NCBI GenBank assembly: GCA_947581795.1
Contig: CANPVS010000005.1
Location: 1-64,000 of the forward strand
Origin: an uncultured Oscillospiraceae bacterium
GTDB lineage: Bacteria; Bacillota; Clostridia; Oscillospirales; Oscillospiraceae
DNA: 64,000 nt
Reading direction: 5' to 3'
A program made the position numbers and the translations under genes. Below are positions 1-64,000 of the stretch, in pieces. Numbering within the stretch: position 1 is the first letter of the stretch; each line of letters begins with the position of its first letter. A model generated the notes under the pieces. That model saw only the letters and a program-made list of their open reading frames with translations. It made no database searches and was not told where the DNA came from.

Positions 1-2
1 TG

Positions 3-182
3 ATCTGGGAAACCGCGACAAACGACATCCCAAAGCTGGCGGCGTTCTGTCAGAAGCATATCGAACAGGACAGGCAGACCGCCCAAGAAAAGCCGTCCGT
101 ACTTGCTCAACTGAAAGATGTCCAGGCAAAGCAGCCGCCCCGGAAACAAGGCAGCCCCAAAAAGCAAAATAGAGAACGGTAA
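3..182 (+). CDS. C-terminal end of an unidentified mobile-element protein (5' partial)
   Basis: An open frame enters from the window edge and stops at TAA 180-182, giving 59 residues. The tail is hydrophilic, rich in Q, K and P, and ends KQNRER. I do not recognise a domain, and only the C-terminus is present. It lies directly before a terminator hairpin and a ParM/ParR segregation module, so it probably belongs to the same conjugative or plasmid-derived element. An accessory protein of an integrative conjugative element is the likeliest class, but that rests on context alone. Confidence 0.45.
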   Translation: MWETATNDIPKLAAFCQKHIEQDRQTAQEKPSVLAQLKDVQAKQPPRKQGSPKKQNRER

Positions 183-193
183 TCCACCCAAAC

Positions 194-228
194 AGCGGCG
201 GCTCGTGAGAGATCACGGGCCGCTTTTT
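194..228 (+). terminator. rho-independent terminator
   Basis: The arms AGCGG + GCTCGTGA and TCACGGGC + CGCT pair around a GAGA loop with a small internal bulge, followed by TTTTT. It ends the partial gene at 182 and separates it from the parM-like gene. Confidence 0.7.
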
Positions 229-271
229 GCTGCCCATTTTACTCGCCGTATCACGGCAGAAAGGGAACATT

Positions 272-1204
272 ATGAGTTTTCTCAATACAAACCAACCCAT
301 CATCATCGGCATCGACCACGGCTACGGGAACATCAAGACCGCCCACTGCTGTTTTAAGACCGGCGTGACCGAATACGACAAGGAGCCCACATTCAAGAGC
401 GGCCTGCTCACCTGGAACGGGCACTATTACCTCATCGGAGAGGAACACAAGGAATTTACCGCCGACAAGATGACCGATCTGGACTACTATGTGCTGACCT
501 TGGCCGCCATAGCGAGGGAGCTAAACATGCGGGATGTGATCTCCGCCCGTGTGCATCTGGCGGCGGGCCTGCCCCTCACCTGGGTAAGCGATCAGAAGGA
601 GCGGTTCAAAGCGTATCTTCTCCAGAATGAGAGTGTGGACTTCACCTTCCGGGGTGTCGGCTACCATGTGGAAATTACCGACGCTGACGTGTTTCCCCAG
701 GGCTTTTCCGCTGTGGCGGATCGGCTGCGGGACTTTGCCGGGACCAATATGCTCTGCGACATCGGCAACGGCACCATGAACGTCATGTATATCAACGAAC
801 GCCGACCCGTACAAAAGCTGTGCTTCACTGAGAAGTACGGCACGAATCAATGTATGCTCGCCATTCGGGAGAGCCTGCTGCGGCAGTTCGGCGCGGCGGT
901 GGATGAAACTGTTATTGAGCGCGTCATCCGTACTGGCACAGCGGATATAAGTGAAAGGTATCTCACGGCCATCCGGGAGGCGGCGTCGGCCTATGTGTCC
1001 GGCATCTTCCGCCGTCTGCGAGAGCATGAATATGACCCGGAGCTGATGCGCCTGTTCGTGGTAGGCGGCGGGGGCTGCATGATAAAGCACTTCGGTCAGT
1101 ACGACCCGGACCGGGTGCTCATCATAGACGACATCTGCGCCACCGCCAAGGGCTATGAGTTCCTTGCAGCACAGAAACGGCAGAAGCGGGACGGCTTGGT
1201 ATGA
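272..1204 (+). CDS. parM: ParM-like actin-family plasmid segregation ATPase
   Basis: A 310-residue actin/Hsp70-fold ATPase. In ParMRC systems such proteins polymerise with ATP and push apart DNA bound by ParR. Visible motifs are phosphate-1 GIDHGYGNIKT (D15), phosphate-2 CDIGNGTMN (D163) and the adenosine loop VVGGGGCMI near 263-271. ATG 272 is chosen over an upstream in-frame start because AAGGGAAC sits just before it. The stop overlaps the next start in an ATGA junction. With the ParR-like gene and the iteron array this forms a complete-looking three-part segregation module, here stranded beside a broken relaxase gene. Closest in type to Alp/ParM proteins of Firmicutes plasmids and conjugative elements. 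Confidence 0.82.
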   Translation: MSFLNTNQPIIIGIDHGYGNIKTAHCCFKTGVTEYDKEPTFKSGLLTWNGHYYLIGEEHKEFTADKMTDLDYYVLTLAAIARELNMRDVISARVHLAAGLPLTWVSDQKERFKAYLLQNESVDFTFRGVGYHVEITDADVFPQGFSAVADRLRDFAGTNMLCDIGNGTMNVMYINERRPVQKLCFTEKYGTNQCMLAIRESLLRQFGAAVDETVIERVIRTGTADISERYLTAIREAASAYVSGIFRRLREHEYDPELMRLFVVGGGGCMIKHFGQYDPDRVLIIDDICATAKGYEFLAAQKRQKRDGLV

Positions 1205-1548
1205 AGCGCGTTTTTTCTGCAACATTCCGGCTGGATCTGGACAACGCGGACGAACACCGGGCGTGGGAGCGGCTGCGGCAGATGGACAAACGGCAGTTCA
1301 CATCATACGGCAAGCTGATCACCGCGGCGGTCAACGAATACTACGACCGCCGCGAGAGGCTCACCGCCGACCCCTACCTGGAAACGCGAGAAAAGGAGGA
1401 TGCTTTTCTTCAGGCAGTACAACAGGCCATTGAACGGGGCCTGCGTGCCCAGCCCACCGTGTTGCGGACTTCCCCGGCTGCTGCTCCCGTACCCGAAAGC
1501 GACAGCGAGGATATATCCGCCGCGCTGGAATTCGCGGACAGCTTCTGA
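1201..1548 (+). CDS. ParR-like centromere-binding adaptor
   Basis: A 115-residue protein overlapping parM by 4 bases (ATGA). Residues 1-60 look like a ribbon-helix-helix region: a basic beta-strand start (KRVFSATFRLDL), then helices including SYGKLITAAVNEYYDRR. The second half is a flexible, acidic tail ending SAALEFADSF. In ParMRC systems the ParR N-terminus binds parC DNA and the C-terminal tail binds the ParM filament, and this layout fits. The stop codon TGA is the first three bases of the first TGATACCA repeat. The role is inferred from position, size and the adjacent repeat array. I see no diagnostic motif beyond the RHH-like pattern. Confidence 0.65.
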   Translation: MKRVFSATFRLDLDNADEHRAWERLRQMDKRQFTSYGKLITAAVNEYYDRRERLTADPYLETREKEDAFLQAVQQAIERGLRAQPTVLRTSPAAAPVPESDSEDISAALEFADSF

Positions 1549-1693
1549 TACCACACACGCCCTGGTTTGATACCATCCCCGGTATCAGACCGGGGCGATT
1601 TTGATACCACTTTCCCATAAAAGGACGGCGTGATACCAAAAAAGGCGGAACATGATACCACAGCGGTATCAATGCTCCCGCGATTTGATACCA
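1546..1693 (+). repeat. parC-like iteron array (TGATACCA)
   Basis: Six direct copies of TGATACCA start at 1546, 1568, 1602, 1631, 1653 and 1686. Two inverted copies (GGTATCA) start at 1581 and 1665. Each copy of one half lies 84-85 bases from its partner in the other half, so the array is a tandem duplication of a four-site unit. It lies directly behind the ParR-like gene and is the likely segregation centromere. Confidence 0.75.
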
Positions 1694-1748
1694 CTATACA
1701 TCACACCCAAAGTAAATAATGACGAATCTCGTCGGAAAGGAGAACATC

Positions 1749-1955
1749 ATGACCGAAAATGAGAAAAAGCTGCTTCAAGCGAAGCACCGATTGGAGGAAG
1801 CTCAGGCCAGAAACCGCCAAAAAGAGCGAAAGGCCCGGACACGGCGGCTGATCCAGGAGGGCGCGATACTGGAAAAAGCCTGTCCGCAGGTGACAAGTGT
1901 GACCGTAGAAGATCTGGAAGATTATCTGAAACAAACCTTTGGGCATTCCGGCTGA
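1749..1955 (+). CDS. DUF3847-like small mobile-element protein
   Basis: A 68-residue, highly charged, probably helical protein. A basic first half (EKKLLQAKHRLEEAQARNRQ) runs into a conserved-looking end, SVTVEDLEDYLKQTFG. It resembles the DUF3847 proteins commonly found just upstream of MobA/MobL relaxases in clostridial conjugative elements. Their function is unknown. An in-frame ATG exists at 1719, but GGAAAGGAGAA sits immediately before ATG 1749, so the shorter form is preferred. Position between the segregation module and mobL agrees with the family call. Confidence 0.65.
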   Translation: MTENEKKLLQAKHRLEEAQARNRQKERKARTRRLIQEGAILEKACPQVTSVTVEDLEDYLKQTFGHSG

Positions 1956-2262
1956 CCGGGATGCCCTCCTTTTTCTCCCGAAGGGTCCCGAAGGACCCAA
2001 AGGGCGCACTTACTCACCACTCGCCGTAGGCGAGCGGTGGTATCCCTCCCGTTGGTCGGGACCGGCGCTCCTGCGGAGGGCCAGCCAACGCCGTGCGCGG
2101 CGTCGGCTGCACAGGGGAGAAATATGGCTCCCCGCCATCTTTCTCCCCTGTGTGCGCGAAACCTGCCACCGGCAGCTTTCACGCTTTATGGGCGGTATAC
2201 CCTGCCGCCCATCTTCTTTTTGTAAAAAGAAGCAAAAACCACGAACCGAAAGGAGTATGCGA
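1956..2262. other. non-coding spacer upstream of the mobL remnant
   Basis: About 300 bases without a convincing gene. It contains a hairpin CTCGCC-GTA-GGCGAG at 2020-2034 with partly pairing flanks ACCA/TGGT, and a second self-complementary stretch near 1979-2000 (GGGTCC / GGACCC). Such structured DNA before a mobL gene could be the remains of a transfer origin or a structured leader. No nick site can be assigned by eye. Confidence 0.4.
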
Positions 2263-2583
2263 TTGGCAATATACCATTTAGAGGCAAAAGTTATTAGCCG
2301 AGGCACGGGCCGCTCCGCCGTAGCCGCCGCAGCTTATATGAGCTGTTCTGCCATCCTCAACGACTACGACGGCGTACAGCATGACTACACCCGAAAACAG
2401 GGCCTTGTCTGGCAACAGGTGTTTCTGCCGGAATACGCTCCCGCCGAATGGACGGATCGGGCCGTGCTGTGGAACGCGGTGGAGGAAAACGAAAAGACAA
2501 AGGACAGCCGCCTGGCCCGCGAGTTCGTGGCGGTGCTGGACCTGATCATCGTGCTGGTGATAACCTGCTGCTGGGGACATTGA
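2263..2583 (+). pseudogene. mobL: MobA/MobL relaxase, 5' fragment
   Basis: The frame begins with the classic relaxase start AIYHLEAKVISRGTGRSAVA, followed by AAYMSCSAILNDYDGVQHDY and DSRLAREFVAVL. MobA/MobL relaxases nick the transfer origin of conjugative or mobilisable DNA. Homology stops near residue 90. The last residues (LIIVLVITCCWGH) are unrelated read-through, and the rest of the protein is absent. TTG 2263 is taken as the start because AAAGGAG ends seven bases before it, and the family normally begins M-A-I-Y-H. The ATG at 2257 is too close to that site. A deletion or recombination joint lies near 2535-2545. Confidence 0.85.
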
Positions 2584-2675
2584 CCATTTATTAAACAAGG
2601 CCTAACCTACCCACCGTCTGTTTTTGGTTTCAGTTCCGTAAGGCAGTCGCCAAATGCTTGTAATACAGGGGGCTT

Positions 2676-2702
2676 ACAAAACCAATAGCCTCGCGGCTTT
2701 GG
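2676..2702 (-). terminator. terminator of the gntR gene
   Basis: Read on the minus strand, CCAAAGCC-GCGA-GGCTATTGG forms a slightly imperfect hairpin followed by TTTTGT. It lies 13 bases past the gntR stop. Confidence 0.5.
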
Positions 2703-2714
2703 CTTCTTTTGGGG

Positions 2715-3365
2715 TCACAGATCGCGCATACGGGACATTACCTGTTCGTAATGCTCACATATCGCCGCCTTAACAGCCTGCAGATCCTTCTCTCCGATGG
2801 CTTCAATGATGCGGGAATGCTCCCACAGGACCTTTTCGGAGGCGTTGCGGGCCTCCAGAAACTGGATGCTGACCAGCCGAAGCAGCTTGTTGGCCATAGA
2901 ATAATCCTGGCTGATAATCTCGTTGTCGGCCGCTGAAATGAAAGTCTGGTGAAACTGCTCATCCAACTCAAAAAAACGCATCAGTTCCTGGATTGAACTG
3001 CCGTTCAGCAATGCGGAGCTGGCGGCGGAAATCTCCTGAAGCTTTCCGTAACAGTCCTGAGTGAGAACGTCGAACGCCGTGTCCGCTACGTATAGCTCCA
3101 GTGCTTTGCGGTATTCCATCAAATCTGCGATCTGCTTTGCGGACAGCGTGCGGATGGTACAACTATTGTGTTGGTTGGATTCCAGAATGCAGGCGCCGCA
3201 CAGCTTGTTGAGTGCGTCGTTGACCGGGCTGCGGCTTACGTTGAACTCCTTGGCCAGTTTGTTGACCGAGAGCTTCTGCCCTTGACGGTATTCGCCCGAG
3301 AAGATGCGCTCAAGAATGATATCGTACACTTGGTCACTGAGAGTTTTCGCCACAACGAGTTCCAT
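2715..3365 (-). CDS. GntR-family regulator, FadR/FCD type
   Basis: A 216-residue cytoplasmic transcription factor. Residues ~5-70 are a GntR winged helix-turn-helix, with LSDQVYDIILERIFSGEY, LAKEFNVSRSPVNDALNKL and a wing region. Residues ~78-210 form a helical FCD ligand-binding domain typical of the FadR subfamily. Such proteins sense small carboxylates or sugar acids and usually repress an adjacent catabolic or transport operon. It is divergent from the TRAP transporter operon, and a perfect inverted repeat sits just after the TRAP promoter, so it very likely controls that operon. A half-site in its own promoter suggests autoregulation. The effector is not known from sequence. Confidence 0.88.
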   Translation of the reverse strand: MELVVAKTLSDQVYDIILERIFSGEYRQGQKLSVNKLAKEFNVSRSPVNDALNKLCGACILESNQHNSCTIRTLSAKQIADLMEYRKALELYVADTAFDVLTQDCYGKLQEISAASSALLNGSSIQELMRFFELDEQFHQTFISAADNEIISQDYSMANKLLRLVSIQFLEARNASEKVLWEHSRIIEAIGEKDLQAVKAAICEHYEQVMSRMRDL

Positions 3366-3395
3366 AAGTTACCCACCCAATAGTTTTCACATTAC

Positions 3396-3423
3396 ATTTT
3401 ATCATTTTCAGTCTTCCTGTCAA
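3396..3423 (-). promoter_or_regulatory. gntR promoter with operator half-site
   Basis: On the minus strand TTGACA (3418-3423), a 16-base spacer and TAAAAT (3396-3401) precede the gntR ATG by about 30 bases. ATGTAAT at 3391-3397 matches one arm of the operator at 3692-3708. Confidence 0.6.
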
Positions 3424-3478
3424 GCCCCGCAGCCTGGTCCCACAGCAAAATATCCAGAAAGTGGAAAATTCCATTCCT

Positions 3479-3637
3479 ATACTGATCTCCCATAAAAAAG
3501 AGATATTCGCGGCGATCCTTTCGCGCCAAGCGGCGTCAGGCGGCCTGGAAATACGAAAAGTATTCCCTGCTCCGCCTTCTTTGCCTGGCGCAAAAATCCT
3601 CGCCGCTCGGTATCTTCTTTCTATGGGAGATCAGTAT
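3479..3637. repeat. 159-bp near-palindromic element, MITE-like
   Basis: Perfect 15-bp terminal inverted repeats, ATACTGATCTCCCAT (3479-3493) and ATGGGAGATCAGTAT (3623-3637), enclose arms that keep pairing imperfectly inwards (GGCGA/TCGCC, GCGCCA/TGGCGC, AATAC/GTATT). A GAAAA loop at 3555-3559 lies at the exact centre. No ORF is present. It sits between the divergent gntR and TRAP promoters. A miniature inverted-repeat element or a large hairpin fits. I see no clear target-site duplication. Confidence 0.75.
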
Positions 3638-3653
3638 TAGCCACAAATACCTC

Positions 3654-3682
3654 TTGACAGAGACAGAAAAGTGAATTATAAT
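3654..3682 (+). promoter_or_regulatory. TRAP operon promoter, consensus sigma-A
   Basis: TTGACA (3654-3659), a 17-base spacer and TATAAT (3677-3682) match the consensus exactly. It lies about 70 bases before dctQ. Confidence 0.85.
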
Positions 3683-3691
3683 AATTACACA

Positions 3692-3708
3692 TTACATGCA
3701 ACATGTAA
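3692..3708. promoter_or_regulatory. likely GntR operator
   Basis: TTACATG-CAA-CATGTAA is a perfect 7-bp inverted repeat starting 10 bases after the -10 box of the TRAP promoter, where a bound repressor would block initiation. The link to the divergent GntR regulator is inferred from position and the related half-site at 3391. Confidence 0.7.
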
Positions 3709-3754
3709 CTTTTAACTTTAAAACAAGATCATACCTAAAGGGGGCTGCGCAGAG

Positions 3755-4207
3755 ATGGATAAGCTTTTTCAAAAATTCAGCCGAGCGTTTATGGTCCTAC
3801 TTATGTTCAATGTTGTGGCGGCGATCCTGATGCAGTTGATCGGCCGCATCATCAGTAAACCATTTTCGTGGACATTGGAGTTTGCCTGCTACAACTTCGT
3901 ATGGCTGGTGTTTTTTGGCGCTGTTGTTATCATGCGAGACGGCAAGCACATCCAGATTTCCTATTTTGTCGATCGGATGCCGAAAAATGTGAGGGCCGCC
4001 CTGTTTTATTTCCGGCACGCGCTGGCACTGGCATGTATGCTGTTTTTGCTTCGCACGTCCTTTGTTTATGCGATGAACAGCGCCAAAATCCGTTCCGCAG
4101 CGCTGCACCTACCTATGATTTGCGTAGATATCTCCGTCTTCGTCTCTTTCACGTTGCTCATTATCGAAACGATACGTCAAATGATTAAGGGCTATCATGA
4201 GGACTAA
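3755..4207 (+). CDS. dctQ: TRAP transporter small permease (DctQ)
   Basis: A 150-residue membrane protein with four predicted helices (around 13-33, 45-66, 87-107, 122-144), the DctQ layout. Together with DctM it forms the Na+- or H+-driven membrane part of a tripartite TRAP importer. The WTLEFACYNFVWLVFFGAV stretch is typical of the family. It is preceded by AAAGGGGG. DctM follows after 21 bases. It is the first gene of dctQ-dctM-amidohydrolase-dctP. The region is visibly less GC-rich than the flanking core genome. Confidence 0.88.
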   Translation: MDKLFQKFSRAFMVLLMFNVVAAILMQLIGRIISKPFSWTLEFACYNFVWLVFFGAVVIMRDGKHIQISYFVDRMPKNVRAALFYFRHALALACMLFLLRTSFVYAMNSAKIRSAALHLPMICVDISVFVSFTLLIIETIRQMIKGYHED

Positions 4208-4228
4208 CGGAAAGGAGTTGTTTCTGAT

Positions 4229-5500
4229 ATGGGAGTTATGATCCTTGTATTCTTCGTCCTTGTAGTCTTGCAAGTACCAATTTTTTATAGCATTCTGGCA
4301 GCCTCGATCTCCTACTTTTTGTTGAATCCAAGCCTGCCGGCCACTGTTATCATCCAGAAGATGCTCTCCGGTCCCAACTCATATACGCTGCTGGCTGTGC
4401 CGTTGTTTATCCTGGCCGGGAACCTGATGAACTATGGGGGTATAACCAAGCGCATTTTTCGCTTTGCGGAGGTGTTTGTCGGTCACATTCCCGGCGGTCT
4501 GGGGCAGGTAAACATTTTCACAAGCGTCATCTTTTCCGGCATGTCCGGCTCTGCCAACGCCGATGCCGCAGGCCTTGGCATGATAGAGATTCAGGCCATG
4601 CGCGACGCCGGGTATGATGATGATTTCACACTTGGCATCACCGCAGCGTCCTCGCTGATCGGGCCCATTATCCCACCCAGCGTTCCGGCTATCGTCTATG
4701 CCAGCGCGGCGTCGGTGTCAGTAGGCAGTCTGTTCATCGGCGGATTGATCCCAGGCTGCATCATGGCGGTCTCGCTGTCTGTGCTGACACTGATCATAGC
4801 CAAAAGACGTAACTATCCTATTATGCCCAAGAGTTCCTTTAGAGAGCGGCTGTCCGCTTTTTGGGACGCGCTGCCCTCGCTTATGACGCCGGTCATTATC
4901 ATCGGCGGCATCTGGACCGGCTGGTTCACGGCCACAGAATCCGCTGCCATCGCCGCCGTATATGCCGCGTTCCTGAGCATCGTGGTATATAAGGATATCA
5001 AACTCAAAGATTTGCCGGAGATCCTGTTCAAATCTGCGTATAACTCCATTCCCTTCATTTTTATCGTGGCCGCTTCCATGGTGTTCGGCTGGATCATCAT
5101 CCGGGAGCAGGCCGGCGTGGTAGTGGGCGAGTTGTTGCTCTCCGTCACTCACAACAAGTATGTGATCCTGGCAATCATCAATGTAGTGCTGCTGATCATG
5201 GGCACCTTTATGGACCCCACTGTCTCAACGCTGCTGCTCGTACCGGTGCTGAAGCCGATCCTGGCGGAGGTGGGCGTGGATATGGTGCATTTCGGCGTCG
5301 TGATGATCGTCAATCTGATGATCGGCTTGCTCACCCCGCCGCTGGGAAGCGTCTTGAATACCCTGTGCACGGTGTCCGGGGCAAAGTTTGAGGAGATGGT
5401 GCGCTCCTGTATTATCTTTTTGATCCCCCTGATCATTGCTCTGCTTATTATCACATTTGTCCCGCAGACAGTGTTGTTTTTGCCACGCCTAATTATATAA
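4229..5500 (+). CDS. dctM: TRAP transporter large permease (DctM)
   Basis: A 423-residue polytopic protein with about 12 hydrophobic segments, the usual DctM length. Family hallmarks include AVPLFILAGNLMNYGGIT, FSGMSGSANADAAGLG, GPIIPPSVPAIVYA and GLLTPPLGSVL. It forms the ion-coupled transport channel with DctQ. GGAAAGGAG precedes the ATG. The substrate cannot be read from the permease; organic acids, sialic acid and sugar acids are typical for the family. Confidence 0.92.
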   Translation: MGVMILVFFVLVVLQVPIFYSILAASISYFLLNPSLPATVIIQKMLSGPNSYTLLAVPLFILAGNLMNYGGITKRIFRFAEVFVGHIPGGLGQVNIFTSVIFSGMSGSANADAAGLGMIEIQAMRDAGYDDDFTLGITAASSLIGPIIPPSVPAIVYASAASVSVGSLFIGGLIPGCIMAVSLSVLTLIIAKRRNYPIMPKSSFRERLSAFWDALPSLMTPVIIIGGIWTGWFTATESAAIAAVYAAFLSIVVYKDIKLKDLPEILFKSAYNSIPFIFIVAASMVFGWIIIREQAGVVVGELLLSVTHNKYVILAIINVVLLIMGTFMDPTVSTLLLVPVLKPILAEVGVDMVHFGVVMIVNLMIGLLTPPLGSVLNTLCTVSGAKFEEMVRSCIIFLIPLIIALLIITFVPQTVLFLPRLII

Positions 5501-5513
5501 AGGAGCTGAAACC

Positions 5514-6851
5514 ATGATGAATGCCGCAACCGTATTACAAGAACTGACCGCCTTTATGGAGAGCCAACCTCTGGTCTCTTCCCACTCTCACCGTATCCCC
5601 TATGAACAACTGCAGGGGAAAAACGATCTGTTCAACGCCTTCGTTTGGCATAGCGGCTCGACCTTGATCTCGGCCGGCATGCCGGAGGAGGAATATGAGC
5701 GATTGAAAGACCTGAGTCTTCCACCCGAGACAAAATGGCAGCTTTTCAAGCCCTATTGGGAACGGATGCAGTACACCGCCTATGGTCGGGCGTTCCTGTT
5801 GGCGACCGGGCGTATTTTTGGCATTCCCGCGCTCAACGACGCGACCTACCGGCAGTTGAACGACAAATTCATCGCCGCCTACGCGTCCAAAGAGCCGTCA
5901 TATTATCAGAAAGTCCTGGGTGAGTTGGCGAAAGTACAGATCACGATATGGGACTTCGGCACGCTGCGGACGCCCGAAAACTACTATCCTGCCTATCGGT
6001 TTGAAAACCGCCGAGTGGCGGTGTGCGATGCCTTTTTGACCACGCGTACCCGGGAGGACCTGGAGGCTATTGAGAGAGTGCACGACTGCACGATCCTGAC
6101 CTTTGACGATTATTTGGAGACGTTCGACCGGGTGTTCCAAGAGAAGGTGGACGGAGGCATGGTAGCCGTCAAGATCCTGCTGGGTTACCTGCGTACGCTG
6201 GACTTTGCGCCGGTGACCCATGACGAGGCGGAGCGTGTCTTCAACAAGATCTTTGCCCGCATTCTGCCTAATCCGGGATACCTGGCCCACCAGTTTGACG
6301 GACCGGATTTTTCTGAGGCCAAGATCCTGCAGGATTATATGGTGCACCGCCTGTTCTATTTGGCCAACCGCTACAAGCTCCCGGTGCAGATTCACGCCGG
6401 CTTCCAACTTGGCAAGCGGACAGTGGAGGAATTCGGCGATCCGAAACTGCTCAACCAGGTGTTCATCCGTTATCGGGATGTAAAATTCGTGATTATGCAC
6501 ACCGCGATACCCTATTCCTACGATTTGGCGGTCCTGGCCAAGAATCTGTCCAATGTATATGTGGATTTTTCCTGGAGCAACGCCCTGTCTCCGTCCATGA
6601 CCAAGCGGTTTTTCGGCGATGTGATTGAGCTGGTTCCCATCGACCGGATCATTGGCTTTGGTGATGACAGCGCCACAGTGGAAGGCACATTGGGAGAAGC
6701 CATCCATGCGCGGGCGATGGTTTCGGAAGTCCTGGCTGGGAAGGTATGCGACGGATATCTTACGATGGAGGAGGCCAAACATATTGCCAAAGCAGTCCTT
6801 TTCGACAACGCAAAACTGTTATTCCTGGGGGAAGATACCCCCAAAAAATAA
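5514..6851 (+). CDS. amidohydrolase-superfamily enzyme (PF04909/uronate-isomerase-like)
   Basis: A 445-residue metal-dependent TIM-barrel enzyme. Candidate metal and catalytic residues are H24-x-H26 (SSHSHRIP), H294 (QIHAG), H329 (IMHTA) and D384 (GFGDDS). The pattern fits the amidohydrolase-2 group and resembles uronate isomerase-like proteins, but substrate and reaction are not evident. It is encoded between the TRAP permease and binding-protein genes, with AAGGAG before ATG 5514, so it probably acts on the imported compound or a close derivative. A hydrolase, decarboxylase or isomerase acting on a carboxylate are all possible. Confidence 0.75.
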   Translation: MMNAATVLQELTAFMESQPLVSSHSHRIPYEQLQGKNDLFNAFVWHSGSTLISAGMPEEEYERLKDLSLPPETKWQLFKPYWERMQYTAYGRAFLLATGRIFGIPALNDATYRQLNDKFIAAYASKEPSYYQKVLGELAKVQITIWDFGTLRTPENYYPAYRFENRRVAVCDAFLTTRTREDLEAIERVHDCTILTFDDYLETFDRVFQEKVDGGMVAVKILLGYLRTLDFAPVTHDEAERVFNKIFARILPNPGYLAHQFDGPDFSEAKILQDYMVHRLFYLANRYKLPVQIHAGFQLGKRTVEEFGDPKLLNQVFIRYRDVKFVIMHTAIPYSYDLAVLAKNLSNVYVDFSWSNALSPSMTKRFFGDVIELVPIDRIIGFGDDSATVEGTLGEAIHARAMVSEVLAGKVCDGYLTMEEAKHIAKAVLFDNAKLLFLGEDTPKK

Positions 6852-6867
6852 AAGGAGGTAACTCTCG

Positions 6868-7905
6868 ATGAAAAAGCTGTCTCTCATCATGGCACTGTTG
6901 CTGATCTGTACGATGGTCCTGGGTGCACCTGCTTACGCGGAGGACGAACTGGCCGCCGGACCGGATAGCGCAGCGGAGGAAAGTCTGCCTCCGCTGTCAG
7001 AAAAGATCGTTCTGGGTGTGGGTCATCCGCAGGCGATCGATCATCCGCAGGGCAAGTTCGTTGAACGAGTCAAGGCACGCGTGGAGGAAGCTACCGACGG
7101 CATGATCCAGATCAATCACTACCCCTCCGATCAGCTGGGTTCCGCAGACGAGGTATTCCGCCAGACAGTAGAGGGCTCCAACGCCATCTATATCGGCGAC
7201 TTCAACCAGGCTGCCCAGTATGTGGAAGAACTGTCCGTCTTCAACCTGCCCTATATGTTCAATGACCCGGAGCACATGGCAAAGGTCCTGACCAGCGATA
7301 TTGCCTGGGAGTTGTACGACGAACTGGAAGAGATCGCCGGCCTGACCTTCCTTATGCCTATCTATTTCGGCGACCGCGTCATGTCCACCAAGGGTGTTCA
7401 GGCTACCACCCCCGAGGAGCTGGATGGCGTACGTATCCGCTGCCCGCAGGGCACCGTCTCGGTGGACAGTGTCGCCTCGCTGGGCTGCACGCCGGTGCCG
7501 CTGGCATTGGCGGATCTGTACATGGCCCTGCAGACCGGTACTGTCACCGGCCAGGAGAACCCCCTGCAGACCTTCGTGGCCAACAAGTTCTATGAGGTTC
7601 AGGATACCATCATCCTGACGAACCACACCATCGGGTTCTCCACGATCCTCATCAACAGCGATATCTGGGGAAGCATCCCCGTTGAGTATCAGGATCTGAT
7701 TCTTGAGATTATGTCCGATGAGGCGGAGACCTTGAAAGAGGATATCCTGAGCACCACCGCCGAGCTGCGTGCCGAGTGCGAGGGTTATGGCGTGACCTTC
7801 ATCGAGCCCGATTTCGATGCGTTCAAGGAGTATAGCCTGGCCTATTCCAGGGAGCACTATGCCGAATTTTCCGACCTAATCGACGCCATTGGCAAAATCG
7901 CCTGA
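6868..7905 (+). CDS. dctP: TRAP transporter solute-binding protein (DctP)
   Basis: A 345-residue exported binding protein. Residues 1-24 are a signal peptide (KKLSLIMALLLICTMVLG, then AYA-ED). The mature protein shows DctP/TAXI-family features: HPQGKFVERV, the conserved DGVRIRCPQG region carrying the carboxylate-binding Arg, and LYMALQTGTVTGQENPLQT. It captures the ligand outside the membrane and hands it to DctQM. In Gram-positives a lipobox is common, but none is evident here, which is slightly unusual. AAAAGGAGG precedes the ATG. It is the last gene of the operon, followed by a hairpin. Confidence 0.9.
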   Translation: MKKLSLIMALLLICTMVLGAPAYAEDELAAGPDSAAEESLPPLSEKIVLGVGHPQAIDHPQGKFVERVKARVEEATDGMIQINHYPSDQLGSADEVFRQTVEGSNAIYIGDFNQAAQYVEELSVFNLPYMFNDPEHMAKVLTSDIAWELYDELEEIAGLTFLMPIYFGDRVMSTKGVQATTPEELDGVRIRCPQGTVSVDSVASLGCTPVPLALADLYMALQTGTVTGQENPLQTFVANKFYEVQDTIILTNHTIGFSTILINSDIWGSIPVEYQDLILEIMSDEAETLKEDILSTTAELRAECEGYGVTFIEPDFDAFKEYSLAYSREHYAEFSDLIDAIGKIA

Positions 7906-7939
7906 TCGCACACCCGATCATATCACCGTTATTCGTAAA

Positions 7940-7966
7940 AGCGGCTGGGGGATGACCCCAGCCGCT
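7940..7966 (+). terminator. hairpin after the TRAP operon
   Basis: AGCGGCTGGGG-GATGA-CCCCAGCCGCT is a perfect 11-bp stem 34 bases past the dctP stop. The plus side has only ATTCT after it, while the minus side has TTTT, so termination in the plus direction may be partial. Confidence 0.65.
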
Positions 7967-8152
7967 ATTCTGGCTAGGAACGCCTGAAATGCGGGGTGCC
8001 TCGCATGGTGCGGCTAACGATTGTCAAGCCCGGAGCGGTCGTCGGGGCGTTGGTTTTGCCGTCAATGATGTAATCTTGCAGAGTTTGATACACAGGATAG
8101 GAATAATTGAAAAGTGCGTCTTTGCGGTATAAGTTTTCGCTTGGGATATAGG

Positions 8153-8464
8153 TTCAGCAATTACAAGTACACCCACGACAACCCGGACAATCAGTATTAT
8201 TCCTGCCGGAACAGCCGGGCCAAAAACGGACTGTGCGGCAAGACGCACCACATCCGCCTGGACGCCCTCACGGAGATCGTCACCCGGAACCTGTCAGAGA
8301 TCGTCCGCTTTGCCGCCGCCTATGAGGACGAGTTTGTAAAGATTGTCATGGACGAGCAGTACAAGCAGATACAGCTTCAGCAGAAGAAAAACCGGGAGGT
8401 CCTGCAAGCGGCCCAGACCAGAGCCGGGGAGATCGACGTGTTGTATGAACGCCTCTATGAATAA
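8153..8464 (+). pseudogene. large serine recombinase (TndX-type), internal/C-terminal fragment
   Basis: About 103 residues match the zinc-ribbon and coiled-coil part of large serine recombinases of clostridial conjugative transposons: NYKYTHDNPDNQYYSCRNS, GLCGKTHHIRLDALTEIV, then EDEFVKIVMDEQYKQIQLQQ. The catalytic resolvase domain is absent, and the frame stops at 8462 (YERLYE) where family members normally continue. The fragment starts abruptly near 8153. These enzymes excise and integrate mobile elements, so this is probably the decayed far end of the element whose other end is at 1-2583, or of a related one. Confidence 0.8.
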
Positions 8465-8678
8465 GGAAGGCGCTGGCTACCCGGACGGAGACTATTGTCT
8501 TGGCTTTGTCGAGACGAAATCGACCAAGGGCAGAACAGTCAAGCAGCTCACCATTGAAAAATCGACGGATGCGCTGCCATGAATGTTGAGCCAGAGGTCG
8601 AGGATGTGCTGGTCGTGTAAAGAGTGGCGAGAGAATCATCGTGACCTCTCGCCATTCTGTTAGAATTACCCTTGACAA
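8465..8678. other. junction DNA between recombinase fragment and truncated GH42 gene
   Basis: No intact gene. The frame ending at TGA 8580 reads PDGDYCLGFVETKSTKGRTV and KQLTIEKSTDALP, which looks like real coding sequence but was not recognised. It is probably another scrap of mobile-element protein. Confidence 0.35.
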
Positions 8679-9968
8679 ATGCTCTCTGATTACGAATGGC
8701 GGGGGTATTCCTTCGGCCTGCAGCCGGACGTGGACCAGTTTGACGCCGCGGCAGCCGTGGACATCACCGGCTGCGACATCTATCACCCCAGCGAGGACCA
8801 TCTCACCGGCGCGGAGATCGCCTTCGGCGGCGCGGTGGCCTATGGGTTGAAAAAAGCCCCCTACCTTGTACTGGAGACCCAGGCCCAGGGCAACTTTGGT
8901 TGGCTGCCCTACCCCGGTCAACTCCGGCTCCAGGCCATGGCCCACCTGGCCAGCGGCGCAAAGGGCGTGGAATACTGGCACTGGCACAGCATCCACAACG
9001 CCGTTGAGAGCTACTGGAAGGGCGTTCTGAGCCACGACCTAACCCCCGGCGAGACATACCGGGAGGTGGCGGCTCTGGGCCGGGAGATGGCCGCCCTGTC
9101 GCCATACCTTGTGGGCATGACAAAACGGAACAAGGTCGCCGTGATGGTGAGCAATCGCTCCCAGACGGGCCTTGCCTGGTTCCCAACCTGCCGGCCGGGC
9201 GAGACGCCGGAGAAGAACTACAGCGACTTCCTCCGCTGGCTGTGCGACAGCCTGTACCGGCTGAACGTGGAGTATGACGTGCTATCCGACGGTGAGCGGG
9301 ACTTCTCCTCTTATGACCTGGTCGTCCTCCCCTGCCTCTACGCCGCGCCAGAGTACCTGCTGGAAGCCGTCAGGGACTATGTGGAAAAAGGCGGCCATAT
9401 CCTGGCCACCTTCCGCACCGCCTTTGCCGACGAGTACCTCAAGATATACCACGACGCCCAGCCACACATGCTCACCGACTGCCTGGGCCTCACCTACGAC
9501 CGGTTCACCAAACCAGAGAACGTGACCCTGACCTCGGATACCATGCCCCTCCCGGCGGATGCCGCTGTCACCGACTGGATGGAGCTGCTCACACTAACGA
9601 CCGCCAAGGCCCTGTGCACCTACCGCCACCCTGTGTGGGGCGGCGTGCCCGCCGTGACGGTGAACGACTATGGCCGCGGCCGGGCAGCCTATCTCCCCTG
9701 CTGTTTCTCCCCCGAAGGACTGGACAAACTGCTGGAGGGACTTCTGCCTCAATTGGGCGTGGCGGTTGGCCCTGTCCGGTTCCCTCTCGTGGTGAAACGG
9801 GGCATATCCGCCGGCCGGGAGATAACGTTCTATCTGAACTTCTCCGGCAAGAGCCGGACCGTGGATATCCCACACCCCGCTGGGGCATTCCTCCCCGACG
9901 GCAAGCCCATCGCCGCAGATGAACCTTTCACTCTCCCACCTTGGGGCGCAGCGGTCCTTCAAAGTTAA
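8679..9968 (+). pseudogene. GH42 beta-galactosidase lacking its N-terminal half
   Basis: The 429-codon frame covers the end of the catalytic barrel and the trimerisation and C-terminal domains of a glycoside hydrolase family 42 enzyme (normally about 650-690 residues). YSFGLQPDVDQFDAA, GCDIYHPSEDHLTGAEIAFG and VEYWHWHSIHN are characteristic. The likely nucleophile E66 (LVLETQAQGN) remains, but about 230 N-terminal residues, including the acid/base Glu, are missing. TGA at 8673 closes the frame just upstream, and no convincing ribosome binding site precedes ATG 8679. It therefore appears to be a gene beheaded by mobile-element activity. Residual expression cannot be excluded, but activity is unlikely. 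Confidence 0.82.
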
Positions 9969-10009
9969 AAGAATCCCGGAGCGGATCATCCGCTCCGGGA
10001 TTCTTTTAA
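9965..10009. terminator. bidirectional terminator between GH42 remnant and ABC operon
   Basis: Two perfect 22-base arms (9965-9986 and 9988-10009) begin TTAAAAGAATCCCGG and end CCGGGATTCTTTTAA. The GC-rich core is flanked by A and T runs on both sides, serving both convergent genes. Confidence 0.9.
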
Positions 10010-10013
10010 ACGA

Positions 10014-10808
10014 CTACGCAAGTAGTACCTTGTCGCTCTGGATGCTGCTGCCGGAGATCTCGGCAAATTTGTCCAGCAGGTCCTTCATGGTGAGGCCCTT
10101 CTTCTCTTCCTCGCCGATGTCCAGGATGATCTTGCCCTCGTTCATCATGATGAGCCGGTTGCCGTGGGCGATGGCGTCCTTCATGTTGTGGGTGACCATG
10201 AACGCGGTCAGGTTGTGCTCCTTGATGACCCGATCCGTGGTGTTAAGGACCTTCTCCGCCGTCTTGGGGTCCAGGGCGGCGGTGTGCTCGTCCAGGAGCA
10301 GCAGCTTGGGCTTTTTCAGCGTGGCCATCAGCAGCGTCAGCGCCTGACGCTGGCCGCCGGACAGCAGGCCCACCTTCGTGGTCATCCGGTCCTCGAGCCC
10401 TAAGTCCAGGGTCTTCAGCATCTCCCGGAACATGTCCCGTTCCTTTTTGGTGATGCCTGCCCGCAGGGTCCGCCGGTCGCCACGGCGCAGCGCCAGGGCA
10501 AGATTCTCCTCGATCTGCATGGTGGCGGCGGTGCCGGTCATGGGGTCCTGGAACACACGGCCCAGGAACTTGGCCCGCTTGTATTCAGGAAGGCCGGTCA
10601 CGTCCTGCCCGTCGATGACGATGGAACCGGAGTCGATGGGCCACACGCCGGCGATGGCGTTCAGGGCGGTGGATTTGCCCGCGCCGTTGGAGCCGATGAC
10701 GGTGACAAAGTCACCCTCCTTCAGCGTCAGGTTCAGGCCGTTCAGAGCGCGCTTTTCGTTGACCGTGCCGGGGTTGAAGGTCTTATAGACCTCTTTCAGT
10801 TCAAGCAT
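10014..10808 (-). CDS. ABC importer ATPase (TrpZ-like, COG1101)
   Basis: A 264-residue nucleotide-binding subunit. Walker A is GSNGAGKST, the signature is LSGGQRQALTL, Walker B is LLLLDEHTAALD and the switch His is in MVTHNMKDA. Length and neighbours match the COG2984/COG4120/COG1101 importer family, whose best-known members take up tryptophan or tyrosine (TrpXYZ). It powers uptake with the permease encoded upstream. Its start overlaps the permease stop by 8 bases. The C-terminal ~35 residues are a short helical extension. Ligand assignment is family-level inference, supported by linkage to tyrS. Confidence 0.88.
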   Translation of the reverse strand: MLELKEVYKTFNPGTVNEKRALNGLNLTLKEGDFVTVIGSNGAGKSTALNAIAGVWPIDSGSIVIDGQDVTGLPEYKRAKFLGRVFQDPMTGTAATMQIEENLALALRRGDRRTLRAGITKKERDMFREMLKTLDLGLEDRMTTKVGLLSGGQRQALTLLMATLKKPKLLLLDEHTAALDPKTAEKVLNTTDRVIKEHNLTAFMVTHNMKDAIAHGNRLIMMNEGKIILDIGEEEKKGLTMKDLLDKFAEISGSSIQSDKVLLA

Positions 10809-11757
10809 CGGAGGCCACCTCCTCCCGCTTCACGGGCTTGGCAAAATACTTCCCCTTCCAATAAGGCACCGACAGGAATATGCCCACGATGCAGGCGGAG
10901 ATGAGCTTCAGGTAGTTGGTGTTGATGTTAGAAAGGCTGATGACCGCCTGGATGACGGCGTAGTAGATGACCGCGCCCAGGGACACGCTCAAAAGCGTAA
11001 GGGCGAAATTCCGGAATATTTTGGAGAACAACGCCTCACCGATGATGACGGCGGCCAGGCCGATGACGATGGCGCCCTTGCCCATGCTGGAGTCGGCGAA
11101 GCTCTGGTACTGGGCCAGCAGCGCTCCGGAGAGGGACACCAGGCCGTTGGAGATCATGAGGCCCAGCACCTTCGTCACGTCGGTGTTGATGCCCTGAGCA
11201 CGGGCCATATTGCCGTTGGCGCCGGTGGCACGCAGGGAGCAGCCGATCTCCGTGCCGAAAAACCAGTAGAGCAGAACGATGACGCCGATGGTGAACAGGC
11301 CTACCACAAAGATGGGGTGGCGGTAGAAGGGCCGCGCCCCCTTGGCCACGTCCTGGACGAACCGCAGGGAGACCCAGAGCTTCTCCAGGTTCTCCTGGTT
11401 TATCACGTTGATGGACACGTTGGCCTTCATCCCCATGATGGCCAGGTTCACGCTCCAAAGACCCAGCTGGGTCAGAATACCGGCCAGGATGGCTGGGATG
11501 CCGCAGAAGGTGTGCAGAAGCCCCGTGGCGAGGCCCGCCAGCAGTCCCACGCCAAAAGCGGCCAGCAGCGCCACCGGGACGGGCACGCCCATGCCGAACA
11601 GCACCACGAAGGTGGCGCCGCCGGTGCAGAAGGAGCCGTCCACCGTCAGATCGGCGATGTCCAGGACTTTAAATGTGATGTATACGCCGATGGCCATGAT
11701 GCCCCAGATAAGGCCCTGGGATATGGCGCCCGGCAAGGCGCTGATGAAACCGCCCAT
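10801..11757 (-). CDS. ABC importer permease (TrpY-like, COG4120)
   Basis: A 318-residue inner-membrane protein with 8-9 hydrophobic segments, of the BPD_transp_2 type (LivH-like fold). Recognisable stretches are VLDIADLTVDGSFCTGGA, FGTEIGCSLRATGANGNMAR and SNGLVSLSGALLAQYQSFAD. It forms the translocation path for the substrate delivered by the binding protein encoded upstream. The ATG is preceded by GGGGG. A strong hairpin separates this gene from the binding-protein gene and may lower its expression. Confidence 0.88.
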   Translation of the reverse strand: MGGFISALPGAISQGLIWGIMAIGVYITFKVLDIADLTVDGSFCTGGATFVVLFGMGVPVPVALLAAFGVGLLAGLATGLLHTFCGIPAILAGILTQLGLWSVNLAIMGMKANVSINVINQENLEKLWVSLRFVQDVAKGARPFYRHPIFVVGLFTIGVIVLLYWFFGTEIGCSLRATGANGNMARAQGINTDVTKVLGLMISNGLVSLSGALLAQYQSFADSSMGKGAIVIGLAAVIIGEALFSKIFRNFALTLLSVSLGAVIYYAVIQAVISLSNINTNYLKLISACIVGIFLSVPYWKGKYFAKPVKREEVASDA

Positions 11758-11828
11758 GGATGATTCCCCCTTTTTGTTTGTGCGGGGGGTGTCCCGCGAA
11801 AGTGCATAATCGACGATAGTATATCAGG

Positions 11829-11863
11829 AAACAGCGGAAAAGGAAATACCTTTTCCGCTGTTT
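11829..11863 (-). terminator. intra-operon hairpin after the binding-protein gene
   Basis: AAACAGCGGAAAAGG (11829-11843) and its exact complement (11849-11863) enclose AAATA. On the transcribed minus strand only TTTCC follows, so it is more likely a partial terminator or 3'-end stabiliser giving excess binding protein over permease and ATPase. Confidence 0.6.
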
Positions 11864-11892
11864 TACTCAACAAAGTACTGCCTTTTTCTGCC

Positions 11893-12861
11893 TTACTCGG
11901 CGGCGGGCTCCTCGATCACGATGGCCTCATAGCCCTCGGGAGGATCGATGCCCAGGTCGGCGCAGATGGCCTCGTTGTACTTGGGGGTGAAGGTCTCGGC
12001 ATAGCCGATGGGGGTCTCGGAAACGTCGGCCTCGCCGGTCAGGATGCTGGCAGCCATCTTGCCGGTGGCATAGCCCAGATCATAGTAGCTGATGGACAGG
12101 GTGGCCACGCCGCAGCCGGCGCAGATGCCCTCCTCGCCGCAGAATACAGGAACCTTGCCGCGGCAGATGTTGTCCACGATGCCGGTGTTGGAGGCGGCGG
12201 TGTTATCGGTGGGGATGTAAATCACGTCGGACTCGTCCGCAGCGGTCTGGCACACAGCGGCCATATCGTTGGAGTCGGAGAACGCGTACTGAGTGCAGAT
12301 GTAGCCCATCTCCTCCAGGTAGCCCTGGACGGTGTCCACCTGGTACTGGCTGTTGGCCTCGTTGGAGCAGTACAGCAGACCCACGGTCTCGGCGTCGGGA
12401 TACCACTCCTGGATCATCGCGGCCTGCTGGTCCAGAGGAGCCAGGTCGGAGGTGCCGGAGATGTTGTTGCCCACGGTGCCGGAGAAATCCTCAATGCCCA
12501 GCGCCACACCGTACTCGGTGACGGAGGTGCCCAGGATGGGGATGTCGGCGGTGGCGGCAGCGGCGGCCTGGAGGGCCGGGGTGGCGTTCGCCATGATCAG
12601 GTCCACACCCTCGGACACGAAGGCGTTGGCGATGGTGGAGCAGGTGGCCGGGTCGTTGGCGGCGTTCTGGTAGTCGAACTCCACCTGGCCGGGCAGCAGC
12701 TCGTTGAGCGCGTCCTGGAAGCCCTCAGTAGCGGCGTCCAGTGCCACATGGGGCACCAGCTGGCAGATACCGACGGTGTAGGTCTCATCACCGGCGAAAG
12801 CGGTGGCGCCCAGGGCCAGGACCATGACCAGGGCCAGAGCAATGGCAAGGATCTTCTTCAT
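11893..12861 (-). CDS. ABC importer substrate-binding protein (TrpX-like, COG2984)
   Basis: About 322 residues with a signal peptide (KKILAIALALVMVLALGATAF, cleavage near AFA-GD). No lipobox Cys is obvious. The mature domain starts TYTVGICQLVPHVALDAATE, a hallmark of this peripla-BP family, which includes TrpX. GILGTSVTEYG- and VIYIPTDNTAASN-type segments line the ligand cleft. ATG 12861 is preferred over an upstream TTG because AAAGGAAA lies eight bases ahead. It has its own promoter and a 19-bp inverted repeat upstream, so it is likely regulated apart from tyrS. An aromatic amino acid is the best ligand guess. Confidence 0.87.
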   Translation of the reverse strand: MKKILAIALALVMVLALGATAFAGDETYTVGICQLVPHVALDAATEGFQDALNELLPGQVEFDYQNAANDPATCSTIANAFVSEGVDLIMANATPALQAAAAATADIPILGTSVTEYGVALGIEDFSGTVGNNISGTSDLAPLDQQAAMIQEWYPDAETVGLLYCSNEANSQYQVDTVQGYLEEMGYICTQYAFSDSNDMAAVCQTAADESDVIYIPTDNTAASNTGIVDNICRGKVPVFCGEEGICAGCGVATLSISYYDLGYATGKMAASILTGEADVSETPIGYAETFTPKYNEAICADLGIDPPEGYEAIVIEEPAAE

Positions 12862-12925
12862 TGTGCGATTTCCTTTCAACTCATATTGCGGCGGGCGCTA
12901 TGCTCCGCCTCTTATGTACATTGCT

Positions 12926-12954
12926 ATTTTATTGCTTTAAAACGATGATGTCAA
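12926..12954 (-). promoter_or_regulatory. promoter of the TrpXYZ-type importer
   Basis: On the minus strand TTGACA (12949-12954), a 17-base spacer and TAAAAT (12926-12931) give a strong sigma-A promoter about 60 bases before the binding-protein ATG. Its -35 box lies inside the inverted repeat at 12945-12990. Confidence 0.8.
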
Positions 12955-12990
12955 TACACAGTTCGCCCAAAAACTGCGCATTGACATCAT
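12945..12990. promoter_or_regulatory. 19-bp inverted repeat overlapping the -35 box
   Basis: Arms 12945-12963 and 12972-12990 are complementary over 19 bases, with two G-T pairs, around an 8-base centre. They begin ATGATGTCAAT and end ATTGACATCAT. No T run follows on either strand, so an operator for an unidentified repressor fits better than a terminator. Stopping tyrS transcripts remains possible. Confidence 0.6.
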
Positions 12991-13029
12991 GAAACTTTAA
13001 CAATTTTGCCTTTTAAAGGTCTGCACCAT

Positions 13030-14256
13030 TTACTTGAGCACGATCTTGCGGAAGCTCTTCTTGCCCCGCTTCAGAAGCACGCCCTCCCGGAGCTTCTCAG
13101 CTGGAACGGCCAGGAACATATCCGTGACCTTCTCTCCGTCCAGGGTCACGCCGCCCTGGGCGATGTTCTGCCGGGCCTCGGAGTTGGACTTGCAGAGCCC
13201 CGCCTTCACCAACAGCAGCTTGATGTCCGCCGCGCTGTCGGTCAGGTCCGCCTCGGTGATCTCCGTCACGGGCATCTCCTCCCCGGATCCGGCGCCAAAG
13301 AGGGCTCGGGCCGCGCTCTGGGCCTTCTCGGCCTCCGCCTCGCCGTGGACCATCTTGGTCAGCTCATAGGCCAGGATCTCCTTGGCCTCGTTGAGCTTCT
13401 GATCGCGCCAGGTGTCCATCTGGCGGATCTGCTCCATGGGCAGGAAGGTGAGCATACGAATGCAGTTCATCACATCGCCGTCGCCCACGTTGCGCCAGTA
13501 CTGGTAAAAGTCATAGGGGCTGGTCTTGTTGGGGTCCAGCCACACGGCGTTGCCGGCGGTCTTGCCCATCTTGTTGCCGTTGGAGTCGGTCAGCAGCGTC
13601 ACGGTCATGGCGTAGGCGTCCTTACCCAGCTTCCGGCGGATGAGCTCCGTGCCGCCCAGCATGTTGCTCCACTGGTCATTGCCGCCGAACTGCATGTTGC
13701 AGCCCAAGGTCTGGAACATGTGGTAGAAATCGTAGGACTGCATGATCATGTAGTTGAACTCCAGGAAGGAGAGGCCCTTCTCCATGCGCTGCTTGTAGCA
13801 CTCGGCCCGGAGCATGTTGTTCACGGAGAAGCAGGCGCCCACCTCCCGCAGCAGGTCCACGTAATTGAGGTTCAGCAGCCAGTCGGCGTTGTTGACCATC
13901 ATGGCCTTGCCGGGTCCCTCGCCGAAGTCGATAAAGCTCTCCATCTGCTTTTTGAAGCACCGGGCGTTATGGTCGATGGCCTCCCGTGTGAGCATCTTGC
14001 GCATATCGGTACGGCCGGAGGGGTCGCCGATCATGGTGGTGCCGCCGCCGATGAGGGCGATGGGCTTGTTGCCGGCCTGCTGCAGCCGCTTCATAAAGGT
14101 GAGCGTCACGAAGTGGCCGGCGGTCAGGCTGTCCGCCGTGCAGTCGAAGCCGATATAGAAGGTGGCCTTTCCCTCGTTGATGAGATCCTTGATCTTGTCC
14201 TCATCCGTCACCTGGGCGATGAGGCCCCGTTCCACCAGTTCGTCGTACAGTGTCAT
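13030..14256 (-). CDS. tyrS: tyrosyl-tRNA synthetase
   Basis: A 408-residue class I synthetase that charges tRNA-Tyr. The Rossmann domain carries YIGFDCTADSLTAGH near residues 35-50, a HIGH-like box in which only GH is retained, and the KMSKS-like loop GNKMGKTAGNAVWL. An anticodon-binding helical domain follows. Residues ~340-405 are an S4-like RNA-binding domain (IKLLLVKAGLCKSNSEAR). ATG 14256 is chosen for GGAGAAAAGGAAC ahead of it; the longer frame upstream is non-homologous. It follows recN by 13 bases, so no room exists for a T-box leader, which many Firmicutes tyrS genes carry. Confidence 0.95.
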   Translation of the reverse strand: MTLYDELVERGLIAQVTDEDKIKDLINEGKATFYIGFDCTADSLTAGHFVTLTFMKRLQQAGNKPIALIGGGTTMIGDPSGRTDMRKMLTREAIDHNARCFKKQMESFIDFGEGPGKAMMVNNADWLLNLNYVDLLREVGACFSVNNMLRAECYKQRMEKGLSFLEFNYMIMQSYDFYHMFQTLGCNMQFGGNDQWSNMLGGTELIRRKLGKDAYAMTVTLLTDSNGNKMGKTAGNAVWLDPNKTSPYDFYQYWRNVGDGDVMNCIRMLTFLPMEQIRQMDTWRDQKLNEAKEILAYELTKMVHGEAEAEKAQSAARALFGAGSGEEMPVTEITEADLTDSAADIKLLLVKAGLCKSNSEARQNIAQGGVTLDGEKVTDMFLAVPAEKLREGVLLKRGKKSFRKIVLK

Positions 14257-14269
14257 GTTCCTTTTCTCC

Positions 14270-15958
14270 TCAATGCTGTTTTTGTTTCCACGCGTCCGCC
14301 GCGGAGAGCTGCTCCCCGGCGGAGGCGGTCGTCGTATCGGTGATATTGTCGCCGCCGGTGAGGCGGGCGATCTCCCGGACCCGGCCGGCCCTGTCCAGCT
14401 CCGTGACGGTGGTATAGGTCCGTCCGGCGCGCTCGCTCTTCTCAATGAGGTACTGGCTGTCGGCCATGGCCGCGATCTGGGGCAGGTGGCTCACGCACAG
14501 CACTTGCCGGCCCATTCCTGTGAGGGCCAGCTTCTCCCCCACCCGGCTGGCCGCCACGCCGGATACGCCGGTGTCGATCTCATCGAACACCGCCGTAGGC
14601 ACCGGGTCGTTCTGCCCGAACACGGTCTTCAGGGCCAGCATGATACGGCTCAGCTCGCCGCCGGAGGCGATCTTCGCGATGCGTCCGGGCTCTTCGCCGG
14701 CGTTGGCGCTCAAGAGAAAGCGCACCTCGTCCGCACCCTTGGGGCCGAAACCGGGCTTGCCGCCCAGGGCCGCCAGCTCGGTCACGAACCGGACCGAGGG
14801 CATGGACAGGTCCTTCAGCTCTCCCACCACGCGCTTGGCCAGCGTATCCGCCGCCTTCCGGCGGGCGCTGGTCAGCTTTTCCCCGGCTGTGCGGCAGTCC
14901 TTTTCCAGGGCCGCCCGCTTCTCATAGAGCCGCTCCAGGGCCTCGTCGCCGTATTCTATCTCCGCGAGACGCTTGGCCGACTCCTCATAGATGGCGATGA
15001 GCGATCCCTCGTCGGTGCAGTTGAACTTCTTCTCCAACCGCCGCAGCTGGGCCAGCCGTCCCTCCACCCGGTCGAATTCCTCCGGGGAAAAGTCCAGACT
15101 GTCCTGCACGTCCCGGACCCGCTCCGCCGCGTCCTGCAGCAATGCTTCCGCCTCGCTCAGGAGCTTGTCCGCCTCGGCGAGACCGGCGCTCCAGCCCTTG
15201 GCCCGGCTGAGCCAGCCCCGGGCGGACCCGGTCAGGTCCACAGCAGACTGCTCGTCGCCGTAAAGGGCCGTGAAGGCACCATCCGCCGCCTCCCGGAGCT
15301 TTTCGCTGTTTCGTAGCAGCTCGCTGCGCTCCTCCAGTTCCGGCTCCTCGCCGGCCTTCAGCTCGGCCTTTTCCAGCTCCTGGACCCGGTAGGTCAGACT
15401 CTCCGCCAGCCTCCGGCGGGAATCGTCATCCATGGTGAGCCGCTCTATCTCCCGCTCATTGGCAAGGTAGGCCTCATAGGCGGCCTTGTAGGCGGTCAAT
15501 TCCTTTCCGTCGCCGGCAAAGGCGTCCAGATAGTCGATGTGGCGGCTCTCGTCCAGCAGCTGCCGGCCGTCGTTCTGGCCGTGGATATCCACCAGCAGCG
15601 CCCCCAGGGAGCGGAGCTGGCCCACCGCCACGGGCACGCCATTCACCCTGCAGACGCCCCTCCCGTCGGCGGAGACGCCCCGCTGGACCACCAGGGTCCC
15701 GTCCTCGGGCTCTATGCCGTTCTCAGCGCACCAATCCAGAGCGGCGTCCGCGTCGAATACCGCCGCCGCGAGGCACTTGTCCGCCCCGGAGCGCACCAGT
15801 TCCCGGCTGGTCCGGCCGCCGGTGACGGCGTACAGCGCGTCGATGATGATGGATTTGCCCGCGCCGGTCTCGCCGGTCAGCACGTTCAGCCCCTCCCGGA
15901 ACTCCACGTCCGCCCGCTCCACCACCGCGATATTTTCGATGTGGAGACTTCTGAGCAT
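14270..15958 (-). CDS. recN: DNA repair protein RecN
   Basis: A 562-residue SMC-like ATPase acting early in double-strand break repair. The N-terminal ATPase half has Walker A GETGAGKS (29-36) and the Q-loop region DIHGQNDGRQLL. A long coiled-coil centre (about 160-360) separates it from the C-terminal half with GGELSRIMLALK and Walker B AVFDEIDTGVSG. Length is normal. It follows argR by 15 bases. In many sporeformers recN is followed by spoIVB and spo0A; here it is followed by tyrS. Confidence 0.95.
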   Translation of the reverse strand: MLRSLHIENIAVVERADVEFREGLNVLTGETGAGKSIIIDALYAVTGGRTSRELVRSGADKCLAAAVFDADAALDWCAENGIEPEDGTLVVQRGVSADGRGVCRVNGVPVAVGQLRSLGALLVDIHGQNDGRQLLDESRHIDYLDAFAGDGKELTAYKAAYEAYLANEREIERLTMDDDSRRRLAESLTYRVQELEKAELKAGEEPELEERSELLRNSEKLREAADGAFTALYGDEQSAVDLTGSARGWLSRAKGWSAGLAEADKLLSEAEALLQDAAERVRDVQDSLDFSPEEFDRVEGRLAQLRRLEKKFNCTDEGSLIAIYEESAKRLAEIEYGDEALERLYEKRAALEKDCRTAGEKLTSARRKAADTLAKRVVGELKDLSMPSVRFVTELAALGGKPGFGPKGADEVRFLLSANAGEEPGRIAKIASGGELSRIMLALKTVFGQNDPVPTAVFDEIDTGVSGVAASRVGEKLALTGMGRQVLCVSHLPQIAAMADSQYLIEKSERAGRTYTTVTELDRAGRVREIARLTGGDNITDTTTASAGEQLSAADAWKQKQH

Positions 15959-15973
15959 CCCTCTCGCCCGTCC

Positions 15974-16429
15974 TTACCGCTTGTAGGCCCGGCGCAGCTG
16001 GGCGCAGAGCCGCTCCGCCGCGGAGGCGTTGCGCAACACGATGATGGCCGTGTCATCGCCGGCCACAGACCCCAAGATGGTGTCCTCGCCCATAGCGTCG
16101 ATGGAGGCGCACACGGCGCTGGCCAGGCCCGGCAGGGTCTTCACCACCACGGTGTGCAGCGCGTGGTCAAAGCTGACACAGCCCTCCCGGAAGATCTCCT
16201 CCAGCCGCCGGGTGGCCTCGCTGGACTCATCCTGCTCGGCCTGGGCATAGCGATACCGGCCCTCGGGGCCTATCTCCTTGACCAGGCGCAGCTCCTTGAT
16301 GTCCCGGGACACGGTGGCCTGGGTGCTCTTCACGCCCCGGGCCTGCAGGGCCTCCAGCATCTGGCCCTGGGTCTCGATGTCCTCCTGGGCGATGATGTCC
16401 AGGATCACGCTCTGTCTGGATGTCTTCAT
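15974..16429 (-). CDS. argR: arginine repressor ArgR/AhrC
   Basis: A 151-residue regulator. Residues ~1-70 form a winged helix (IETQGQMLEALQARGV, STQATVSRDIKELRLVK). Residues 80-151 form the arginine-binding, hexamerising domain, with GSVAGDDTAIIVLRN carrying the GDDT motif. It represses arginine synthesis and activates catabolism when arginine is bound. The start overlaps the nadK stop in ATGA. Position between nadK and recN is the conserved Firmicutes order. Confidence 0.94.
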   Translation of the reverse strand: MKTSRQSVILDIIAQEDIETQGQMLEALQARGVKSTQATVSRDIKELRLVKEIGPEGRYRYAQAEQDESSEATRRLEEIFREGCVSFDHALHTVVVKTLPGLASAVCASIDAMGEDTILGSVAGDDTAIIVLRNASAAERLCAQLRRAYKR

Positions 16430-17280
16430 GCTCTCTCCCCCAATTTATCGAATGCTGTCTCGTAAAAGCTCCTGGTCCCGAGGTCGGCCATGAGCAGTTT
16501 GTATCGCGATCTTCTCACCACGACCTCGTCTCCGTCCTCCAGGTCGATGAGGCCCCGGCCGTCCACGCTGAGTACGCACCGGCGCCCCTCGCTGACGTCC
16601 TGGGGCAGGATGGTCACGGTCCGCTCCGGGTCCAGGACGAAGCTCCTGGCCGCCAGCATGTGGGCGCACACGGGCGTAAGCACGATGGCCGCCGCCCCCG
16701 GTTCCACCAGCGGGCCGCCCGCCGCCATGGAATAGGCGGTGGAGCCCGTTGGCGAGGAGACGATGACGCCGTCGCCGGAGAAGGACAGGATACGGTCCCC
16801 GTCTCCCTTGGCCAGCAGGTGTATGTTCTGCACGATGCCGGATATGACCGCGTCGTTCAGGGCAGTGTCGAAAAACACCCGCCGCCCGGCCCGGCGGATC
16901 TCCACGTCCAGCATCATCCGGGGCACGATGCGGAAATCCCCCGCCGCCGCCTTTTTCAAAAGGGCGGTGTTGTCACGGTCCAGCTCCGTCAAAAAGCCCG
17001 TGTGGCCCAGGTTCACCCCCACCAGGGGCGCGTCGTGGACCATGACCACCGGCGCGATGCGAAGGATGGTGCCGTCGCCGCCCAAGGTCACCAGCAGGTC
17101 CGTCCCGGCGAGGGCCTTGTCCAGGTCCTCCGTCTCAAAGGGCGGGACGGTGTCCGGCTCCCCGCACACGGGGCTCACCACGACCTCACAGCCCTCTTCC
17201 TCCAGCATAGCCTTCACCGCCGCCGTAAAGGAGAAGTCCCCATCCCGCTGGACGTTGGGACAAAGCACGATCTTCTTCAT
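16426..17280 (-). CDS. nadK: NAD kinase
   Basis: A 284-residue cytoplasmic enzyme phosphorylating NAD to NADP. The catalytic GGDGT motif is at residues 67-71 (LLVTLGGDGTILR). Further family motifs are GVNLGHTGFLTE and SPTGSTAYSMAAGGPLVEP. Both ends overlap neighbours by 4 bases (ATGA with tlyA upstream and argR downstream), so it is translationally coupled. Confidence 0.95.
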   Translation of the reverse strand: MKKIVLCPNVQRDGDFSFTAAVKAMLEEEGCEVVVSPVCGEPDTVPPFETEDLDKALAGTDLLVTLGGDGTILRIAPVVMVHDAPLVGVNLGHTGFLTELDRDNTALLKKAAAGDFRIVPRMMLDVEIRRAGRRVFFDTALNDAVISGIVQNIHLLAKGDGDRILSFSGDGVIVSSPTGSTAYSMAAGGPLVEPGAAAIVLTPVCAHMLAARSFVLDPERTVTILPQDVSEGRRCVLSVDGRGLIDLEDGDEVVVRRSRYKLLMADLGTRSFYETAFDKLGERA

Positions 17281-18089
17281 GTTCCGCTCCCCTTTCCGTC
17301 CAGCGCCCGGTGGGAGTCCTCCACTACGCCGGAAAAGTCGGGTTCTATGGCCGGCCCTCCCAAGCCCAGCCAGGCCAGGTATTCTATGTTCCCCTCCGGG
17401 CCCCGCACCGGGGAAAAGGTCAGGCCCCGCAGGACAAAGCCCAGTTCAGCGGCGTTATCGGCGAACCGCTCCAGCACCTCCCGGTGCACGGCTGGGTCCC
17501 GGACCACGCCCTTCTTGCCCACCTTCTCCCGGCCCGCCTCGAACTGGGGCTTCACCAGGCAGACCGCCTGTCCTTTATCCGTCAAGAGACTCTTCACCGC
17601 CGGCAGCACCAGCCCCAGGGAGATGAAGGACATATCCATCACGGCCATGTCCATGGGCTCCGGAAACATGTCGGGCGTCAGGTTCCGGGCGTTCACCCGC
17701 TCCATCACCGTGACCCTCTCGTCGTTGCGAAGACTCCAGGCAAGCTGACCGTAGCCCACGTCCACGGCGTAGACACGCTTTGCGCCCCGCTGCAGGAGGC
17801 AGTCGGTAAAGCCCCCGGTGGAGGCGCCGCAGTCCACGCAGATGAGCCCCGCGGGGTCGATGGCGAAGGTATCCAGCGCCTTTTCCAGCTTCAGCCCGCC
17901 CCGGCTCACGTAGGGCAGCTTGGCGCCCCGGACCTCCACGGCAGCGGTGTCGTCCACCGTCACCCCCGGCCGGGTCACCTTCTCCCCGTTCACATATACG
18001 TCGCCCGCCAAAATCAGCGCCTTGGCCCGCTCCCGGCTGGGGGCATGGCCCTGGTCGAATACGATCTGGTCAAGCCTTGTCTTTCCCAT
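17277..18089 (-). CDS. tlyA: TlyA-family rRNA 2'-O-methyltransferase
   Basis: A 270-residue protein with an N-terminal S4 domain (residues ~3-63, RLDQIVFDQGHAPSRERAKA) and an FtsJ/RrmJ-type SAM-dependent methyltransferase domain (CVDCGASTGGFTDCLLQRGA, VMDMSFISL). TlyA proteins 2'-O-methylate rRNA and affect susceptibility to capreomycin. The old name hemolysin A is misleading. The start lies 20 bases inside the dxs 3' end and the stop overlaps nadK. Confidence 0.92.
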   Translation of the reverse strand: MGKTRLDQIVFDQGHAPSRERAKALILAGDVYVNGEKVTRPGVTVDDTAAVEVRGAKLPYVSRGGLKLEKALDTFAIDPAGLICVDCGASTGGFTDCLLQRGAKRVYAVDVGYGQLAWSLRNDERVTVMERVNARNLTPDMFPEPMDMAVMDMSFISLGLVLPAVKSLLTDKGQAVCLVKPQFEAGREKVGKKGVVRDPAVHREVLERFADNAAELGFVLRGLTFSPVRGPEGNIEYLAWLGLGGPAIEPDFSGVVEDSHRALDGKGSGT

Positions 18090-19926
18090 GCAGCATCTCC
18101 AACACGGCCTTACAGAGAGAGCCGTTGTCCAATCCCATTTTCTGCAGCAGCGCTCTGGGCGCGCCGTGCTCCACGATGCCGTCGCCCAGGTTCACCAGCC
18201 GGGCCGCCCGCAGGGGGACGCCCTCCTGCTCCACCGCGGCAAGGAGCCTTTCGCCCACGCATCCGGCGGCGCAGACCTCCTCCGCCGCCAGCAGCGCCCC
18301 TGTCCTGCGCACCGAGGCCAGCACCGGTTCCGGGTCCAGGGGCGAGAGCACGTTCAGCTTGATGACCTCGGGCTCGACGCCTCCGCTCCGGAGCATTCTC
18401 GCGGCCTCCATGACCTCGTTGATCTCCGTGCCGTAGGACACCATGGTGACGGCGTCGCCGTGGAAATACACCGTTTCCGCTGCCTTGCCGGAGGTATCGC
18501 CCAGGAAAAGTCCCTCCCCGCCGCGGGGATAGCGCACCGCCACTGGACCTGTATCCTCCAGAACCGCCCTGCGCAGCATCGCTTTCAGCTCCGCGAAGTT
18601 GGCGGGAGCGTATATTTTCATCCCCGGCACGCTGGAGAGGTACGCCACATCGAATACACCTTGATGGGTCTGGCCGTCCCGGCCCACGATGCCCGCCCGG
18701 TCCACGGCCAGCACCACGTGCAGGCCCATGAGAGCCACATCGTGGATGAGCATGTCATAGCTTCTCTGCAGGAACGTGGAGTACACGGCGAACACAGGCT
18801 TGAGCCCCTGGGCTGCCATGCCCGCCGCCATGGCGCAGGCGTGCTCCTCGGCGATACCCACGTCGAAGAACCGGTCGGGGTAAGTCTCCTGGAAGCCGAT
18901 GAGGCCGGTGCCCTCCTTCATGGCGGCCGTGATGGCCACCACGGACTCGTCCTCGCCGGCGATCTCCGTCAGGGCCCGGCCGAACACGGAGGAGAAATCC
19001 TCGCCTGTGTACTTGGGCACGCCGCTCTTCACATCGAAGGCGCCCACCCCGTGGAAGGCCTCCGGGGCCTGCTCCGCGGGAGCGTAGCCCTTCCCCTTTT
19101 TGGTGATCACGTGCACCAGTACTGGGGCGCGGTATTCCTTGGCCCATCGGATGGCGTTCTCCACTTTGCGGATATTGTGGCCGTCAATGGGTCCGATGTA
19201 CTCGAAACCCAGGTTATCGAAGATGTTCTCCGGGATGATGCGCTCCTTGAGCCAGCTTTTCATGGCCCCCAGCGCCGGCGACACGCCGGGTATTCTGGGC
19301 AGGAAAGAGCCCCGGTACCACTTCTTGAACTTGATATACTCCACCCGGGTGCGCATGCGGCCCAGCATATCCGCGAGACCACCTACGCCCTCGTTGATGC
19401 TCATGCCGTTGTCGTTCAGCACCACCACAAGCGGCTCGCCGCTGTGGCCGGCGTCGGACAGGCCCTCGAAGGCCATGCCCCCGTTCAGGGCGCCGTCGCC
19501 GATGAGGGCCACCACGTCATAGTCCTCCCCCTTCGCCGTCCGCGCCCGGGCCATGCCCAGGGCAACAGAAACAGAGTTGGAGGCGTGGCCGGCGATAAAG
19601 GCGTCGTGGACGCTCTCGTAGGGCTTGGGGAAGCCGGACAGGCCGCCCAGCTCCCGGAGCTCTGAAAAGTCCTTCCGGCCCGTGAGCAGCTTGTGGGTAT
19701 AGCACTGATGGCCCACGTCGAACACCAGCCTGTCCCGGCTGGTGTCGTAGACACGATGCAGCGCCACGGTCAGCTCCACCGCGCCCAGGTTGGACGCCAG
19801 ATGCCCCCCGTGCTTGGACAGGGACGCGACCAGATATTCTCTTATCTCCCGGCACAGCTCGTCCAGCGCCTCCGGTGGGAGGGCCTTCACGTCGGCTGGT
19901 GACCGGATATCATCCAAAAGACCCAT
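18070..19926 (-). CDS. dxs: 1-deoxy-D-xylulose-5-phosphate synthase
   Basis: A 618-residue thiamine-diphosphate enzyme condensing pyruvate and glyceraldehyde-3-phosphate, the first step of the MEP isoprenoid pathway. Motifs are HGGHLASNLGAVELTVAL, the ThDP motif IGDGALNGGMAFEGL and the transketolase region VLAVDRAGIVGRDGQTHQG. GGGAG precedes ATG 19926, and the gene has its own promoter. It is linked to ispA of the same pathway, as in many Firmicutes, but here a surface-protein gene and a terminator lie between them. Confidence 0.96.
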   Translation of the reverse strand: MGLLDDIRSPADVKALPPEALDELCREIREYLVASLSKHGGHLASNLGAVELTVALHRVYDTSRDRLVFDVGHQCYTHKLLTGRKDFSELRELGGLSGFPKPYESVHDAFIAGHASNSVSVALGMARARTAKGEDYDVVALIGDGALNGGMAFEGLSDAGHSGEPLVVVLNDNGMSINEGVGGLADMLGRMRTRVEYIKFKKWYRGSFLPRIPGVSPALGAMKSWLKERIIPENIFDNLGFEYIGPIDGHNIRKVENAIRWAKEYRAPVLVHVITKKGKGYAPAEQAPEAFHGVGAFDVKSGVPKYTGEDFSSVFGRALTEIAGEDESVVAITAAMKEGTGLIGFQETYPDRFFDVGIAEEHACAMAAGMAAQGLKPVFAVYSTFLQRSYDMLIHDVALMGLHVVLAVDRAGIVGRDGQTHQGVFDVAYLSSVPGMKIYAPANFAELKAMLRRAVLEDTGPVAVRYPRGGEGLFLGDTSGKAAETVYFHGDAVTMVSYGTEINEVMEAARMLRSGGVEPEVIKLNVLSPLDPEPVLASVRRTGALLAAEEVCAAGCVGERLLAAVEQEGVPLRAARLVNLGDGIVEHGAPRALLQKMGLDNGSLCKAVLEMLHGKDKA

Positions 19927-19972
19927 GGCGGCTCCCTGTCACACTTCGGTGAGTTTCTTCGCAAGTCCCATT

Positions 19973-20001
19973 ATCATAGCAAACCGTTTCCGATTTTTCA
20001 A
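19973..20001 (-). promoter_or_regulatory. dxs promoter
   Basis: On the minus strand TTGAAA (19996-20001), a 17-base spacer and TATGAT (19973-19978) lie about 46 bases before the dxs ATG. It would restart transcription after the terminator at 20051-20082. Confidence 0.7.
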
Positions 20002-20050
20002 GGCATTTTCTGTATATTTTCATTACAAAATGAATAATATCCGTAACCAA

Positions 20051-20082
20051 AAACAGGAGCGGACTCACGTCCGCTCCCGTTT
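20051..20082 (-). terminator. terminator after the LRR surface-protein gene
   Basis: GGAGCGGAC-TCAC-GTCCGCTCC (20056-20077) is a perfect 9-bp stem with TTTTT on both strands, 15-20 bases past the LRR gene stop. Confidence 0.85.
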
Positions 20083-20096
20083 TTATGATGTAAGGT

Positions 20097-22460
20097 TCAG
20101 CCCACCAGCCGGCCCTGGCTGTCGAAGGTATAGCTTACACCGTTGATGGTGTGGGTGCCGGTATAGGCCCGGCCGAAGGTACCGTTGTGGGCGGGGTCGA
20201 AGTAGTAGCGATACCCGTTGACAGTCTGCCAGCCCGACATCACGATGCCGTAGTTGCCGTCGTGCTCTTCATAGAAGTAATACACGCCGTCATCGTGCCG
20301 GCCCAGGTCGATGGTCCGCAGGCCTTCATACATCCTGCCGTCGGGCCCCAGGAAGCACCAGTTCTTGTTGTAGTACTGCCAGGCGCTCGTTATCATGGAG
20401 CCGTCGGAATTGAAGCAATACCACTCCCCGCTGATGTACTTCCAGCCGGTCACCATCTTGCCGGTATCCGGGAGGAGATAGAACCGCTTGCCGCCGATGT
20501 TCTGCCAGCCGGTCAGCATCTCGCCGGTATCCGGGGAGAAATAGTACCAGCCGCGGTCCAGCCACTGCCAGCCCGTGAGGGCCCGGCCGTAGGCGCCGTC
20601 GTGCTTGGGATTGAAATAGTATCGCTTGCCGCCGACGGTCTGCCAGCCCACCATCACGTGGCCGTAGGAACCGTCGTGCTTCTCGTTGAAGTAGTACACC
20701 CCGTCGTCGGACCGGCCCAGGGAGATCTCGTCAAGGCCCTCCTTCATCTTTCCGTCCGGGTCCATGAAGTACCACGCGCCGTCGTACAGCCAGTCGCTGG
20801 CCACGAGAGCGCCGTCCTTATAATAGAACCAGGTCGTGCCCTCGGTCCTCACCCAGCCGTTCCGGTGCTGCTGGCCAATCTCCTCGTAGTGAGCGCCAAT
20901 GGCCGTGGCATAGTTCCTGGCCGAACTGGAGCCATTGGAATACACAGTCGCGGCGGAGAGCTTCTCCCAATCCCCGTAGGTCTTGCCGTAGGTGAAGGTG
21001 GCGCCGTTGATGATGATCTTGCGCAGGGCGTCGTTATAAAGGGCATAGTCGCCCATGGAGGTGACCGTGGAGGGGATGGTGATGCTCTTGAGCGCCACGC
21101 AGTCCCGGAACGCCTCCTTGCCGATGGTGCGCACGCCTTCGGCAAGCGTCACCGAGCTGAGGACCTGGCAGCCCCAGAAGGCGTCTTCGCCGATGGTGCC
21201 GGAGGCGATACTGACGCTGGCCAGGGACATGCAGCTCTCAAAAGCCCAGTCGCCGATGGAGGTGACGCTGGAGGGGATGGTGACAGACCGAATACCCGAC
21301 TCGCCGAAAGCCCAATCATCAATGGTCCTGACCGAAGAGGGGATGGTCACGGCCGTCACGCCAGTCTGTCCATAGAAGGCGCGGCTGCCGATGCTGGTGA
21401 CAGTGCTGGGGATGGTCACGCTGCCGCCGGGGCCCTGGTACTCCTCCAGCTCGCCGTTTTTGATCACGAAGCTGCCCTGAGCCCTCTGCCAGGGGGTGTT
21501 GGTGAAGACTCTGTCGCCCATGGCAACGGTCCGGCTCCCCAGGAAGGTCACGCTGGCGAGAGATGTGCAGTTGGCAAAGGTCTCCATGCCGATGGACCGC
21601 ACATTCGCGGGGAAGGTCACGCTCCTCAGCGCCGAGCAGCCCTGGAACGCGCCCTGATAGAGGACCTCCAGGCTATTGGGGAAGGTGATGCTGCCAAGAG
21701 ACGTGCACCCGTCAAAGGCATAGCCGCCTATGCTGATCACGCCCTCCGGGATGGTCACGGTCTGCAGCCTGGCACAGCCGGCAAACATTCTGGAAGGTAT
21801 TTTATCCAGCTTGCCGTTGATCGTGGCGGATGTGAGGCTCAGGCAGCGGGAAAACGCCACCTCGCCTATAGAGGTCACAGAGGCGGGGATGGTGACGGAA
21901 CGCAGACCCTCGCAGTCCTGGAAAACACGTTCGCCGATGGTCGTCAGCGTGTTGGGCAGAGTGAGCGACGTCATGGCGGTGCAGTTAAAAAACGCCTCGT
22001 CGCCGATGCTGGTCACGCCGCTGTTGATGACCACGGATGTTATCTCGTCCCTGTAGTCATACCAGGGGGCCATTCTCCCCACATAGAACGAGTAGGTATT
22101 GATGGCGCCGCTGCCGCTGATGGTCAGCGTGCCTCCCGACAGGCGCCAGGTGACGCCGGTGCCGCAGGTACCGGAGGTAGTAGTGGCCACCATGGGCACA
22201 TCCGCCTCCACAGGCTCCGCGGGAGCCTCCTCCTGGGGCAGGGCCTCGGCCGGCTCTTCCAGGTTTTCAGGCCCGTCGGGCACCGCGGGCTCCTCCGGCG
22301 CTTCCGGCGCAATGACCGCCTCGGCCTCCAGGTCCTCAGGCGCCACAGGCTCCTCTATGGCGGCGAACGCCTCCTCCTGGGCGTCCGCGGCGAACGCGGG
22401 CACACAGATGGTGAGAAGCGTACCGATCACCAAAATAATGCTGAGTATTCTCTTTGTCAC
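20097..22460 (-). CDS. secreted BspA-type leucine-rich-repeat protein with cell-wall-binding repeats
   Basis: A 787-residue surface protein. A signal peptide (about residues 1-25, ending AFAAD) is followed by an E/P/A-rich linker to ~90. About fourteen LRR_5 repeats of the TSIGDEAFFNCTAMTSLTLP type span roughly 120-520. A C-terminal array of choline/glucan-binding-type repeats (GWQTVGGKRYYFNPKHDG, YYFSPDTGEMLTGW) follows. The aromatic-Gly repeats anchor such proteins non-covalently to the envelope. BspA-like LRRs often mediate adhesion. It begins 24 bases after ispA and is followed by a terminator, so it is the tail of the ispA transcript. It is foreign to the usual ispA-dxs gene order. Confidence 0.88.
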   Translation of the reverse strand: MTKRILSIILVIGTLLTICVPAFAADAQEEAFAAIEEPVAPEDLEAEAVIAPEAPEEPAVPDGPENLEEPAEALPQEEAPAEPVEADVPMVATTTSGTCGTGVTWRLSGGTLTISGSGAINTYSFYVGRMAPWYDYRDEITSVVINSGVTSIGDEAFFNCTAMTSLTLPNTLTTIGERVFQDCEGLRSVTIPASVTSIGEVAFSRCLSLTSATINGKLDKIPSRMFAGCARLQTVTIPEGVISIGGYAFDGCTSLGSITFPNSLEVLYQGAFQGCSALRSVTFPANVRSIGMETFANCTSLASVTFLGSRTVAMGDRVFTNTPWQRAQGSFVIKNGELEEYQGPGGSVTIPSTVTSIGSRAFYGQTGVTAVTIPSSVRTIDDWAFGESGIRSVTIPSSVTSIGDWAFESCMSLASVSIASGTIGEDAFWGCQVLSSVTLAEGVRTIGKEAFRDCVALKSITIPSTVTSMGDYALYNDALRKIIINGATFTYGKTYGDWEKLSAATVYSNGSSSARNYATAIGAHYEEIGQQHRNGWVRTEGTTWFYYKDGALVASDWLYDGAWYFMDPDGKMKEGLDEISLGRSDDGVYYFNEKHDGSYGHVMVGWQTVGGKRYYFNPKHDGAYGRALTGWQWLDRGWYYFSPDTGEMLTGWQNIGGKRFYLLPDTGKMVTGWKYISGEWYCFNSDGSMITSAWQYYNKNWCFLGPDGRMYEGLRTIDLGRHDDGVYYFYEEHDGNYGIVMSGWQTVNGYRYYFDPAHNGTFGRAYTGTHTINGVSYTFDSQGRLVG

Positions 22461-22484
22461 AGCTTGATCCTCCTTGCTGGGCTG

Positions 22485-23297
22485 TCACGCTTTCCTGCCG
22501 CAGAGCTTTTCCGTCATCTCCTGCAGGAACTCCGTATCCTCGAACACGTTCAAAAGGCGGAAGGCGTCCTGGGTATAGCCCTCGGCCATGGCCTGGCACT
22601 TCTCCGGTCCCAGCAGGGCCGCGAAGCCGTCCCCGTCCAGCATGTCGTCCCGAATCTGGAACGCCATGCCCAGGGCAGCGCCGTAGTCCCGGGCGGCGGC
22701 CACGGTATCGTTGTCCGCGCCCGCGGCGGCGGCGCCCATAGCGCAGGCGGCGGCCATGAGGGCGGCCGTCTTTCGCACGTCCGCGGCAGTCAAGCTCTCC
22801 GCGGTCATCTCGCCGCCGGCGAGGTCCATGAACTGTCCTCCGCAGACGCCTCTCACGCCGGCGGCGGCGGCGAGAAGCTGGCAGCAGCGGTAGCGGTCCG
22901 TTTCATCCACCGGCGCGTCGCACACGGCGGCGAAGGCCTCCGCCTGAAGGCAGTCACCGGCCAGCATCGCGGTGCCCTCGCCGAATTTCACATGATTGGA
23001 GGGCTGGCCCCGGCGCTCATCGTCGTCGTCCATACAGGGCAGGTCGTCATGGATGAGGGTGTAGGTATGCAAAAGCTCCACCGCGCAGGCCACGGGCACC
23101 GCGTCCTCCGGCTCCAGGCCGCATATACGGGCGAATTCCAGGCACAGCACTGGCCGCACCCGCTTGCCGCCCGCCTTCAGGGTGTATGCCATCGCCTCCC
23201 GGAGCCCATCGGCGCCGTCCCCCTCGGGGACAAGGCGGCCGGCCAGCCACAGGTCCACCATGGCCTTGTACTGCTCATATCTCTCCAGTGGGTCCAT
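22485..23297 (-). CDS. ispA: polyprenyl (geranyl/farnesyl) diphosphate synthase
   Basis: A 270-residue trans-prenyltransferase extending DMAPP/GPP with IPP to about C15. GGKRVRP is at 43-49, the first Asp-rich motif DDLPCMD at 84-90, and a second DD-motif (IRDDMLDGDG) lies near residue 220. This matches the short-chain IspA group. AAAGGAG precedes the ATG. It follows xseB by 13 bases, the standard Firmicutes order nusB-xseA-xseB-ispA. Confidence 0.94.
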   Translation of the reverse strand: MDPLERYEQYKAMVDLWLAGRLVPEGDGADGLREAMAYTLKAGGKRVRPVLCLEFARICGLEPEDAVPVACAVELLHTYTLIHDDLPCMDDDDERRGQPSNHVKFGEGTAMLAGDCLQAEAFAAVCDAPVDETDRYRCCQLLAAAAGVRGVCGGQFMDLAGGEMTAESLTAADVRKTAALMAAACAMGAAAAGADNDTVAAARDYGAALGMAFQIRDDMLDGDGFAALLGPEKCQAMAEGYTQDAFRLLNVFEDTEFLQEMTEKLCGRKA

Positions 23298-23310
23298 ATG
23301 TGCTCCTTTC

Positions 23311-23535
23311 TTACTCGAAGGGAAGTTCCTCCGGCTCCCCGTCCGGCCCCTTGCGCAGCTGGACCACCTTCTGTTCCGCCTCGTCCAGCTGTTTTGAGCA
23401 GGCGCGGATCAGCGCCGTGCCCTCCTCGAACAGTCCCAGGCTCTCCGCCAGGGGCGCGTCCCCCTTCTCCAGCAGGCGCACGATCTGCTCCAGCCGCTCC
23501 AGGGACTGCTCAAAGGTCTGTTCATTCTTTTTCAT
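23311..23535 (-). CDS. xseB: exodeoxyribonuclease VII small subunit
   Basis: A 74-residue, mostly helical protein with the family core FEQSLERLEQIVRLLEKGD and PLAESLGLFEEGTALI. Several copies bind one XseA subunit to form the single-strand DNA exonuclease. The start overlaps the xseA 3' end by 14 bases. Length is typical. Confidence 0.93.
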   Translation of the reverse strand: MKKNEQTFEQSLERLEQIVRLLEKGDAPLAESLGLFEEGTALIRACSKQLDEAEQKVVQLRKGPDGEPEELPFE

Positions 23536-24730
23536 GGCGTACCTCCTCCACGGCGCAGCCCAGGCTGCCGCCGGTCAGTCGAACGGTGATGTGGTCTCCC
23601 GCCTCCACGTCGGCGGCGGTGCGCAGGGCCTTCCCGTCCTTCTCCGCGATGGCGTAGCCCCGGCCCAGCACCTTCAGGGGGCTCAGGGCGTCCAGCTTCG
23701 CCGCCAGGGCCACATAGGCCCGGCGCTTTTCGCCGGTGACCCGCTCCCCCGCCGCAGCCAGGTCGGACCGGGCGCGGTCAAGGGCCATGCGTTTGGCGCC
23801 CAGATACACCTCCGGGTCCGTCAGCGCCGGACGCCGGGACAGCTCCTGCAGCCGCCGGGAGAGCATATCCAGCTTCTTCCCCACGGCCTGGCCCAGGCGA
23901 ATGCCGCTCTGGGCGATGTAGGCGGACACATCCGCTCCGTCCGGTCCCGCGATCTCCGCGGCGTTGGAGGGCGTCGCCGCCCGCTTGTCCGCCACGTAGT
24001 CGGCGATGGTCACGTCCGGCTCGTGGCCCACGGCGGATATGACCGGTATCTCCGACTCATAGATGGCCCGGGCCACCCGCTCGTCGTTGAAGGCCCACAG
24101 GTCTTCCATGGACCCGCCGCCCCGGCCGGTGATGATCAGGTCCGCCACATGATAGCGGTTGGCGTACCGTATGGCGCCTACGATCTCCGGCGGCGCCTCC
24201 GTGCCCTGGACCCGCACCGGCAGGACCAGGATCTTCGCCATGGGCCAGCGCTTGCCCAGCACACGGATGATATCGTGCACCGCCGCGCCCGCGCCGCTGG
24301 TGATGACCGCTACCCTGTCAGGAAAGGCCGGCAGGGGCTTTTTGTGCTCCGGATCGAAAAGGCCCTCGGCGGCCAGTTTGGCCTTCAGCTGCTCGAAGGC
24401 CACCTGCAGGTCCCCCACGCCGTCCGGCATCAGAGAGCCCACGTAGAGCTGATAGGCCCCGTCCCGGGGATAGACCGTGATCCGGCCCGCAGCTGTCACC
24501 GACATGCCGTTTTCCGGCCGGAAGCGGAGCTTTTCCGCGCTGGAGCGGAACATGACGCACCGCAGGCTGGACTGGCCGTCCTTCATGGTGAAGTAGTGGT
24601 GGCCGGAGGGATAGACCTTGTAGTTGGAAAGCTCGCCCCGCACCGCCACCCGGCCCAGCAGCGGGTCCGCGTCCACCAGGCCCTTTATGTACTCGTTCAG
24701 GGCCGTAACGGTGAAGGCCTGCTCATTCAT
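23522..24730 (-). CDS. xseA: exodeoxyribonuclease VII large subunit
   Basis: A 402-residue nuclease subunit. The N-terminal OB-fold (about 1-100; VRGELSNYKVYPSGHHYFTM) is followed by the catalytic domain with VAVITSGAGAAVHDI and GRGGGSMEDLWAFND, then a coiled-coil and C-terminal segment. In the family motif the usual TSPTGAA is TSGAGAA, a variant seen in clostridial members. The start overlaps the nusB stop by 8 bases. Confidence 0.94.
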   Translation of the reverse strand: MNEQAFTVTALNEYIKGLVDADPLLGRVAVRGELSNYKVYPSGHHYFTMKDGQSSLRCVMFRSSAEKLRFRPENGMSVTAAGRITVYPRDGAYQLYVGSLMPDGVGDLQVAFEQLKAKLAAEGLFDPEHKKPLPAFPDRVAVITSGAGAAVHDIIRVLGKRWPMAKILVLPVRVQGTEAPPEIVGAIRYANRYHVADLIITGRGGGSMEDLWAFNDERVARAIYESEIPVISAVGHEPDVTIADYVADKRAATPSNAAEIAGPDGADVSAYIAQSGIRLGQAVGKKLDMLSRRLQELSRRPALTDPEVYLGAKRMALDRARSDLAAAGERVTGEKRRAYVALAAKLDALSPLKVLGRGYAIAEKDGKALRTAADVEAGDHITVRLTGGSLGCAVEEVRHEKE

Positions 24731-25196
24731 CCCTGTTCTCCGGGGACGTGTCCCCTATCTCGCCGCGATAGAAGCCGCCCAGCACGCCGTTGATGAACGC
24801 CACCACGTCGGCGTCCTCATAACCCTTGGCCAGCTCCACCGCCTCATCCATGGCGGCCGCCGGCGGCACGTCGGGCATATAGAGGATCTCGAACATGGCC
24901 TGGCGCAGAATGGCGGCGGCGCTGCGGCTGATGCGCTCGGGGCGCCAGCCCTTGGCGTACTTGCCGATGAGCTTGTCCAGCTCCCCGCGGTGCTCCGCCA
25001 CGCCGCACACGCTCCGGCGGATGAAATCCATGTCCCGCCGGTCAGGTTTTTCGGCGTACAGCTCGTCCTCCCCCGCCAGGGACGCGTAGTGCTCCGGCTC
25101 GAAGAAGGCCTCCACGGCCGCCTCCGGCTCCAGGCCGGCACCGGCCACAGAGAAGCCCAGCTGGATAGAGATCTCTCTCGCAGCAGATCTTGTCAT
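24723..25196 (-). CDS. nusB: transcription antitermination factor NusB
   Basis: A 157-residue all-helical protein that, with NusE, binds boxA RNA for antitermination of rRNA operons. Family features are the N-terminal TRSAAREISIQLGFS and the C-terminal AMDEAVELAKGYEDADVVAFINGVLGG. ATG 25196 has GGAGG five bases ahead. An upstream in-frame TTG would place that site inside the gene. Confidence 0.92.
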   Translation of the reverse strand: MTRSAAREISIQLGFSVAGAGLEPEAAVEAFFEPEHYASLAGEDELYAEKPDRRDMDFIRRSVCGVAEHRGELDKLIGKYAKGWRPERISRSAAAILRQAMFEILYMPDVPPAAAMDEAVELAKGYEDADVVAFINGVLGGFYRGEIGDTSPENRDE

Positions 25197-25216
25197 AACT
25201 GCCTCCAAATACAGCG

Positions 25217-25239
25217 CGGAGCCCCGCGACGGGGCTCCG
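25217..25239 (-). terminator. GC-rich hairpin between asp23 and nusB
   Basis: CGGAGCCCCG-CGA-CGGGGCTCCG is a perfect 10-bp stem. No T run follows in the direction of transcription (CGCTGTATTTGG), so it is probably an attenuating or processing hairpin. Confidence 0.5.
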
Positions 25240-25257
25240 GATGAATCTCAGTTTCGA

Positions 25258-25617
25258 TCACTTGTCGAAGGAAACGCCCGTGACGTGGACGTTCACCACC
25301 GTGTTCATGCCGGTGATGGACTCCACCTCGCTGCACACCACATCCTGTACGTGTACAGCCGTGTCGGTGATGCTGCCGGGAGCGCGGACGACGATGAGGA
25401 TATCGACGGTGATCTTATCGTCCAGGAAGCGTATCTTCAGACCCTTTCCCGGATTTTTCCGTCCAAAGAGGTCCACGAGCTCCGGCGTGGTGGGGTTGCC
25501 GAAACCGGCCACACCCTCCGCCTCGGTCACGGCGGCCGCCGCCATCGCGGCGATCACGTCCTCCGAGATGTTGACAGAACCCTTCTCGTCCTGCTTGGTG
25601 ATGTAGTTCTCTGCCAT
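25258..25617 (-). CDS. Asp23/Gls24-family protein (YqhY-like)
   Basis: A 119-residue alkaline-shock-type protein: GSVNISEDVIAAMAAAAVTEAE, the central GVAGF-like segment, and IVVRAPGSITDTAVHVQDVV. In Bacillus the homologue YqhY is encoded at this locus and influences acetyl-CoA carboxylase and fatty-acid metabolism. The exact role here is not shown by sequence. GGAGG lies 11 bases before the ATG. An extended -10 promoter precedes it. Confidence 0.9.
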   Translation of the reverse strand: MAENYITKQDEKGSVNISEDVIAAMAAAAVTEAEGVAGFGNPTTPELVDLFGRKNPGKGLKIRFLDDKITVDILIVVRAPGSITDTAVHVQDVVCSEVESITGMNTVVNVHVTGVSFDK

Positions 25618-25649
25618 CGCCCGAAACCTCCGTTCACATGGATAGAGGC

Positions 25650-25658
25650 ATTATAACA
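25650..25658 (-). promoter_or_regulatory. extended -10 promoter of asp23-nusB
   Basis: TG-T-TATAAT reads on the minus strand about 33 bases before the asp23 start. No good -35 box is visible. It would let the housekeeping genes be transcribed independently of sporulation-specific spoIIIA. Confidence 0.6.
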
Positions 25659-25690
25659 CAATCGTTACAAAAAGAAAAGGGCCAAATTTA

Positions 25691-26251
25691 TCACTCTGTG
25701 ACCTCGATGATGTTGAGGGTCTGGGCGGTATAGTCCGTGTTGGAGACTACAGCCTCGGTGATCTGAGCCACCTGAGTGGCCGTGAGGCCCTCCACCGGCG
25801 CGGGCACCGCCACCGTCACGCCCTGATCGGAGGCCAGGACCACGCAGTCGGTGAAGTTCTTGGCCATGAGTTCGTTCTCCAGGAGGCTCTCCTGCAGGTT
25901 CCAGGCAGCCATGGTGTTGATCTGGCGCATGGACTCGTCGATGACCTCCTGGGAGGAGTCCTCGGCGGAGCATGCCTGCTCCAGCAGCTTCAGCGCCTCG
26001 TCCCGGGAGGACTGACGGGTGAGCCGGGCCTCGTCGAAATAGGCGTTCACCGCCACCGCGCCGGTATCCGCCGCGGCCGAGGCGGCCTGGTACTCCTCCT
26101 GGGCCTGGGCCATGGCCTGGTCCTCCGCCGCCACCATGGCCGGGTCCGCCGTGCCCCAGCGGCTGTTGTACGACCAGTTCAGATATACCGCCGCGCCCAC
26201 GAATACCAGCACCGCGATGACGACGATATTGCGTTTCAGGTTCTTTTTCAA
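25691..26251 (-). CDS. spoIIIAH: stage III sporulation protein AH
   Basis: A 186-residue single-span membrane protein (helix about 8-26) with an extracytoplasmic part. The C-terminal ~100 residues form the YscJ/FliF-like ring-building fold (NFTDCVVLASDQGVTVAVPA, LTATQVAQITEAVVSNT). In Bacillus SpoIIIAH forms the mother-cell ring that docks with forespore SpoIIQ in the feeding-tube channel. The start overlaps spoIIIAG (ATGA). It is the last gene of the spoIIIA operon. Confidence 0.93.
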   Translation of the reverse strand: MKKNLKRNIVVIAVLVFVGAAVYLNWSYNSRWGTADPAMVAAEDQAMAQAQEEYQAASAAADTGAVAVNAYFDEARLTRQSSRDEALKLLEQACSAEDSSQEVIDESMRQINTMAAWNLQESLLENELMAKNFTDCVVLASDQGVTVAVPAPVEGLTATQVAQITEAVVSNTDYTAQTLNIIEVTE

Positions 26252-26601
26252 TGTCCTTCCCTCCAGCTATTGATTGATTTGAATATGACGATCTCGTCCG
26301 CGCCCAGTCCGGTATAGCACCGGATGGCGTCGGTCACGGCCAGCCGGACGGAGGCGTTGTCCGCCCCCTGGCACACCACGGCGGCGCCCCGATCGGAAAG
26401 CAGTACCTGTGTCCGCCCCACCCCTTCCATATTCGACAGCAGGGCCTCCAGCCTCGCCTCCTCCGTCGCCTCCGCGGGAGCATCCTCCCGGTCGCTGCCG
26501 CCTGTGGGCCAAAGGAGCAGCGCCAGACCCACCGCCGCTACCAGCAGCACATATCTGTATCGCCCCAGGGCAGCCGCAAGGGACTTTTTCTCCTCATCCA
26601 T
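26248..26601 (-). CDS. spoIIIAG: stage III sporulation protein AG
   Basis: About 117 residues with an N-terminal membrane helix (YVLLVAAVGLALLLWP) and a secretin-ring-like soluble domain (LEALLSNMEGVGRTQVLLSD, AVTDAIRCYTGLGADEIVIFK). It forms a large ring in the SpoIIIA-SpoIIQ channel. M-D-E-E-K at 26601 is taken as the start; upstream residues of the frame are not homologous. It overlaps spoIIIAF by 8 bases. It is shorter than Bacillus AG (about 229), as is usual in Clostridia. Confidence 0.9.
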   Translation of the reverse strand: MDEEKKSLAAALGRYRYVLLVAAVGLALLLWPTGGSDREDAPAEATEEARLEALLSNMEGVGRTQVLLSDRGAAVVCQGADNASVRLAVTDAIRCYTGLGADEIVIFKSINSWREGH

Positions 26602-27064
26602 CGGTCTGCCACTCCTGCCGGTCCGCCGGGATGCCCAGCTCCCCCTCGATGGCCGCGGCCAGGGCTCTGTCATAGCCGCCGCTGACCACTACCGTCCAGG
26701 GATACCAGACCGTGTCCTCGTTGTCCCACCGGGCGGTGACCGCGGCGTCCTTAACATAGGCGCCCAGGCTCGCCGCTTTGCTCAGAATATATGCCCGGCA
26801 TCGGTCCTCTATGTATGTCCTATCCAGCATTTTCTCCTCCTCTTCGGCCTGGGACGTGATCTCCCGGGCCCGCTGCTCATATTTGGCGATACCCGCCGAG
26901 AGGCTCCCAAGGTCCAGCTTCACCACCGGCGCCGCCACCGCCAAGGCGCACATGAGCCCGCACACCAGCCGGGTTACCTGCTTCACCGCCCCCTTGGGCG
27001 TCAGGGCCATGGCCATGGCCGCCAGCACCGACGCGGCGGTCACCCCCGCGATCCACTGCCTCAC
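26594..27064 (-). CDS. spoIIIAF: stage III sporulation protein AF
   Basis: A 156-residue protein with two N-terminal membrane helices (WIAGVTAASVLAAMAMAL and VCGLMCALAVAAPVV) and a C-terminal soluble ring-building domain. GTG 27064 is taken as the start because it forms a GTGA overlap with the spoIIIAE stop. The longer upstream frame is non-homologous. It is a membrane component of the mother cell-forespore channel. Confidence 0.87.
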   Translation of the reverse strand: MRQWIAGVTAASVLAAMAMALTPKGAVKQVTRLVCGLMCALAVAAPVVKLDLGSLSAGIAKYEQRAREITSQAEEEEKMLDRTYIEDRCRAYILSKAASLGAYVKDAAVTARWDNEDTVWYPWTVVVSGGYDRALAAAIEGELGIPADRQEWQTDG

Positions 27065-28125
27065 GGTCCTATCACCTCCGCCCCGATCACCACGGAGATG
27101 AAGAGCATGGTCCCCGCCGTGCCCACCAGTCCCACGGCCATGCCATAGGCCGTGCCGATGTGGCCCAGCAGGGCGGCAAGTCTTCCCTCCGCAAAGGGCT
27201 CCGCCACACAGGCCGCCGCCTTGTAGAGGACATAGTGCAGCCCAAGACTCAGCAGCGGCCCCGCGCACACCCCCGCCACGACCGCAAGGCCGAACACACC
27301 CACCGCGCCCCGGACCAGCGCCGCCCCCGCGAGATAGGTATCCGCCGCGTCCGCCAGGATGGAGCCCACCACCGGCAGGGCGGCGGATATGGCGCTCTTG
27401 ACCACGCTGCCTGCCATCTTGTCGGCGGAGCCGGACACCACGCCCGTCACCGTCAGTGTCAGGGTGAACACGGTGGTCAGGGCCGCTAAAAGCGTGGAGC
27501 AGGACCAGCCGATGAGCTTCACCGGCCCGCCCAGCGCCCCGGAGGGCAGCGCCGCCTGGGCAGCGCTGGCCGCAGCGTAGGCGCAGATCATGGGCAGGAC
27601 GAACTTGATGCCCACGGTCATGAGCACGTCCATGAACAGCGCCGAGGCGGCGTATTTGGCCGCTGCGGAAGCAGCCCTTCCTCCCGCGGCGGCGCCGGCG
27701 GCGATGGCCGGCAGCAGCGCCTTGGAGAAGTCGGAAAGCTCAAAGAGCGCCGCCTCCGCCTGTCCCAGAAACGAGCGCATATCTCCCGCGCACACGGCCA
27801 TAACGGCCAGCGCCCCGCCCAGGAGCACGTATTCCGGCGTCTTTCCGTCGTCGGACAGGGCAGCCGCCACGGAGCAGAGAAGCGCCACCGCCAGCGCTAC
27901 CGCCGCGCTGCGGGCGGCCGCCTTGAGCTGGCCGCCCAGGGCATCCACGACCCAGGCCCCTATCTTATGCCACAGGCCGCCGCCAGCCGCGTCGTTCACT
28001 GTGGCGTCGCCTAAAATCTCCCGGGCCGAGGACGGCAGCGCCTCCTCCACCGTCCCCGCGTCCGCCGCAAAGGCGGGTATGGGCGCCAGGAGGAGAAATA
28101 TGAGAATGACCGTCAAAGCTCTCAT
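27061..28125 (-). CDS. spoIIIAE: stage III sporulation protein AE
   Basis: A 354-residue polytopic membrane protein with a signal-like N-terminus (MRALTVILIFLLLAP) and about seven further helices. The SGSADKMAGSVVKSAISAALP and GLHYVLYKAAACVAEPFAEG segments are recognisable for this family. It is thought to be the membrane core of the SpoIIIA export complex. ATG 28125 overlaps the spoIIIAD stop in ATGA. Confidence 0.92.
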   Translation of the reverse strand: MRALTVILIFLLLAPIPAFAADAGTVEEALPSSAREILGDATVNDAAGGGLWHKIGAWVVDALGGQLKAAARSAAVALAVALLCSVAAALSDDGKTPEYVLLGGALAVMAVCAGDMRSFLGQAEAALFELSDFSKALLPAIAAGAAAGGRAASAAAKYAASALFMDVLMTVGIKFVLPMICAYAAASAAQAALPSGALGGPVKLIGWSCSTLLAALTTVFTLTLTVTGVVSGSADKMAGSVVKSAISAALPVVGSILADAADTYLAGAALVRGAVGVFGLAVVAGVCAGPLLSLGLHYVLYKAAACVAEPFAEGRLAALLGHIGTAYGMAVGLVGTAGTMLFISVVIGAEVIGP

Positions 28126-28508
28126 GTTAGTTCGTTTATCATCAGCAGCAGCGACCGTATGAGCGGCAGAGCCGCCCCCATGGCGCAGGCCGCGCCGCAC
28201 AGCTCCACCGCCGAGGCGATGGCCCCCTGCCCCGCGTCCTTACAGAGGTCCGCCGCCAGGCGTGTCACCGCCCCTATCCCCACGCATTTCAATACCGGCC
28301 CCACCACGGCGGGGCTCAGCCCCGTCTGGTCCCGGGCCAGAACAACGATCTCCCGCAGCTCCGAGAAAAGCTCCACGGCGATGCCCGCCGCCGCGAGGCT
28401 CACCGCGATGCTGAGGCACAGCCCCAGCTCCGGGGCGTTCTTTTTCAGCAGCAGCGCCGTCACCGCCCCCGTGAGCCCCAGAGCGGCGGCCTTCATCAGC
28501 AGCGTCAT
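28122..28508 (-). CDS. spoIIIAD: stage III sporulation protein AD
   Basis: A 128-residue hydrophobic protein with four predicted helices: ALGLTGAVTALLLKKNAPEL, LSIAVSLAAAGIAVELFSEL, then two more including GAACAMGAALPLIRSLLLMI. It matches SpoIIIAD in length and pattern. It is coupled by ATGA overlaps on both sides. Confidence 0.9.
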   Translation of the reverse strand: MTLLMKAAALGLTGAVTALLLKKNAPELGLCLSIAVSLAAAGIAVELFSELREIVVLARDQTGLSPAVVGPVLKCVGIGAVTRLAADLCKDAGQGAIASAVELCGAACAMGAALPLIRSLLLMINELT

Positions 28509-28699
28509 AGCTCAAAGAGGGTGCGGATGAGGTCAAAGAGCTCCGCGATGCGCTGGATCAGGATGAACAGCACGACGATGAGCCCCGCGATGGTGGTCAT
28601 CAACGCCTGCTCCTCCCGTCCCGACCGGGTCAGCAGCAGATTGAGCACCGCCACCAATAACCCCACCGCCGCTATCTTGAAGATCAGATCTACATCCAT
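28505..28699 (-). CDS. spoIIIAC: stage III sporulation protein AC
   Basis: A 64-residue two-helix membrane protein, VDLIFKIAAVGLLVAVLN and TTIAGLIVVLFILIQRI, linked by the conserved TRSGREEQALM loop. ATG 28699 is preferred over ATG 28708 because AAGGA then lies at normal distance and family members begin M-x-V-D-L-I-F-K. Confidence 0.92.
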   Translation of the reverse strand: MDVDLIFKIAAVGLLVAVLNLLLTRSGREEQALMTTIAGLIVVLFILIQRIAELFDLIRTLFEL

Positions 28700-28714
28700 A
28701 TCCCTCATCCTTCG

Positions 28715-29212
28715 TCATAGAAGCAGCACCGCTGCCGCCGCCGCGCCCGCGGCAGACAGGCCCACCCAGAGCCGCCCCTTCCGGCGCGCTTCCTCCCGGG
28801 CCTCGTCCCGGGCACGCTCCATGTCCCGGGCGCAGGCCGCCAGCGCCCGCAGCTGCTCCTCCGCGCCGTACCGGCCCAGCACCCCGCCCAGGGGCGCCAG
28901 GAGCTTCCGCTCCGGGGCGGGCAATATCTGCAGCGAAGACCGCCATATCCCTGCCATGTCCCGCTCCTGCCGCTTATGAAGACCATCGGCCACTTTGCCG
29001 CAGAAGGCGCCTGTGTCCCCGTCCGTCTGTTCCGAGAGCTTCTCGAAGAGCGCCGGCAGAGGCGTGCGGAATCGCTCCAGTTCAAATTCCATCATATCCA
29101 GCATCCGGCAAAGCTCTTCCCGCCGCTCCGCCCTGTCCCGCAGGCGCTCCTCCTGCAGGAGTCCCGCCAGCAGTCCCGCCGCCGTGAGCAGCGCCGCCCC
29201 CGCTAGGCGCAT
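28715..29212 (-). CDS. spoIIIAB: stage III sporulation protein AB
   Basis: A 165-residue protein with one N-terminal membrane segment (LAGAALLTAAGLLAGLLQEE), a helical domain of the GspF-like type (LCRMLDMMEFELERFRTPLP) and a C-terminal hydrophobic segment (GLSAAGAAAAAVLLL). ATG 29212 overlaps the spoIIIAA stop (TAG 29203-29205) by ten bases. It likely acts with the AA ATPase in channel assembly. Confidence 0.9.
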   Translation of the reverse strand: MRLAGAALLTAAGLLAGLLQEERLRDRAERREELCRMLDMMEFELERFRTPLPALFEKLSEQTDGDTGAFCGKVADGLHKRQERDMAGIWRSSLQILPAPERKLLAPLGGVLGRYGAEEQLRALAACARDMERARDEAREEARRKGRLWVGLSAAGAAAAAVLLL

Positions 29213-30081
29213 GGGACCCGCTCCACTGTGTAGGCCCGACGGCCGCCCCGCAGCTCCACCCAAACCCGCCGGCGGAACACGCCCGCCTCCAGAAGCTCCC
29301 GGCACAGCGCCCCGTCACGGGTCCCTCTGCCTCCGTGCATGGTAGCCAGCAGGATGACGCCGGAGCCCGCCGCCCGCAGCAGCGCCTGGACCTCCCCCGG
29401 TTCCGCCGCCTCGTCCATGGCCAGCACCTGGGGATTCATGGCCCGCAGGAGCAGCGCCGCGGCCTGCCCCTTGGGCGCTCCGGTCAGCACGTCCGTACCC
29501 GGCCCCAGGTCGAAGGCGTTCTCTCCGTTCCAGGCCCCCGCGATCTCCCCCCGCTCGTCGGCCACCGCCACCCGATAGCCGTCCCAGGACAGCCGGCGGA
29601 TGAGCTCCCTGAGAAGCGTCGTCTTGCCCCCGCCCGGCGGCGAGGATATGAGCGTAGAGCGGACGCCCCCGGCGGTAAGCGCCTCCCATATGCCGTCGGC
29701 ACAGCCGGGCACGGCCCGGGGCACCCGTATGGCGAGGGAGGATACCTCCCGCAGGCCTGTCATGCCCGTCCCGTCCGTCACCGCCGTGCCGCAAAGGCCC
29801 ACCCGCACACCGCCGGGTGCGGAGAGAAAGCCCCGCCGGATCTGCTCTCCCGCCGCGTGAAGGCTGGAGCCGGTGGCGGCCTCCAGCACGGCGCGCAGGT
29901 CGCTCTCCCCCACTTTCCCGGTGCCCAGGCCATACTCCCGCCCCCCCAGGAGCGCTGTCATCTCCCGGCCCCGGCGGAGCCGGAACTCCTCGCACCGGTC
30001 CCTGTCCTCCTGGGAAAGAGCCAGCGCCGCCCGGGCCAGTCCCGCCGGCAGCAGCGCCGCCGCCGCTGTGAATCCATCCAT
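29203..30081 (-). CDS. spoIIIAA: stage III sporulation protein AA (ATPase)
   Basis: A 292-residue secretion-type ATPase. Walker A is SSPPGGGKTTLLREL; the Walker B region is NPQVLAMDEAAEPG; the N-terminal domain contains the EEFRLRRGREM pattern. It powers the SpoIIIA-SpoIIQ channel during engulfment. GAGGAGG precedes the ATG. It is the first gene of a complete eight-gene spoIIIA operon, good evidence that the host forms endospores. Confidence 0.94.
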   Translation of the reverse strand: MDGFTAAAALLPAGLARAALALSQEDRDRCEEFRLRRGREMTALLGGREYGLGTGKVGESDLRAVLEAATGSSLHAAGEQIRRGFLSAPGGVRVGLCGTAVTDGTGMTGLREVSSLAIRVPRAVPGCADGIWEALTAGGVRSTLISSPPGGGKTTLLRELIRRLSWDGYRVAVADERGEIAGAWNGENAFDLGPGTDVLTGAPKGQAAALLLRAMNPQVLAMDEAAEPGEVQALLRAAGSGVILLATMHGGRGTRDGALCRELLEAGVFRRRVWVELRGGRRAYTVERVPCA

Positions 30082-30102
30082 GCTCCCCGCCTCCTCAGGA
30101 CA

Positions 30103-30131
30103 AGTCTATTAGCCTGTCCCGGCCGATATGC
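30103..30131 (-). promoter_or_regulatory. candidate sigma-E promoter of spoIIIA
   Basis: On the minus strand GCATATC (30125-30131), 14 bases and AATAGACT (30103-30110) resemble sigma-E -35 and -10 elements. An imperfect inverted repeat GGACAAG / CCTGTCC (30098-30104, 30113-30119) overlaps it. spoIIIA is sigma-E dependent in Bacillus; the match here is by eye. Confidence 0.5.
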
Positions 30132-30166
30132 CTTTTCAGTTTTTACACTCTGTTCACATCAACATG

Positions 30167-30195
30167 TTGACATTGGATGCCAGGTCTGATAACAT
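30167..30195 (+). promoter_or_regulatory. promoter of the ABC exporter operon
   Basis: TTGACA (30167-30172), a 17-base spacer and TAACAT (30190-30195). The palindrome CAACATGTTG (30160-30169) overlaps the -35 box and could be a repressor site. Confidence 0.7.
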
Positions 30196-30245
30196 ATTTT
30201 AGCTTATTTAGTATATGTATCTATGGAAAGGAGCCCTTTGACCGG

Positions 30246-31991
30246 ATGCGACAGATCCTGACAGGATATTGGGGAAAGTACAAAAACTCGCTGATCCTGA
30301 CGCCCATATTCGTGCTTCTGGAGACAGTGGTGACCCTGGCGCTGCCCACGCTCATGTCCAACATCGTGGACGTCGGCGTGGCGAATGGAGACAAGAGCTA
30401 CATCATCGTCTGCGGCCTTTTGATGACGGCTCTGGCCCTGGTGAGCGTCACGGCGGGTTTTATCAGCACATGGAACGCCTCCCGGGCCGCCAATGGCTTT
30501 GGCTCCAATCTGCGCCAGGCCATGTACCGGCATATCCAGGAGTTCTCCTTCGCGGACATCGACAAGTTCTCCACGGCCAGCCTCATCACCCGCACCACCA
30601 GCGACGTGCGCCAGCTCCAGACAGCCGTGCAGATGATGCTGCGCACCTTCATCCAGGCGCCCTTCCAGCTGCTGGTGGCCATGACCATCGTCATCACCTA
30701 CTCCTGGCGTCTGGCCCTCATCTACATGGTGGCGGTGCCCGTGCTGTTCGTCGGCGTCATCACGGTGATGACCTTTGTGGATAAGCTCTTTATCCTGGTG
30801 CAGCAGAAGCTGGACGCCATGAACGCGGACATCCAGGAGAACCTGATCGCCATCCGGGTGGTGAAGGCCTTCGTCCGCCAGCGGTACGAAAAGGAGAAGT
30901 TCAAAAAAGCCAACGACGAGCTCACCCGCTCCAACCTGCGGGCCGTGGGTGTCATCATCGCCATGAGCCCCCTGGCCACCATCGTGCTGAACGCGATGAC
31001 CCTGTGCATCTACTGGTTCGGCGGCCGCATGGTGGCCAACGGCACCATCGCCTCCGGCCAGCTTCTCGCGGTCATCAGCTACCTCAATCAGATCATGATG
31101 AGCGTGATGATGTTCTCCATGGTCCTCATGCAGTACACCCGCTCCCGGGCCTGCGGCAAGCGGGTGGCGGAGGTTCTGAACGCCCAGCCGGATATCCAGG
31201 ATAAGCCGGAGGCCAAGCCCCACCCCATCGCCCAGGACCACGGCTCCGTAGAATTTCAGAACGTGTCCTTCCGCTACTCCCACGCCGGCACCGGCGAGGA
31301 CGTGCTGAAGAACATCACCTTCTCCGCCCAGCCCGGCCAGACCGTGGCCATCGTGGGCGGCACCGGCTCCGGCAAATCCAGCCTCGTGAATCTCATCCCC
31401 CGGTTCTACGACGTGACCGAGGGGGCAGTGCTGGTGGACGGTACGGACGTGCGGGACTACCGGATAGAGGATCTGCGGGACGGCATCGGCATGGTGCTGC
31501 AAAACAACGTCCTCTTCTCCGGCACCATCCGGGAGAACATCGCCTGGGGCGACGAGAACGCCACAGACGAGCAGATCATCACCGCCCTCAAAAACGCCCA
31601 GGCCTGGGACTTCGTCTCCCAGATGCCCGAGGGGCTGGACACCATGATCCTCCAGGGCGGCACCAATGTCTCCGGCGGCCAGAAGCAGCGGCTGTGTATC
31701 GCCCGGGCCATGCTGAAAAAGCCGGCCATCCTCATCCTGGATGACTCCACCAGCGCGGTGGACTCCGACACGGAGGGCCGCATCCGGGAAAGCTTTGACC
31801 GGGAGCTCAAAAACACCACTGTGTTCATCATCGCCCAGCGCATCTCCTCCGTGGTTGGCGCGGACAAGATCGTTGTCCTGGACGAGGGCCGGGTGGAGAG
31901 CGTGGGCACCCATGACGAGCTCATGGGCTCCAGCCCCATCTATCGGGATATCTACACTTCACAGGTAGAGGAGGCGCTTTCCAATGGCTAA
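30246..31991 (+). CDS. heterodimeric ABC exporter, subunit with degenerate ATP site
   Basis: A 581-residue half-transporter: six membrane helices (about 1-320) and an ATPase domain. Walker [10 protein letters not shown] (371-379) and signature SGGQKQRL are normal, but the catalytic Glu after Walker B is Asp (D500, [11 protein letters not shown]) and the switch His is Gln (Q531, IIAQRIS). This is the degenerate partner pattern of heterodimeric exporters such as TM287/288, BmrCD and TmrAB. It pumps unknown hydrophobic or peptide substrates outward. ATG 30246 has AAAGGAG about 12 bases ahead. It overlaps the second subunit gene by 8 bases. Confidence 0.92.
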
Positions 31992-33969
31992 GAAGCAAAG
32001 CATTTGGTCCCAGCTGAAAGCGCGCCTGGCCGTGGACAGCGTGGATGTGAACGACGAGAAGATCTATAAGAACCTCCACGGCGGCCCCGGCGGCGGCCGG
32101 GATTTCCGCAAGCCAAAAGACGCCAAGGGCACCCTTATGCGGGTGCTGGGCTACGCCGGGAAGAACAAGGCCCTGTTCGTCCTGGTGCTGGTGATGATGC
32201 TCATCTCCACCGGCTGCTCTCTCGCGGCCAGCTATTATCTGCGTCCCCTCATCGACGACTACATCGTGCCCCTCATCACCAGCCCGGAGAAGGACTTTTC
32301 CGCCCTGGCGCGGCAGCTTGGCATCCTTGCCAGCATATACCTTGCCAGCGCCGTGGCCACCTACTTCACCTCCCGCACCTGCATGACCCTGGCCCAGTGG
32401 GCCACCAACGCCCTGCGCCGGGACCTGTTCGCCGCGCTGCAGGAGCTTCCCATCACCTTCTTTGACGAGCACACCCACGGCGAGCTCATGAGCCGGTTCA
32501 CCAACGACGCGGACAACGTGCAGATGTGTCTGGAACAGGGCATCGTCCAGTTCCTCTCCGGCATCATCACCTTCGTGGGCACCGTGGCGCTGATGATCAG
32601 CCTGAGCTGGAAGCTGTTCCTCATCACCCTTCTCACCATTGGCCTCTCCTTCCTGCTGGTGAAGGGCGTGGGCCGGTACTCCCGCATCCTCTTCAAAAAG
32701 CAGCAGTCCTCCCTGGGCGCGCTGAACGGCTATATCGAGGAGATGCTGGACGGGCTCAAGGTGGTCAAGGCCTTCAACTACGAGGACCGGGCCAAGAAGG
32801 GCTTCGAGGACCTGAACGACGAGTACCGGGAAAACGCCATCTTCGCCAACTTCCTGGGCTCCATCATCTTCCCCACCATGAACGCCGTCATGAACGTGTG
32901 CTACGCGGTCACCGCCGTACTGGGCGGGTTTATGACCCTGGCAGGTTCCTTCACCATCGGCTCTCTGGGCGTGTACTTGAACTACATCCGCCAGGTGACC
33001 ATGCCCATCAACATGATGTCGAACCAGGCCATCAACCTGTTCTCCGCCATCGCCGGCGCGGAGCGCATCTTCGCGGTCATTGACCACGAGCCGGAGCCGG
33101 ACGAGGGCAACGTGACACTGGTCACCGTGGACCGGGCCGCGGACGGCACCCTCACCGAGACGGGCCACGGTGAGCGCACCGGCTTCTGGGCCTGGAAGAT
33201 CCCCCAGGCCGGCGGCTCCTACGAGTTCCGGGAAGTAAAGGGCGGCGTCCGGCTGGAGAATGTGAACTTCTCCTATGTACCGGGAAAGCCGGTCCTCAAA
33301 GACTTCACCGTCTGGGCGGACCCGGGCCAGAAGATTGCCTTTGTGGGCTCCACCGGCGCGGGCAAGACCACCGTCACCAACCTCATCAACCGCTTTTACG
33401 AGATCGACGGCGGCCGCATCCTCTTTGACGGCATCGACGTGAAGGACATCAAGAAGGCGGGCCTGCGGCGGAGCCTGGGCATCGTCCTGCAGGACACCAA
33501 CCTCTTCACCGGCACGGTCATGGACAACATCCGCTACGGCAAGCTGGACGCCACGGATGAGGAGTGCGTCGCCGCGGCGAAGGCCGCCAACGCCCACGGG
33601 TTCATCTCCCGCCTGCCGGACGGGTATCAGACCATGATCACCGGCAACGGCCAGAACCTGTCCCAGGGCCAGCGGCAGCTTCTCGCCATCGCCCGCACCG
33701 CCGTGGCCCGGCACCCGGTGATGATCCTGGACGAGGCCACCAGCTCCATCGATACCCGCACGGAAAAGCTCATCGACAAGGGCATGGACGCCCTCATGGA
33801 GGGCCGGACCGTGTTCGTTATCGCCCACCGCCTCTCCACTGTCCGCAACGCCAAGGCCATCGTGGTCATCGAGCACGGCCAGATCGTGGAGCGGGGCAGC
33901 CACGAGGACCTTCTGGAACAGAAAGGCCGGTACTACATGCTTTACACCGGCCAGAGCGAGTTGGACTGA
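31984..33969 (+). CDS. heterodimeric ABC exporter, catalytic subunit
   Basis: A 661-residue half-transporter with an N-terminal extension (~1-50), six membrane helices and an ATPase domain. Walker [10 protein letters not shown], the catalytic Glu (E584, [11 protein letters not shown]) and switch His (H615, VIAHRLST) are canonical, while its signature is LSQGQ (559-563) instead of LSGGQ. Combined with its partner this gives one functional and one degenerate ATP site. An insert of about 45 residues before the ATPase domain carries [13 protein letters not shown]. The stop lies one base before the next gene, so the exporter leads a longer operon. Confidence 0.93.
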
Positions 33970-33970
33970 T

Positions 33971-34576
33971 ATGGACTGGATACTGGAAAACGGTATGAAT
34001 GAGCCTGTCGCAGGCACCCCCGACACCTGGGAAAAGCTCAAAGGCGACTGCGCCGGGTGCATGAACTGCGAGCTGGGCAGGACACGGACCAACCTGGTCT
34101 TCGGCGTGGGCAATGAACACGCCGACGTGATGTTCATCGGCGAGGGCCCCGGCGAACAGGAGGATCTGCAGGGCGAGCCCTTCGTGGGCCCGGCGGGCAA
34201 GCTGCTGGACGTGATGATGGAGATCATCGGCCTGGATCGCTCCCAGGTCTACATCGCCAACATCGTCAAATGCCGGCCGCCCCGGAACCGGGACCCGCTC
34301 CCAGACGAGCAATCTGCCTGCATCGGCTGGCTCCACCGGCAGATCGCCCTGGTGGACCCCAAGATCTTCGTCTTTCTGGGCCGCATCGCCGCCATGGCGT
34401 TCATCAAGCCCGATTTCCGCATCACCAAAGAGCACGGCCAGTGGTTCGACGTGGACGGCCGGAAGTCTATGGCCATCTACCACCCCTCCGCCCTGCTCCG
34501 GGACCCCTCCAAACGGCCGGAGACCTTCGTGGACCTGAAAACGCTGCAGCGGGAGATCAAGGACCTTCATGCTTGA
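33971..34576 (+). CDS. family-4 uracil-DNA glycosylase
   Basis: A 201-residue Fe-S DNA repair enzyme removing uracil from DNA. The active-site motif is [19 protein letters not shown] and the second motif is [11 protein letters not shown]. Cysteines in CAGCMNC, near VKCRPPRNR and in SACIGWL supply the four Fe-S ligands expected for type-4 enzymes. The start is one base after the exporter stop, and the 3' end overlaps the next gene by 8 bases. Confidence 0.92.
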
Positions 34577-35471
34577 ACTGCACCCTGTGACCCTGGCCGA
34601 CAAGGCCTGGGTGGACCCCATCGTGCTGGCGGAAGCCTCCCCCAGCGCGGACTACAACTTCGGCAACATCTTCCTCTGGGACGAGACCTACCGTCAACAG
34701 GTAGGCCGCCTGGGAGATCGCATGGTAACGCTGCTCACCTACGGGGACGCCCCCTTTTTCGCCTGGCCCATCGGCGCCGGTGACGTGGCCCCCGCGCTGG
34801 ACGAGATGGCCGCCTACGCCGCGGCACACGGCTTTCCTCTGGTGCTCCGGGGCGTGACGGAGGACCACCTGCCCCTAGTGGAGCGGATTTACGGCACCCG
34901 TGCCCAGGTGACGGAGGAGCGGGACCTGTGGGACTACCTCTATGAGGCGGAGAAGCTGGACACGCTGGCGGGCAAGCATCTGCATTCCAAGCGCAACCAC
35001 ATCCACCGCTTCGAGGAGGAGAACGACTGGCGCTTTGCCCCGCTGACCGACGAGGACATCCCCGCCTGCCGGGCGCTGCTGGACAAGTGGCTGGCCTCCT
35101 GCGGAGAGGATGAGTCCGACGGTGTGGAGGACGAGCACCGGGCCATCTGCCGGGCCTTCGAGTACAGGCCCCCCCTTGGCCTGGACGGCGGTGTCCTCTG
35201 GGCGGGGAACGTCCTCGCGGCCTTCTCCATCGGGGAGCTGGCCGCGCCGGACACCTTCGACGTTCACTTTGAGAAAGCGGACACAGATATCGACGGCGCC
35301 TATCCCATGATCAACCGGGAGTTCGTCCGCTATATACGCTCTGTCCATCCCCAAGTCCGCTGGATCAACCGGGAGGACGACACGGGCCGGCCCAGCCTGC
35401 GCCAGTCCAAGCTCAGCTATCACCCCGACAAAATGGTGAAAAAATATAAGGTGGAGTTAAAAGATGTCTGA
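34569..35471 (+). CDS. DUF2156 (GNAT-fold, LPG-synthase-C-like) protein
   Basis: A 300-residue protein of the DUF2156 family, related to the C-terminal aminoacyl- or acyl-transfer domain of lysyl-phosphatidylglycerol synthases. Recognisable stretches are FGNIFLWDETYRQQVGRLGD, GKHLHSKRNHIHRFEEEN and INREDDTGRPSLRQSKLSYH. No membrane segment is present, so it is a stand-alone cytoplasmic transferase; the substrate is unknown. It overlaps both neighbours by 8 bases, implying coupled translation. Confidence 0.85.
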   Translation: MLELHPVTLADKAWVDPIVLAEASPSADYNFGNIFLWDETYRQQVGRLGDRMVTLLTYGDAPFFAWPIGAGDVAPALDEMAAYAAAHGFPLVLRGVTEDHLPLVERIYGTRAQVTEERDLWDYLYEAEKLDTLAGKHLHSKRNHIHRFEEENDWRFAPLTDEDIPACRALLDKWLASCGEDESDGVEDEHRAICRAFEYRPPLGLDGGVLWAGNVLAAFSIGELAAPDTFDVHFEKADTDIDGAYPMINREFVRYIRSVHPQVRWINREDDTGRPSLRQSKLSYHPDKMVKKYKVELKDV

Positions 35472-36315
35472 TTTTATCATCCGATCCTGGCGGCAGGAGG
35501 ACCTGCCCGCGCTGGAAAAGCTGTGGATGGACGCCTTCGGCGACGACGCCAACTACATCCACGCTTTCCGCGGCAACTTCCTCCAGCCGGATGCCTGCCT
35601 GGTGGCGGAGGCGGACGGAAAGCCCGTATCGGCCATGTACATTCTGGACGGCCCCATCCTCTTCCCGCCTGACGGCACCTCCCTGTCCACCGCCTACACC
35701 TACGCGCTGGCCACTGACCCCGCCTATCGTGGCCGGGGCATCGGCACGGCGGTATACCGAGCCTGCGTGGACGCGGCGCTTCAGCTGGTGGACGCGGCCT
35801 GCGTGCTGCCCTCTGAGAAGGCACTCTACTCCTTTTACGAGAAGGCCAACGGCAGCGTGCCTGTGAGCTGGGCCCGGGAGGGCGTCTATGACCGGAAGGA
35901 GCTGTCTGGCCCCATCCCCCGGGGCGACTTCATCTCCGCCGGGGAATACTACCTGCGGCGCAAATCCCTGCTCCGGGGCCTGCCCTACGCCGTGGTCACC
36001 TCCCGGTTCCTGTCCATGGAAGCCTACCACATGAAGCGCTTCGGCGGCGGGTATATCTCTGTGGACGGGGACATCGCCGCCGTAGAAATGGACGGCGACA
36101 CTTGCCGCGTTATAGAGCTGCTCGCCCCCGAGGGGGACTGGATGGACGTGCTCCGGGCCATTGGCGCGCTGTTCCCCGCGGAGAAGTACCTGGTCCGCTC
36201 GCCGGTGTTCTTCCCCGGGCCTGAGACCGTGCGTCCCTTCATGATGGCCTCTCTGAACCCGGACGCCATCGGACAGCCTCCCGCGGACCTGTGGTGGGGC
36301 TTCGCCTTTGACTGA
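35464..36315 (+). CDS. GNAT-family acetyltransferase
   Basis: A 283-residue protein with an N-terminal GNAT domain. The acetyl-CoA-binding motif is DPAYRGRGIGTAVYRACVDA (residues ~83-102). A C-terminal domain of about 130 residues is of Eis/SCP2-like size, with YISVDGDIAAVEMDGDTCRV. The acceptor is unknown. It is co-transcribed with the DUF2156 gene, overlapping by 8 bases. Confidence 0.83.
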   Translation: MSDFIIRSWRQEDLPALEKLWMDAFGDDANYIHAFRGNFLQPDACLVAEADGKPVSAMYILDGPILFPPDGTSLSTAYTYALATDPAYRGRGIGTAVYRACVDAALQLVDAACVLPSEKALYSFYEKANGSVPVSWAREGVYDRKELSGPIPRGDFISAGEYYLRRKSLLRGLPYAVVTSRFLSMEAYHMKRFGGGYISVDGDIAAVEMDGDTCRVIELLAPEGDWMDVLRAIGALFPAEKYLVRSPVFFPGPETVRPFMMASLNPDAIGQPPADLWWGFAFD

Positions 36316-36324
36316 TATCATCCG

Positions 36325-36355
36325 TGACCGCCGCGCGCCCCTGTGTCGGCGGTCA
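36325..36355 (+). other. hairpin upstream of the GTPase-nuclease gene
   Basis: TGACCGCC (36325-36332) pairs perfectly with GGCGGTCA (36348-36355) across 15 bases. It lies in the 69-base gap after the GNAT gene, the largest gap of this operon so far. A weak terminator or leader attenuator is possible; only TTTCAC follows. Confidence 0.45.
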
Positions 36356-36384
36356 TTTCACGCTTTGGAAAGGTCACTCACCCT

Positions 36385-38934
36385 ATGAAGAAACTGGCCA
36401 TCGGCATACTGGCCCACGTAGACGCGGGCAAGACCACCCTCTCCGAAGGGATGCTCTATTTGGCGGGCAAAATCAAGAAGCTGGGCCGGGTGGACCACCG
36501 GGACACTTACCTGGATACCCACGACCTGGAGCGCGCCCGGGGCATCACCATCTTCTCCAAACAGGCGGTATTCACCGCCGGGGAAACCGAGATCACCCTC
36601 CTGGATACCCCCGGTCACGTGGATTTCTCCCCGGAGGCAGAGAGGGTGCTCCAGGTGCTGGATTACGCCATCATGGTGGTGAGCGGCACCGGCGGCGTCC
36701 AGGCCCACACCGAGACCCTGTGGACCCTTTTGCAGCGCTATAGGGTCCCCACCTTCGTCTTCGTCACCAAGATGGACGTGAACGGCACGGACAAGGCCAG
36801 GCTCATGGCCGACATCCACGCCCGCCTGGGCGAGAATTGCGTGGATTTCGCCCCGGACAACGCCGGACGTGACGAGGCGATCGCCATGCTGGACGAGGCG
36901 GCTCTGGATAAGTACATGGACTTCGGCGCTCTCTCCGACGAGGAGATCATCCGCCTTGTCCGGGAGCGGAAGCTGCACCCCTGCTTTTTCGGCTCCGGGC
37001 TGAAGCTGGACGGCGTGGAGGAATTTCTCGCCGCCCTGGAGCGTTATACCGCCGTCCCCGCCTGGCCCGCGCCCTTCGGGGCCCGGGTTTACAAGATCGG
37101 CCGGGACGCCCAGGGAAATCGCCTTACCTACCTGAAGGTCACCGGCGGTACCCTCGCCGTCCGGGCCCCCATCCGGTATCTGCCCCTGCGGGGCTCGGAG
37201 CCGGTGGAGGAAAAAATAAGCCAGATATGCCTCTACTCCGGGGTGAAGTACGACACCGCCGACATGGTGCCCGCGGGGCAGGTCTGCGCCGTCACAGGAC
37301 TCACCAAAACCTGGCCGGGCCAGGGTCTTGGCGCGGAGCCGGACGGTGACGAGCCCTACCTCACCCCCGCCATGGGCTACCGTATCCGCCTGCCCAAAGG
37401 CTGCGACGCCCGGACCATGCTGCCGAAGCTGAAACTGTTGGAGGAGGAAGAGCCTCAGCTGCACATCCTCTGGCAGGAGACGTTGGGGGAGATACACGTC
37501 CAGCTCATGGGCGCGGTGCAGATAGAGATACTGAAGAGCCTCATTAAGGACCGCTTCGACGTGGACGTGGAGATCGACGCAGGCCGGGTCCTCTACCGGG
37601 AGACCATCGCGAGCACCGTGGAGGGCGTGGGCCATTTTGAGCCCCTGCGCCACTATGCGGAGGTGCATCTGCTGCTGGAGCCGGGCGAGCCGGGCAGCGG
37701 CATCGTGCTGGACACAGTTTGCTCCGAGGATGTGCTGGACCGGAACTGGCAGCGGCTCATCCTCACCCATCTGGAGGAGAAGCAGCACCTGGGCGTGCTC
37801 ACCGGCTCCCCCCTCACCGACGTGAAGATCACCCTCCTGGCCGGCCGGGCCCACTTAAAGCACACCGAGGGCGGCGACTTCCGCCAGGCCACCTACCGGG
37901 CCGTGCGCCAGGGGCTCATGCAGGCCGAGAGCGTGCTCTTAGAGCCCTATTACGCCTTCCGCCTCACTGTGCCCGCCGAGCAGATCGGCCGGGCCATCAC
38001 CGACGTGCGGGCCATGGGCGGGACCCACGACAGCCCTGTGACCGAGGGAGCGGACATGGTCCTCACCGGGGCCGCGCCCGTGGCCGCCATGGGCGATTAC
38101 GCCGCCCAAGTGGCCGCCTATACCGGCGGCCGGGGCCGGTTCTCCTGCCACGTGGAGGGCTATCGTCCCTGCCACGACGCCGACGCGGTGATAGAGGCCA
38201 TTGGCTATGACCCTGAGGCGGACCTGGAAAACACCCCCGACAGCGTCTTCTGCGCCCACGGGGCAGGCTTCACGGTGAAGTGGGACAAGGTGCCGGAGTA
38301 TATGCACCTGGACAGCGGCCTCAAAGACCCGGCAGCCCCCGAAGACCTGGAGCCCACCGTCCAGCGGCAGAATCTCAACATTGACGACAAGGAGCTGGAG
38401 GCCATCATGCTCCGGGAGTTCGGCCCCATCCGCCGGAAGCAATACGCCGCCCCCCAGATCAACAGCGCCGTGGGCATCCAGATGCAGGTCCGGAAGGACC
38501 ACGAGCACATCATCGTGGACGGCTACAACGTGATCTTCGCCTGGGATGAGCTGAAGGCGCTGGCGGCGGAGAGTTTGGACATGGCCCGGTCCCGGCTTCT
38601 GGACATGCTGGCCAACTACCAAGGCTACACCAAGAGCGACCTGGTGGTGGTCTTCGACGCCTACAAGGTCCCCGGCGGCCAAGGCAGCCGGGTCACTCAC
38701 GGCAACCTCCGGGTGGCCTACACCAGGGAGGGCGAGACGGCGGACATGTATATCGAGCGGCTGGTGGACGAGATCGGCAAGAACGAGACCGTCCGGGTGG
38801 TCACCTCCGACCGGATGGTCCAGGTGGGCGCCCTCCGCTCCGGGGTGCTGCGCTGCTCCTCGGGAGAGTTCAAGACCGAAGTGGAATGGGTCCTGGAGCA
38901 GATATCCGACGCGGTGAAAAGGTCGCAGTTTTGA
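36385..38934 (+). CDS. TetM/EF-G-like translational GTPase fused to a YacP/Rae1-like NYN nuclease
   Basis: An 849-residue fusion. Residues 1-~640 follow a Tet(M)/Tet(O)-type ribosomal protection protein: P-loop HVDAGKTT (11-18), RGIT (52-55), DTPGH (74-78), TKMD in place of NKxD (128-131), then domains II-V. The domain-IV loop that in Tet(M) displaces tetracycline (Y-S-P) is replaced by HLKHT (490-494), so tetracycline resistance should not be assumed. Residues ~706-849 are an NYN/PIN-like domain with candidate metal ligands D712 (IVDGYN), D758, D787/E791 and D809, as in YacP (Rae1), which in Bacillus cuts mRNA in the ribosomal A site. ATG 36385 has GGAAAGG ahead; residues upstream in frame lack homology. 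Function is inferred. Confidence 0.88.
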   Translation: MKKLAIGILAHVDAGKTTLSEGMLYLAGKIKKLGRVDHRDTYLDTHDLERARGITIFSKQAVFTAGETEITLLDTPGHVDFSPEAERVLQVLDYAIMVVSGTGGVQAHTETLWTLLQRYRVPTFVFVTKMDVNGTDKARLMADIHARLGENCVDFAPDNAGRDEAIAMLDEAALDKYMDFGALSDEEIIRLVRERKLHPCFFGSGLKLDGVEEFLAALERYTAVPAWPAPFGARVYKIGRDAQGNRLTYLKVTGGTLAVRAPIRYLPLRGSEPVEEKISQICLYSGVKYDTADMVPAGQVCAVTGLTKTWPGQGLGAEPDGDEPYLTPAMGYRIRLPKGCDARTMLPKLKLLEEEEPQLHILWQETLGEIHVQLMGAVQIEILKSLIKDRFDVDVEIDAGRVLYRETIASTVEGVGHFEPLRHYAEVHLLLEPGEPGSGIVLDTVCSEDVLDRNWQRLILTHLEEKQHLGVLTGSPLTDVKITLLAGRAHLKHTEGGDFRQATYRAVRQGLMQAESVLLEPYYAFRLTVPAEQIGRAITDVRAMGGTHDSPVTEGADMVLTGAAPVAAMGDYAAQVAAYTGGRGRFSCHVEGYRPCHDADAVIEAIGYDPEADLENTPDSVFCAHGAGFTVKWDKVPEYMHLDSGLKDPAAPEDLEPTVQRQNLNIDDKELEAIMLREFGPIRRKQYAAPQINSAVGIQMQVRKDHEHIIVDGYNVIFAWDELKALAAESLDMARSRLLDMLANYQGYTKSDLVVVFDAYKVPGGQGSRVTHGNLRVAYTREGETADMYIERLVDEIGKNETVRVVTSDRMVQVGALRSGVLRCSSGEFKTEVEWVLEQISDAVKRSQF

Positions 38935-38954
38935 GATTTACAGCGAGGTGACCC

Positions 38955-39812
38955 ATGCGTATCATCGACACCTATTCAGACATCCCCGCGGTCTATGAAA
39001 ACGGCGCGTTTTCCCTTGACCGCTGGCGGGATTATATCGACGCCGCCATCCCCGGTCTGCGGCCCCTGCTGGAATCAGACAAGAATGAAATGTTGGCCGG
39101 GGACGGTGTTGACTGGGAGAAGGACTTTCTTCCCGTTTTGAACGCTCTGCCCGAAAAAGCGGACCGCTGCCGGGCCGCCCACGACTGCTTTCTACGCGTC
39201 ACAGAAGGGCTGGACACAGCCATCCTGGACAAGTTCGGCAAGGGGCTGGACGTAGATATCTATTTCTATCTTGGTCTTTGCAACGGCGCCGGCTGGGTCA
39301 CGTCTCTGAACGGGCGAACGGTCGTCCTGCTGGGGCTGGAAAAGATCGTAGAGCTGGACTGGTGCGGACAGGACGATATGCGGGGCCTCATCTGGCACGA
39401 ACTGGGTCACGTCTACCAGGCCCAGTACGGCGTGCTGGAGCGGAGCTTTGACTGCCCCGCCGACAGGTTTCTCTGGCAGCTCTTCACCGAGGGCGTCGCC
39501 ATGGTCTTCGAGCAGACCCTGGCGGAGGACGACGGATACTACCACCAGGACAAAAACGGCTGGAAGGCTTGGTGCGACGGCCATTTTGAGGCTATCAAGG
39601 CAGATTTTCTCCGGGATCTGGATACCATGACCCCTGCCGGCCAGCGCTGGTTCGGCGACTGGGTACGCTATCAGGGCCACGGGGATGTGGGCTACTTCCT
39701 GGGCAGCCGGTTCGTGCGGTATATCCTTTCCCTGTACCCCCTGGACGAGATCATATCCTTTGATATCGGCGACGTGAAGCGCCTGTACGACCTATTTATG
39801 GACCATGGATAA
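38955..39812 (+). CDS. predicted zinc metallopeptidase-like protein (HExxH)
   Basis: A 285-residue protein carrying IWHELGHVYQ (H148, E149, H152), a classic zinc-binding HExxH helix. A downstream acidic candidate for the third ligand lies in FTEGVAMVFEQ. It resembles DUF2268-type predicted Zn proteases. I see no signal peptide or membrane helix, so it is probably cytoplasmic. GAGGTG precedes the ATG, and its 3' end overlaps ylmH by 8 bases. Substrate unknown. Confidence 0.68.
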   Translation: MRIIDTYSDIPAVYENGAFSLDRWRDYIDAAIPGLRPLLESDKNEMLAGDGVDWEKDFLPVLNALPEKADRCRAAHDCFLRVTEGLDTAILDKFGKGLDVDIYFYLGLCNGAGWVTSLNGRTVVLLGLEKIVELDWCGQDDMRGLIWHELGHVYQAQYGVLERSFDCPADRFLWQLFTEGVAMVFEQTLAEDDGYYHQDKNGWKAWCDGHFEAIKADFLRDLDTMTPAGQRWFGDWVRYQGHGDVGYFLGSRFVRYILSLYPLDEIISFDIGDVKRLYDLFMDHG

Positions 39813-40551
39813 AGATCTGGAAAAGCGTATAGAGGAATTATCCGCCCGGTGCGAGAGGAACAGCGTCGTGACCTCCACCGGCTTTCTCACTATGGCCGAG
39901 CAGATGGAGGTCTCCGCCTGGGCCAATCGGCTGACCGACGTAGCGCTCCACCTGGACGGCGGGGACGAGCTCTGCGAGCGCAAGTGCGCCTTTTTTCTCC
40001 CCTACTGGATGGAGGAAGCGGACTTCGACCCAGCCGAATACATCCACGCCGTGAAAGCCACGGCCTTTTTCGGCACACCCTCCCACCGGGACTATATGGG
40101 CGCGGCGCTGGCTCTGGGCATCCGCCGGGAGTGGATCGGCGACTTCCGGGTGGTGGATGACGCGGCCTATATCTTCTGTCTGCCCACCGTAGAAAAGCTC
40201 CTCACCGACGAGCTTACCCAGGCCGGGCGGGTGAGCCTTAAAACGGCCTCCATCCCCCTCTCGGAGGTGCCAAAGCCGGAGCGGAAGGTGAAAAAGCTCA
40301 CCTTCACGGTGAAGAGCCTGCGCCTGGACGCGGTGGCGGGCGGCATGTTCGGCCTGTCCCGCACCGCCGCGTCGGAGCTCATCCGGGCCGGGGCGGCGAC
40401 GCTTAACTATGTCCAATGCTTACACGTGGACGCGCCCATCCACGAGGGGGACGTGATCTCCCTCCGGGGCTGGGGCAAGGGCGCGGTCACCTCCTTGGGC
40501 GGCCAGTCGAGAAAAGACAGGACGTTTTTGGAAGCGGAGATATATCTGTGA
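39805..40551 (+). CDS. ylmH: YlmH-like S4-domain RNA-binding protein
   Basis: A 248-residue protein. The N-terminal ~170 residues form the YlmH domain (YWMEEADFDPAEYIHAVKA). The C-terminal S4 domain (about 178-240) is LDAVAGGMFGLSRTAASELI. Bacillus YlmH (RqcP2-related) works in ribosome-associated quality control by binding split 50S-peptidyl-tRNA complexes, and in many Firmicutes the gene lies in the division cluster. Here it is instead the last gene of the GTPase-nuclease operon, which fits a ribosome-rescue theme. Confidence 0.88.
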   Translation: MDKDLEKRIEELSARCERNSVVTSTGFLTMAEQMEVSAWANRLTDVALHLDGGDELCERKCAFFLPYWMEEADFDPAEYIHAVKATAFFGTPSHRDYMGAALALGIRREWIGDFRVVDDAAYIFCLPTVEKLLTDELTQAGRVSLKTASIPLSEVPKPERKVKKLTFTVKSLRLDAVAGGMFGLSRTAASELIRAGAATLNYVQCLHVDAPIHEGDVISLRGWGKGAVTSLGGQSRKDRTFLEAEIYL

Positions 40552-40553
40552 GT

Positions 40554-40682
40554 TCTCTCCCCCAGTCTCGCTTACGCTCGACAGCCCCCTCGTCAGAGGG
40601 GGCCTATTTTGTGTTGGATATTAAATAAGCCTCCCTCTGACGAGGGAGGTGGCTCCGGCGTGAGCCGGAGACGGAGGGAGAG
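40554..40682. repeat. pair of inverted CTCCCxCxGTCTC...GAGGG repeat arms
   Basis: Arm 1 (about 40554-40603) and arm 2 (about 40627-40682) are inverted copies of each other with small indels. Each contains its own hairpin, CCCCCTCGTCAGAGGGGG and CCTCCCTCTGACGAGGGAGG. A short AT-rich loop separates them. The form is that of dispersed, possibly mobile intergenic repeats seen in gut Clostridia. It lies between ylmH and spoVAD and may also act as a terminator for the upstream operon. Confidence 0.7.
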
Positions 40683-40703
40683 ATATTTGTCTCTCCTTTT
40701 GTT

Positions 40704-40732
40704 GTATTTTTTTGCTTTTCCCGCGCACAATA
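40704..40732 (+). promoter_or_regulatory. candidate sigma-G promoter of spoVAD
   Basis: GTATT (40704-40708), 17 bases and CACAATA (40726-40732) resemble the sigma-G/F consensus. The -10 element ends five bases before the ATG at 40738, so the transcript would be nearly leaderless. This is a match by eye only. Confidence 0.35.
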
Positions 40733-40737
40733 GCACC

Positions 40738-41757
40738 ATGGAAACGAAACGAATGGGTAAACAGACCGTCCACCTCACTTTGCAGCCCGGCGTGGCCGCG
40801 GCGGCGTGCGTGGGCGGCAAGAAAGAGAGCGAGGGCCCTCTGCGCAAATACTTCGACTACCTGAGCGAGGACTCCCGCTTCGGCGCCAAGAGCTGGGAGA
40901 AGGCGGAGAGCGCCATGCTCAAAATGTGCTGGTCCATCGCCTGCGACAAAGCTAAGACAAGCCCCAGCGACGTGGAATACGTCTTCTCCGGCGACCTTCT
41001 CAATCAGTGCGCCGGTTCCGCCTATGCCATGCGGGAGTGCGGTGTGCCCTACTTCGGCCTGTACGGCGCCTGCTCCACCATGGCGGAGGGGCTTTCCCTG
41101 GCCGCCATGATAATCGACGGGGGCTTTTGCTCCACCGCCGCCGCGGCCACCAGCTCCCACTTCTGCTCCGCCGAGCGGCAATACCGCTTCCCCCTGCAGT
41201 ACGGCTGCCAGCGGCCGCCCACCAGCCAGTGGACTGTCACCGGCGCGGGGGCACTGATCCTGAAAGCCGACGGCCCGGCACCCTATGTGACCCACATCAC
41301 CACCGGCGTGATAACCGACGCGGGCGTGACGGACATGAACAACATGGGCGCGGCCATGGCCCCGGCGGCCTATGAGACCTTGAAGGCCCACTTTGCCGAC
41401 ACAGGCCGGGACCCGGATTACTATGACGCCATCGTCACCGGGGACCTGGGCATCGTGGGCTCCCACATCCTGGCGGACCTGTTCTGGAAAGACGGGGTGG
41501 ACCTGGGCGTGCGGTATATGGACTGCGGCCGGCTCATCTACTCCTCCAACGGCCAGGACACCCATTCCGGTGGCTCCGGGTGCGGGTGCTCCGCGTCGGT
41601 GCTCTGCGGCCACCTGCTCCACGGGATGCTGGAGCACAACTGGAACCGGCTCCTGTTCGCCGCCACCGGGGCCATGATGAGCCCCACCACCAACCAGCAG
41701 GGCGAGAGCATCCCCGCCATCTGCCACGCGGTGGCGCTGGAAAACACACGTTGTTGA
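40738..41757 (+). CDS. spoVAD: stage V sporulation protein AD
   Basis: A 339-residue thiolase-like-fold protein needed for dipicolinic acid uptake into the developing spore. Typical stretches are MGKQTVHL, DVEYVFSGDLLNQCAGSAYA, YGACSTMAEGLSLAAMIIDG and GSGCGCSASVLCGHLL. No ribosome binding site is visible before ATG 40738 or ATG 40753, unlike its neighbours. spoVAC, normally directly upstream, is absent: ylmH and a repeat element sit there. spoVAE follows. Confidence 0.93.
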   Translation: METKRMGKQTVHLTLQPGVAAAACVGGKKESEGPLRKYFDYLSEDSRFGAKSWEKAESAMLKMCWSIACDKAKTSPSDVEYVFSGDLLNQCAGSAYAMRECGVPYFGLYGACSTMAEGLSLAAMIIDGGFCSTAAAATSSHFCSAERQYRFPLQYGCQRPPTSQWTVTGAGALILKADGPAPYVTHITTGVITDAGVTDMNNMGAAMAPAAYETLKAHFADTGRDPDYYDAIVTGDLGIVGSHILADLFWKDGVDLGVRYMDCGRLIYSSNGQDTHSGGSGCGCSASVLCGHLLHGMLEHNWNRLLFAATGAMMSPTTNQQGESIPAICHAVALENTRC

Positions 41758-41773
41758 ATAAGTGGTGACTGAT

Positions 41774-42139
41774 ATGGATTGGATGCAGTTTTTGAGAGCG
41801 TTTCTGGTGGGCGGGCTTTTGTGCCTCGTCGGCCAGGCGCTCATCGACCTCACCAAGCTCACCCCCGCCCGCATTTTGACCGGCTACGTGGTGGCCGGGG
41901 TGATACTGGGGGCCGTTGGGCTCTACCAGCCCCTGGCCGACTGGGCCGGGGCCGGAGCCACGGTACCTCTCACCGGGTTCGGTAATCTCCTGGCCCGGGG
42001 CGTGAAGGAGGCCGTGGCCCAGCGGGGCGTCCTGGGCGCCTTCACCGGTGGCTTCACCGCCGCGGCGGGCGGTGTCTGCGCCGCCATCTTCTTCGGCATC
42101 CTGGTTGCCTCCCTTTTCAAGAGCAAAGAACGGTATTGA
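41774..42139 (+). CDS. spoVAE: stage V sporulation protein AE (AEb type)
   Basis: A 121-residue membrane protein with four hydrophobic segments, FLRAFLVGGLLCLVGQAL and ILTGYVVAGVILGAVGLYQP first. It also carries the family's GFGNLLARGVKEAV and GGFTAAAGGVCAAIFFGI. It acts with SpoVAC and SpoVAD in dipicolinate transport. ATG 41774 is preferred over the upstream in-frame start. A terminator follows. Confidence 0.92.
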   Translation: MDWMQFLRAFLVGGLLCLVGQALIDLTKLTPARILTGYVVAGVILGAVGLYQPLADWAGAGATVPLTGFGNLLARGVKEAVAQRGVLGAFTGGFTAAAGGVCAAIFFGILVASLFKSKERY

Positions 42140-42143
42140 TGGA

Positions 42144-42168
42144 AAAAGCGCCCCAGTGGGGCGCTTTT
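42144..42168. terminator. terminator between spoVAE and the anti-sigma gene
   Basis: AAAAGCGCCCC-AGT-GGGGCGCTTTT is a perfect 11-bp stem with A and T runs on both sides, serving both convergent operons. Confidence 0.9.
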
Positions 42169-42185
42169 CCTCTTTCTTTATTTCT

Positions 42186-43034
42186 CTATTCCTCGACCGG
42201 TTCCTCTATCGACCGGGCCTCTTCCAGCTCTTCCTGGTCGGACTCCGCCGGCTCCTGCAGATACAGCTCGCCGTCGTAGGTCCAGTACTCCCCGTGACCG
42301 TCCGGCCAGAGGATATATACATGGTCGTCCGTGAAGTCGTAGCCCGCATAGCCGCCGGCTTCCCACAATTCCTGTTCCCAGTCCCAGAAGGCGTCCACAT
42401 AGCCGGGCGCGTCGTTTTCCTCCGCCGTCCACACGGTCACGCCGTTGAAGGTGACCTCGTCCACGCCGCCCACCGTCTCGTCGGGAACGAAGAACAGGTC
42501 TGGCCGCTCTGTGTGACTGGCCGGAATCCTCCAGCTCAGCACCGGATGGCGCAGCTGAAAGGCAACCGTGGTCTTGCCGTCCTTCTCCACAGTCTCCATG
42601 TGGGTCGCCGTCTTGCCGCCGTAGGTGTCGACGTAGTGGATGAAGATCTGCGGGCCCTGGTCCGTGTCGATGCGGCTGACCTGCTTCACCTCCCACTGGG
42701 AGTCCTTCACCGGCACGATGCAGCAATCGCTCAGGGCCGCGACGCCCCCCACGGCAGCGGAGGCCGCCAGCACCGCCGCCAGGACGACGGCTATGATCTT
42801 CTTTCGCTTCTGCTTTTTCAGCATGTCCCGAAACCGGCTCAGGGTACTCTGCCCGCCCTTGGCGGGCTTGACCAGCGCCTCGTTCATGGCCTCATACTCC
42901 GCCCGGCAGTTCTCGCACCCCATCAGGTGCTCCCCCACCGCCGACCGTGTCTCGGCGCTGACCACATTATCGTGGTACAGCGGCAGTATGTCCCGCACCA
43001 CGGCGCAGGGCAGCGTATTTTTATATTCGTTCAT
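42186..43034 (-). CDS. membrane anti-sigma factor, zf-HC2 type
   Basis: A 282-residue protein. The N-terminal zinc-binding anti-sigma domain has C10, H36 and the HLMGCENC pattern. One membrane helix (about 79-100, IIAVVLAAVLAASAAVGGV) separates it from an extracytoplasmic sensor-like part with an acidic, Glu-rich C-terminal end. It overlaps the ECF sigma gene by 4 bases and is expected to hold that sigma inactive at the membrane. The signal is unknown. Confidence 0.87.
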   Translation of the reverse strand: MNEYKNTLPCAVVRDILPLYHDNVVSAETRSAVGEHLMGCENCRAEYEAMNEALVKPAKGGQSTLSRFRDMLKKQKRKKIIAVVLAAVLAASAAVGGVAALSDCCIVPVKDSQWEVKQVSRIDTDQGPQIFIHYVDTYGGKTATHMETVEKDGKTTVAFQLRHPVLSWRIPASHTERPDLFFVPDETVGGVDEVTFNGVTVWTAEENDAPGYVDAFWDWEQELWEAGGYAGYDFTDDHVYILWPDGHGEYWTYDGELYLQEPAESDQEELEEARSIEEPVEE

Positions 43035-43540
43035 ATCATACCGTCCTTTCGTAACGCGTCCAATATGGCCATTCTTGCCCGGTGATAGGTGACCCTTGCC
43101 CAGCCCTCGGTCTTGCCGAACAGGTCCCCTACCTCGGCGAAGGCAAGCTCCCCGAAGGCCCGCAGGGAGAATACCTCCTTGTAGGGCTCGTCCAGCGTGT
43201 GCAGCACCCGGTGGACCGCCATGGACATGTCCCGGTCCTCCGCCGCCTGCTCCACTCCGCCGGTCTGGGGCGAGAGGTCCCAGGAAAGCTCTGTCTCCCG
43301 GCCCAGCTTTTTACATCGGTTGAGCCAGAGGTTCTTCGCGATGGCGCAGAGCCATGTGTAAAGGCTGCTCTGGCCCTCGAAGGAGCCCCGGGCCTTCATG
43401 GCCTTCAAAAACGTCTCCTGGGTGACGTCCTGGGCGTCGGCCTCACTGCGGCACAGCGTCAGCGCGTAGCGGTACACCGCCTCATACTCGGCGCACAGCG
43501 CCTGCTCCGATATATCCGGCGGCCGCTTTTTCCGGCCCAT
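43031..43540 (-). CDS. ECF-type RNA polymerase sigma factor
   Basis: A 169-residue sigma factor with region 2 (YRYALTLCRSEADAQDVTQE, TWLCAIAKNLWLNR) and region 4 (LDEPYKEVFSLRAFGELAFA, then GWARVTYHRARMAIL). AAGGGGGTGA precedes the ATG. A promoter of ECF type lies about 30 bases upstream, suggesting it transcribes its own operon. The cps/LCP/sortase operon that ends just upstream is an attractive but unproven target. Confidence 0.93.
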   Translation of the reverse strand: MGRKKRPPDISEQALCAEYEAVYRYALTLCRSEADAQDVTQETFLKAMKARGSFEGQSSLYTWLCAIAKNLWLNRCKKLGRETELSWDLSPQTGGVEQAAEDRDMSMAVHRVLHTLDEPYKEVFSLRAFGELAFAEVGDLFGKTEGWARVTYHRARMAILDALRKDGMI

Positions 43541-43572
43541 GGGCTCACCCCCTTTCCGTACATGTACGCCCG

Positions 43573-43601
43573 TTAGACAATCAGGGCAGGATTTCGTTAC
43601 A
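43573..43601 (-). promoter_or_regulatory. ECF-type autoregulatory promoter
   Basis: On the minus strand TGTAAC (43596-43601, within TGTAACGAAATCC), a 17-base spacer and GTCTAA (43573-43578). The AAC-containing -35 and CGTCTA-like -10 are typical of ECF promoters in Firmicutes. A palindrome CGTACATGTACG (43557-43568) follows in the leader. Confidence 0.65.
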
Positions 43602-43610
43602 GAAAATATG

Positions 43611-43646
43611 AAAAAACCGCGCTCTTCCTAGTCGGAAAAGCGCGGT
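43611..43646 (-). terminator. terminator of the cps-srtB-LCP operon
   Basis: ACCGCGCT and AGCGCGGT, extended by TTCC/GGAA, form a hairpin; six T residues follow on the minus strand. It lies about 20 bases past the LCP stop and just before the ECF promoter. Confidence 0.9.
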
Positions 43647-43664
43647 GTCATATTCATGTTCAGG

Positions 43665-44735
43665 TCATTCGTCCACGGGGATGTAGAACAGGTCCGCGAT
43701 GGTGTCTCTGAGAGCCTCGTCGTCCAGGTAGAAGTACTCGTAATCCTCCACCACGTTCTCGCCCTTCAGCGTCACGATGCCCTCCAGTTCATAGTCGGAG
43801 AAGGCCTCACTCAGTTCGCCCAGACCGTTTACATCGTAATCTGTGACCAGATAATCCGCCACGGCGTCATAGACATCGAAAATAACCGCTTCGTCCTCGT
43901 TCAGTTTCTCCCGCAGCTTACTTGCCAGCGCGGTCATATACTCCCCCTGACGGCGCAGACGGGCGGCGTTCAGCGGGTCGTCCGGCATATACTTTCTGCC
44001 CCGCACAAAATTCATAGCGTGTTCCCCCATGAGGGTCACGGTCTGACCCATCTTCAGCGTGTCGTCCACGCCGGTGAAATCGTCCTCGATCGTCACCGTC
44101 ACGCCTCCCACCGCATCATTGAGGGCGGGGATACCCCCCATCGCCAGGGAGATGTAGTTATCGATTTGCACGTTATACAGCATGCGGGAAACAGCCAGAA
44201 CCGTATTCTCGCAGCTCTCCTCCAGGCCGTCGCCATAGGAGTGGGCGTAGGCGATCTGCTCCGTGGTCAGGCCGATATAATCGCCCATCGCGCCCAGCAT
44301 CGGTACGTCGGCCATGGTGTTCCGGTCGATCTGCAGAAGGCGGCAGGTCTTTTTCTCATTATCAAAAACGGCGAGCACCAGGAAATCGGCCATGGCATCA
44401 TTCCGGTATCCAAGAGACTGCTTGACCTCCATGTCGTCCACGCCGATCATAAGCAGAGTAGATATGTTCTCGTTCAGACGGTAGTTTTTTCCGTTGATAT
44501 TGACGGTCTCGGCCTCCTGGCCCTCATAATCCACCGCCTCCGGCATTTCCGCCGGTGGGAATGTCGCCCCCGGCTCGGGGGTAGTCTCCTCCGCGTGGGA
44601 GACAGTAGACGTGCCGGCGCCCTCCGGCGCCTTCTCGCTCTTTCGTTCGATGACATTGGCCACCATGATCCCGCCGATGATCAGCGCGATCACCACAATG
44701 GCCCCCAGGATGCCCTTCAACGTGGATTTTTTCAC
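43665..44735 (-). CDS. LytR-CpsA-Psr (LCP) family wall-polymer transferase
   Basis: A 356-residue membrane-anchored enzyme. One N-terminal helix (about 8-30) is followed by an extracytoplasmic LCP domain: NISTLLMIGVDD, then ADFLVLAVFDNEKKTCRLLQ, QIDRNTMADVP and the DAVGGVTVTI and GEHAMNFVRGRK motifs with the catalytic Arg residues. LCP enzymes attach teichoic acids, capsule or other glycans to peptidoglycan. GTG 44735 has GGGAGGTGG ahead. It is last in the cpsC-D-B-srtB operon, which fits capsule attachment. Confidence 0.92.
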   Translation of the reverse strand: MKKSTLKGILGAIVVIALIIGGIMVANVIERKSEKAPEGAGTSTVSHAEETTPEPGATFPPAEMPEAVDYEGQEAETVNINGKNYRLNENISTLLMIGVDDMEVKQSLGYRNDAMADFLVLAVFDNEKKTCRLLQIDRNTMADVPMLGAMGDYIGLTTEQIAYAHSYGDGLEESCENTVLAVSRMLYNVQIDNYISLAMGGIPALNDAVGGVTVTIEDDFTGVDDTLKMGQTVTLMGEHAMNFVRGRKYMPDDPLNAARLRRQGEYMTALASKLREKLNEDEAVIFDVYDAVADYLVTDYDVNGLGELSEAFSDYELEGIVTLKGENVVEDYEYFYLDDEALRDTIADLFYIPVDE

Positions 44736-44771
44736 ATCTCCACCTCCCGGATCGACACCGGTAATAGAATA

Positions 44772-44850
44772 GGCGCCCGCCCCGAAGGGCGGGCGCCCGC
44801 GCTTAAAGGGAAATCAATTGGTTTCCTTTTTCCTGCCCCCGGAGGGGCAG
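44772..44850 (-). other. two GC-rich hairpins in the spacer before the LCP gene
   Basis: Hairpin A is CTGCCCC / GGGGCAG (44833-44850). Hairpin B is GGCGCCCGCCC / GGGCGGGCGCC (44772-44797), whose minus-strand loop is TTCG, an extra-stable UUCG tetraloop. They fill the 147-base gap between the SPQTG protein and LCP genes and could stabilise or partly end the upstream message. Confidence 0.65.
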
Positions 44851-44882
44851 GCGCCCGTTTCCGGGCAGCGTCTGGTCAGGGA

Positions 44883-45497
44883 TCAGGCGCAGTCGTACCC
44901 CGTCTGGGGAGAAGTGGGCTCGCTGGAGCTGCCAGTAGAACCGGTGCTGCCAGTGCTGCCGCTCTCGGGCTTCGGCGTGGGCTTCACGTCGGGAGCCTGA
45001 GTGGCCTCCTTCATCAGAAGAACGACCGTGCAGAAGTGCTTGAAGGTGACAACAACGGTGCCGTCAGCATTCTGCGTGAACTCAGCTTTGTCCCAAGTAC
45101 CATCCTCAGCCTGATACATGATCGCCGCGACTTCACCGGAATCCTTCTCACGGACGATGGTGACCTGCACGGAGCCGTCGGGCTGCGTGCCGTCCTTCAT
45201 GTCGATATCGAAGACTTCCGCAGCAGTGGCGTTCTCAACAGGCGCACCAGCCTCCTTCGCGGCCTTCAGCGCGTCTTCGGCAACGCTCTGCAGCGTCTCG
45301 CCGGCTTCGAGCTTGGGCTCGGAGACCACGACATCGACCTTCTCACCGGTGACCGGGTCGACAGCGTCGCCCACAGTAGGCGTCACTTCCGTAACGCCGC
45401 CGCTGGGGAGAGTGGGGCTGTTAGGCGCAGCAAACGTGGGCACAGCCAGAGCCAGCACCAGAACAGCGATGGTCAGGACAGAAATCAACTTTCTCAT
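44883..45497 (-). CDS. secreted protein ending in an SPQTG sorting-like motif
   Basis: A 204-residue exported protein. The signal peptide (residues 1-23) is cut near TFA-AP. A compact domain (~60-165) ends TVVVTFKHFCTVVLLMKEAT; a P/T/S/G-rich linker (~170-193) follows. The last residues are SPQTGYDCA (196-204). SPQTG fits the (S/P)PxTG signal reported for clostridial class B sortases, and srtB is the next gene upstream. However, no membrane helix or positive tail follows the motif; the protein stops four residues later. AAAGGAGG nine bases before ATG 45497 fixes the start. Function unknown. Confidence 0.75.
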   Translation of the reverse strand: MRKLISVLTIAVLVLALAVPTFAAPNSPTLPSGGVTEVTPTVGDAVDPVTGEKVDVVVSEPKLEAGETLQSVAEDALKAAKEAGAPVENATAAEVFDIDMKDGTQPDGSVQVTIVREKDSGEVAAIMYQAEDGTWDKAEFTQNADGTVVVTFKHFCTVVLLMKEATQAPDVKPTPKPESGSTGSTGSTGSSSEPTSPQTGYDCA

Positions 45498-45516
45498 GGG
45501 AGTATTCCTCCTTTCT

Positions 45517-46281
45517 TCAAGATTCGCTTCTATTTTCAAGGTCAGACTCCAATGTAGCCATGACCAGGAAGCGCATATTTGTGCCGGATATGCAGGTAGA
45601 CAGGATCAGGACCCGGTCCCCGTACACCGGTTTGTTCTCCTCCTCATACTGGGCGCTCAGATCGCGGATGTGGAACGCGCCCTCGAAGAAATTGTTGTAG
45701 TCCTTCTCCTCTGTAAAATCGTGTTTATAGGGGATGAGCTCGTTGGAATAAGGCACGGCGGCGAAGACTTTGTAGGTCAGCTCCTCCTCTGGGGTGAAAA
45801 CGGTGATGTCCTTGTGCTCGTCGAAGAACTCCGGATCGGTATACTTCTCCCGAAGGGTACCGAACATATTGCCGCTCTTCATGTTGTGACCGTACAGGAC
45901 CATCACCATGTTCTGCGGCTCCTTCACGTCCTTCGGCTCAACTGTGTTCTCCGGATCCTCAGTCTCCTTCTGGGAAGTAAAGCTCGCCTTGTTATATGTA
46001 GCCTGGGAGAAGATAGCCCCGTCCAGGTTTATGTTCCCGTCGCTGTCATGGTGGAGATAGTAATCATCCATGTCAGGATTCTGAACGATGGGATAATCGA
46101 TGACCGTGTCCTCGATCTTCAGCCACGCGTATATATCCGGGTTGGTCTTCTGCAGTTCCTCAAAATCGATGGGGCTCTCGTAAGGCTCCGTCTCGCCCGC
46201 CTCTTCAGCGGCAATTGCCTGTATCCCTGCCGGCAGCAGGAACAGCACGCTCAGAATAAGCGATAATACGCGTCTTTTCAT
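45517..46281 (-). CDS. srtB: class B sortase
   Basis: A 254-residue membrane- or secretion-signal-bearing transpeptidase. Catalytic residues are visible: H132 (LYGHNMKSG), C230 (LSTCISG) and R237 (NMRFLV). The N-terminal ~25 residues are a signal/anchor (LSLILSVLFLLPAG). SrtB-type enzymes cut substrates at an (S/N)PxT(G/N) motif and join them to peptidoglycan. It is encoded directly before a secreted SPQTG protein and directly after cpsB. ATG 46281 has AGGAGGG upstream. A negatively charged insert (about 98-125) lies before the catalytic His. Confidence 0.92.
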   Translation of the reverse strand: MKRRVLSLILSVLFLLPAGIQAIAAEEAGETEPYESPIDFEELQKTNPDIYAWLKIEDTVIDYPIVQNPDMDDYYLHHDSDGNINLDGAIFSQATYNKASFTSQKETEDPENTVEPKDVKEPQNMVMVLYGHNMKSGNMFGTLREKYTDPEFFDEHKDITVFTPEEELTYKVFAAVPYSNELIPYKHDFTEEKDYNNFFEGAFHIRDLSAQYEEENKPVYGDRVLILSTCISGTNMRFLVMATLESDLENRSES

Positions 46282-46301
46282 GTGGGATAACGCCCTCCTA
46301 T

Positions 46302-46997
46302 TCACGCGCCGATAAAGTAATCCACATCGGCAAAAAACCGACTCACGGGCTCCCGCCCCAGCTTTTTCTCTATGAACTGCACCGCCTCGTCCAGATTGGG
46401 TGCGCGGGAGGTCATATTGTGAGCGTCCGAGCCCAAAAACTGTATCTGCCCCTGCCGGAACATCCGCAGGGCGCGGCGGGCCGTCCACCGGGAGAGAAAG
46501 AACTCCCCGTTGCATTGGATGAATGTATTCAGGTCGAAGAAGGCCTCCATGGTCCGCCGGGGCTGGATGTCCATATACCGTTCAATATGGGCCGCCACCA
46601 CCTGCAGGCCGCTGCGTTGGATGGCCTCCACCTCCCGGAGCACCCTGTCTGTCCAGGGGACGAAGGGCATCTCCAGCAGGAGCAGATCCGTTCCCTCCAG
46701 GCACAGCGCGTCCAGATCGTCGGTCGCGCTCATGCCGCTGAAGTAGAGCACCTCCGCGCCCAGCAGCAGCCGGGGAAAACCATATCTCTCCCCTATCGCC
46801 TCGGTCAGTCTATTATAGGCTGTCTGTCGCCGGGCAAGATATTTGGCGATCCCGTTCTGCTCTGCGTAGAAGTGAGAAGTCGCCGCCACAGTGTCCACGC
46901 CATAGGACGCGCTCCGTTTCAGCATGGCGATGGATGTCCGCACATCCTTGCTGCCGTCATCCATGCCCGGCAGGACGTGCATGTGGAGATCGGTCAT
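46302..46997 (-). CDS. cpsB: tyrosine-protein phosphatase CpsB/YwqE (PHP family)
   Basis: A 231-residue metal-dependent phosphatase. The first PHP motif is TDLHMHVLPGMDDG; further metal ligands lie in TSHFY, AAHIERY and GSDAHNM. It removes phosphate from the tyrosine cluster of the CpsD kinase and so tunes polysaccharide length or output. The start overlaps cpsD (ATGA). Confidence 0.93.
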   Translation of the reverse strand: MTDLHMHVLPGMDDGSKDVRTSIAMLKRSASYGVDTVAATSHFYAEQNGIAKYLARRQTAYNRLTEAIGERYGFPRLLLGAEVLYFSGMSATDDLDALCLEGTDLLLLEMPFVPWTDRVLREVEAIQRSGLQVVAAHIERYMDIQPRRTMEAFFDLNTFIQCNGEFFLSRWTARRALRMFRQGQIQFLGSDAHNMTSRAPNLDEAVQFIEKKLGREPVSRFFADVDYFIGA

Positions 46998-47773
46998 TTC
47001 TGACCGCCGCCGTAATAGTCAGCGGAATAGTAGCCTTTCTTATAATAGCCCTTCTTGTAATACTTCTTCTCTCCGGCGTGGGCGCCGTTGAACACGAAGC
47101 CAAGAACATGGGCCTCCGCCAGGCTGAGCTGGCGCATGGTATCGGCAAGTCCCCCACGGACCGCGTGACCGGACCGAACCACCACGATCATACCGTCCAC
47201 CAGGTGGGAGGCCACAATAGCGTCCGTCACCGCCGTCACAGGCGGCAGGTCGATGATGATGAGATCATATTTCTCCTTCGCCTTCTTCAAAAAGGCGTCG
47301 GTGCGGGCCGAACCCAAAAGCTCAGAGGGGTTGGGCGGGATATCGCCGGCAACAAGAACATCGAAGGAGACTTCCCTGTCCTGTTCGCTGACTTTATACT
47401 CCTGCACCGACAGCGCCACGCTGTCCGTGCCCACCAGTACGTTGGAAAGACCCGGCTTTGCCGCCAGAGCCAGACGGCCCGCCATCGTGGGCAGACGCAT
47501 ATCCCCCTCGATGAGAAGGACGCTCCGTCCTGCTTCAGCAAAGGTATAGGCCAGGTTGATGGCCGTGATGCTCTTGCCCTCACCCCGGATGGAACTGGTG
47601 ATGCCGACGACATGGGACTCATTGGCGTCGGGGAATGAGAACATCACGTTGGTACGCAGAAGCTTGTAGGCCTCCGCCGTTGCAAAGTTCATTTTAGGGC
47701 CGATCATGTTTCGCCGCTCGGTCATGGTCCTGCTGGCGGCGGACGCCGCGGTCATCTTATCTTTCTTTGCCAT
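46994..47773 (-). CDS. cpsD: BY-type tyrosine kinase CpsD
   Basis: A 259-residue cytoplasmic kinase. Walker A is TSSIRGEGKSITA, Walker A' is LLIEGDMRLP and Walker B is LIIIDLPPV. The last ~24 residues are a tyrosine cluster made of repeated KKGYY units (eight or more Tyr) followed by GGG, the autophosphorylation tail. In Gram-positives activity needs the membrane partner CpsC, encoded just upstream. It controls capsule or exopolysaccharide synthesis. Confidence 0.94.
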   Translation of the reverse strand: MAKKDKMTAASAASRTMTERRNMIGPKMNFATAEAYKLLRTNVMFSFPDANESHVVGITSSIRGEGKSITAINLAYTFAEAGRSVLLIEGDMRLPTMAGRLALAAKPGLSNVLVGTDSVALSVQEYKVSEQDREVSFDVLVAGDIPPNPSELLGSARTDAFLKKAKEKYDLIIIDLPPVTAVTDAIVASHLVDGMIVVVRSGHAVRGGLADTMRQLSLAEAHVLGFVFNGAHAGEKKYYKKGYYKKGYYSADYYGGGQK

Positions 47774-47793
47774 CGTCGGTGTTCCTCCCTTCC

Positions 47794-48750
47794 TCAGCTC
47801 TTCGGAGGCCGGCTCTGCTCACGCTGGGGCTGAGCGGTCCGCGGCTGCGCGGCGTTCTGAGGCCGGGCAGCCGGCTGCTGGTGCCTTGCAGGCTGTTGAG
47901 GGCGCTGGGGCAGTTCCTTCGTTCTGTTTTGCTCCCGCTTCCTGTTCTCCGCGGGATGCTCCTTACGCTGGCCGCCGGAACTTCCGCTGGCACGGTAGTA
48001 GTGTCCCTTGTTATCGCTGGAAAGCATGTCCGGCACCACAGCCAACAGGGGGATGCCAGGATAGGTCTGGGTCAGGTAATCCTCCTCGTGGATCTGGTCG
48101 TCGAACAGATACCGGAGGATCACGATGGCCGCCGCCAGAACAAAGCCCACCAGCGCACCGATCACGGTGTTGAGCGTATAGCTGGGCGACGTCCGCTCCG
48201 AGGGGATCACCGCATAATCGACAATGCGCACATCGCTGCCGTCCACAATGGACGCGATCCGATCCGGGAGGATCTCAGTGATGGTATTGGCGATCTTTTC
48301 CGCCTCCTGGGGATCGGGGCTGGTGACGTCGATATCGAAGATCTCCGTGGAGTTGACCGCCTGGGACTCGATCATCTCATAGAGCTCTTCATAGTCATAC
48401 TCCAAATTATCCTTTTCGATAATCTCCTCCAGGGTGGTCCGGCTCTTGAGGATGACGATATAGGTATCCACCAAGCTCTGGGCCGCCGTCAGTTCTGCCG
48501 AGGAGATGCTGAAGGAGGTACTGCCCACGGAAATGCTGGAGTTATTTACGTACATCATTGCCGTTGCCGTATACTGCGGGGTGATGAGATAGTATGTGAA
48601 AGCAAATGTGGCTATCGCTACCAGAAGCGTGATAGCGATGATAAACTTTGCCTTTTTCAGCAGGACCTGCGCCAGCTTTAAAAGATCGATCTCGATCTCG
48701 TCATTTTCCGGACGGTTTTCGTACATGTCCTTCTCCTGTCTTTTCTGCAT
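47794..48750 (-). CDS. cpsC: Wzz/CpsC-type polysaccharide co-polymerase with long basic tail
   Basis: A 318-residue membrane protein. Helix 1 is near 25-46 (FIIAITLLVAIATFAFTYYL), the extracytoplasmic Wzz domain is between, and helix 2 is near 188-210 (NTVIGALVGFVLAAAIVILR). The C-terminal ~75 residues (from about M242) are an unusually long cytoplasmic tail rich in Q, R, P and A, probably disordered. CpsC activates CpsD and sets polymer length. It is the first gene of the operon, behind a sigma-A promoter with a ~140-base leader. Confidence 0.9.
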   Translation of the reverse strand: MQKRQEKDMYENRPENDEIEIDLLKLAQVLLKKAKFIIAITLLVAIATFAFTYYLITPQYTATAMMYVNNSSISVGSTSFSISSAELTAAQSLVDTYIVILKSRTTLEEIIEKDNLEYDYEELYEMIESQAVNSTEIFDIDVTSPDPQEAEKIANTITEILPDRIASIVDGSDVRIVDYAVIPSERTSPSYTLNTVIGALVGFVLAAAIVILRYLFDDQIHEEDYLTQTYPGIPLLAVVPDMLSSDNKGHYYRASGSSGGQRKEHPAENRKREQNRTKELPQRPQQPARHQQPAARPQNAAQPRTAQPQREQSRPPKS

Positions 48751-48897
48751 TCAAATCGTATGATATAAATCGTGTATCGGTCCCTTGCCGGCATACCACG
48801 AGATATGTACTGTGCGCGCGGTCAGCATACTATATGTTCAGTCATCTGTACACGCTGACGCTCATGGGTATACTTCACCCTTGCCCATACGGCATGC

Positions 48898-48927
48898 ATT
48901 ATATCACACTATACATGGTATTAGCAA
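48898..48927 (-). promoter_or_regulatory. promoter of the cps-srtB-LCP operon
   Basis: On the minus strand TTGCTA (48922-48927), an 18-base spacer and TATAAT (48898-48903). The region 48751-49085 holds no gene and is AT-rich. The ~140-base leader contains GTCAGC / GCTGAC arms that could fold. Confidence 0.7.
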
Positions 48928-49085
48928 GTGCGACATAACTCCAAAATCATGTTTTTTGAGGTTTTGTGGCTTTTTTTCCTGCAAAATCATAACATTTTAA
49001 CCATTTTGTAACATGATTTTATTTATTGGTCTATCGCACAAGTATTTTGATGCAAATAATACTGATAAAATTTAAAAGAGCCAAC

Positions 49086-49128
49086 AAAAAACACCCTCAC
49101 TGTTACGCACACAGTAAAGGTGTTTTTT
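49086..49128 (-). terminator. terminator after the DUF3842 gene
   Basis: AAAAAACACC (49086-49095) and GGTGTTTTTT (49119-49128), with inner ACTGT/ACAGT pairing, form a long hairpin with T runs on both strands. It ends the pyrimidine phosphorylase-DUF3842 transcript. Confidence 0.88.
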
Positions 49129-49182
49129 AGAACCGGCCGATTTGCTCTATTGAACATTTATATTCAAAAATCAACGAAAAAA

Positions 49183-49611
49183 TTAGTCTCTCATAATCGC
49201 CAGGGCCCGGTCCGCCGCCTGGCGGAGGTATTCCTCCAGGCGCAGGTCCTCCGTCCCCGCCACACAGATCCCGCAGGTGGAGGTAGGAATGAGTATCTTC
49301 ACCGCCCCGGAGCCAGAGACAGCTACAGCCATGGCGGGAGAGACCTCCCCCATGATGCCGTTGGCCAATATCACGCCGATGGGTCCCAAGATGATATCCG
49401 CCCGCCCGGCGTTATAGATGACCGCGTTCTCCCCCGTAGCGCCCTGGGCGGCGCCCGCCTTCAACATGGCCGCCGTGGCGGCCGCGTTGGTGCCCGCAGC
49501 CAGAAGCTCCCAACCCGCCGGCATACCCTTCGCCAGCAGCCGGGCAAGCTGGGCGCCGATGCCGCCGCCCTGCCCGTCCAGGACAAGACAGCGCTTTTTT
49601 CTCTCCCCCAT
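49183..49611 (-). CDS. DUF3842 family protein
   Basis: A 142-residue protein matching the DUF3842 family in length and pattern: CLVLDGQGGGIGAQLARLL, LAAGTNAAATAAMLKAGA and IGVILANGIMGEVSPAMA. A Gly-rich nucleotide-binding-like start suggests a Rossmann-type fold, but no function is known. ATG 49611 has GAGGTG ahead. It follows pyrimidine phosphorylase with an 8-base gap, so the two are co-transcribed. Confidence 0.82.
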   Translation of the reverse strand: MGERKKRCLVLDGQGGGIGAQLARLLAKGMPAGWELLAAGTNAAATAAMLKAGAAQGATGENAVIYNAGRADIILGPIGVILANGIMGEVSPAMAVAVSGSGAVKILIPTSTCGICVAGTEDLRLEEYLRQAADRALAIMRD

Positions 49612-49619
49612 AGCGCACC

Positions 49620-50924
49620 TCACTTTACCACGCCCTTGACAAAGGGGGCGCGGACCACTTTTTCCGATACGATCTCATAGCAGGCGCGAAGCTGTTTCGC
49701 CGCCTCCTCTGCGGCGGCTTCGGTCTCAGCAAACACAGTGCCCAATTTCTCTCCGGCGGCCACGGGCTGGCCCACCTTCTTGTATAACGCCACGCCTACG
49801 CCCAAGTCGATGGTGTCCTCCTTGGAGGCCCGGCCGCCGCCCAGACGCATGCTCACGAGGCCAACGTCCTCCGCCTGGATGCCCTTGACGTATCCGGCCG
49901 CCTCGGCCAGCACATCTTTGCGCACCGGCGCAAGCGGCAGCTTGTCCGGATCGTACACCGCCGCCGGATCGCCCCCCTGGGCCTTCACGAAGGCCGCGAA
50001 CTTCTCCAGGGCCGCGCCGCTTTCCACCGCATGCTCCAGCATCTTCTTCGCCGTTTCGTCGTCGGGGGCCACGCCGCTCTCCCGCAATATCTGGGTCCCC
50101 AGCACCAGGCACAGCTCCATGAGCTCGCCCCGGTACTCGCCCCGCAGGGTGGCCAGGGCCTCCCGCACCTCGATGGCGTTGCCCACGGTGGCGCCCAGGG
50201 GCTCATCCATGTCCGTCACCACGGCCACCACCTTCCGCCCGGCCCAGCGGCCCACGTCCACCAGGGCACGAGCCAGAGCGAAAGCGTCCTCCTCCGTGTG
50301 CATGAACGCGCCGGAGCCGCACTTCACGTCCAGCACGATCACGTCCGCGCCCACCGCCAGCTTCTTGCACAGGATGCTGCTCACGATGAGGGGCAGGGAC
50401 GCCACCGTGGCCGTCACGTCCCGGAGAGCGTAGAGCTTCTTATCCGCCGGACACAGCTCCGCCGTCTGACCGGCGATGGCAAACCCAACCTCGTTGACCT
50501 GCCGGATGAAGGCCTCCTCGCTCATCTCCACGGAGAATCCGGGGAAGCTCTCCAGCTTGTCGATGGTGCCGCCTGTATGGCCCAGTCCCCGGCCGGACAG
50601 CTTCGCCATCTTCACGCCGCAGGCCGCCACCATGGGGCACAGCAGAAGGCTGGTCTTGTCCCCTACGCCGCCGGTGGAGTGTTTGTCCGCCTTCACGCCG
50701 CTGATGCTGGACAAGTCTATCTTATCCCCGGAGTCCAGCATGGCCATGGTGAGCGCATAGGTCTCGTCCCGGTCCATGCCCCGGAAATAGATGGCCATAC
50801 ACATGGCGCTCATCTGGTAGTCGGGTATCTCGCCCTTAGTGTATCCCTCGATCATCCAGCGGATCTCCTCGCCGGTGAGGACGCCGCCGTCACGCTTCTT
50901 CTGCAATAGGTCTGTCATCCGCAT
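49620..50924 (-). CDS. pdp: pyrimidine-nucleoside phosphorylase
   Basis: A 434-residue enzyme splitting uridine or thymidine with phosphate to the base and (deoxy)ribose-1-phosphate. Motifs are GEIPDYQMSAMCMAIYFRGM, KHSTGGVGDKTSLLLCPM, SGRGLGHTGGTIDKLES and VLDVKCGSGAFM. Full length for the family. ATG 50924 is chosen: AGGAG is nine bases ahead, while ATG 50933 touches it. Nucleoside salvage in the cytoplasm. Confidence 0.94.
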   Translation of the reverse strand: MRMTDLLQKKRDGGVLTGEEIRWMIEGYTKGEIPDYQMSAMCMAIYFRGMDRDETYALTMAMLDSGDKIDLSSISGVKADKHSTGGVGDKTSLLLCPMVAACGVKMAKLSGRGLGHTGGTIDKLESFPGFSVEMSEEAFIRQVNEVGFAIAGQTAELCPADKKLYALRDVTATVASLPLIVSSILCKKLAVGADVIVLDVKCGSGAFMHTEEDAFALARALVDVGRWAGRKVVAVVTDMDEPLGATVGNAIEVREALATLRGEYRGELMELCLVLGTQILRESGVAPDDETAKKMLEHAVESGAALEKFAAFVKAQGGDPAAVYDPDKLPLAPVRKDVLAEAAGYVKGIQAEDVGLVSMRLGGGRASKEDTIDLGVGVALYKKVGQPVAAGEKLGTVFAETEAAAEEAAKQLRACYEIVSEKVVRAPFVKGVVK

Positions 50925-50950
50925 AGGGTCCATCTCCTGTCTTTTGTGCA

Positions 50951-50990
50951 TATTGCGCAATAATTTTGTCTGTTTGGACCCATTATAGCA
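50951..50990 (-). promoter_or_regulatory. extended -10 promoter and palindrome before pdp
   Basis: On the minus strand TG-C-TATAAT (50982-50990) is an extended -10 box. The 12-bp palindrome TATTGCGCAATA (50951-50962) lies in the early transcribed region and could be an operator. Confidence 0.6.
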
Positions 50991-51010
50991 CACATTTTTC
51001 CATTTGGCTA

Positions 51011-51376
51011 TCAGAAATAATGGGGCTTGCCCCCCATCCAGAGCACATGCCGCCCCGGTTCCTCTGTCTTGGTGCTTCCGGACACGTGGGCAGGCTCCGG
51101 CGGCCGCTCCTTGTTCACCTCTATAGCCCTCTCGGCGGCATAGCCGGGGCACTTGGGAAAGGTGCGCATCTGGGCCGGGCTCAAGCGCCTTGTGAGCTTC
51201 AGCCGTCCATCCACGGGCTCCGGGACGCCCAGGTAGCCCTCCCTCTCCCCGAAGACCGTGAGCCGCACCACCCGGCCCACGTCCTCCAAATCCGCCCGCA
51301 TCACCGTAACGGGCCCCTCCCGCTGAATATCCAGCGCGCCCGTCTCTCTCCCGTCGATGTAGATAGGTACAGTCAT
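51011..51376 (-). CDS. uncharacterised small protein downstream of mazF
   Basis: A 121-residue protein I do not recognise. It starts TVPIYIDGRETGALDIQREG, continues with a beta-rich stretch (PVTVMRADLEDVGRVVRLTV) and ends in a polar, Pro-rich tail (ERPPEPAHVSGSTKTEEPG, then HVLWMGGKPHYF). No signal peptide, helix or catalytic motif is evident. Its ribosome binding site GGAGGG lies inside the 3' arm of a 13-bp hairpin, so translation may be restricted. Low-to-moderate confidence that it is expressed as drawn. Confidence 0.6.
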   Translation of the reverse strand: MTVPIYIDGRETGALDIQREGPVTVMRADLEDVGRVVRLTVFGEREGYLGVPEPVDGRLKLTRRLSPAQMRTFPKCPGYAAERAIEVNKERPPEPAHVSGSTKTEEPGRHVLWMGGKPHYF

Positions 51377-51383
51377 AGCAAAA

Positions 51384-51414
51384 CCCTCCGTCATACGAAG
51401 TGTATGACGGAGGG
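51384..51414 (-). terminator. 13-bp hairpin after mazF that contains the next gene's SD
   Basis: CCCTCCGTCATAC (51384-51396) and its exact complement (51402-51414) enclose five bases. On the minus strand TTTTGC follows, so it can act as a terminator of the nnr-alr-mazF operon. The 3' arm carries GGAGGG, seven bases before ATG 51376. Confidence 0.75.
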
Positions 51415-51421
51415 CCGAATT

Positions 51422-51784
51422 TTACGACAGAGACTGATTGAGGCCGAAGCTGACGGCGATAGCGTCGTCCACCTTGGTCATGGTGGGACCGGACAGCTTT
51501 CCCATCCGCTCCCGCAGGCGGGATTTATCCAGAGTGCGTATCTGCTCCAGCAATATCACGCTGTCCCGGGTGAGGCCGCTGTCGGGGGCCTGTATCTCGA
51601 TGTGGGTGGGCAGCCGGGCTTTCCCCACCTGGGAGGTGATGGCCGCGGCGATCACCGTGGGGCTGTGGCGGTTGCCCGTGTCGTTCTGGATGATGAGCAC
51701 AGGGCGCAGACCGCCCTGCTCCGAACCGACCACGGGGCTGAGATCGGCGTAATAGATGTCTCCGCGTCGAACCGGATTTGTCAT
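51422..51784 (-). CDS. mazF: MazF/PemK-type endoribonuclease toxin (EndoA)
   Basis: A 120-residue toxin close to Bacillus EndoA, which cuts mRNA at UACAU. Family features are [55 protein letters not shown] and a final [10 protein letters not shown]. In Bacillus the antitoxin gene ndoAI lies between alr and ndoA. Here the 85 bases between alr and mazF encode no antitoxin, only an inverted repeat (CCTTCCGTG 51792-51800 / CACGGAAGG 51848-51856). The toxin may be controlled by a distant antitoxin or be chromosomal housekeeping. Confidence 0.93.
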
Positions 51785-51869
51785 GTGAGCACCTTCCGTG
51801 AAAGAGTCGCCCGTTACATTCTATGTACGGACACGCTTCTATTCTCCCACGGAAGGGCATATTTTATAC

Positions 51870-52991
51870 TTACTGCACGTAGATGCGCGGCACCCGGGGG
51901 CTCACGGCGCAGAAAAGCTCATAGTGGATGGTCCCGGCCAGGTCGGCCACGTCTCCCGCGGGCATGACCTTGCCGAAAACTTCCGCCACGTCGCCGCTCT
52001 TCACGTCCGTTCCCGTCACGTCCAGCATGCACATATCCATGCAGATGCGGCCCACCTGACGGACCTTCCGGCCGCCGATATCCACCGTCAGCTTGTTGGA
52101 CAGCGCCCGGTGCAGACCGTCGGCATAGCCGATGGGCAGCACGGCGATGCGGCTGGGCTTTTCCACGGTGAAGGTGCGCCCATAGCTGATGGTGTCCCCC
52201 GGCTGGTGATCCTCCACATAGGCCACCCGGCTTTTCAGGCTCATGGCCGGGACAAGCTCCAGGTCACCTTTGTCGTTCCCAGGATAGACGCCGTAGAGCG
52301 CCACGCCGGGCCGGACCATGTCCATATAGGTCTCCGGGAAGGCGATCATGGCCCCGGAGTTGGTGCAGTGGTGGATCTGGAAGGCCTTGCCGGACTGGGC
52401 CTCTATGGCCTGGAAGCCGGCCTTGAACCGCTCCAGCTGGGTCCAGGTGAAGTCCCGCACACCCTCGTCCCCGTCGGAGACGCAGAAGTGGGTGAACACG
52501 CCCTCCGGCTCCAGGTTCGGCAGCTTCATGGCCTCCACCGCGGCCGCCAGGGAATCCTCCCCGTAGGCACGGAATCCCGTCCGACCCATACCGGTCTCCA
52601 GCTTGAAATGGACCTTCAGGGTGAGGCCTGTTCCCGCCAGCGCCTGGTCCATGGCCTCCGCCGCGGCCAAGCTCCCCACCGCCTGTGTGACGTCATTTTC
52701 CGCCAGGGTCATAGCATACTGGGGCGGCGTGTAGCCCAGGATCAGGATGGGAAGCTTTATCCCTGCCCGGCGAAGTTCCAATGCCTCGTCCAGGCACGCC
52801 ACGGCCAGATACTCGCAGCCCAGGCCCGCCAGCAGCCGGGATACCTGCACGGCCCCGTGGCCGTAGGCGTTGGCCTTCACCACGCCCAGAAAGCGGGTGC
52901 CGGGAGCCAGTTTAGCCCGCATGGCCCGGTAGTTGTGCTCAATGGCGCCCAGGTCGATCTCCGCCCACGTTCTTTTTGTCTCGTCCGTCAT
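51870..52991 (-). CDS. alr: alanine racemase
   Basis: A 373-residue PLP enzyme making D-alanine for peptidoglycan. The PLP lysine is in VVKANAYGHGAV. The catalytic Tyr region and the C-terminal beta domain (GDTISYGRTFTVEKPSRIAV, GRICMDMCMLDVT) are present. AAAGGAG precedes ATG 52991; the longer frame has no homology. It is co-transcribed after a lipoprotein gene, matching the Bacillus ydcC-alr-ndoA order. Confidence 0.95.
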   Translation of the reverse strand: MTDETKRTWAEIDLGAIEHNYRAMRAKLAPGTRFLGVVKANAYGHGAVQVSRLLAGLGCEYLAVACLDEALELRRAGIKLPILILGYTPPQYAMTLAENDVTQAVGSLAAAEAMDQALAGTGLTLKVHFKLETGMGRTGFRAYGEDSLAAAVEAMKLPNLEPEGVFTHFCVSDGDEGVRDFTWTQLERFKAGFQAIEAQSGKAFQIHHCTNSGAMIAFPETYMDMVRPGVALYGVYPGNDKGDLELVPAMSLKSRVAYVEDHQPGDTISYGRTFTVEKPSRIAVLPIGYADGLHRALSNKLTVDIGGRKVRQVGRICMDMCMLDVTGTDVKSGDVAEVFGKVMPAGDVADLAGTIHYELFCAVSPRVPRIYVQ

Positions 52992-53017
52992 ATCTCTTTC
53001 TCCTTTGTATCCATAAA

Positions 53018-53578
53018 CTAACTCAAAAGCCAGTCCGTGATATCCATGGTCACCACCGTCCGCCCATCGCAGGCGATCTCCGCCGCCCGGGGCAGCATGG
53101 TATCCCCGTCCAGCCACACCGTGAGTACAGAGCTCTCTCCCACATAGAACCGGGCGGCCATATAGTCCCCGTCCCACCAGAGAAGCTCCACATAGGCGCT
53201 GGCCAGCGCGTCCAGCATCACCGGCACGGCGCTCACCGGCGTGGTCCCCTCCTTGTCGAGAGGTCCGGCGCCCAATATGACGCCCTCGTAGGAGACGCTC
53301 GTCTCGCCCCGCAGGGCCGTGGCCTTCACCCCGGCGATGATATCCGGGGCCAATATCTCGATCTCCGTCTGCTGCCCGTCGTAGGAGACGGCCAGGGCAT
53401 ACTCCGCAGCCGTGTCGCCATAGTCCGCCGTCATAGCAGCCTGAAAGGTGATGCTTTGGGCCGCCGTCACCGCCTGGCGCAGACTATCGAATGCTCTTTC
53501 CAACCGTGCCTCCCGGCCGCCGCAGCCCGGCAGCAGCAGGAGGGTCATCATCAGTGCGGAAATGACTCGTTTCCGCAT
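53018..53578 (-). CDS. LolA-like lipoprotein (YdcC-like)
   Basis: A 186-residue lipoprotein with a signal ending LLLLPGC (lipid-modified C19; Pro at -2 is unusual). The mature part has a LolA/LppX-like beta pattern: QSITFQAAMTADYGD, TEIEILAPDIIAGVKATAL and FYVGESSVLTVWLDGDTMLP. Bacillus YdcC, encoded at the same place before alr, is a sporulation-linked lipoprotein of unclear role. Function here is unknown. Confidence 0.75.
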   Translation of the reverse strand: MRKRVISALMMTLLLLPGCGGREARLERAFDSLRQAVTAAQSITFQAAMTADYGDTAAEYALAVSYDGQQTEIEILAPDIIAGVKATALRGETSVSYEGVILGAGPLDKEGTTPVSAVPVMLDALASAYVELLWWDGDYMAARFYVGESSVLTVWLDGDTMLPRAAEIACDGRTVVTMDITDWLLS

Positions 53579-53588
53579 GGAACGCTCC

Positions 53589-55106
53589 TTATCTTGTGAT
53601 CTCCAGTTCCGCCTGAGGCAGGGCGTCGATGATGTCCCCCGCCTGCAGAGCGTATTCGCCCACCTTTTCCGCGGCGATGTCCCCGGCCCGGGCGTGGAGC
53701 CAGCAGGCCGTCACCACCGCCCGCCGGGGCGGGAACTGCCCCAGCAGCGCCCCGATGACGCCCGCCAGCACGTCCCCCGTGCCGCCGGAGGCCATGCCGG
53801 GATTGCCGGCGTCGATGATATAGGCCTTGCCGTCCGGGAAGGCGCAGATGGTCCGGTGGCCTTTGAGGACCAAGGCGCACTTATGCTCCCCCGCGTAGGC
53901 GAGGGCGTCGGTGAGCCGGTCCCCCACGGGACGGCCCAACAGCCGGGCGAATTCCCCCTCGTGGGGCGTGAGCACCACGGGTCCCGCCGCCCCGGCCAGA
54001 AGCTCCGGCGTCTCCGCGATGGCCCACAGGGCGTCCGCGTCCGCCACTATGGGTCCGCCTGCGGCCCGCAGCACCGTCGCCGTCACCGCGGCCGTGTCCT
54101 CGTCCCGGCCCAGGCCAGGGCCCACGACGCACACGCCGCAGCCTGCCAATCGCTCCTCCACGGCGGGGATGGCCTCCCGGGCGAAGCGGCCAGTCTCGCT
54201 TCCCGCCGCGGGGAACACCATAGCCTCGTCCAGTTTGCCTGCCTCTATCTCATATATATCCGCCGGGACAGCCAGATAGACCAGCCCTGCCCCGCCACGC
54301 ACCGCCGCCCTGGCGCAGAGGGCGGGCGCGCCCGTGTAGCCCACGCTGCCCGCGGCGATGAGGAGCTTTCCATAGTCCCCCTTGTGGCTGACGGCGGCGC
54401 GCTTCGGAAGCGCCAGGTCCTCCCCATGGATGGCGTAGACGCCGCAGCCGGCCTTCTTCACGATGTCGGCCGGGAGGCCGATGTCCCGTACCAGCAACTC
54501 GCCCGTATATACGCCCCCCGGCTCCACGAAGTGGCCGGGCTTGGCCAGGGAGAAGGTCACGGTCCTGTCTGCCCGCACCGCCGCGCCCAACACAGCCCCC
54601 GTGTCCGCCGACACGCCGCTGGGGATGTCCGCAGATACCACGGGCCGGCCCGCGCCGTTGATGGCCTTCACGGCGGCGAGAGCCTCCCCCTCCAAGGGGC
54701 GCTTCAGGCCGATGCCGAAAATGGCGTCCACCAGAACGCCGGCGGCTTTGAGTTCCGCCGTCAGGCCTTCGTCCGAGGGATCAAAGTTTTCAAGGGTCCC
54801 CCCAGCGGACTGGAGCTCACGCTCCATGCTCCGGGCGTCCTCGGTCATCTTCTCCCGGCTGCCCACCAGAAGGCACCGCACCGAAAAGCCCATATCCATC
54901 AGGATGCGTGCGGCGGCGATACCGTCACCGCCGTTGTTGCCGGGGCCGCAGAAGACCACGGCAGTCTTGTTCCGTCCGGCCAGCTCCGCCGCGGCCTTGG
55001 CCAGGTGGCCCGCCGCGGTCTCCATGAGCTTGAGGGACGGTATGCCCCTGCCGTGGATAGCCGTTTCATCGGCGGCCTTCATGCGTTTGGCGTCGGACAG
55101 TTCCAT
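53589..55106 (-). CDS. nnr: bifunctional NAD(P)H-hydrate epimerase/dehydratase
   Basis: A 505-residue fusion repairing hydrated NAD(P)H. Residues ~1-210 form the YjeF_N epimerase domain (FCGPGNNGGDGIAAARIL). Residues ~220-505 form the ADP-dependent dehydratase of ribokinase fold (YTGAPALCARAAVRGGAG, NPGMASGGTGDVLAGVIGA). ATG 55106 has a GGGGGCGAG site ahead; residues upstream in frame lack homology. First gene of nnr-lipoprotein-alr-mazF. Confidence 0.94.
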   Translation of the reverse strand: MELSDAKRMKAADETAIHGRGIPSLKLMETAAGHLAKAAAELAGRNKTAVVFCGPGNNGGDGIAAARILMDMGFSVRCLLVGSREKMTEDARSMERELQSAGGTLENFDPSDEGLTAELKAAGVLVDAIFGIGLKRPLEGEALAAVKAINGAGRPVVSADIPSGVSADTGAVLGAAVRADRTVTFSLAKPGHFVEPGGVYTGELLVRDIGLPADIVKKAGCGVYAIHGEDLALPKRAAVSHKGDYGKLLIAAGSVGYTGAPALCARAAVRGGAGLVYLAVPADIYEIEAGKLDEAMVFPAAGSETGRFAREAIPAVEERLAGCGVCVVGPGLGRDEDTAAVTATVLRAAGGPIVADADALWAIAETPELLAGAAGPVVLTPHEGEFARLLGRPVGDRLTDALAYAGEHKCALVLKGHRTICAFPDGKAYIIDAGNPGMASGGTGDVLAGVIGALLGQFPPRRAVVTACWLHARAGDIAAEKVGEYALQAGDIIDALPQAELEITR

Positions 55107-55128
55107 GGTCTCGCCCCCTTTTCGGCCC

Positions 55129-55157
55129 ATTATAATATCCCGGCCTGCGTACGTCAA
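55129..55157 (-). promoter_or_regulatory. promoter of nnr-lipoprotein-alr-mazF
   Basis: On the minus strand TTGACG (55152-55157), a 17-base spacer and TATAAT (55129-55134) give a strong sigma-A promoter with a short leader. Confidence 0.82.
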
Positions 55158-55290
55158 TTCAAACCGGTCGACAGCGTCCTGCGTTGTAATTTATTTTTAA
55201 TACTTCTGTAACATTTTGTACCTACCAGATATGGTATACTACGGTCATGGGAGAGCACCAAGGATAAAAGACGCAAGGAGGGATAGGAAC

Positions 55291-55533
55291 ATGGAAGAAT
55301 CCACCCGTAAATTCAAGGTCGTAGACCACAGCGCGGAGATCCGGGAGATCATGTCCAGCGTCTACAGTTCCCTGCTGGTGAAGGGCTACAACCCCATCAA
55401 CCAGATCGTTGGATATATCCTCTCCGAGGACCCCACCTACATCACCAACTACAACAACGCCCGCACCCTGATCTGCCGGCTTGACCGGGACGATCTGCTG
55501 CAGGAGCTCGTCTCGGCGTATCTACAAAAATAA
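55291..55533 (+). CDS. ireB: IreB family regulatory phosphoprotein (UPF0297)
   Basis: An 80-residue cytoplasmic protein with the invariant-looking core MSSVYSSLLVKGYNPINQIV and GYILSEDPTYITNYNNAR. In Enterococcus IreB is phosphorylated by the Ser/Thr kinase IreK and lowers cephalosporin resistance. AGGAGGG precedes ATG 55291. The usual neighbours (ruvX, alaS) are not present; a terminator follows. A TATACT -10-like box lies near 55240 with no good -35. Confidence 0.93.
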   Translation: MEESTRKFKVVDHSAEIREIMSSVYSSLLVKGYNPINQIVGYILSEDPTYITNYNNARTLICRLDRDDLLQELVSAYLQK

Positions 55534-55546
55534 ACCTATATACATA

Positions 55547-55580
55547 AAGCGGCGCTGCCAGACAGATGGCAGCGCCGCTT
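55547..55580. terminator. bidirectional terminator between ireB and aminotransferase
   Basis: AAGCGGCGCTGCCA-GACAGA-TGGCAGCGCCGCTT is a perfect 14-bp stem between two convergent genes. Confidence 0.9.
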
Positions 55581-55588
55581 CCTTATGC

Positions 55589-56728
55589 TCATTGATTATC
55601 TTTCACAAACTTCTCCAGCCGGTCCATGCCCTCCTTGAGCTCCGCGTCGGAGTAGCAATAGCTCATGCGCATGTAGCCCTCCGTGCCGAAGAAGACGCCG
55701 GGGATCATCCCCACGCCCGCCTCCGCCAGGAGCTTTTTGCAGAAGCTGACGGAGTCCATGCCGTACTGCCCGATGGGAATGAAGACGTAGAAAGCTCCTT
55801 CCGGCTCCCGGACCTGCCAGCCCATGGCCTTGAGCCGGCCGTACACATAGTCCCGGCGGCGCTTGAAAAGCTGCCGCACCGGCTCCACATCGCTGGAAAG
55901 CGCCACGGCGCAGGCACGCTGGAGAAAGCTGGGCGCGGAGGTGACGCAGTACTGGTGGAACACCTGCAGCCGCTCCCGCAGCGGCGCGTCGGCCAGGATA
56001 TAGCCCAGCCGCCAGCCAGTCATGGCGTAGGGCTTGGAAAAGCTCTGCACCACGATGATCCGGTCCCGCATGTCCTGGTACTCGGAAAAGCTGTGGTACT
56101 CCCCGGAGTAGACAAGCTCCCGGTACACGTCGTCGCAGATCACGAAGATGGGCTTGTCCTTCAGGACCTGGTGTATGGCGTCCAGGGTGGCCTTCGTGTA
56201 AATGCAGCCGGTGGGGTTATTGGGGGACGTGAGGATGATGGCCTTGGTCTTTTCCGTGACAGCGGCGGCCAGCTCCTCTGCGTCTATCTGAAAATCATGC
56301 CCCTCCGTGGGCAGAGCCACGGGCACGCCCCGGGCCAGACGGGTGATGGACTCGTACAGGCCAAAAGCGGGCGTGGGGATGATGACCTCGTCGCCTGGGT
56401 TCAGGACCGTGAACAGGGACACGAACAGGCCCTCCGTAGCTCCGTCGGTGAGGATGACCTCCTCGGGGCTGTAGCAGAGGCCGTGGGCCCGCATTTCATA
56501 GTCTGATATGGCCTGCAGGGTCTCCGGATAGCCGTTGCCGGGAGGATAGTGGGTGTCGTTGGCGTCCAGGGCGGCCTTGGCGGCATCCTTGATGGCCTCG
56601 GGCGTATTCAGGTCCGGCTCGCCCAGGGTAAAGCCGACAGCGCCGGGGGTGGCCCGGACCAGATAGGTGAATTCCCGGATACCGGAAAGGCGCTCGTTTT
56701 TCGCGGCGGCGTTGATGGTCAGTTCCAT
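55589..56728 (-). CDS. class I/II pyridoxal-phosphate aminotransferase
   Basis: A 379-residue enzyme of the aspartate aminotransferase fold (AspC/AatA/PatA group). Visible are GEPDLNTPEAIKDA, SPNNPTGCIYTKA, CDDVYRELVY and the PLP-lysine motif SFSKPYAMTGWRLGY. The C-terminal substrate Arg is in YMRMSYCYSD. Amino-acid specificity cannot be told; aspartate or aromatic residues are plausible. AAGGAG precedes the ATG. The binding-lipoprotein gene lies 24 bases upstream. Confidence 0.9.
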   Translation of the reverse strand: MELTINAAAKNERLSGIREFTYLVRATPGAVGFTLGEPDLNTPEAIKDAAKAALDANDTHYPPGNGYPETLQAISDYEMRAHGLCYSPEEVILTDGATEGLFVSLFTVLNPGDEVIIPTPAFGLYESITRLARGVPVALPTEGHDFQIDAEELAAAVTEKTKAIILTSPNNPTGCIYTKATLDAIHQVLKDKPIFVICDDVYRELVYSGEYHSFSEYQDMRDRIIVVQSFSKPYAMTGWRLGYILADAPLRERLQVFHQYCVTSAPSFLQRACAVALSSDVEPVRQLFKRRRDYVYGRLKAMGWQVREPEGAFYVFIPIGQYGMDSVSFCKKLLAEAGVGMIPGVFFGTEGYMRMSYCYSDAELKEGMDRLEKFVKDNQ

Positions 56729-56752
56729 GCCAAAAAGCTCCTTGTCGTTACT

Positions 56753-58396
56753 TCATTCGCCCGCCCCGGCGCGTGTCAAGGTCATATAGGCGTCGATGCT
56801 GCCGTTGCAGAACAGTCCGCCGGCGGCGTTCAGTGTGTCCTCATAGCCGGTCCAGGTGTCTTGACGGACGGCCTGGATATCGCTGTAGTACCCCAGGATG
56901 AGATAGGGGCACTCGTCGTAGACGATCTGCTGCAACTGTCCGGCCAGGTCCCGGGCGTCCTCCCGGTCCAAAGCCGTCTGCAGCCGGCCGAAGGTGGTCG
57001 TATAGTTTTCGCTGCTCCAGCCGGTCAGGCTGTCGGCGGAGCCGAAGAACTGCCGCGCGGCCAGCACCGCGTTACTGTCGCCCCGCCAGGAGAGCATGCA
57101 CATGTCCCACTCGTCCTGAGGGCCGCACACGTCCTCCACCGGTCCGTCTGTCACCCGCCGGTCCACCTGCACACCCAGGGATGTCAATACCTCGGTGAGG
57201 ATGGTGGCCGCCGAGGAGGACCAGTCGTCCTCAGAACCAGTATACAGGGTGAGGCTCAGCTTCTCTCTGGTGCCGATGTGCTCCAGATACCCATCCATGT
57301 CCACATCGGAATAGCCCATGGAGTTGAGGATAGCTCTGGCCGCCTCCGGGTTATAGGTGCGCAGGCCGTTCACGTTGTAGTGATAGTCCACGCCGGGACT
57401 GGACCAGGAGCTTCCGGCCATGGCCGCGTCACCGGCGGACATGGAAACGATCCGCTCCCTGTCCGCGCAGTACTCCACCATCTGGCGCAGAGAAGCCTCC
57501 TGGAACACGCTGTCCCGGGTGTTGAAGGCCACGGCCCAAATCTGGGAACCCGGCAGGTAGGTCTGCATGATCTGCATGCCGGGGACGCCTTCCAGAGTGG
57601 TGAGCTGCACATCCGTGAGCCCCAGGACGCCGTCCAGCTCCGGTTCCGCGGGGGATATGGCCCGCCCCGCCCCGGTAGCGGTGGCGTAGTAGATGAATTT
57701 GATCCCGCCCACCTTCGGCGCGCCGCCGAAATAGTTGGCCCGGGCGCTGAAGGTCCAGCTGATCTCCTGAGGGCCCACGTCCACGATCTGACGGACAAAG
57801 GGACCGGAGCCCACCATATTCTCATTGTCGAAGCCGGCCATATTGCCCTCGTAGGCGGCCCAGATGTGCTTGGGCAGGATGGGCACGTCCAGATACTGCA
57901 TGTCGCCCTTCACATAGGAGGTAGTGATGATGAGCGTGTAGTCGTCCGGGCAGCGCAGGCTGGTGATGCCGTCAAAGCAGTGGGTATAGGCGGTGTCGCC
58001 CCGCATCAGCTCCTCGTAGGTGAACGCCACATCCGCGGAGGTCAGACGCACGCCGTCGGAGAAGGACACGTCCTTCCGCAGGCGCACCGTCCAGGTGAGC
58101 TGGTCGCTGGAAAGGCTCCAGTCCTCCACCAGGCAGTTCACCGGCTCCCCGGCGGCATTCAGGCGCCACAGGGGATCATAGGCCAACAGGAAAAACTCCT
58201 TGCTGATACGGTCGCGGGACAGGAAAGGATTGAGGCTGTCGGGCTGCTCCGTCGTGCCAAGGCGAAAGACCTCCCCCTCCTGATACTCCGCGGGCCCAGG
58301 CGCCTTTTCCCCGCCGCAGCCGGCCAAAAACAGGAGGCCGAAGGCCAGTATGAGCGCGGCCAGCCGCCGCGTTTTTTTCGCTGTCAGCTCTCTCAC
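56753..58396 (-). CDS. oligopeptide-type ABC substrate-binding lipoprotein (SBP family 5)
   Basis: A 547-residue exported lipoprotein with signal and lipobox LFLAGC (C27). It shows family-5 features: TTEQPDSLNPFLSRD, TWTVRLRKDVSFSDGVRLTS and ADVAFTYEELM. It binds peptides, nickel or other solutes for an OppBCDF-type importer, but no permease or ATPase genes are nearby. GTG 58396 is the start. It is an orphan here, and may serve a transporter encoded elsewhere or act as a sensor. Confidence 0.9.
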   Translation of the reverse strand: MRELTAKKTRRLAALILAFGLLFLAGCGGEKAPGPAEYQEGEVFRLGTTEQPDSLNPFLSRDRISKEFFLLAYDPLWRLNAAGEPVNCLVEDWSLSSDQLTWTVRLRKDVSFSDGVRLTSADVAFTYEELMRGDTAYTHCFDGITSLRCPDDYTLIITTSYVKGDMQYLDVPILPKHIWAAYEGNMAGFDNENMVGSGPFVRQIVDVGPQEISWTFSARANYFGGAPKVGGIKFIYYATATGAGRAISPAEPELDGVLGLTDVQLTTLEGVPGMQIMQTYLPGSQIWAVAFNTRDSVFQEASLRQMVEYCADRERIVSMSAGDAAMAGSSWSSPGVDYHYNVNGLRTYNPEAARAILNSMGYSDVDMDGYLEHIGTREKLSLTLYTGSEDDWSSSAATILTEVLTSLGVQVDRRVTDGPVEDVCGPQDEWDMCMLSWRGDSNAVLAARQFFGSADSLTGWSSENYTTTFGRLQTALDREDARDLAGQLQQIVYDECPYLILGYYSDIQAVRQDTWTGYEDTLNAAGGLFCNGSIDAYMTLTRAGAGE

Positions 58397-58427
58397 GGAG
58401 CACCGCCTTTCAAAAGGTCGTTTGCAA

Positions 58428-58455
58428 AAGGGCCGTGGAAAAGCCCACGGCCCTT
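58428..58455 (-). terminator. terminator of the InlB-repeat protein gene
   Basis: AAGGGCCGTGG (58428-58438) pairs with CCACGGCCCTT (58445-58455); TTTTG follows on the minus strand. Confidence 0.8.
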
Positions 58456-58480
58456 GGTCGTTATGCGTTTGCGCCGTCTG

Positions 58481-61219
58481 TTACCGGCGGCTGCCCTTCT
58501 TCTTGGTGAGAAGGATGATCACGATGGCCAGCGCGGCCACCAGGAGCACCAGGATCGCCACATACAGCGCGATGGGGGTCTCATCACCGGTCACAGGAGC
58601 GGTGGGGCCGGTCTGCGCGGGCGCGGCGGTGGTGCCGGGCACAGGCGTCGCGGTGGGAGCGGCGGTGGCCTGCGTGGTGGGAGCGGTACCCTCCACCTGT
58701 ACGCTGACCTCCTTGCTGGTGCCGTCGGTGAAGTTGACACGGAAGGTGTAGCCGCCGTTGCCCCAGGCCTGCCACCGGCTGCCGCCGTTGATCATGGCGG
58801 GCATCAGCGTGATGGTGCTGCCGTTCAGCTTGTAGTCGGTGTCATAGGTAGCGGTGGTCCAGGAGCTGCCGAACTTGATCTCCAGGGTGCTGGGGGTAAG
58901 GCCGCTGAAGGTGATGGGCAGTTCATAGGCCCGGTTCCAGGTCTCCCTGCGGGTCTGCTCAGCCGTGGGCTGCACGTCCGCGGCACGCACGTCCAGCTTC
59001 GTGCTTACCTCATTGTAGGTGGAGCCGTCCGCGTCGTTCAGGAAGGTGAACTTCACGTTATAGGTGGCGGGCTGCAGGCTGTCCAAGAAGGTCTTCTGGA
59101 AGGTAATAGTCTGGCCGTGGTCGCCGTACTGGCCAACGGTGTAGTCGGTGCCGGCTGCCAGGGTATTGGCGGTGACGCCCTCAGCGCCCACGGAGACCGC
59201 GGCGACCTTGGCGTTGGCGAAGTCGAACTTCAGCGGATCGGTGCCGCCGTTCTTCCAGGTGTACATGTCGCTGCCGCCCTGGAACCCGGGGTCCTTGGGC
59301 GCGGCGGCGTTCACGCTCACGATGACGGCGGTATCCTTGTACGTGGTGCCGTCAGCGCCGGGGGTAAAGGTGCAGGTGAAGTAGCAGGTGCTGCCGACGG
59401 TCAGGGTATTCAGATAAGCGGCGGAAAGGGTCACGGTGCTGCCATTGCCGCTGGCGGCGACAGTGTAGCTGCTCTGGTCAAGAGCCGTGCCGCTCAGAGA
59501 AACGCCGTTAACGGTGGCGTTGGTAAATGTGAAGACCAGCGGATCGGTGGCGCCATGAGTCCAGGTGCGGATGCTCACGTCAGTGAGACCGGGGTCGGCC
59601 TCGGTGGACGCGGTCTGAGGATCCTCCACGTAGATGGCGGTGGCGACAGCGCTCTCGGTGATGGTCACAGGATCATTCACATTATGGGCCTCGCCGTTGA
59701 CATCCCAGTGGTCGAAGTGCTTCCCATCGGGAGCGACAAAGGTGCATTCCGCGAAAACGGTACCTTCCTCGACGGTGACCTTCACGTCCTCGCCGGTGCC
59801 CTCACCGGCCGTATAGGTCAGCTCGATCGCGGGCACAGCCGCGGGCACAGGGATCTCCTCCCACAGAGCGGTAATCTGGGTGTCGCCGGTGATGGCGATG
59901 GTCTCGCCGGGCATACGGGTCTCGCCGTTGACGCTCCAGCCGATGAAGCTGTAGCCTTCATAGGTGAAGCCGCACTCGGGCAGGGTCAGGTCGTTGCCCT
60001 CGGTGACCTGGGAGTCATCCATCCAGCCGCCGTTGGCGCCGTTGGGCGCATAGGCCACGGTGTAGACGGCAGGCACATAGTCCTGATCCCACAGGGCATA
60101 GGCGATGGCGTCGCCGCCAATGAAGACGGGATCGCCGGGCTGATAGATGTTGTTCTCCACGTTCCAGCCGGCGAAGGTATAGCCGGTGTAGGTGAAGCCG
60201 CACTCCGGCAGGGTCAGGGGATTGCCCTCGGTGACCTGGGCGGGATCCATCCAGCCGCCGTCAGCCCCATTGGGGTCGTAGGTCACGGTGTAGACAGGGG
60301 CCACATAGGTCTCCGTCCACTGGGCGGTAACAACGGTATCGTTGTAAATGGCGACGGTCTCGCCGGGATTGTAGTTAGCGCCATCGACGCTCCAGCCGGC
60401 GAAATCATACCCATCATAGGTGAAGCCGTTTTCAGGCAGGGTCAGGGAGTTGCCCTCCGTGACCTGGGAGTCGTCCATCCAGCCGCCGTTGGCGCCGTTG
60501 GCGTCATAGGTCACGTTGCACACCGCGGGCTCGTCGATAACTTCAGGCTCGCTCTCCACGGGGCCGGGCGCCACGATGACGCCGGGCGCGGGAGCCTCCA
60601 TGGGCTCCGCCTGGAGATCGCCATAACCGTCCAGGGTCACCTTGGTGATGGGATAGCTGCTGTCCTTGCCCACGTTGACCACCTGGGTGACGCCCACATT
60701 GGCGGTGACCATGGTCTGCACGCCGTCACTGGCGTCGGTGGTCAGGAACAGGTCGATGCCCGCCATCTTCACCGCCTCGCCGCCGTCGGCCTTGCCAACC
60801 GCGATGACCTTGCCCTCGGCCGCAGAGAGGAGCGAGCCAAGCGTGAGGTCGTCCAGTTCATAGTTCACGCCGATGAGGGTGATCTTCTCCCCGTTGGCCT
60901 CCAGGGTCATGGGGTCGCCCAGATACAGGATCTCCGGCACATGCTCTTCGGACTGGGGGCCGATGGCACCCGTGTCAAAGGGACGCGCCTCGTTGAACAC
61001 GATATCCAGGGCTTTGCTTGTGCCGTTGCCGGTCACATCCAGAATATAGCCGTTGGTGTACTCATTCTTCAGCGCGGCGATCTGCTCATCGGTGAGCGCG
61101 TCGCCGTTCACGGCCAGGATGGTGAGGGCGTCCTCCGCCGCATGCGCGCTGGCCCCAAGGCTCACGAACATGCACAGCAGGATGCCGAGCACCACGAGGG
61201 TGGTCCAAGTTTTTCTCAT
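58481..61219 (-). CDS. wall-anchored surface protein with InlB-type B-repeats
   Basis: A 912-residue exported protein. The signal peptide (1-~27) ends SAHA-AE. A unique N-terminal domain spans to ~225. Three Listeria-Bacteroides (InlB-B, Flg_new) repeats of ~75 residues, each with a VTYDPNGADGGWMDPAQVTE-like start and a GYTFAGW core, span ~230-465. Ig-like domains follow. The C-terminus is a T/A/P-rich stretch, APVTGD near residue 876, a membrane helix (YVAILVLLVAALAIVIIL) and KKKGSRR, a sortase-type anchor. The first M (61246) is ignored because M-R-K-T-W at 61219 begins the signal peptide. Probably an adhesin. Confidence 0.88.
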   Translation of the reverse strand: MRKTWTTLVVLGILLCMFVSLGASAHAAEDALTILAVNGDALTDEQIAALKNEYTNGYILDVTGNGTSKALDIVFNEARPFDTGAIGPQSEEHVPEILYLGDPMTLEANGEKITLIGVNYELDDLTLGSLLSAAEGKVIAVGKADGGEAVKMAGIDLFLTTDASDGVQTMVTANVGVTQVVNVGKDSSYPITKVTLDGYGDLQAEPMEAPAPGVIVAPGPVESEPEVIDEPAVCNVTYDANGANGGWMDDSQVTEGNSLTLPENGFTYDGYDFAGWSVDGANYNPGETVAIYNDTVVTAQWTETYVAPVYTVTYDPNGADGGWMDPAQVTEGNPLTLPECGFTYTGYTFAGWNVENNIYQPGDPVFIGGDAIAYALWDQDYVPAVYTVAYAPNGANGGWMDDSQVTEGNDLTLPECGFTYEGYSFIGWSVNGETRMPGETIAITGDTQITALWEEIPVPAAVPAIELTYTAGEGTGEDVKVTVEEGTVFAECTFVAPDGKHFDHWDVNGEAHNVNDPVTITESAVATAIYVEDPQTASTEADPGLTDVSIRTWTHGATDPLVFTFTNATVNGVSLSGTALDQSSYTVAASGNGSTVTLSAAYLNTLTVGSTCYFTCTFTPGADGTTYKDTAVIVSVNAAAPKDPGFQGGSDMYTWKNGGTDPLKFDFANAKVAAVSVGAEGVTANTLAAGTDYTVGQYGDHGQTITFQKTFLDSLQPATYNVKFTFLNDADGSTYNEVSTKLDVRAADVQPTAEQTRRETWNRAYELPITFSGLTPSTLEIKFGSSWTTATYDTDYKLNGSTITLMPAMINGGSRWQAWGNGGYTFRVNFTDGTSKEVSVQVEGTAPTTQATAAPTATPVPGTTAAPAQTGPTAPVTGDETPIALYVAILVLLVAALAIVIILLTKKKGSRR
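59971..60515 (-). repeat. three tandem DNA repeats encoding InlB-type B-repeats
   Basis: Near-identical blocks around GTGACCTGGGAGTCATCCAT start near 59971, 60190 and 60428, spaced about 220-240 bases. Parts of the repeats remain highly similar at DNA level, so copy number could vary by recombination. Confidence 0.75.
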
Positions 61220-61303
61220 AAGGCTGTACCTCCTGAATCCAAGCATTACCGGTCGTGTAATCTTTTTGTTATTAATTGTTATTTCCGTCTGGATTCAGTT
61301 ACA

Positions 61304-61362
61304 ATTCTATCATCAATTCTTGCGGATGTCAACGAGAGTTTCTAAATATTTTCTGAAAATAT
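61304..61362 (-). promoter_or_regulatory. promoter and AT palindrome of the InlB-repeat gene
   Basis: On the minus strand TTGACA (61327-61332), 17 bases and TAGAAT (61304-61309). Just upstream, ATATTTTC-T-GAAAATAT (61346-61362) is a perfect palindrome that may be an UP-like element or operator. Confidence 0.8.
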
Positions 61363-61393
61363 AGAATTTATTACCTATTTGTCACGTTTCCCG

Positions 61394-62785
61394 TTACAGG
61401 TCCAGGCCGGACAGGGTGTTGACCCACCAGCGCTTATGGACCATGACGGCGCCTGCCACGTCCTTGATGATGACGGTGCCGCAGCTGATGGTATAGACCC
61501 ACAGGATGCCGAGGCCCGTAAAATGGGCCACCGCCCACGCCACGGGCACGTTCACCACCCATGTGAAGCAGCAGTCGAACAGGAACGTGACCATGGTCTT
61601 GCCCCCGGAGCGCATGGTGAAGTAGCAGCCCTGGGCGAAGCAGTCCAGGGGCAGGAAAGCCCCCATGACGCAGATGATGTCCCTGGCCAGGGTCCGGACC
61701 TGGGGCGTTGTGTTGTAAAAGCGGGGAAACAGCCCCGACACCAGCGCCATGGTCACGCCGATGACCGTGGCGACGACCACATCCAAGGCCAGGAGCTTCC
61801 GGTCCGTGTCCACGGCCCGCTCCTGCTCCCCTGCCCCCAGCTCCTGGCCCACCACGATGCCGATGGTGGTACCCAGGCTGAAAGCCACCGCGGTGAACAG
61901 GTCGAACAGCACATAGGCGATATTTAATGAAGCCATGACTGTGATGCCCCGGGTGGAGTAGATCTGGTTCAGCATGGCCGTGCCCGTGCACCAGAGGGTC
62001 TCGTTCAGGGTAAGCGGCAGGCTCCGGCGGGTCATGTCCGCCAGCAGCGTCCGGCTCATGGGGAATCCCTCCAGCATCTTATGAGTGAAGAGCACCTCTT
62101 TTTTATGGGCGTGACTCCAGCCGATGTTGATGGCCGCCTCCACCACACGGGACGTGACCGTGGCGACAGCGGCGCCACGCACGCCCAGGGCAGGCGCGCC
62201 CAGCTTGCCGAAGATGAGGATCCAGTTCAGCACCAGATTCACAGCCACCGCCGCCCAGGACGCCGCCATGGGCACAGCGGCGTGGCCCGCCTCCCGCAGC
62301 GTGGAGGCGTAGACCGTGGCCACGGCAAAGGGGATCATCTCCCACAGCATGATGCGCAGATAGTCATAGGCGTAGCCCATGACCTCTTCGGTCGTCCCCG
62401 CCTCGCCGGTGATGTAAAAGCCAATGAGCTGCCGGCCGAACAGGCCGAATACCGCCACACAGGCCAGGCACATGGCCAGCGCGGTCAGGAACTTATAGCG
62501 GAAGGCCGCCTTGAAGCTCCTGGCCTGCCCCGCGCCCCAGTACTGGGCGCAGAAGATGCCCGGGCCGGAGACAGCGCCGAAAATGACCAGGTTGAAGATG
62601 AAGAACAGCTGTCCCACGATGGCCACGCCGCTCATGGAGGCGGTGCCCGTCTGTCCCACCATGATGTTGTCCAGCAGGTTGACGAAGTTGGTCACCACGT
62701 TCTGGAGCATGATGGGCAGCGCCACCGCCATGGCCCGGCGATAGAACCGCCGGTCCCCGATAAACTTGCTGGCCAAAGCTTTCAT
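61394..62785 (-). CDS. MATE-family multidrug/cation antiporter
   Basis: A 463-residue protein with twelve predicted membrane helices in two similar halves (FYRRAMAVALPIMLQNVVTN; MTRRSLPLTLNETLWCTGTA), the MATE layout. It likely exports cationic drugs or metabolites with Na+ or H+. GGAGG precedes ATG 62785. It is monocistronic, with a consensus promoter and short leader. The exact substrate is unknown. Confidence 0.92.
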   Translation of the reverse strand: MKALASKFIGDRRFYRRAMAVALPIMLQNVVTNFVNLLDNIMVGQTGTASMSGVAIVGQLFFIFNLVIFGAVSGPGIFCAQYWGAGQARSFKAAFRYKFLTALAMCLACVAVFGLFGRQLIGFYITGEAGTTEEVMGYAYDYLRIMLWEMIPFAVATVYASTLREAGHAAVPMAASWAAVAVNLVLNWILIFGKLGAPALGVRGAAVATVTSRVVEAAINIGWSHAHKKEVLFTHKMLEGFPMSRTLLADMTRRSLPLTLNETLWCTGTAMLNQIYSTRGITVMASLNIAYVLFDLFTAVAFSLGTTIGIVVGQELGAGEQERAVDTDRKLLALDVVVATVIGVTMALVSGLFPRFYNTTPQVRTLARDIICVMGAFLPLDCFAQGCYFTMRSGGKTMVTFLFDCCFTWVVNVPVAWAVAHFTGLGILWVYTISCGTVIIKDVAGAVMVHKRWWVNTLSGLDL

Positions 62786-62816
62786 GGCTGCCTCCTTCCT
62801 TCACACACAGCCCGTC

Positions 62817-62845
62817 ATTATACAGGAGCGCCTGTCGCTTGTCAA
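62817..62845 (-). promoter_or_regulatory. MATE gene promoter, consensus sigma-A
   Basis: On the minus strand TTGACA (62840-62845), 17 bases and TATAAT (62817-62822) match the consensus exactly, about 30 bases before the ATG. Confidence 0.87.
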
Positions 62846-62977
62846 TTTCTCCTTCTCTCCGTCCCGGCGCTTTTCTTTTTCCCATGCCTGTGATAGAATA
62901 CCCATAGAATTAAATGTATGTGCGCCGACAGGCGGCGCATACTGAACGCATCAACAAAACGCGAAGCGAGGCCTTCT

Positions 62978-64000
62978 ATGCACACCATCTTATCGCTCAT
63001 CCTGGCTTTTCTCGTCGCCTTCTCCGCCGCAGACGGTCTTGACGGTCTGCGGGACACCCTTGCCCTGCGCCGGGACCGGCTGGCGGCGGCGGGCGACGTG
63101 CTCCGCCCTCAGGCCGCCGCCCCGGTCGTGGCCCCGGCGGCCGAGCCGGCCGTGGATGTGGACTGGGAGGACATCTCCTACGTCCACTATGACCCCGCCG
63201 CCTTTGACGCGGGCGTGGAGGAGCTCGCCGTCCTGGCGGAGGGCGAGGACAGCCAGGCCCTCATCAATCAGTATGAGGAGCTGTACGACCAGTTCATCTG
63301 CGCCTATACCCTCGCGGAGGTGGCCTATGTCCGCTTCAGCGACGACGTGACGGACCAGTACTGGTCCGACGAGTCCGTCTACAGCGAGACTCTTGTGGCC
63401 GATATGCAGGATGAACTTTTCACCGCCTGCCGCCAGGCGGTCCAGGGTCCCTGTGGGGACGGCTTCCGCGCCCATGTGGGCGAGAGCCTCGCGGATATGT
63501 TCCAGAACTATGTGCCCATGACGGACCGGGCGTCGGAACTGATGCGCCGGGAGGCGGAGCTGGTGGACGAATACTACGAGCGCATGAACGGCGCCGCTGA
63601 CGTCACCTACGACTACGAGGGCGAGGCCTGGACCACGGACATGATCAACGGCTTCCAGGGCGCTGACCTGGCCTACCGGGACTATGACGGTTATCTGGAG
63701 GTGTTCTACGGCCTGCAGAAGGTCGTCTGCGACCAGGTAGGGCCCCTGTTTGAGGAACTGGTGGACATCCGCGCGGAGCGGGCGGCCATCGCCGGGTATG
63801 AGGATTACGCGGATATGGCCTACGAGCAGCTGTATATGCGGGACTATACCCCAGAAGACGCCCAGATTCTCTGCGACGCGGTAAAGCCCATCGCCCGGGC
63901 TTACTACGACAGCCGTTACTACGCCGACGCCTGGGGCGACACCGGCGACGTGACCCCTCAGATGGATGAGGGGGCCCTCCTGGACGCGCTGGGCACCTGC
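62978..64000 (+). CDS. secreted M3-family oligoendopeptidase-like protein (3' partial)
   Basis: The first 341 codons run off the window. Residues 1-~19 look like a signal peptide or anchor (HTILSLILAFLVAFSAADG), then an A/P-rich linker. From ~65 the sequence resembles the N-terminal lid of M3 peptidases: LINQYEELYDQFICAYTLAE, AELVDEYYERMNGAAD, and RAAIAGYEDYADMAYEQLYM. The HExxH zinc site, expected further on, is not in the window. The ribosome binding site (GCGAGG) is modest. An export signal on an M3 enzyme is unusual, as most are cytoplasmic. Identity is moderately secure. Confidence 0.72.
   Translation, partial: MHTILSLILAFLVAFSAADGLDGLRDTLALRRDRLAAAGDVLRPQAAAPVVAPAAEPAVDVDWEDISYVHYDPAAFDAGVEELAVLAEGEDSQALINQYEELYDQFICAYTLAEVAYVRFSDDVTDQYWSDESVYSETLVADMQDELFTACRQAVQGPCGDGFRAHVGESLADMFQNYVPMTDRASELMRREAELVDEYYERMNGAADVTYDYEGEAWTTDMINGFQGADLAYRDYDGYLEVFYGLQKVVCDQVGPLFEELVDIRAERAAIAGYEDYADMAYEQLYMRDYTPEDAQILCDAVKPIARAYYDSRYYADAWGDTGDVTPQMDEGALLDALGTC

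Follow-up and report, generated by a model that had tools for sequence, protein, structure and literature searches.

The window (the whole 64,000-nucleotide stretch analysed here) carries at 36385..38934 on the plus strand a gene of 849 codons which, as judged from its sequence, encodes an EF-G-like translational GTPase joined via a linker to an NYN_YacP nuclease domain. Stop codons are absent throughout this interval, the translated product is 849 residues long and the protein matched its own genome at 1938 bits with no internal stop; the initial annotation had described a single uninterrupted GTPase-NYN frame, which the translation and the Pfam matches bear out. GGAAAGG precedes the ATG by 11 nt, and an in-frame GTG situated 42 nt upstream of the ATG is an alternative start. 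Promoter-like and terminator-like sites were predicted near the gene, and we place no weight on either; no regulatory RNA was found near it at gathering thresholds. The second gene downstream of the fusion, also on the plus strand, encodes a YlmH-like S4 protein (39805..40551; PF17774, 33.5 bits against a cut-off of 23), which is the sole YlmH_RBD match in the window's genome (84% complete). Between the two lies a plus-strand ORF with an HExxH motif (38955..39812, identified in ORF scans) that had no NCBIfam (1e-5) or Pfam (0.01) match and that may be an insertion, based on the presence of its homologues in only five of the best 80 of 208 related loci. Further features of the window are a downstream SpoVAD gene (40609-41757), which hints at a spore-forming lineage, and two adjacent ABC exporter genes (30177-33969), for which an MsbA-like model was the best match, below curated cut-offs.

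The EF-G/Tet-like GTPase part of the protein comprises residues 4-598. Its GTP-binding domain (Pfam GTP_EFTU, residues 4-222, 36394..37050 on the plus strand, 1.2e-45) contains the motifs AHVDAGKTT, DTPGH and TKMD, and each of the motif positions tested is conserved by between 78 and 80 of the best 80 of 208 related loci. EF-G domain IV (EFG_IV, residues 400-514, 37582..37926, plus strand) and domain V (EFG_C, residues 517-598, 37933..38178, plus strand) are both above their Pfam cut-offs. The G-domain motifs together with domains II-V place the protein in the EF-G superfamily, with the matches to domains II and III being sub-threshold (EF-G_D2, 15.4 bits, and EFG_III, 24.4 bits; cut-off 27 for each), and all 50 matches listed in a Foldseek search with the predicted structure were EF-G-type structures. 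Domain IV, which in EF-G and Tet(M) reaches into the A site, is the most conserved part of the protein (mean identity to the window of 0.85 in the best 80 of 208 related loci), and its loop III tip has the sequence HLKHTEGGDFR (residues 490-500, 37852..37884, plus strand). Domain V is followed by a family-specific extension (residues 599-645, ENTPDSVFCAHGAGF..W..V..YMH; 38179..38319, plus strand).

The NYN_YacP (Rae1-type) nuclease domain occupies residues 709-847 (38509..38925, plus strand) and scored 146.7 bits against a Pfam cut-off of 24.6. In a sequence search this C-terminal part matched the solved YacP structures 5mq9/5mq8 (3e-23), in an alignment which places the four acids D712, D758, D787 and D809, the expected active site (38518..38811, plus strand), on chain positions 7, 53, 81 and 104. 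None of these acids varies in the 40 fused loci compared (among which one genome is represented twice, as L053 and L071), in the best 120 of the 7975 nearest proteins listed and in all 27 separate NYN_YacP proteins. In a further set, the best 80 of 208 related loci, all four are present in 79, the exception being L168, a locus 96% identical to the window whose fusion ORF ends at 526 aa in the ORF list. The initial observation that all of the expected acidic positions are present was confirmed, and a check of the homologues for their loss found none wherever the frame reaches them. The match to the NYN_YacP profile stops at position 142 of 166, so that the C-terminal tail of Rae1 is missing from the window protein; most separate NYN_YacP proteins extend to 164-166, as do some fused ones (e.g., L052). 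Absence of the tail may indicate that ribosome binding is provided by the GTPase. In a tree of NYN domains the fused domains formed one group (100/99) with a single separate protein, L069, inside it, giving two label changes. As the genome that encodes L069 (G626) has an unfused sister GTPase located elsewhere, L069 is likely the product of fission of a fused gene, and its position inside the fused clade indicates that the nuclease may do without the GTPase.

An AlphaFold2 model built from a 75-row alignment had a mean pLDDT of 82.5 and a pTM of 0.63; both halves were mostly well modelled, and based on the pTM the relative placement of the two halves is not predicted. Residues 648-666 and 681-703 fall below pLDDT 50 and flank a short helix (residues 668-679). 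Across the best 80 of 208 related loci, mean identity to the window is low in the two floppy stretches (0.33 and 0.36) and reaches 0.83 in the helix (residues 667-681, DDKELEAIMLREFGP; 38383..38427, plus strand). In a wider set (n = 51) the conserved positions of the helix are E670 (49 loci), L671 (45), I674 (46), Y or F at 679 (50) and G680 (45). The model and these comparisons are consistent with an otherwise flexible linker that holds a conserved short helix.

Joining of two separate genes by a sequencing error, for which a check had been advised, can be ruled out based on the distribution of the long frame. NYN_YacP was found in 129 of 297 genomes of the order, and in 125 of these 129 the frame that holds the domain is 800 aa or longer. 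In the order and class counts "fused" denotes this frame length and "separate" a frame of no more than 230 aa; the GTPase half itself was confirmed by alignment in 50 loci with frames of more than 780 aa, in the best 80 of 208 related loci and in others. The four exceptions in the order are contig-edge or frame-broken cases: the fusion stops at a contig edge in G124, its two parts are in different frames in G209, and the frames of G154 (478 aa) and G282 (202 aa) begin at a contig end, as judged by coordinates only. Weak or partial rows (G160 on C81, G189 on C9) were omitted from the order counts. The remaining 168 genomes had no NYN_YacP match, and 19 of 20 such genomes examined also had no whole-protein match at 1e-60, with the other having a Tet-like match (30%). 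In the window's genome, at its 84% completeness, there is one NYN_YacP match, and the domain appears in the precomputed Pfam column of all of the best 120 of the 7975 nearest proteins listed. Record titles of the related loci support the earlier expectation that the architecture recurs in Oscillospiraceae, and, by the same titles, many of the fusion-bearing Clostridia are from animal-gut metagenomes.

Within the class, a survey of 254 genomes by frame length found 122 with only the long form, 124 with only the short form, one with both (G536) and seven that were unclear; rows of 21-27 bits (G598 twice, G660, G476, G449, G402) were omitted. Four of the unclear genomes were inspected: the halves are in different frames in G428 and G335, a single alignment spans residues 2-829 in G461 (listed open frame of 618 aa), and the NYN part alone is visible in G538. 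Long and separate NYN_YacP forms therefore rarely coexist in the class. As much of this may be due to shared descent, it supports replacement of one form by the other and not their independent exclusion. We rejected two further candidates. In G263, the frame of which is 1392-1405 aa long, an apparent additional domain lies ahead of the usual start and was interpreted as read-through. Carriage of the fusion by phages was suggested by two "Bacteriophage sp." scaffolds, L257 and L258, both of which are marked UNVERIFIED; L258 looks bacterial as it has genes for a UvrD helicase, FeoB and a tRNA synthetase, and of five ORFs scanned in L257 one had a Pfam match.

These observations bear on the possibility that the chain has two unconnected jobs, with the NYN domain acting as the house Rae1, the GTPase acting independently, and the fusion providing shared expression and tethering, with no control by GTP. 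This explanation would account for the low model confidence of the linker on both sides of its helix, for the likely fission in L069, and for the fact that the halves also exist as separate genes, which occur together in four of the 18 separate-NYN genomes that were examined. We nevertheless consider it somewhat unlikely; the good conservation of one linker helix between variable stretches and the presence of the long-frame form in nearly all NYN-bearing genomes of the order count against it.

The GTPase half had initially been described as Tet(M)-type, which proved to be too close an assignment. Loop III has the form HxKHTxGGDFR in 13 of 13 fused proteins aligned and in four of five unfused relatives (the one from Ligilactobacillus deviates), whereas all six Tet and Tet-like rows have YSPVSTPADFR. 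Replacement of the Tet(M) Y-S-P motif by HLKHT, as first noted, is borne out by this alignment with Tet(M/O/W/S), and residues H490, K492, H493 and T494 are kept in 80 of 80 loci (the best 80 of 208). Loop I also differs from that of Tet in all 13 aligned fused proteins, and the extension after domain V is common to the fused proteins and their unfused sister GTPases and absent from Tet(M/O/W/S). The best NCBIfam model, tet_protect, gave the window protein 394.7 bits, about half of its cut-off of 775; scores were similar for two unfused relatives (429.7 and 384.1) and a fused Monoglobus protein (397.1), and the Tet(M) control scored 879.8. In a 49-row tree of the GTPase half, 41 fused and unfused rows (100/100) were set apart from six Tet rows (100/100). 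The fused rows formed one group (91/97, not starred), again with two label changes, since one unfused Ligilactobacillus protein falls within it; its position suggests loss of the nuclease there, on a long branch. On these sequence grounds we assign the GTPase half to a family separate from Tet(M) that groups with unfused GTPases, in keeping with the doubt first expressed about a tetracycline-resistance label.

The two-part architecture has been in print since 2015, when it was reported in ten Clostridiales species, filed as "Tet" proteins, with resistance or cleavage of rRNA suggested as possible roles (Atkinson 2015, PMC4342817). The initial annotation knew of no described function; a possible resistance mechanism had been put forward in that paper, and a literature search, which covered few subscription papers and preprints, found no title on the function of the fusion. 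Relative to the available portion of the 2015 paper, the present analysis adds the non-Tet nature of the GTPase half, the rare coexistence with separate NYN_YacP, the linker helix and the linkage to YlmH (PMC4342817). The explanation suggested there, RNase-based resistance (PMC4342817), would have the GTPase free the A site of a drug or metabolite, with RNA cleavage by the NYN domain as a second resistance step. It fits the EF-G/Tet-like scaffold, the ranking of tet_protect as best NCBIfam model and the naming of relatives in databases as TetM/W/O/S family. An unfused relative so annotated (L083, 6001-7920), the Ligilactobacillus protein that falls within the fused clade, is on a Ligilactobacillus salivarius plasmid typed as mobilizable. 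However, loops III and I, the tet_protect score and the separate clade all argue against ribosome protection, and none of ten neighbouring ORFs scanned matched a resistance model at cut-off, with the qualifier that tet_ABC_46 models do match the two ABC exporters, at scores far short of the cut-off. We therefore regard this explanation as unlikely.

Among the best 80 of 208 relatives, taken from named genome contigs, the most frequent neighbour of the fusion is YlmH. It is near the fusion in 43 of these loci by tblastn and forms an open frame of at least 120 aa in 42, in all of which it is on the same strand. Twenty-nine of the 42 lie within -60 to +150 nt of the fusion, with spacings, by first possible start codon, of -14 in ten and -4 in three. 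The next most common neighbours in these loci were an ABC cluster (21, in mixed places) and GNAT and UDG (19 each); by tblastn, ABC, UDG, LPG-synthase, GNAT and SpoVAD neighbours were each found in 15-23 of the loci, and the UDG and GNAT rows listed are all from isolates labelled Lapin. No YlmH was found in a wider set of 54 loci, which includes four unfused ones. Room of at least 2500 nt is available downstream in 49 of the 54, as it is in 25 of the 38 unlinked loci among the best 80. No convincing conserved neighbour was found in these 54 loci, in which the largest clusters are shadow frames of the fusion gene and ABC transporters recur in 14. A FastTree phylogeny of 99 of 135 rows, from which unlinked loci with less than 2000 nt downstream, roughly half (by number) of the wider loci, the four unfused loci and frames of less than 700 aa had been dropped, grouped the linked loci into two clades, in which they make up 36 of 38 loci and 5 of 6, with five label changes, at least four of them on starred branches. 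One locus in this tree, L177, was scored as unlinked from an over-extended YlmH start, and tblastn places YlmH directly behind its fusion. The link to YlmH is therefore restricted to part of the family, and the related loci are not independent.

In Bacillus subtilis, YlmH binds 50S-peptidyl-tRNA complexes and can replace RqcP in RQC (PMC11317155); neither Rae1 nor TetM occurs in the main text of that paper. The window's genome also has matches for tmRNA, SmpB and an RqcH-type NFACT_N frame. The proposal of the initial annotation that the protein acts on stalled ribosomes gains support from the YlmH linkage, but only for the part of the family in which the linkage exists. A role in ribosome or tRNA maturation, in which the GTPase would check nearly finished ribosomes and the NYN domain trim rRNA or tRNA, as proposed for the NYN domain in a paper cited by Atkinson (PMC4342817), is quite improbable, because a core maturation step is unlikely to be absent from the 168 of 297 order genomes that lack NYN_YacP and because the YlmH link points to stalled complexes.

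Based on these considerations we tentatively propose, with somewhat less than even confidence, that the protein is a GTP-gated ribosome-docking factor that would direct Rae1-type cleavage to mRNA on stalled ribosomes and so feed rescue by tmRNA or RQC. In the first step, its GTP form would bind a ribosome with an empty A site, with domain IV probing the decoding centre, an expectation based on homology to EF-G and Tet. The nuclease, tethered on the predicted flexible linker, would then cleave the mRNA within the A site or beside it, probably upon departure of domain IV after GTP hydrolysis; as the A site cannot hold domain IV and the nuclease together, we favour action of the two in sequence, or cleavage immediately downstream of domain IV. 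After the cut, the ribosome would be open to tmRNA-SmpB and to splitting, with RqcH and YlmH acting next. Ribosome binding, control by GTP, mRNA as the substrate, the A site as the location and the hand-over to rescue are all points that we infer.

Several observations favour this GTP-gated reading: GTPase motifs and nuclease acids are co-conserved across the fused family, the fused rows fall together in both trees, the long frame is prevalent, the two forms rarely coexist, the linker helix is conserved, YlmH is linked to the fusion and has a role in RQC, rescue factors are present, and Rae1 has been described as a ribosomal A-site endoribonuclease (PMC6613710). Counted against it are the partial nature of the YlmH link, the missing Rae1 tail, the separate nuclease L069, the genome with both forms (G536), possible shared descent, and the lack of a predicted arrangement of the two halves in the model. 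A bolder version, that the protein is a one-chain, GTP-powered no-go-decay machine that senses the empty A site, cuts the mRNA with its own nuclease and starts RQC with YlmH and RqcH, is possible but more doubtful; in that case no translational GTPase would have been shown before to carry a functional RNase, and the fusion would represent Rae1 across an order of Clostridia. If the GTP-gated reading is true, a single all-in-one bacterial factor would recognise the stalled ribosome and cut the message, a step usually shared among several proteins, and would explain how Rae1 and other A-site nucleases locate their ribosomes. The tetracycline-resistance label would also be corrected for a protein found across Clostridia.

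The proteins most like the window protein are the clostridial "Tet" proteins of Atkinson 2015 (PMC4342817), which have the same two-part architecture, the difference being that they were filed as Tet there and the GTPase half belongs, by our assignment, to a separate family. The unfused GTPases of Bacillaceae and Clostridia, named "translation factor GTPase family" or "GTP-binding protein" in databases, form a sister family (43-46% identity) that shares the HxKHTxGGDFR loop and the C-terminal extension but has neither linker helix nor nuclease; several are on multi-megabase contigs. Tet(M) and Tet(O) share the EF-G-like domains, with 28-29% identity to Tet(M) over residues 1-593, and differ in loops III and I and the C-terminal extension, as well as in their clade and in the Tet cut-off that the window protein falls below. 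B. subtilis Rae1/YacP, a separate protein of about 170 aa, is similar to the window's nuclease in its NYN_YacP domain and four matching acids, whereas the window's nuclease is the C-terminus of a GTPase and lacks the Rae1 tail. In eukaryotes, no-go decay is carried out by Dom34-Hbs1 with an endonuclease; its domains are unrelated to those of the window protein and are on separate proteins, and the likeness, by analogy only, would be a GTPase-assisted action on stalled ribosomes that is coupled to mRNA cleavage.
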